Positions 1-13,810 of a stretch of DNA of 13,810 bases are shown piece after piece. Made by a program: the position numbers and the translations under genes. Origin of the DNA: Lachnospiraceae bacterium (GTDB lineage: Bacteria; Bacillota_A; Clostridia; Lachnospirales; Lachnospiraceae); NCBI GenBank assembly GCA_024690425.1, contig JAILCT010000007.1:1-13810 (forward strand), given 5' to 3'. Below the pieces are notes generated by a model. That model worked only from the letters and a program-made list of their open reading frames with translations, ran no database searches and was not told where the DNA came from. Within the stretch, counting starts at the first letter, position 1, and every line of letters begins with the position of its first letter.

Positions 1-19
1 ATTCAGTGTATTCTCCATA

Positions 20-2458
20 TCACGCCACACACTCCTTAACACAGAATAAATACTCATTTCCCCGGGTTCCCGGTATCATCAGGATAAAGGCTTCACACCT
101 CTTGTACCCTTCCGGACTCATGATCCTGAAGACATCGCCTATGTAGCCGCGGCCCGTACCCTCAACCCTTTCTTCAAGCGTTGCCGATTCAAAGAACTTA
201 AGACACCGTCCCGCCTCGGACGGGTGGACCATCTTGTTTGCAAAGTATCTGATGCCCTTCTGAAGGTCATTCCCGTCAACAGCATCACGGTCCAGATATT
301 TAAAGCCTCCCAGCAGGGGGAATATCGTGTTCTCACTTAAGTTAACCGTCTGCACGCTTGTGAACAGCAGGTTTACCTGCTTAAGGACAGAATCAAGCTT
401 CTCCCGCGCTTCCGACTTGGCGTCCTTAGACAGGTTCAGCAGCATGCCCGTAAGTATATGGTGGCCGTTATGTTCCGCGATCTCCTTTACGGTAATGCTT
501 ATAAAGCTGCCCCCCAACGTGTAGTAGAAGGTCTCCTCCTGCTTTGACATCTCGGCTATATTTGCAAATTCACGGTACTTCTTAATGAGGGGTGAGGACG
601 TATGGTATATCAGCCGGTCGATCGTCTCCAGGTTATACTCCTCGGTAAATATCTGGTCTTTGTATGACTTGTTCATAAAGAGGGTCTTAAAGTCCGTTCC
701 ATCGTCTTCTATCAGCTCAAGAGGTACATCCGTAGCCCTTGCGTTGAAACTTGCCGCCTGATAGAAGTCCCTCCATTCCGACGGTTCAACGTCAATGCCC
801 CTCTCCTCAAGGTGTCCGAAAACATCCTCAACAGGTTCCGGACGTCCGTAATAGTAACCCTGTATCAATCCGCAGCCTATCTCCCTCAGGAAATCAAGCT
901 GTTCCTTGGTCTCAACCCCCTCGGCCAGGGTCTTCATCCCTATATCCTTGGCCATGGTAACTACCGATTTTATTATACTCTTTGACTTATCCGTAAGCGG
1001 CGTAAGGAAACGCATGTCAAGCTTTAAGGTGTTAAAATCATAATCCTTGAGCAGGGTAAGGGACGAATAGCCCGAGCCAAAATCATCCATCCATATCTCG
1101 TAGCCCGCAGCCCTGAAATCATCTATCACCTTCCGCATCAGCTCCTCGTCGGAAGAGATCATGCTCTCTGTTATTTCAATATGAAGGTACTCCCTGGGAA
1201 CGCCGTGCTTCTTAACTGCCTCCTCAACAACGCCCAGCATGTCGCACATGATGAAATCAACCCTTGAAAAATTAACAGACGCAGGAACTGTCGGCAATCC
1301 TTCCTTAAGCCGCTCTCCTATGGTCCTGCATACCTTCTCGACCACATAGCAGTCAAGCTTATAGATACACCTCTCTTCCTCAAGGACACCGATGAACTTG
1401 TCAGGCGCAAGGAAACCGATCTCGGGATCTATCCAGCGGACAAGTGACTCCATGCTGCAGGCATTCCCGGTCAGTGACCTTACGACCGGTTGGTAATAGA
1501 TCCTGATCCATTCATTTTTAATGGCTTCATCTATCTTACCGACGACATACTCAGTTGTTTTTACGCGTTCGGCCAGCTCGGACGAATATTCCGCGTAATC
1601 GGTCTTATCAGCCTTCTTAACCGTGTCACAAGCCATTTTTGCACGCGACAGAGCCGTCTCAACATAAAAATCGGGGCCGGGCTCAAACCTGTAGATGCCA
1701 AACTTGAGTATGACATTATACCTGTTTCCGTAATCCTCAGCGAATGTCCTTATAGCCTGCTCGGTCCTGTCAATCGAGCTCTCGTATTCGGTAAACACGG
1801 CAAAATGGTCGTCGGACAGCCTCGATACAAATGCATTCCCGTAAACACTTCCAAGGACCTTGGCGACCTTCCTTAAGCAGGCATTGCCTTCATTTACGCC
1901 GCGCTCCAGGTTCAGCAGCTTAAAATTCACGAGATTTACATATATTACGGCGAAGGTCATCTTATCGTTCTCTTCGATGAACTGCCGGTTGATCCCTGCC
2001 GCATACCTGTCAAACTTCCGCTTGCCTAAAAGTCCTGTGACTATATCGAAATCATTTGCCGCATTATCCAGCCTGTGAAGATATATCGTCGCATAAAAAA
2101 CATCCCCCAGGTCATCATCATGGACCAGAGTCCAGTGATTGACAACGCGAAGGACGTCACCCTTTTTCGTTTTTATATTATAGAAAACATATCCGGAACC
2201 GTTCTTTGATTCCTCAACCTGTCTGCTTATCTCATTAAGTATTATTGAAGGAGCCGGGTCATGTATCATCCCCTCAAGCCTGCCGCCTACATGTGCAAGC
2301 AAATCATCCGCGTCCTTGCATTCGAAGAGGCGGATCAAATTATCGTTCACATATACAAGCTTCTGCTCATCATCCGCGCCGAAAACGAAGGCCCCGCCTT
2401 CCATCCTGTCGGCAAATGAACTGCTGATCTTTCGACCAATATCCGGGGAATCTACCAT
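20..2458 (-). CDS. PAS-GGDEF(degenerate)-EAL cyclic-di-GMP phosphodiesterase-like protein
   Basis: This 812-residue soluble protein probably hydrolyses c-di-GMP. An N-terminal PAS-like region (about 20-130) precedes a GGDEF domain (about 138-295) whose signature has become LSDDHF (about 214-219), so cyclase activity is unlikely. The EAL domain (about 305-545) keeps the expected catalytic residues: Glu337 in ESL, Asn396 in VNFS, Glu428 in EITES, Asp458-Asp459 in DDFGSGYS, Lys479, Glu513 in AEGVE and Gln533 in QGYYYGRP. About 265 further residues look like two PAS-like segments; the last has the 'VHPSEAGRCLKFF' and 'DVFRIMSPEGYKR' pattern. No membrane helix or signal peptide is visible. I chose the ATG at 2458 rather than the GTG at 2464 because the GTG lies inside the ribosome site. 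It is probably monocistronic. PDE activity is inferred from residues only. Confidence 0.9.
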   Translation of the reverse strand: MVDSPDIGRKISSSFADRMEGGAFVFGADDEQKLVYVNDNLIRLFECKDADDLLAHVGGRLEGMIHDPAPSIILNEISRQVEESKNGSGYVFYNIKTKKGDVLRVVNHWTLVHDDDLGDVFYATIYLHRLDNAANDFDIVTGLLGKRKFDRYAAGINRQFIEENDKMTFAVIYVNLVNFKLLNLERGVNEGNACLRKVAKVLGSVYGNAFVSRLSDDHFAVFTEYESSIDRTEQAIRTFAEDYGNRYNVILKFGIYRFEPGPDFYVETALSRAKMACDTVKKADKTDYAEYSSELAERVKTTEYVVGKIDEAIKNEWIRIYYQPVVRSLTGNACSMESLVRWIDPEIGFLAPDKFIGVLEEERCIYKLDCYVVEKVCRTIGERLKEGLPTVPASVNFSRVDFIMCDMLGVVEEAVKKHGVPREYLHIEITESMISSDEELMRKVIDDFRAAGYEIWMDDFGSGYSSLTLLKDYDFNTLKLDMRFLTPLTDKSKSIIKSVVTMAKDIGMKTLAEGVETKEQLDFLREIGCGLIQGYYYGRPEPVEDVFGHLEERGIDVEPSEWRDFYQAASFNARATDVPLELIEDDGTDFKTLFMNKSYKDQIFTEEYNLETIDRLIYHTSSPLIKKYREFANIAEMSKQEETFYYTLGGSFISITVKEIAEHNGHHILTGMLLNLSKDAKSEAREKLDSVLKQVNLLFTSVQTVNLSENTIFPLLGGFKYLDRDAVDGNDLQKGIRYFANKMVHPSEAGRCLKFFESATLEERVEGTGRGYIGDVFRIMSPEGYKRCEAFILMIPGTRGNEYLFCVKECVA

Positions 2459-2463
2459 AAGCA

Positions 2464-2469
2464 CCTCCC
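2464..2469 (-). promoter_or_regulatory. Ribosome binding site that fixes the EAL gene start
   Basis: GGGAGG on the minus strand lies five bases before the ATG at 2458. A GTG at 2464-2462 is in frame but overlaps this site, so it cannot be the start. Confidence 0.75.
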
Positions 2470-2496
2470 TTATGTACTATTGGTGAGGTAATAAAT

Positions 2497-2525
2497 ATTG
2501 TATCATATCAGCCTATGTTTGTACA
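2497..2525 (-). promoter_or_regulatory. Promoter of the EAL gene with extended -10
   Basis: On the minus strand, TGTACA (2525-2520) is separated by 17 bases from TACAAT (2502-2497). TG plus one base precedes the -10 box, giving an extended -10. The implied transcript would start about 30 bases before the ATG at 2458. The promoter sits just past the terminator hairpin of the upstream GH13 gene, consistent with a separate transcription unit. Confidence 0.6.
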
Positions 2526-2528
2526 TTT

Positions 2529-2566
2529 AAAAGTGACACATCGGTTATGAACGCTGTGTCACTTTT
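2529..2566 (-). terminator. Hairpin terminator after the GH13 gene
   Basis: AAAAGTGACACA (2529-2540) and TGTGTCACTTTT (2555-2566) form a perfect 12-bp inverted repeat around a 14-base loop. On the minus strand it begins one base after the TAG stop of the GH13 gene and ends in TTTTAAA, fitting a modest intrinsic terminator. The stem is only 5/12 GC, so efficiency is uncertain. The symmetry also gives a short T-run on the plus strand. Confidence 0.6.
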
Positions 2567-2567
2567 A

Positions 2568-4106
2568 CTATATGATTGCAAAAGAACCGGGGCCTGCTAT
2601 TGCCGTATCTTTATCTATCGTACAGGTTCCTGCCGCAAAGACTATTGTTCTGCCGTCAAAAATGCTGTTGCTGACTCTGAGGGTCCCTGATGACGGATTC
2701 ACAATGCAAATGCGGTTCCCCCGCCTGTATACAAAGGGCTCGTCCTCACCTGTATGCAAAACGGCAAAATCACCGTCAGAATCAAAATCACTGTATGAAG
2801 CCTTAAGGGCCGTAAGCCTTCTGACGGTATTAAGGAGTGAGTTGTCATCCTTCTCCTGACTTTCCACGGTGGGCGCTTCTTTATTTTCGTCAACGGGAAG
2901 ATAGAGCTTATCCTTTGCTGCAGTTGAAAAGCCCCTGTTCGCCGAATCATCCCATTGCATGGGAGTACGGCTTCCGGTCCTTGTGTAGCCGCCTTCCCTG
3001 GTATGGACATCAAGGTAATGCATGCCGATCTCATCCCCGTAGTAGATAAACGGAACTCCGGGAAGAGTCATAAGGGTCGCATATGCCACCTTCAGTTCAT
3101 CAACCGATAAGGTATAAGCGGGCCTTATGGTATCATGGTTGCATGTGATCATGGAGATAAAGCCCTTACCCTTTGTATTATAATACCTTGGAAGATATTC
3201 ACCAAGGAAGCGTGTGATATCGCACTTATCCTTCTTCTTAAAGAAGCTCAGATCCGTATCATTTGCTTCATAATCCCTCATAAGGGAATTATATCCGTTG
3301 CCTGGATGATCGAGGTAGAAATCCATATCAAAGCCCGCCCCGTTTATTGATACCTCGGGATCGTTCCACTCAGCTATAAAGGCAGCCTCCGGGAATTCTT
3401 TCCTTATGGGCTTAAAGATATCCCTCCACACTTCGCAGGTGCCTGACTTTCTGTCATCATCATCCTTAACCAGGGATCCAGCCATATCAACGCGGAAGCC
3501 ATCGCACCCGTGTGACAGCCAGAACCTTATCACATCTCGGATCGCCTCTCTTGTTGCAAGCGGACCCTCATCATCAATGGCCTGCTGCCAGGGCTCCTTG
3601 GGACTTAGGAATCCGTAATTGAGGGCCGGCTGGCACTTGAAGAAGTTAAGCATATATGTGCCGTCACGGTCACATTCACCGCCTATGTAAGGGTGGCCGG
3701 CCATTCCCGCAAGCCATCCGTTCGACCAGATATACCTGTCGGAATACTCATTCCGCTCAGCCTTCCCGCTTGCCTTAAACCACTCATGCTCCTCGCTGGT
3801 ATGGCCCGGAACAAGATCGAGCAGGACCTTAATGTCCTGTTTATGGGCCTCTTCAAAGAGGCGGTAGAGATCTTCGTTCGTTCCATACCTGGCTGCTGCC
3901 TTCTTATAATCCCTTACGTCATATCCCGCATCCTTGAAGGGAGAATCGAAGCAGGGGTTGATCCAAAGGGCGTTGGCGCCCAGGCTCTTTATGTAATCAA
4001 GCTTACTTATTATTCCGTTAAAGTCACCTATCCCGTCGCCGTTGCTATCGCAGAAGGACTGGGGGTAGATTTCGTAGAATATTGCTTTTTTCAGCCAATC
4101 TAACAT
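2568..4106 (-). CDS. GH13 family alpha-glucosidase / alpha-amylase-like enzyme, cytoplasmic
   Basis: The 512-residue protein is a GH13 (alpha-amylase superfamily) enzyme acting on alpha-glucosidic bonds. Visible marks are a calcium-binding loop DSNGDGIGD (20-28), GHTS with His102, the nucleophile Asp207 in GFRVD, the acid/base Glu246 in IAEW, Asp325 in NHD, and RTPMQWDDSANRGFS (380-394), typical of oligo-1,6-glucosidase, trehalose-synthase and alpha-glucosidase branches. Region I reads GHTS where NHTS is usual. No signal peptide is seen, so it probably trims intracellular malto-oligosaccharides. The ATG at 4106 has AGGA six bases upstream. It follows glycogen phosphorylase on the same strand after 169 bp holding an inverted-repeat element, and is closed by a hairpin. 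Substrate and subfamily cannot be settled from sequence alone. Confidence 0.9.
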   Translation of the reverse strand: MLDWLKKAIFYEIYPQSFCDSNGDGIGDFNGIISKLDYIKSLGANALWINPCFDSPFKDAGYDVRDYKKAAARYGTNEDLYRLFEEAHKQDIKVLLDLVPGHTSEEHEWFKASGKAERNEYSDRYIWSNGWLAGMAGHPYIGGECDRDGTYMLNFFKCQPALNYGFLSPKEPWQQAIDDEGPLATREAIRDVIRFWLSHGCDGFRVDMAGSLVKDDDDRKSGTCEVWRDIFKPIRKEFPEAAFIAEWNDPEVSINGAGFDMDFYLDHPGNGYNSLMRDYEANDTDLSFFKKKDKCDITRFLGEYLPRYYNTKGKGFISMITCNHDTIRPAYTLSVDELKVAYATLMTLPGVPFIYYGDEIGMHYLDVHTREGGYTRTGSRTPMQWDDSANRGFSTAAKDKLYLPVDENKEAPTVESQEKDDNSLLNTVRRLTALKASYSDFDSDGDFAVLHTGEDEPFVYRRGNRICIVNPSSGTLRVSNSIFDGRTIVFAAGTCTIDKDTAIAGPGSFAII

Positions 4107-4147
4107 ATTTATTCCTCTTCACTCACTATTCCGCTCACCGTCGTGAT

Positions 4148-4254
4148 ATTTTGGACGAACCGTCACAGTACCGGTTCACAGACTCGAATCCATTCTCGCT
4201 GTTCACACTCTCCCCTCCATCCGGTCGGGGAGCACCGTTCCTCTCGTCCAAAAT
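4148..4254. repeat. 107-bp branched inverted-repeat element between glgP and the GH13 gene
   Basis: Perfect 11-bp arms ATTTTGGACGA (4148-4158) and TCGTCCAAAAT (4244-4254) enclose further pairings: GAACCG/CGGTTC (4157-4177, slightly overlapping the outer arm), a weaker ACAG...CTGT arm around GAATCCATTC, and CTCCCC/GGGGAG (4210-4232). The predicted fold is an outer stem with three inner arms. Loosely similar flanks, TCACT..TTCCGCTCA near 4121-4137 and TCACT..TTCGCTCA near 4254-4270, could be a degraded direct repeat. It lies in the gap between two same-strand genes and has no T-run. It may be a small mobile element, an mRNA-processing structure or a leader element of the GH13 gene. Confidence 0.6.
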
Positions 4255-4275
4255 TCACTCCGGTTCGCTCATCTA

Positions 4276-6543
4276 TTATTTTAACGTCTTCCAAATATCA
4301 CGGTCATACTCTGCGATTGTTCTGTCGGATGAGAAGAAGCCTGCCTTGGCGATGTTTGTAAGCATCTTCTTGCGCCAGGTATCGGTATCCTCGTAGTCGG
4401 TGAAGGCCTTGTCCTTTACCTTGATATAATCCTCAAGATCAAGGAGCGTCATGAACCAGTCCTTGTTGAGGAGCTCCTTGTAGAGGCGCTCGAGGTTCTC
4501 CTTATCTCCGACCTTTAAGGCTTCCTTGCTCACGATAAAGTCAACCGCCTCTTTTATGACTTTGCTCTTCTTATAGTAATCCTTCGATACGTAATCAGCC
4601 TTCTCGTAGTGTTTAATGACAGTATCTGAATCCTCACCGAAGACGTAAATATTATCCTTGCCTACAAGATCGCATATCTCAACATTGGCTCCGTCCATGG
4701 TTCCAAGGGTAACCGCACCGTTTAGCATGAACTTCATGTTGCCGGTTCCCGATGCCTCCTTGCTCGCAAGGGATATCTGCTCGGAGATATCACAGGCGGG
4801 GATCAGCCTCTCTGCATAGGATACGTTGTAATTCTCAACCATGACAAGCTTCATATAAGGTGAGGCCTGCGGGTCATTGTTGATGATCTCCTGAAGGACC
4901 AAAAGAAGATGGATTATATCCTGTGCGATCACGTAAGCCGGCGCAGCCTTGGCTCCGAAGATGAATGTCATCGGACGGACGGGCTTCTTGCCTGACTTTA
5001 TCTCAAGATATTTATGGATAATGTAGATGGCGTTCATCTGCTGACGCTTATACTCATGCAGGCGCTTGATCTGGATGTCGAAGATTGACTCGGGATCGAT
5101 CGTAACGCCTTCCTTCTCCTTGATATAGGCTGCCAGCTCAAGCTTCTTATCCTTCTTGATTCCGGCAATCTTATCAAGCACTGCTGCATCACCCTTAAAG
5201 TCAAGCAGCTTCTTAAGTTCATCCGCATCCTTCTTCCAGCCATTTCCGATAAGCTTCGTGATCTCGTCGGAAAGCTCACGGTTGCAGGACATAAGCCAGC
5301 GGCGGAAGGTGATACCGTTGGTCTTGTTGTTGAACTTCTCAGGATAGATATCATAGAAGTGCTTAAGCTCGGAATCCTTAAGTATCTGGGTATGCAGGGC
5401 CGCAACACCGTTTATCGAATATCCGAAATGGATATCTATATGGGCCATATGTACCCTGTCATCGTCATCTATGATCCATACACGTTTATCGCTGTACTTC
5501 CTTACAGTAAGGCGGTCAAGCTCCTTTATGATGGGCACGAGCTGCGGAACAACCTTCTCAAGGTATGAAAGAGGCCACTTCTCAAGTGCTTCCGCAAGGA
5601 TCGTGTGGTTGGTATAAGCACAGGTCCTGCTTACCACGTCGATCGCATCCTTCATGGTGAAGCCTTCCTTCTCGGTAAAAAGCCTTATAAGCTCTGGGAT
5701 GACCATCGTGGGATGGGTATCGTTTATCTGGATGGATACATGCTCATGGAGCTTGTGGAGATCGATGCCCTTGCTCTTTACATCCCCAAGGATCATCTGT
5801 GCACCGTTGCTTACCATGAAGTACTGCTGATAGATCCTTAACAGGTTGCCTGCCTCATCAGAGTCATCCGGATAGAGGAAAAGGGTAAGATTCTTCTCTA
5901 TAGCCTCCTTGTCAAAATCAATCCCGTCCTTTACAAGCGATTCATCCACTGTCTCGATATCAAAGAGATGAAGCTTGTTGATATCGCCGCCGTATCCCAA
6001 TACATCTATATCGTAGAGCCTGCTCTTTACCTTGCGGTCACCGAATTCAACCTCGTATGAGATATCGGTATCACGAAGCCAGCCTGTAGGTTCTATCCAG
6101 TCATTCTTCTCGGCTGTCTGCTTATGATCCTTAAATACCTGCTTAAAGAGGCCGAAATGGTAGTTAAGACCTATACCGTCTCCCGGTATTCCAAGTGTTG
6201 CCATTGAATCAAGGAAACATGCCGCCAGCCTTCCTAGACCACCGTTACCCAGTGAAGGTTCCGGCTCGATCTCCTCAAGGGCTGCGAGTGACTTTCCATT
6301 CTTCTTAAGGACATCAGCCACCTCATCATATATCTGCAGATTTATGAGGTTGTTCGATAAGAGCTTACCTATAAGGAACTCGGCGGAGATGTAGTAGACC
6401 TTCTTGGGGCCGCTTATGATCTTCTTCTCGCTCATCTGCTTCTTGACGAAGGTAAGCAGGGCGTAATAGAGTTCCTTATCGGTGCAGGTCTGGATCTGCT
6501 TGTTGTAGAGTTCCATTGTTACTTCGTTGAGTTTCGCTTCCAT
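4276..6543 (-). CDS. glgP: Glycogen/alpha-glucan phosphorylase
   Basis: This enzyme releases glucose-1-phosphate from the non-reducing ends of glycogen or maltodextrin using phosphate and pyridoxal phosphate (PLP). The phosphorylase signature [13 protein letters not shown] is intact, with the PLP-binding lysine at about residue 604, followed by [14 protein letters not shown]. Near the N terminus, [19 protein letters not shown] and [11 protein letters not shown] are typical of the family. At 755 residues it is at the short end of the family (E. coli is about 815). The reading frame is open 44 codons further upstream, but I chose the ATG at 6543 because GGGAGG lies five bases before it and the upstream codons lie in a repeat array and promoter-like DNA. 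It probably works with the downstream GH13 enzyme. Its upstream region carries a TATAAT box, three 32-bp repeats and a LacI-type palindrome. Confidence 0.95.
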
Positions 6544-6548
6544 GTGTT

Positions 6549-6554
6549 CCTCCC
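6549..6554 (-). promoter_or_regulatory. Ribosome binding site that fixes the glgP start
   Basis: GGGAGG on the minus strand lies five bases before the ATG at 6543. No comparable site precedes the more upstream in-frame ATG at 6675, whose extension reads through tandem repeats. Confidence 0.8.
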
Positions 6555-6582
6555 AATATAGAATTATATGTACTGCTTCTAA

Positions 6583-6588
6583 ATTATA
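6583..6588 (-). promoter_or_regulatory. Probable -10 box of glgP
   Basis: A perfect TATAAT on the minus strand is placed to start transcription about 30 bases before the glgP ATG. No good -35 hexamer is found at 16-18 bases; that position falls in the first 32-bp repeat. An activator-dependent promoter would fit. A second TATAAT at 6563-6568 is too close to the start codon to be preferred. Confidence 0.45.
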
Positions 6589-6601
6589 TACTTTTGATTT
6601 T

Positions 6602-6690
6602 GAAATATCATTTCCCGAACAGCTTGTGTTTTCGAAATACCATTTCTCGGACAGCTTGTGTTTTCGAAATACCATTTCTCGGACAGCTTG
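6602..6690. repeat. Three 32-bp direct repeats upstream of glgP
   Basis: Two full copies (6602-6633 and 6634-6665) and a 25-bp third (6666-6690) lie head to tail. Copies 2 and 3 are identical over 25 bp, and copy 1 differs at three or four positions. Each holds the short dyad GAAATACCATTTC or a variant, and copies join through TTTTCGAAAT. The 32-bp period is close to three helical turns, so equivalent bases lie on one DNA face. The array abuts the glgP -10 region and occupies its -35 position, suggesting a regulator-binding array. Confidence 0.85.
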
Positions 6691-6731
6691 GTCGGAGTAG
6701 AAGTATTTCCTATATGTTTTACATTAAAGTA

Positions 6732-6745
6732 GGAAAACGTTTTCC
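6732..6745. promoter_or_regulatory. Perfect 14-bp palindrome resembling a LacI-family operator
   Basis: GGAAAACGTTTTCC is fully self-complementary with a central CG, the form typical of LacI/CcpA-family operators. It lies about 190 bp upstream of the glgP ATG and beyond the 32-bp repeats. LacI-family control of glycogen or maltodextrin genes is common in Firmicutes. A LacI-family regulator is encoded at 10715-11704, but it may not be the one that binds here. Confidence 0.5.
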
Positions 6746-6755
6746 GCAACCCCTA

Positions 6756-6940
6756 TTTTATATTTTTTCAGCTCTGTATTCTGCATCTTTTTGTTTTCGG
6801 TTTTTCTGCTTTTCCAGTGTTTACTTTTTTCAACTGTTCTTCTTTATTTATAATTGTAATTTTTTGGGGGTTGTTGTTCTTTTTATTTATAGTTGTTCTT
6901 TTTTATATTCATAATTGTTCTTTTTATCTACAGCTGATCT
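6756..6940. other. T-rich tract with about 20-bp phased repeats, probably curved DNA
   Basis: The plus strand is strongly T-rich. TGTTCT or close variants begin at 6835, 6855 (TGTAAT), 6875, 6894, 6916 and 6935 (TGATCT), spaced 19-22 bp. T-runs of 5-6 bases are centred near 6862, 6882, 6901 and 6923. Tracts phased at about two helical turns usually bend DNA. No credible protein is encoded: the overlapping plus-strand reading frame of 106 codons is low-complexity Phe/Ser/Tyr and starts inside the 32-bp repeats. Confidence 0.6.
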
Positions 6941-6948
6941 TCTATCAA

Positions 6949-7321
6949 GCACGCCTATCGGGGTTCACAGGTTATGTGCGTGTAAGCTCATTCTATGCAG
7001 TTACATCCTGTACACGCAAATGCCTGTTTCTTTAATTCTGCGTGTCGGCATCAGATCGAAATCGATAAATAGAAACACGCCCAAAGGGCCCTACTCCTCC
7101 GAGGCGTGTTTGATACTGTCAAAACTGATCATCGATAACACGCCTTAATGACCATTCTTCTCTGAGGCGTGTCGATATCCTGATGAAGCTTTTTTTCACA
7201 ACACGCATATAGACTCTTGCTGTTGTACTGCGTGCTCATTAACGCTGTATAAGACATTTTCACATCAAATCCAGAGAAACATAGACACGCCAAAGGCTCA
7301 TGATTATCAATCGACGTGTCT
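6949..7321. repeat. Array of six regularly spaced ACACGC/GCGTGT hairpins
   Basis: Six successive inverted repeats share arms of the form ACACGCC ... GGCGTGT: 6949-6983, 7012-7045, 7073-7111 (9-bp arms), 7138-7172, 7201-7235 and 7283-7321. Loops are 20-25 bases. Starts are 63, 61, 65, 63 and 82 bp apart; the first four spacers are 26-28 bp. Identity continues past the arm in several copies as ACACGCC-(A/T)AA-N-G. Twelve alternating copies of one 7-bp motif are therefore present. No gene is visible. It could be a structured RNA, a binding-site cluster for a dyad-recognising protein, or a satellite-like repeat. The strand of any transcript is not clear. Confidence 0.85.
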
Positions 7322-7344
7322 CACTTCATCAATCCGGTCCAGGC

Positions 7345-7374
7345 TTGAAATTCTTGTACAACTTTTTCTATATT
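7345..7374 (+). promoter_or_regulatory. Candidate distal promoter of the lipase gene
   Basis: TTGAAA (7345-7350) and TATATT (7369-7374) are separated by 18 bases, each 5/6 to consensus. A transcript from here would start near 7382, after the hairpin array, and would carry the four 20-21-bp repeats in its leader. Confidence 0.4.
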
Positions 7375-7386
7375 TTTTCGATATAA

Positions 7387-7466
7387 GGTTACAGATCAAT
7401 GGGGCATGTTATTGATCAAAAGGGCAAGATTACAAATCATAGAGGCAAGGCTTCGTGTCAAAGGCA
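7387..7466. repeat. Four 20-21-bp imperfect direct repeats upstream of the lipase gene
   Basis: The unit is roughly TTACAGATCAAAGGGGCAAG. The ATCA core occurs at 7395, 7415 and 7436, with TGTCA in the fourth unit ending at 7460. GGCA occurs at 7403, 7423, 7444 and 7463. Spacing of 19-21 bp is two helical turns. The array ends 16 bp before a perfect TTGACA at 7483, the usual location of activator sites. LytTR-type regulators bind direct repeats of about this period, but the motif does not match their consensus well enough to name one. Confidence 0.65.
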
Positions 7467-7482
7467 GCTCATAAACATGAAC

Positions 7483-7511
7483 TTGACAATGGTGTAAATG
7501 CCTGTCAGGAT
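7483..7511 (+). promoter_or_regulatory. Candidate proximal promoter of the lipase gene
   Basis: A perfect TTGACA (7483-7488) is followed after 17 bases by CAGGAT (7506-7511), a poor -10 box. The start would be about 25 bases before the ATG at 7544. A strong -35, weak -10 and upstream repeat array fit a regulated promoter, but the weak -10 leaves it uncertain. Confidence 0.4.
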
Positions 7512-7543
7512 ATGGGTAAACTACAAAAACGGATGGTTATGAT

Positions 7544-8911
7544 ATGAAATCTCTTAAATCACTCTGGATGATAATATTGGATGCGATCGCAGTATTGGGC
7601 ATCATTGCGGCCGCGAATACATACCTGCTTATGTATACAGGGCTCTTTGGAGGAAGGAGTAGTGTATTTGACGGATGGCTCATCCTTGTCGTTATGCTCA
7701 TATCACCGGGACGGCTTTATCCCCCGGTCTTAAGCAAGAGGATAAAGGTATTAAGGAGCGGCCTTAATCTTTTGGTGCTCTTCTGTATATCGTGCTTTAT
7801 GCTCATCCTTCTTAATATATGCATGTGGACAGGCCAGACACCGCTTCCGTCCTTAACGGCACTGCCAAGCTTCTGGCTCATAAATACACTTATAACCGTG
7901 GCCGTTATGACCGTTCTCTTTTTCGCCGGAATGATCCGGGTTTACATAACAAGCGAGCAACTTGCCATAAGATGGCGTGTCCTCGGGCTGATCTGCGGCT
8001 TTATACCTGTACTTAATCTCATCCTTCTTGCCAAGATAATATCTGTTGTATCGGCTGAGGTTGATTTTGAAAATGCAAGACAGATAGTGGATGCCCTAAG
8101 AAAGGAACAGGAGGTATGCAAGACCAAATATCCCATACTCCTGGTTCATGGGGTCTTCTTCCGTGACTTTAAATATCTCAATTACTGGGGAAGGATCCCC
8201 AAAGCTCTTGAGGCCAACGGAGCCACACTCTACTACGGCGAGCACCAGTCTGCTGCGTCCGTAGCCGAATGCGGGCAGGAGCTTGCCGACCGTATAGAGA
8301 AGATCGTTCAGGATACAGGGTGTGAGAAGATAAATGTGATCGCTCATTCCAAGGGCGGGCTTGATATGAGATATGCCATAAGCAAATGCGGTGCCGATAA
8401 GTATGTGGCATCTCTTACTACCATAAATACGCCGCACCGTGGATGTGAATTCGCCGATTATCTCCTTAATAAGATCCCCGAAAAGGAACAGCAGATGGTC
8501 GCAGGGAAGTACAACAGTGCCTTTAAGAACTTAGGCGATGAACATCCCGATTTCCTTAAGGCCGTAGGTGACCTGACCCACAGTGCCTGCGAGAAGTTCA
8601 ATGAAGAAGTCAAGGATGTCGGGACCATTATATACAGAAGTGTCGGATCAAGGCTTAATAAGGGAAGCAGCGGACGCTTTCCCCTGAATATGTCATATCT
8701 GCTCGTTAAGTATTTCGATGGAGAGAACGACGGTCTTGTGGGTAAGAATTCCTTTGAATGGGGAAGAGACTTCAAATACCTTACGGTGAAGGGCGACCGC
8801 GGCATATCGCATGGGGATATGATAGATTTAAACCGCGAGAACATTCCCGGCTTCGACGTGCGGGAATTCTATATAAAGCTCGTGAACGAGCTCAAGCACA
8901 TGGACCTGTGA
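7544..8911 (+). CDS. Membrane-anchored lipase-like alpha/beta hydrolase
   Basis: The 455-residue protein has a hydrophobic N-terminal third with four or five membrane segments (about 9-31, 43-56, 72-93, 110-132, 146-168), then an alpha/beta-hydrolase domain from about 195. PILLVHGVFF is the oxyanion-hole region. Ser269 in AHSKGG is the nucleophile, Asp396 in NDGLVG the likely acid and His423 in GISHGDMI the likely base. The layout resembles EstA/LipA triacylglycerol lipases and PGAP1-like esterases; TINTPHRG after the nucleophile is typical. A membrane-bound ester hydrolase is likely, but the substrate and side of the membrane are unknown. GGATGG lies seven bases before the ATG. It is divergent from glgP across 1 kb of repeats. 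Its TGA stop lies in the first 12-bp copy of the palindromic element at 8909. Confidence 0.88.
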   Translation: MKSLKSLWMIILDAIAVLGIIAAANTYLLMYTGLFGGRSSVFDGWLILVVMLISPGRLYPPVLSKRIKVLRSGLNLLVLFCISCFMLILLNICMWTGQTPLPSLTALPSFWLINTLITVAVMTVLFFAGMIRVYITSEQLAIRWRVLGLICGFIPVLNLILLAKIISVVSAEVDFENARQIVDALRKEQEVCKTKYPILLVHGVFFRDFKYLNYWGRIPKALEANGATLYYGEHQSAASVAECGQELADRIEKIVQDTGCEKINVIAHSKGGLDMRYAISKCGADKYVASLTTINTPHRGCEFADYLLNKIPEKEQQMVAGKYNSAFKNLGDEHPDFLKAVGDLTHSACEKFNEEVKDVGTIIYRSVGSRLNKGSSGRFPLNMSYLLVKYFDGENDGLVGKNSFEWGRDFKYLTVKGDRGISHGDMIDLNRENIPGFDVREFYIKLVNELKHMDL

Positions 8912-9045
8912 GGACACGGGTGAGGACACGGGGACGGTTCTACTGTCTTCATCCAATGGCAAACACAATAGCAAACAGTTTGATCATGTAATTGATCAGG
9001 TCGTTGATCAGGATGAAGACAGTAGAACCGTCCCCGTGTCCTCAC
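8909..9045. repeat. Palindromic MITE/REP-like element with 35-bp perfect arms
   Basis: Bases 8920-8954 and 9011-9045 are exact reverse complements (35 bp), enclosing 56 bases. The arm contains GGGGACGGTTCTACTGTC. The left side begins with a duplicated 12-mer TGAGGACACGGG (8909-8920 and 8921-8932). The loop holds three 12-bp units starting TTGATCA at 8980, 8992 and 9004, the last abutting the right arm. There is no transposase and no T-run, so it is either a non-autonomous element or a Rho-independent-like barrier between convergent genes. Similar AACCGTCCCC palindromes are known to me as dispersed repeats of Lachnospiraceae and relatives; copy number cannot be judged here. Confidence 0.85.
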
Positions 9046-9532
9046 TTAATGTTTTGTTTACCCTGTTAAGCAAATCTATATACAGACGGGTTGCGGCATC
9101 CGCTGACCCATCCGCCTCATACTCACTCGTTACGACAATAAGGTTGTCAACATGATCATCCAGGTATCGGATATCCTCTGTTATGGCACGGACAAAATCA
9201 TCCGGGTCAGCCTTCATCGGATCCCGGCTCCATGTTCTGTCCGGATTATCGTACAGTTCATTTCCGACAAGATTAGCCACGCATTCGAGAAGAACGGTTG
9301 CCCCGGCAGGATCTCCTATCATATCAAGAGCCTGCCTTATCCCGTACTCGCACTCTATAGTTATAAAGCCCTTGCCCTCTCTCTGCTTGCGGTGCTTTTC
9401 CACCCGCCTCCTGCCCTCTTCATCCATGACCTTCATTGTAGCCAGATAGAACAGAGGCTTTCCATATGAAACGGCAAGCTCTTCCGCCCGAAGCGACTTG
9501 CCGCTGTTTTGCTTACCTGTTATTATCTTCAT
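9008..9532 (-). CDS. cobU: CobU-like adenosylcobinamide kinase/guanylyltransferase with replaced C terminus
   Basis: CobU phosphorylates adenosylcobinamide and transfers GMP to it in cobalamin salvage. This 174-residue protein has a P-loop GKQNSGKS (6-13), the segment RRRVEKHRKQREG whose His47 matches the guanylylated histidine of CobU, and LIVVTSEYEADGS (131-143) before the conserved 'TRLYIDLLNRVN'. Family members normally continue about 20 residues in a 'D.vy.vvaGiP' strand. Here, after VNKTL the frame runs into the palindromic element, which encodes SEDTGTVLLSSS and the TGA stop. The usual LxDCLTxWLxN motif reads LECVANLVGN. The ATG at 9532 has only a weak A-rich ribosome site, 30 bp after the diguanylate cyclase stop, suggesting coupling. 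No other cobalamin gene is present, so it may be a decaying or repurposed copy. Confidence 0.75.
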   Translation of the reverse strand: MKIITGKQNSGKSLRAEELAVSYGKPLFYLATMKVMDEEGRRRVEKHRKQREGKGFITIECEYGIRQALDMIGDPAGATVLLECVANLVGNELYDNPDRTWSRDPMKADPDDFVRAITEDIRYLDDHVDNLIVVTSEYEADGSADAATRLYIDLLNRVNKTLSEDTGTVLLSSS

Positions 9533-9562
9533 ATCTTTTTAGCCATTAACCATGGGACAGGT

Positions 9563-10669
9563 TCATATGTCGCATACCACACGGTTCTTGCCCAGGAGCT
9601 TGCCGTCATACATGCTTTTGTCTGCACGTTCGACTGTATCTTCTATGGTTTCACCAATCCGGTACTGTGCAATGCCGAGAGTCATCGTTGCCCTTATCGT
9701 GGCCTCTCCGATGTCTATGTCCCTGTCCGATATATTCCTGCATATACGCTCTGCCACGCCGCGGGCACTCTCAATGTCTGACTTAAGAAGGATAAGTATC
9801 TCCTCGCCGCCCCATCGGCATACATGGTCATTGTCACGGACTTCACCGGTGATTATATTCGAAACCTCAAGAAGTACCTTATCGCCGGCTGCGTGCCCAT
9901 AGGTATCGTTAATCTTCTTAAAATCATCTATATCCGCCATTATAAGGCAGAAGCTCTCCTGCTTCTTAACCGCCCTGTAGCAGGACTCCTCAAGGTATAT
10001 GTCCATGCTCCGTCTGTTGAGAAGATGTGTGAGCGGGTCGAAGTTAGCCAGCTTCTCAAGTGAACTGTTCTCATTCTCAAGGTTGTGCTGCATATAATAC
10101 ACTTCAAGCGAAAAGAGGAAAGATACTATCCACAAGAGGAAAAAGGTTAACATAATATTGAACATGTATGACCTTTTAGCCACCATTTCTCCGAAGTTAT
10201 TCTCAAGGAGCGGGCCATTGATATAGCACAGCCACCTCACTCCAAGGAAGCAGGCAAATATCAGCGCCGAAGCGATAACAGGTATCGACAGCTTACGCTT
10301 AAAATAGTCAACCGTATATGTTATATAGAATGACAGTGGCACCAGGCCCAGTACATAAGTCATAAATCCCCAGTCCCATCCCAGCATGAGCGTGGCCAGG
10401 ACCGAATGCAGCATGATCTCAACAAAGGTAGCGGCAAATATATAGGTGTACTGTGAGATCACCCCCGTAATGATCGCGATCCCTGTATAGAAAAGTACAA
10501 CCACGAAGTTATATACATACAAAACCTTAAGGTCCAGCACAAGAAACCTGCACATAAGGTATAAATGCACCAGTGCGAGCAAAATCGCACTCAGCTGATA
10601 CTTCCTGCGCTCATTGAGCTTCCGCTCTCCGTTTATTATCCTTAGCAGGGCATACTTAAATGATTCCAT
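9563..10669 (-). CDS. Membrane diguanylate cyclase (GGEEI)
   Basis: The 368-residue protein makes c-di-GMP. The N-terminal half has about six membrane segments (roughly 26-46, 50-70, 76-97, 102-120, 128-148, 169-190) with no recognised extracellular sensor, then a short coiled-coil linker (193-208) and a GGDEF domain (209-368). The active site reads GGEEI (287-291), an accepted GG(D/E)E variant. The metal-binding Asp246 lies in MADIDDFK, NDTYGHAAGD follows, and an I-site RxxD (Arg278-Asp281) suggests product inhibition. GAGGAA lies just before the ATG. It follows the LacI-family gene by 45 bp with no terminator and precedes the CobU-like gene by 30 bp, so it is probably co-transcribed. It could oppose the EAL protein encoded at the left of the window. 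Confidence 0.92.
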   Translation of the reverse strand: MESFKYALLRIINGERKLNERRKYQLSAILLALVHLYLMCRFLVLDLKVLYVYNFVVVLFYTGIAIITGVISQYTYIFAATFVEIMLHSVLATLMLGWDWGFMTYVLGLVPLSFYITYTVDYFKRKLSIPVIASALIFACFLGVRWLCYINGPLLENNFGEMVAKRSYMFNIMLTFFLLWIVSFLFSLEVYYMQHNLENENSSLEKLANFDPLTHLLNRRSMDIYLEESCYRAVKKQESFCLIMADIDDFKKINDTYGHAAGDKVLLEVSNIITGEVRDNDHVCRWGGEEILILLKSDIESARGVAERICRNISDRDIDIGEATIRATMTLGIAQYRIGETIEDTVERADKSMYDGKLLGKNRVVCDI

Positions 10670-10714
10670 AATACTTCCTCGTAAGCAAAAATAATGTACA
10701 AATCAACCACTCCG

Positions 10715-11704
10715 CTACACAATAACATCCTTATAGTAGAGCTTGACAAGCTCGTGCCTGGTATACACGACCTGTCCCATTCCTCCCTCAAACAGCCTTC
10801 GAAGCTCCCACACGGCCGATGATGCTATATTGTAAAAATCCTGCCTCACCGTGTTCATCTGCTTACCAACATATCCCATCAGGGTTATCCCGTCAAACCC
10901 GCATACGGGCCTGAATATATCCATCTCGATAAGGGCATTCATGGCACCTATTGCCATAAGGTCTGAGGCTGCCACTATCGCATCTCTCTTACCGGCATAC
11001 TTAAATGCGATCTCCCTGGCCTTAAGTTCAGAAAATTCACCCTTCCTTACAAAGAGCCTGATCCCTGTCTCATCCGCCAGCCTCTTCATTCCGGCAAGCC
11101 TCGGTGCGGTGATGAAAGCATTCTGCTTACCTGCGATATACAGCACGCTCTTTGATCCGTTCTCCGTTATTGTCTTTTTGGCAACGTCATACTGGGCCTT
11201 CTCATTATCAACCCCTATGGAGGAAGTGTTCTCATTGGTAAGGGGAACATCCACCAGGACACATTTGAATACCCGGCTGTCCACGAGCTCCTTAAGGTAC
11301 CCGTCCTCCCTGGTCATTCCACATATGATAAGCCCGGATATTCCCTGGGACTGAAGGTATCTTATGATCTCCTCTGGTGTCATGTGGGCTATCATGGACA
11401 AAAATATCGTGATTATCTCTATCCTTGCCTCCCTGGCCGCATACAAGGCCCCATGGATATACTGCAGGGTAATCTCATCTATGACCTGGGTGCCGGTATT
11501 AAGATTTATCAGCAGGGCTGTTCGTGCCGTCTGCTTGGATGAGAGTGCCGCGGCTATCGTATTGGGTATGTAATTAAGCTCATGTATGGCTTCCCTGACC
11601 CTGCGGCTTGTTTCCTCACTCACGTACGGGTAGTTGTTCAAGACCTTGGATACTGTCGATATGGCCACACCTGCCCTCTCTGCCACATCCCTTATCGTGA
11701 TCAT
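10715..11704 (-). CDS. LacI-family transcriptional regulator
   Basis: The 329-residue protein has the LacI-family N-terminal helix-turn-helix (TIRDVAERAGVAISTVSKVL, 3-22), the NYIPNTIAAALSSK hinge-helix region (44-57), and a periplasmic-binding-like sugar sensor. The sensor shows APRLAGMKRL near 200, AASDLMAIGAMNAL near 245 and VRQDFYNIASSAVWEL near 286. The length is full and nothing appears lost. Its start overlaps the stop of the receiver-domain gene in ATGA, with GGGAGG upstream, so translation is coupled. The palindrome GGAAAACGTTTTCC upstream of glgP is the only clear LacI-type operator seen in the window, but no such site lies in the visible part of its own operon. Effector and targets are unknown. 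Confidence 0.93.
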   Translation of the reverse strand: MITIRDVAERAGVAISTVSKVLNNYPYVSEETSRRVREAIHELNYIPNTIAAALSSKQTARTALLINLNTGTQVIDEITLQYIHGALYAAREARIEIITIFLSMIAHMTPEEIIRYLQSQGISGLIICGMTREDGYLKELVDSRVFKCVLVDVPLTNENTSSIGVDNEKAQYDVAKKTITENGSKSVLYIAGKQNAFITAPRLAGMKRLADETGIRLFVRKGEFSELKAREIAFKYAGKRDAIVAASDLMAIGAMNALIEMDIFRPVCGFDGITLMGYVGKQMNTVRQDFYNIASSAVWELRRLFEGGMGQVVYTRHELVKLYYKDVIV

Positions 11705-12960
11705 CCTTCCACCTCCCTGCGGCTCACAAGGCGGGCCGGGAGATATCTCTCGGTTATCCTCTCTATCTGTTCACCGGACAGCGGCTTGCTCGCCACTTCC
11801 GCAAATCCTTCTCCTATATACATATCCCTGACATCATCACGGTCACCTGTTGTACACACGACAACCGGTGTATTGGCATTGACACCGTTTCCTTCCTTTA
11901 TGCTGTGCATCACCTGCACTGCGCTCATATCCGGGAAAACATTATCAAGCACTATCAGGTTATAATAATTGTAGCTTATCATCTTAAGCGCTTCGGCACC
12001 GGTCAGCACGGTATCGATCCTCATTCCGGTCCTTGCAAGCAGGGCACGCACAAGATTGAGCGCCTCGACAGAATCATCCGCCACCAGTATATAAGCGCCC
12101 GGAGCATACAGATATGTTCCGTCATTGGCCGCATCCGGAACCTCTTCCCTTGAATGCTCCCTAATGGGCCTGTTCCTCTTAAACAGCTCGACCCTGGATG
12201 TCTCGAGGATCCTGTCAACCTTCTCTACTATCCTGTCGCACGCCTCCATGACCGCCATCACATGTCCGGCGCTTGTATCCGAGGCATTATATCTTAATAC
12301 CATCTCGCCGGTTCCCTTGACATTATGGACAGCTTCCCTTACATCACGGTTCTTCTTAAAGAGAAAATCACTGTATGTCTTAAGCCTCAGCTCACTCTCC
12401 TCCTTCTTCCTGAAGGTGACCTCATATGCATCCCTGGTCTCGCGCAGAAAAATCATGATACAGAGGGAAATATAAGCCCCGAATATGGTATCGGCTTCCC
12501 TGCTTATGTATACCCAGGGTTCCCCCGGAAGGACATCCGGCAGATACTGCATTATGCCGTAGAAAATGATAAGAGCTATGGCATGGGGCAGATTTCTTAC
12601 CTTGCGCTGTTTTAAAAGGCGCATTATAAGCGGCAGGACCAGTACAAGGAATGACAGTTCGAACTTGCGGATAAGAACATAATTCACGCAGCACATACCC
12701 GTAAAGAGAAGAGCCATTATCTGCTCATACAGAGGATCCGATACCTTACCCTTTACCTGCAGCCTGTAGAAAAACCCGGATACTATGAGTACTACATTAT
12801 ACAGGAATACCGGAAGGGTCACGTACCAGTTGAAGGCCATGAAGGGACGCGTGGAATCATCCTTAAAGCACAGATACCATATGGCGAACATGCCTATGGC
12901 GTGGATCATTCCGCCCTTAACGATCGCTGCAAAAATTCGGTTCTTAAGCCGTTCCTTCAC
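11701..12960 (-). CDS. Membrane protein with DHp-like helix and receiver domain but no kinase ATPase domain
   Basis: Six hydrophobic segments (about 14-32, 45-65, 82-98, 101-115, 125-141, 158-173) are followed by a charged coiled coil, then AVHNVKGTGEMVL (210-222), resembling the phosphoacceptor helix of a histidine kinase with His212 as candidate, and a second helix ending ILETSRVE. Instead of a HATPase domain there is a short linker and a receiver domain (289-408) with the acidic pair Asp295-Asp296, phospho-acceptor Asp339 in LIVLDN, Thr370/371 and Lys392 in SKP. No N/G1/G2 boxes are visible, so it cannot autophosphorylate. The start is GTG at 12960, with AAGGAGG six bases upstream. It overlaps the upstream gene by 17 bp and the LacI gene by 4 bp. 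A phosphorelay or scaffold role is inferred. Confidence 0.82.
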   Translation of the reverse strand: MKERLKNRIFAAIVKGGMIHAIGMFAIWYLCFKDDSTRPFMAFNWYVTLPVFLYNVVLIVSGFFYRLQVKGKVSDPLYEQIMALLFTGMCCVNYVLIRKFELSFLVLVLPLIMRLLKQRKVRNLPHAIALIIFYGIMQYLPDVLPGEPWVYISREADTIFGAYISLCIMIFLRETRDAYEVTFRKKEESELRLKTYSDFLFKKNRDVREAVHNVKGTGEMVLRYNASDTSAGHVMAVMEACDRIVEKVDRILETSRVELFKRNRPIREHSREEVPDAANDGTYLYAPGAYILVADDSVEALNLVRALLARTGMRIDTVLTGAEALKMISYNYYNLIVLDNVFPDMSAVQVMHSIKEGNGVNANTPVVVCTTGDRDDVRDMYIGEGFAEVASKPLSGEQIERITERYLPARLVSRREVEG

Positions 12961-13768
12961 TCAGCGCCTCCTTAAGCCTCTCACTCGCGTGGATAATCTT
13001 CTGTGCATAATCATATACGGGACCTTCCCCGTTTTCTTCCGACAATTCCATAGCCGCATTATCTATCGTATCAAGATAAGACTGACAGTCATTGCTCAGA
13101 TTGGCTTCAAATACACGCCTTACCTCCATTCCCGCTTCCTGGGCACTTATGTTGGCCAGCACATCCCTCTTTAACCTGTCCTGCCAGAACAGAGCTCTGA
13201 AGAACTGGATGAGCACCATTGCAAAGAAAACCCACTGCATCCCCTTTGATACGTCCCATAAGCTGTAAGGCATCTCAAGTCCCCTTATGGCAAACATGAC
13301 TGCAAGGAATAAGCACTGAAGGATCGACTGCACCTTAAACCATTTGGAATCCTTAAAGTAGCAGGCAAACATTACCGGCATGAAACCTATAAGCCATACC
13401 TGCGGGATCGACCTGTATATCACCACAATATAGCAATAGGTGAAAAGATTGATAAACGCTCCGGGAATGATATATCTGTAAGACGTGTAAAAGTCATGCT
13501 CCTTCCCGCTTGTCAGGCTGATAAACAGCTTGTACAAAAGGACTGAAATGATATTAAAAACGACCGGAAGAAGTACATACCACAAAAAACAACCGATCCT
13601 GTTATCGAATCGGTTCATTAACAGCAGAAAACCTATTATAAATCCGAGGAAATTGATAATAACGGAAATGAAGCTGCTCTGCATGGTCCCCTCCGGCATG
13701 GCCAGCAGTTCATCCTGTATTCCCCTATCCCCGGATTCCTTCAACCAACCTAAAAGACCTGACTTCAT
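12944..13768 (-). CDS. Six-helix membrane protein with short kinase-like helical tail
   Basis: No family is recognised for this 274-residue protein. It has about six membrane segments (33-53, 60-83, 99-118, 124-139, 147-162, 177-196) followed by about 75 cytoplasmic residues predicted to be helical. The ending YAQKIIHASERLKEALSE resembles the second helix of a histidine-kinase dimerisation domain. It ends there: no ATPase, receiver or enzymatic domain follows. The architecture matches the membrane and DHp-like part of the next gene, suggesting duplication or a heteromeric pair, though sequence identity is low by eye. AAGGAAGG lies right before the ATG, which overlaps the stop of a cut-off upstream gene in ATGA. 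The 3' end overlaps the next gene by 17 bp. Confidence 0.75.
   Translation of the reverse strand: MKSGLLGWLKESGDRGIQDELLAMPEGTMQSSFISVIINFLGFIIGFLLLMNRFDNRIGCFLWYVLLPVVFNIISVLLYKLFISLTSGKEHDFYTSYRYIIPGAFINLFTYCYIVVIYRSIPQVWLIGFMPVMFACYFKDSKWFKVQSILQCLFLAVMFAIRGLEMPYSLWDVSKGMQWVFFAMVLIQFFRALFWQDRLKRDVLANISAQEAGMEVRRVFEANLSNDCQSYLDTIDNAAMELSEENGEGPVYDYAQKIIHASERLKEALSEGTA
12967..12973 (-). promoter_or_regulatory. Ribosome binding site that selects a GTG start
   Basis: AAGGAGG on the minus strand lies six bases before GTG at 12960, inside the end of the preceding gene. It supports a GTG start and a 17-bp gene overlap rather than an internal ATG at residue 18. Confidence 0.75.
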
Positions 13769-13810
13769 CCTTCCTTAGCCTTCGCAACAAGATCGTCAAC
13801 GCCATTCTGC
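13765..13810 (-). CDS. 3' end of an upstream gene, cut by the window edge
   Basis: Fourteen codons (QNGVDDLVAKAKEG) and a TGA stop run in from the window edge and overlap the next start in ATGA. Such an overlap is typical of operons and matches the other junctions here, so this is probably the tail of a real gene. Too little is visible to name it. Confidence 0.55.
   Translation of the reverse strand, partial: QNGVDDLVAKAKEG

Follow-up and report, generated by a model that had tools for sequence, protein, structure and literature searches.

REPIN elements occur in very many copies per genome. At the F-plasmid sopC/parS site, tandem units with short inverted arms are bound by protein, with ParB as the partner. 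In the REPIN/RAYT system, inverted extragenic pairs fall into sequence classes; each class clusters next to an enzyme gene of its own and has further copies dispersed elsewhere (PMC3116915). TIGR-Tas loci mostly carry arrays of 5–15 units beside a single effector gene, with a repeat that is constant within a locus and varies between loci (PMC12045711). The TAACTGA repeats of Beggiatoaceae are sets of direct intergenic heptamers near the start codons of unrelated genes; action on translation is proposed for them, and the abstract mentions no linked nuclease (PMC4679880). Helix-phased arrays of the kind described below are apparently undescribed in gut bacteria, and the open-access literature (mostly titles and abstract openings) yielded no description of such nuclease-linked arrays.

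The window, the whole 13,810-nucleotide stretch of Lachnospiraceae DNA that was analyzed, contains six inverted pairs of ACACGCC-like half-sites at positions 6949–7319, with no strand assigned. Unit 1 (GCACGCC...TGCGTGT, 6949–6983), unit 3 (ACACGCC...GGCGTGT, 7075–7109), unit 4 (ACACGCC...GGCGTGT, 7138–7172), unit 5 (ACACGCA...TGCGTGC, 7201–7235), and unit 6 (ACACGCC...GACGTGT, 7285–7319) are 35 bp wide, and unit 2 (ACACGCA...TGCGTGT, 7012–7045) is 34 bp wide. A preliminary description had reported six hairpins with common arms at this position, which we recovered. Its single 7-bp motif in twelve copies holds if up to two changes per half-site are allowed, since the twelve half-sites show 0–2 mismatches to ACACGCC (1,1; 1,1; 0,0; 0,0; 1,2; and 0,1 for units 1–6). 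The geometry is more regular than had been described: loops span 20–21 nt rather than 20–25 nt, and the left-arm starts, given earlier as 61–65 bp apart, are spaced by 63, 63, 63, 63, and 84 bp. The suggested correspondence to about six helical turns agrees with these values, 63 bp being six turns and 84 bp, the distance from unit 5 to unit 6, being eight.

The array is real, and the earlier judgment that it is too ordered for chance is borne out. Three exact ACACGC...GCGTGT pairs were observed in the window against 0.00 expected, with none in 200 window shuffles. Six relaxed pairs were found, compared with at most one in any of 1,000 dinucleotide shuffles of positions 6650–7543. The longest same-arm chain, a count that also takes in pairs read across linkers, was four, and it did not exceed one across 1,000 shuffles. 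Mean identity among the six units was 0.85 for arms, 0.31 for loops, and 0.25 for linkers (chance, 0.25), so the arms and spacing are kept while the remainder is free, much as the preliminary description had it; units 3 and 4 are 78% alike over 36 nt, counted from one base upstream. Several conventional annotations were rejected. A coding repeat is at odds with 53-bp spacings, which are not divisible by three, and with the lack of any open reading frame (ORF) of at least 80 amino acids over 6949–7319. The array had already been judged not to be a CRISPR, and indeed its repeats are not near-identical, only the 7-bp arms being alike, and no Cas protein was present among the nine window genes (Pfam). 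A known structured RNA was rejected because the window gave no Rfam match at gathering scores. A tRNA/tmRNA scan of the window returned none.

The array lies between a glycogen phosphorylase-type gene (glgP, 4276–6543, minus strand; Pfam Carbohydrate phosphorylase) and an alpha/beta hydrolase-type gene (7544–8911, plus strand; Pfam Palm_thioest/DUF676/Abhydrolase_1). The 1,000-bp intergenic gap (6544–7543), as read from the sequences, runs from the likely glgP start codon to the hydrolase start; that codon was set at 6541–6543 by the conserved start peptide, the mechanically called ORF beginning at 6675. Many short tandem repeats surround the array within this gap. A 32-bp direct repeat is present three times at 6591–6690 (91% match) and was not seen as an inverted-pair array; T-rich 21–22-bp repeats and three 19-nt GTTACAGATCAATGGGGCA-like copies flank the array at 6873–6927 and 7388–7447. 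The nearest relative found (L001, hydrolase 89% identical) has both neighbors in synteny with a gap of 175 bp and no array. A second species (L002) carries three inverted pairs at 9692–9860, upstream of the orthologous hydrolase, with other arms (CTACTAAA) at the identical 63-bp spacing, which indicates a family defined by geometry rather than by one sequence. That arrays with differing arms precede this hydrolase in two species, with none in L001, may be a coincidence or may mark a site that regains arrays.

A search for the motif pair in relatives, as had been proposed, placed the window array within a sparse class. In each of four close genomes, exact ACACGC pairs occurred as one or two single matches, with no arrays. 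With patterns permitting spacings of 52–72 and 51–66 bp, tandem ACACGC repeats were present in 3 of 37 genomes in the genus of L001 (G010, G024, and G027) and in 6 of 397 family genomes. One of the six, G241, is probably a chance match because the reversed control likewise matched once; the remaining five carry a gene for a nuclease-type protein, hereafter the linked protein. Neighboring units of the ACACGC-class arrays that were laid out are 52–54 or 61–64 bp apart. Two arrays of G027 (L098, 4653–5045, and L099, 7905–8360) have a common layout of 63, 63, 53, 53, 63, and 63 bp, preceded in L099 by one extra 63, and their loops differ. In three genomes the nuclease-type gene adjoins ACACGC sites, namely arrays at L098 and L175 and a pair at L174. 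Separately, a PDDEXK_2 gene adjoins a two-unit ACACGC array at L095 (7189–8022), and a similar-looking gene lies near the single pair in L177. A TACCTACT-class array occupies L127 (3267–3800) between ribosomal L10-like and CapA-like genes, with an L1-like gene beyond (from translations), and an inverted-pair array with TGCCCT arms and spacings of 71, 82, and 60 bp occurs at L025 (16030–16500), whose host genome has two matches to the linked gene elsewhere.

A match to the linked gene was present in 16 of 37 genus genomes, among them every one of the five with previously seen arrays (hypergeometric p = 0.010 for co-occurrence; 0.023 without G027). It was matched in 126 of 397 sampled family genomes, with up to seven matches per genome, and in 30 of 391 class genomes (E ≤ 1e-20). 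Among the best 120 of 200 database relatives, all named ones are called “hypothetical protein.” We assembled 60 gene loci, namely all 18 other genus matches, 39 from the top of the family match list, and three discovery loci, and scanned their flanks within 1,200 bp without reference to arm sequence (exact 6-mer arms, width 27–45, spacing 44–96, extended to 44–100 in the genomic-tile, phasing, arm–protein, and second-set analyses). Among the 54 loci with at least 600 bp of 5′ sequence, 24 had three or more units upstream and 35 had two or more, and none of the discovery loci is among the 24. Three or more units were found in 2 of 56 3′ flanks. Shuffled flanks never gave even two units (0 of 270); genomic tiles, some of whose hits are true arrays, gave at least three units in 4 and at least two in 13 of 1,084. 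A second set, 20 loci drawn from 17 class-sample genomes and all previously unused, reproduced the result: 9 of 20 5′ flanks had at least three units and 14 at least two, compared with 0 and 1 of 20 3′ flanks. At L204 and L260, arrays flank the gene on both sides with the same or complementary arm. Tandem pairs are also present in the tiles of L008, L023, L024, L025, L035, L046, L134, and L136.

Unit spacing in these cis arrays is quantized. The 119 spacings of the first set fall at 51–54 (58 spacings), 62–65 (32), 71–75 (25), and 83–84 bp (4), to which the second set adds 94–95 bp. With each of 37 arrays contributing one spacing, the Rayleigh length was 0.90 at 10.5 bp, with a phase of 0.10 bp; periods of 10.25 and 10.75 bp fit nearly as well. 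Different spacings are mixed inside some arrays (e.g., 84, 83, 73, 83, 73 or 62, 52, 83, 52, 52, 61), and a relaxed scan returned isolated spacings of 55 and 72 bp and one of 169 bp that spans a gap in L098. The quantization favors a double-stranded DNA platform.

Half-sites vary by locus and include TACGGTT, TACGTG, TACAGT, TACGCGC, TACACGC, TACCTACTAA, GTACC, GATGC, and others, many of which contain TAC by eye. Half-site similarity drops with protein distance across 37 loci (Mantel r = −0.31; 0 of 10,000 permutations), with the half-sites of L098, L174, and L175 assigned by hand. The window consensus, AAACACGCCT, resembles the half-sites of L098 (ATACACGCAA), L174 (TTACACGCAA), L251 (cGACACGCAA), and L175 (GGACACGCTA). 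The L098, L174, and L251 proteins form one clade, and that of L175 lies nearby, with L198–L200, whose arms are of TGCACA and ACACT types, branching between.

Arms found beside the gene also recur elsewhere. TACGGT..ACCGTA was sought in ten genomes, four with this cis arm and six others; clusters lay away from the gene in three of the four (G065, G424, and G107; not G344) and in none of the six. Forward matches totaled 24, 27, 8, and 5 in the four cis-arm genomes, where the reversed control gave 5, 3, 2, and 0; the other six had 0–4 forward matches. Eleven clusters were fetched, with 4–11 units, spacings of 52–53 bp (one of 61), and widths of 36–37. Nine are located between ORFs of at least 100 amino acids, three of the dispersed clusters (L318, L319, and L322) lie between convergent genes, and at L314 and L317 a mechanically called ORF overlaps the cluster. 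A tblastn search with 57 proteins (E ≤ 1e-3) found no gene homologue in the fetched stretches (L313–L323), and the same search for gene remnants beside orphan arrays (window, L001–L051, L095–L143, and L170–L177) matched only the three known gene loci. Loop identity within one dispersed array was 0.68–0.84 (six measured); between arrays of one genome, loops were 0.41 and 0.43 identical and arms 0.93 and 1.0. Among genomes with ACACGC-type arms, G027, G349, and G272 combine a gene-adjacent array or pair with an array at another site. In G010, G024, G297, and G001, the dispersed arms are unlike those beside the resident proteins, a mismatch that incomplete assemblies or gene turnover could explain. 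Loci of different protein clades have common upstream genes, namely the L13 and S9 ribosomal protein genes (Pfam) and two genes read as guaA (GATase) and lysS (tRNA_anti-codon domain); at L253 and L257, the L13 genes are 95% identical and the proteins are distant (tree distance, 1.65). Common upstream genes paired with distant proteins suggest preferred sites at which the protein–array pair is replaced, and conserved genes upstream of different protein clades may hint at behavior resembling that of a homing endonuclease element, which cuts an empty site and copies itself into it.

The linked protein comprises ~265 residues, with a coiled coil and three-stranded sheet preceding a PD-(D/E)XK-type nuclease domain. 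The AlphaFold2 model (pLDDT 94.5) shows a helix, the three-stranded sheet, a long helix, and the nuclease domain. The motif and predicted model together display the acidic residues, lysine, and restriction-endonuclease fold that define the PD-(D/E)XK superfamily, and structure comparison aligned TnsA, Bax1, and phage endonucleases with the predicted nuclease domain. The N-terminal part resembles the coiled coils of Rad50 and prefoldin; TasH matches there only. No Pfam or NCBIfam family scored above cut-off for the members scanned, Foldseek returned nothing from the PDB at E ≤ 0.001, and the single match of a PDB sequence search (E 0.061) was taken as chance. PHROGs gave weak matches only (best E 0.001; an endonuclease family at 0.0017). 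In viral contigs, 39 stretches fit the peptide patterns, with zero relatives among them. Phage records gave two matches to the protein; one, MT839528.1 (4,212 bp, human feces), encodes at 380–1060 a relative that is 31% identical across 86% of the protein (E 5e-21). Matches in five plasmid records cover 31–43% and, where annotated, sit inside larger ATPases or helicases. We infer that the linked protein is an active nuclease.

We consider it likely that the window array is a dispersed (“trans”) ACACGC-class member of a Lachnospiraceae family of phased, protein-linked arrays, each version of which is tied to one protein lineage. Several independent lines suggest that the linked protein binds the arms, and the geometry, phasing, genetic linkage, arm-to-protein correspondence, and arm conservation come directly from the computational analysis. 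A protein dimer would occupy each inverted pair, whose outer width is ~37 bp, and units five to nine helical turns apart would place successive dimers on one face of the DNA, where cooperative assembly is possible. As the array is often just upstream of its own gene, the protein could sense and regulate itself; further arrays with the identical half-site lie elsewhere in some chromosomes. The clustered protein-binding platform raised in the preliminary description gains support from the retained arms, drifting loops, ~10.5-bp spacing quanta, tracking of protein phylogeny by the arms, and gene-strand G-T mismatches that do not outnumber A-C ones. A more speculative extension, to which we give little credence, is that the nuclease-type protein itself generates the arrays: a dimer on one pair would nick both strands one spacing apart on the same helix face, and fill-in of the staggered ends would duplicate the unit in tandem. 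Such a process would explain the whole-turn spacings (5 to 9) and their mixing within an array, as well as repeats of whole units including the linker and same-arm arrays with unrelated loops across the genome. The window array would then represent an old product that has kept its binding arms alone.

One alternative is transcription into a chain of stem-loops, such as a type III antitoxin RNA or a guide-RNA array beside a nuclease gene. In its favor, the arrays precede a nuclease-type gene, an arrangement that recalls type III toxin-antitoxin loci. Arm positions pair in 1,001 of 1,044 cases, although the units were selected by their arms. Spacing quanta of ~10.5 bp have no reason in RNA, and gene-strand G-T mismatches show no excess over A-C mismatches (8 versus 14 among 1,044 arm pairs). 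Coupled with the absence of an Rfam match in the window and the position of dispersed arrays between genes of both convergent and divergent orientation, these results make a structured RNA very improbable, and the multi-hairpin non-coding RNA suggested in the preliminary description finds no support in Rfam, wobble bias, or helical phasing.

A regulatory role for the arrays, in which the nuclease-type protein or another regulator controls adjoining genes (here glgP and/or the hydrolase), draws on the mostly upstream position of cis arrays relative to the nuclease-type gene and on the window and L002 arrays, which precede orthologous hydrolases despite unlike arms. Against such operators stand the dispersed arrays between convergent genes at L318, L319, and L322, the lack of a common function among neighbors (by reading), and the retention of both window neighbors in L001 with the array absent; we regard this explanation as unlikely. 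Several phased dispersed arrays with conserved arms in some genomes would also suit a parS/sopC-like site, centromere-like or chromosome-organizing, to which a structural protein binds, the nuclease gene being linked for another reason. That the arms track the phylogeny of the nuclease-type protein argues against such a site, as do the absence of ParB among the nine window genes scanned and of the ACACGC class, by the pattern used, from 34 of 37 genus genomes. We therefore view a chromosome-organizing site as decidedly unlikely, and the parS-like character proposed earlier survives as a loose analogy, the linked protein being of another kind.

A protein family accompanied by phased DNA sites of its own, in numerous sequence versions, offers a DNA-recognition code that can be tested from sequence, and helical phasing becomes readable directly from genomes. 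If the protein does act on its arrays, bacteria would have a new route to acquire or organize intergenic DNA.

Compared with the known systems, the arrays share with sopC/parS the tandem units with short inverted arms and differ in having 51–95-bp units set in whole turns, many arm sequences, and a linked protein that is not of the ParB kind. The Beggiatoaceae TAACTGA repeats are likewise sets of short heptamers in intergenic DNA, direct there and inverted pairs here. TnsA, Bax1, and phage/homing endonucleases (PD-(D/E)XK, EDxHD) have the nuclease fold and the E...PDF...EH pattern also seen here, the likeness to the EDxHD group being a reading of the motif; their N-terminal parts are unlike that of the linked protein, and we know of none with a phased inverted-repeat array. 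With TIGR-Tas, the arrays share placement beside one effector gene and a repeat fixed within a locus and differing between loci; the linked protein had no Nop family match in Pfam (E ≤ 1, three proteins scanned), and its TasH match is confined to the coiled coil. With REPIN/RAYT the logic is shared: arm classes beside the enzyme gene recur in dispersed form in three of four TACGGT genomes and in G027, G349, and G272. The enzyme here is of the PD-(D/E)XK type rather than a REP-associated tyrosine transposase (no transposase family matched in Pfam at E ≤ 1 for the three proteins scanned), the spacing is helically phased, and a few arrays were seen per genome. The best reading is a protein–DNA array system that follows REPIN/RAYT-like logic with an unrelated enzyme.
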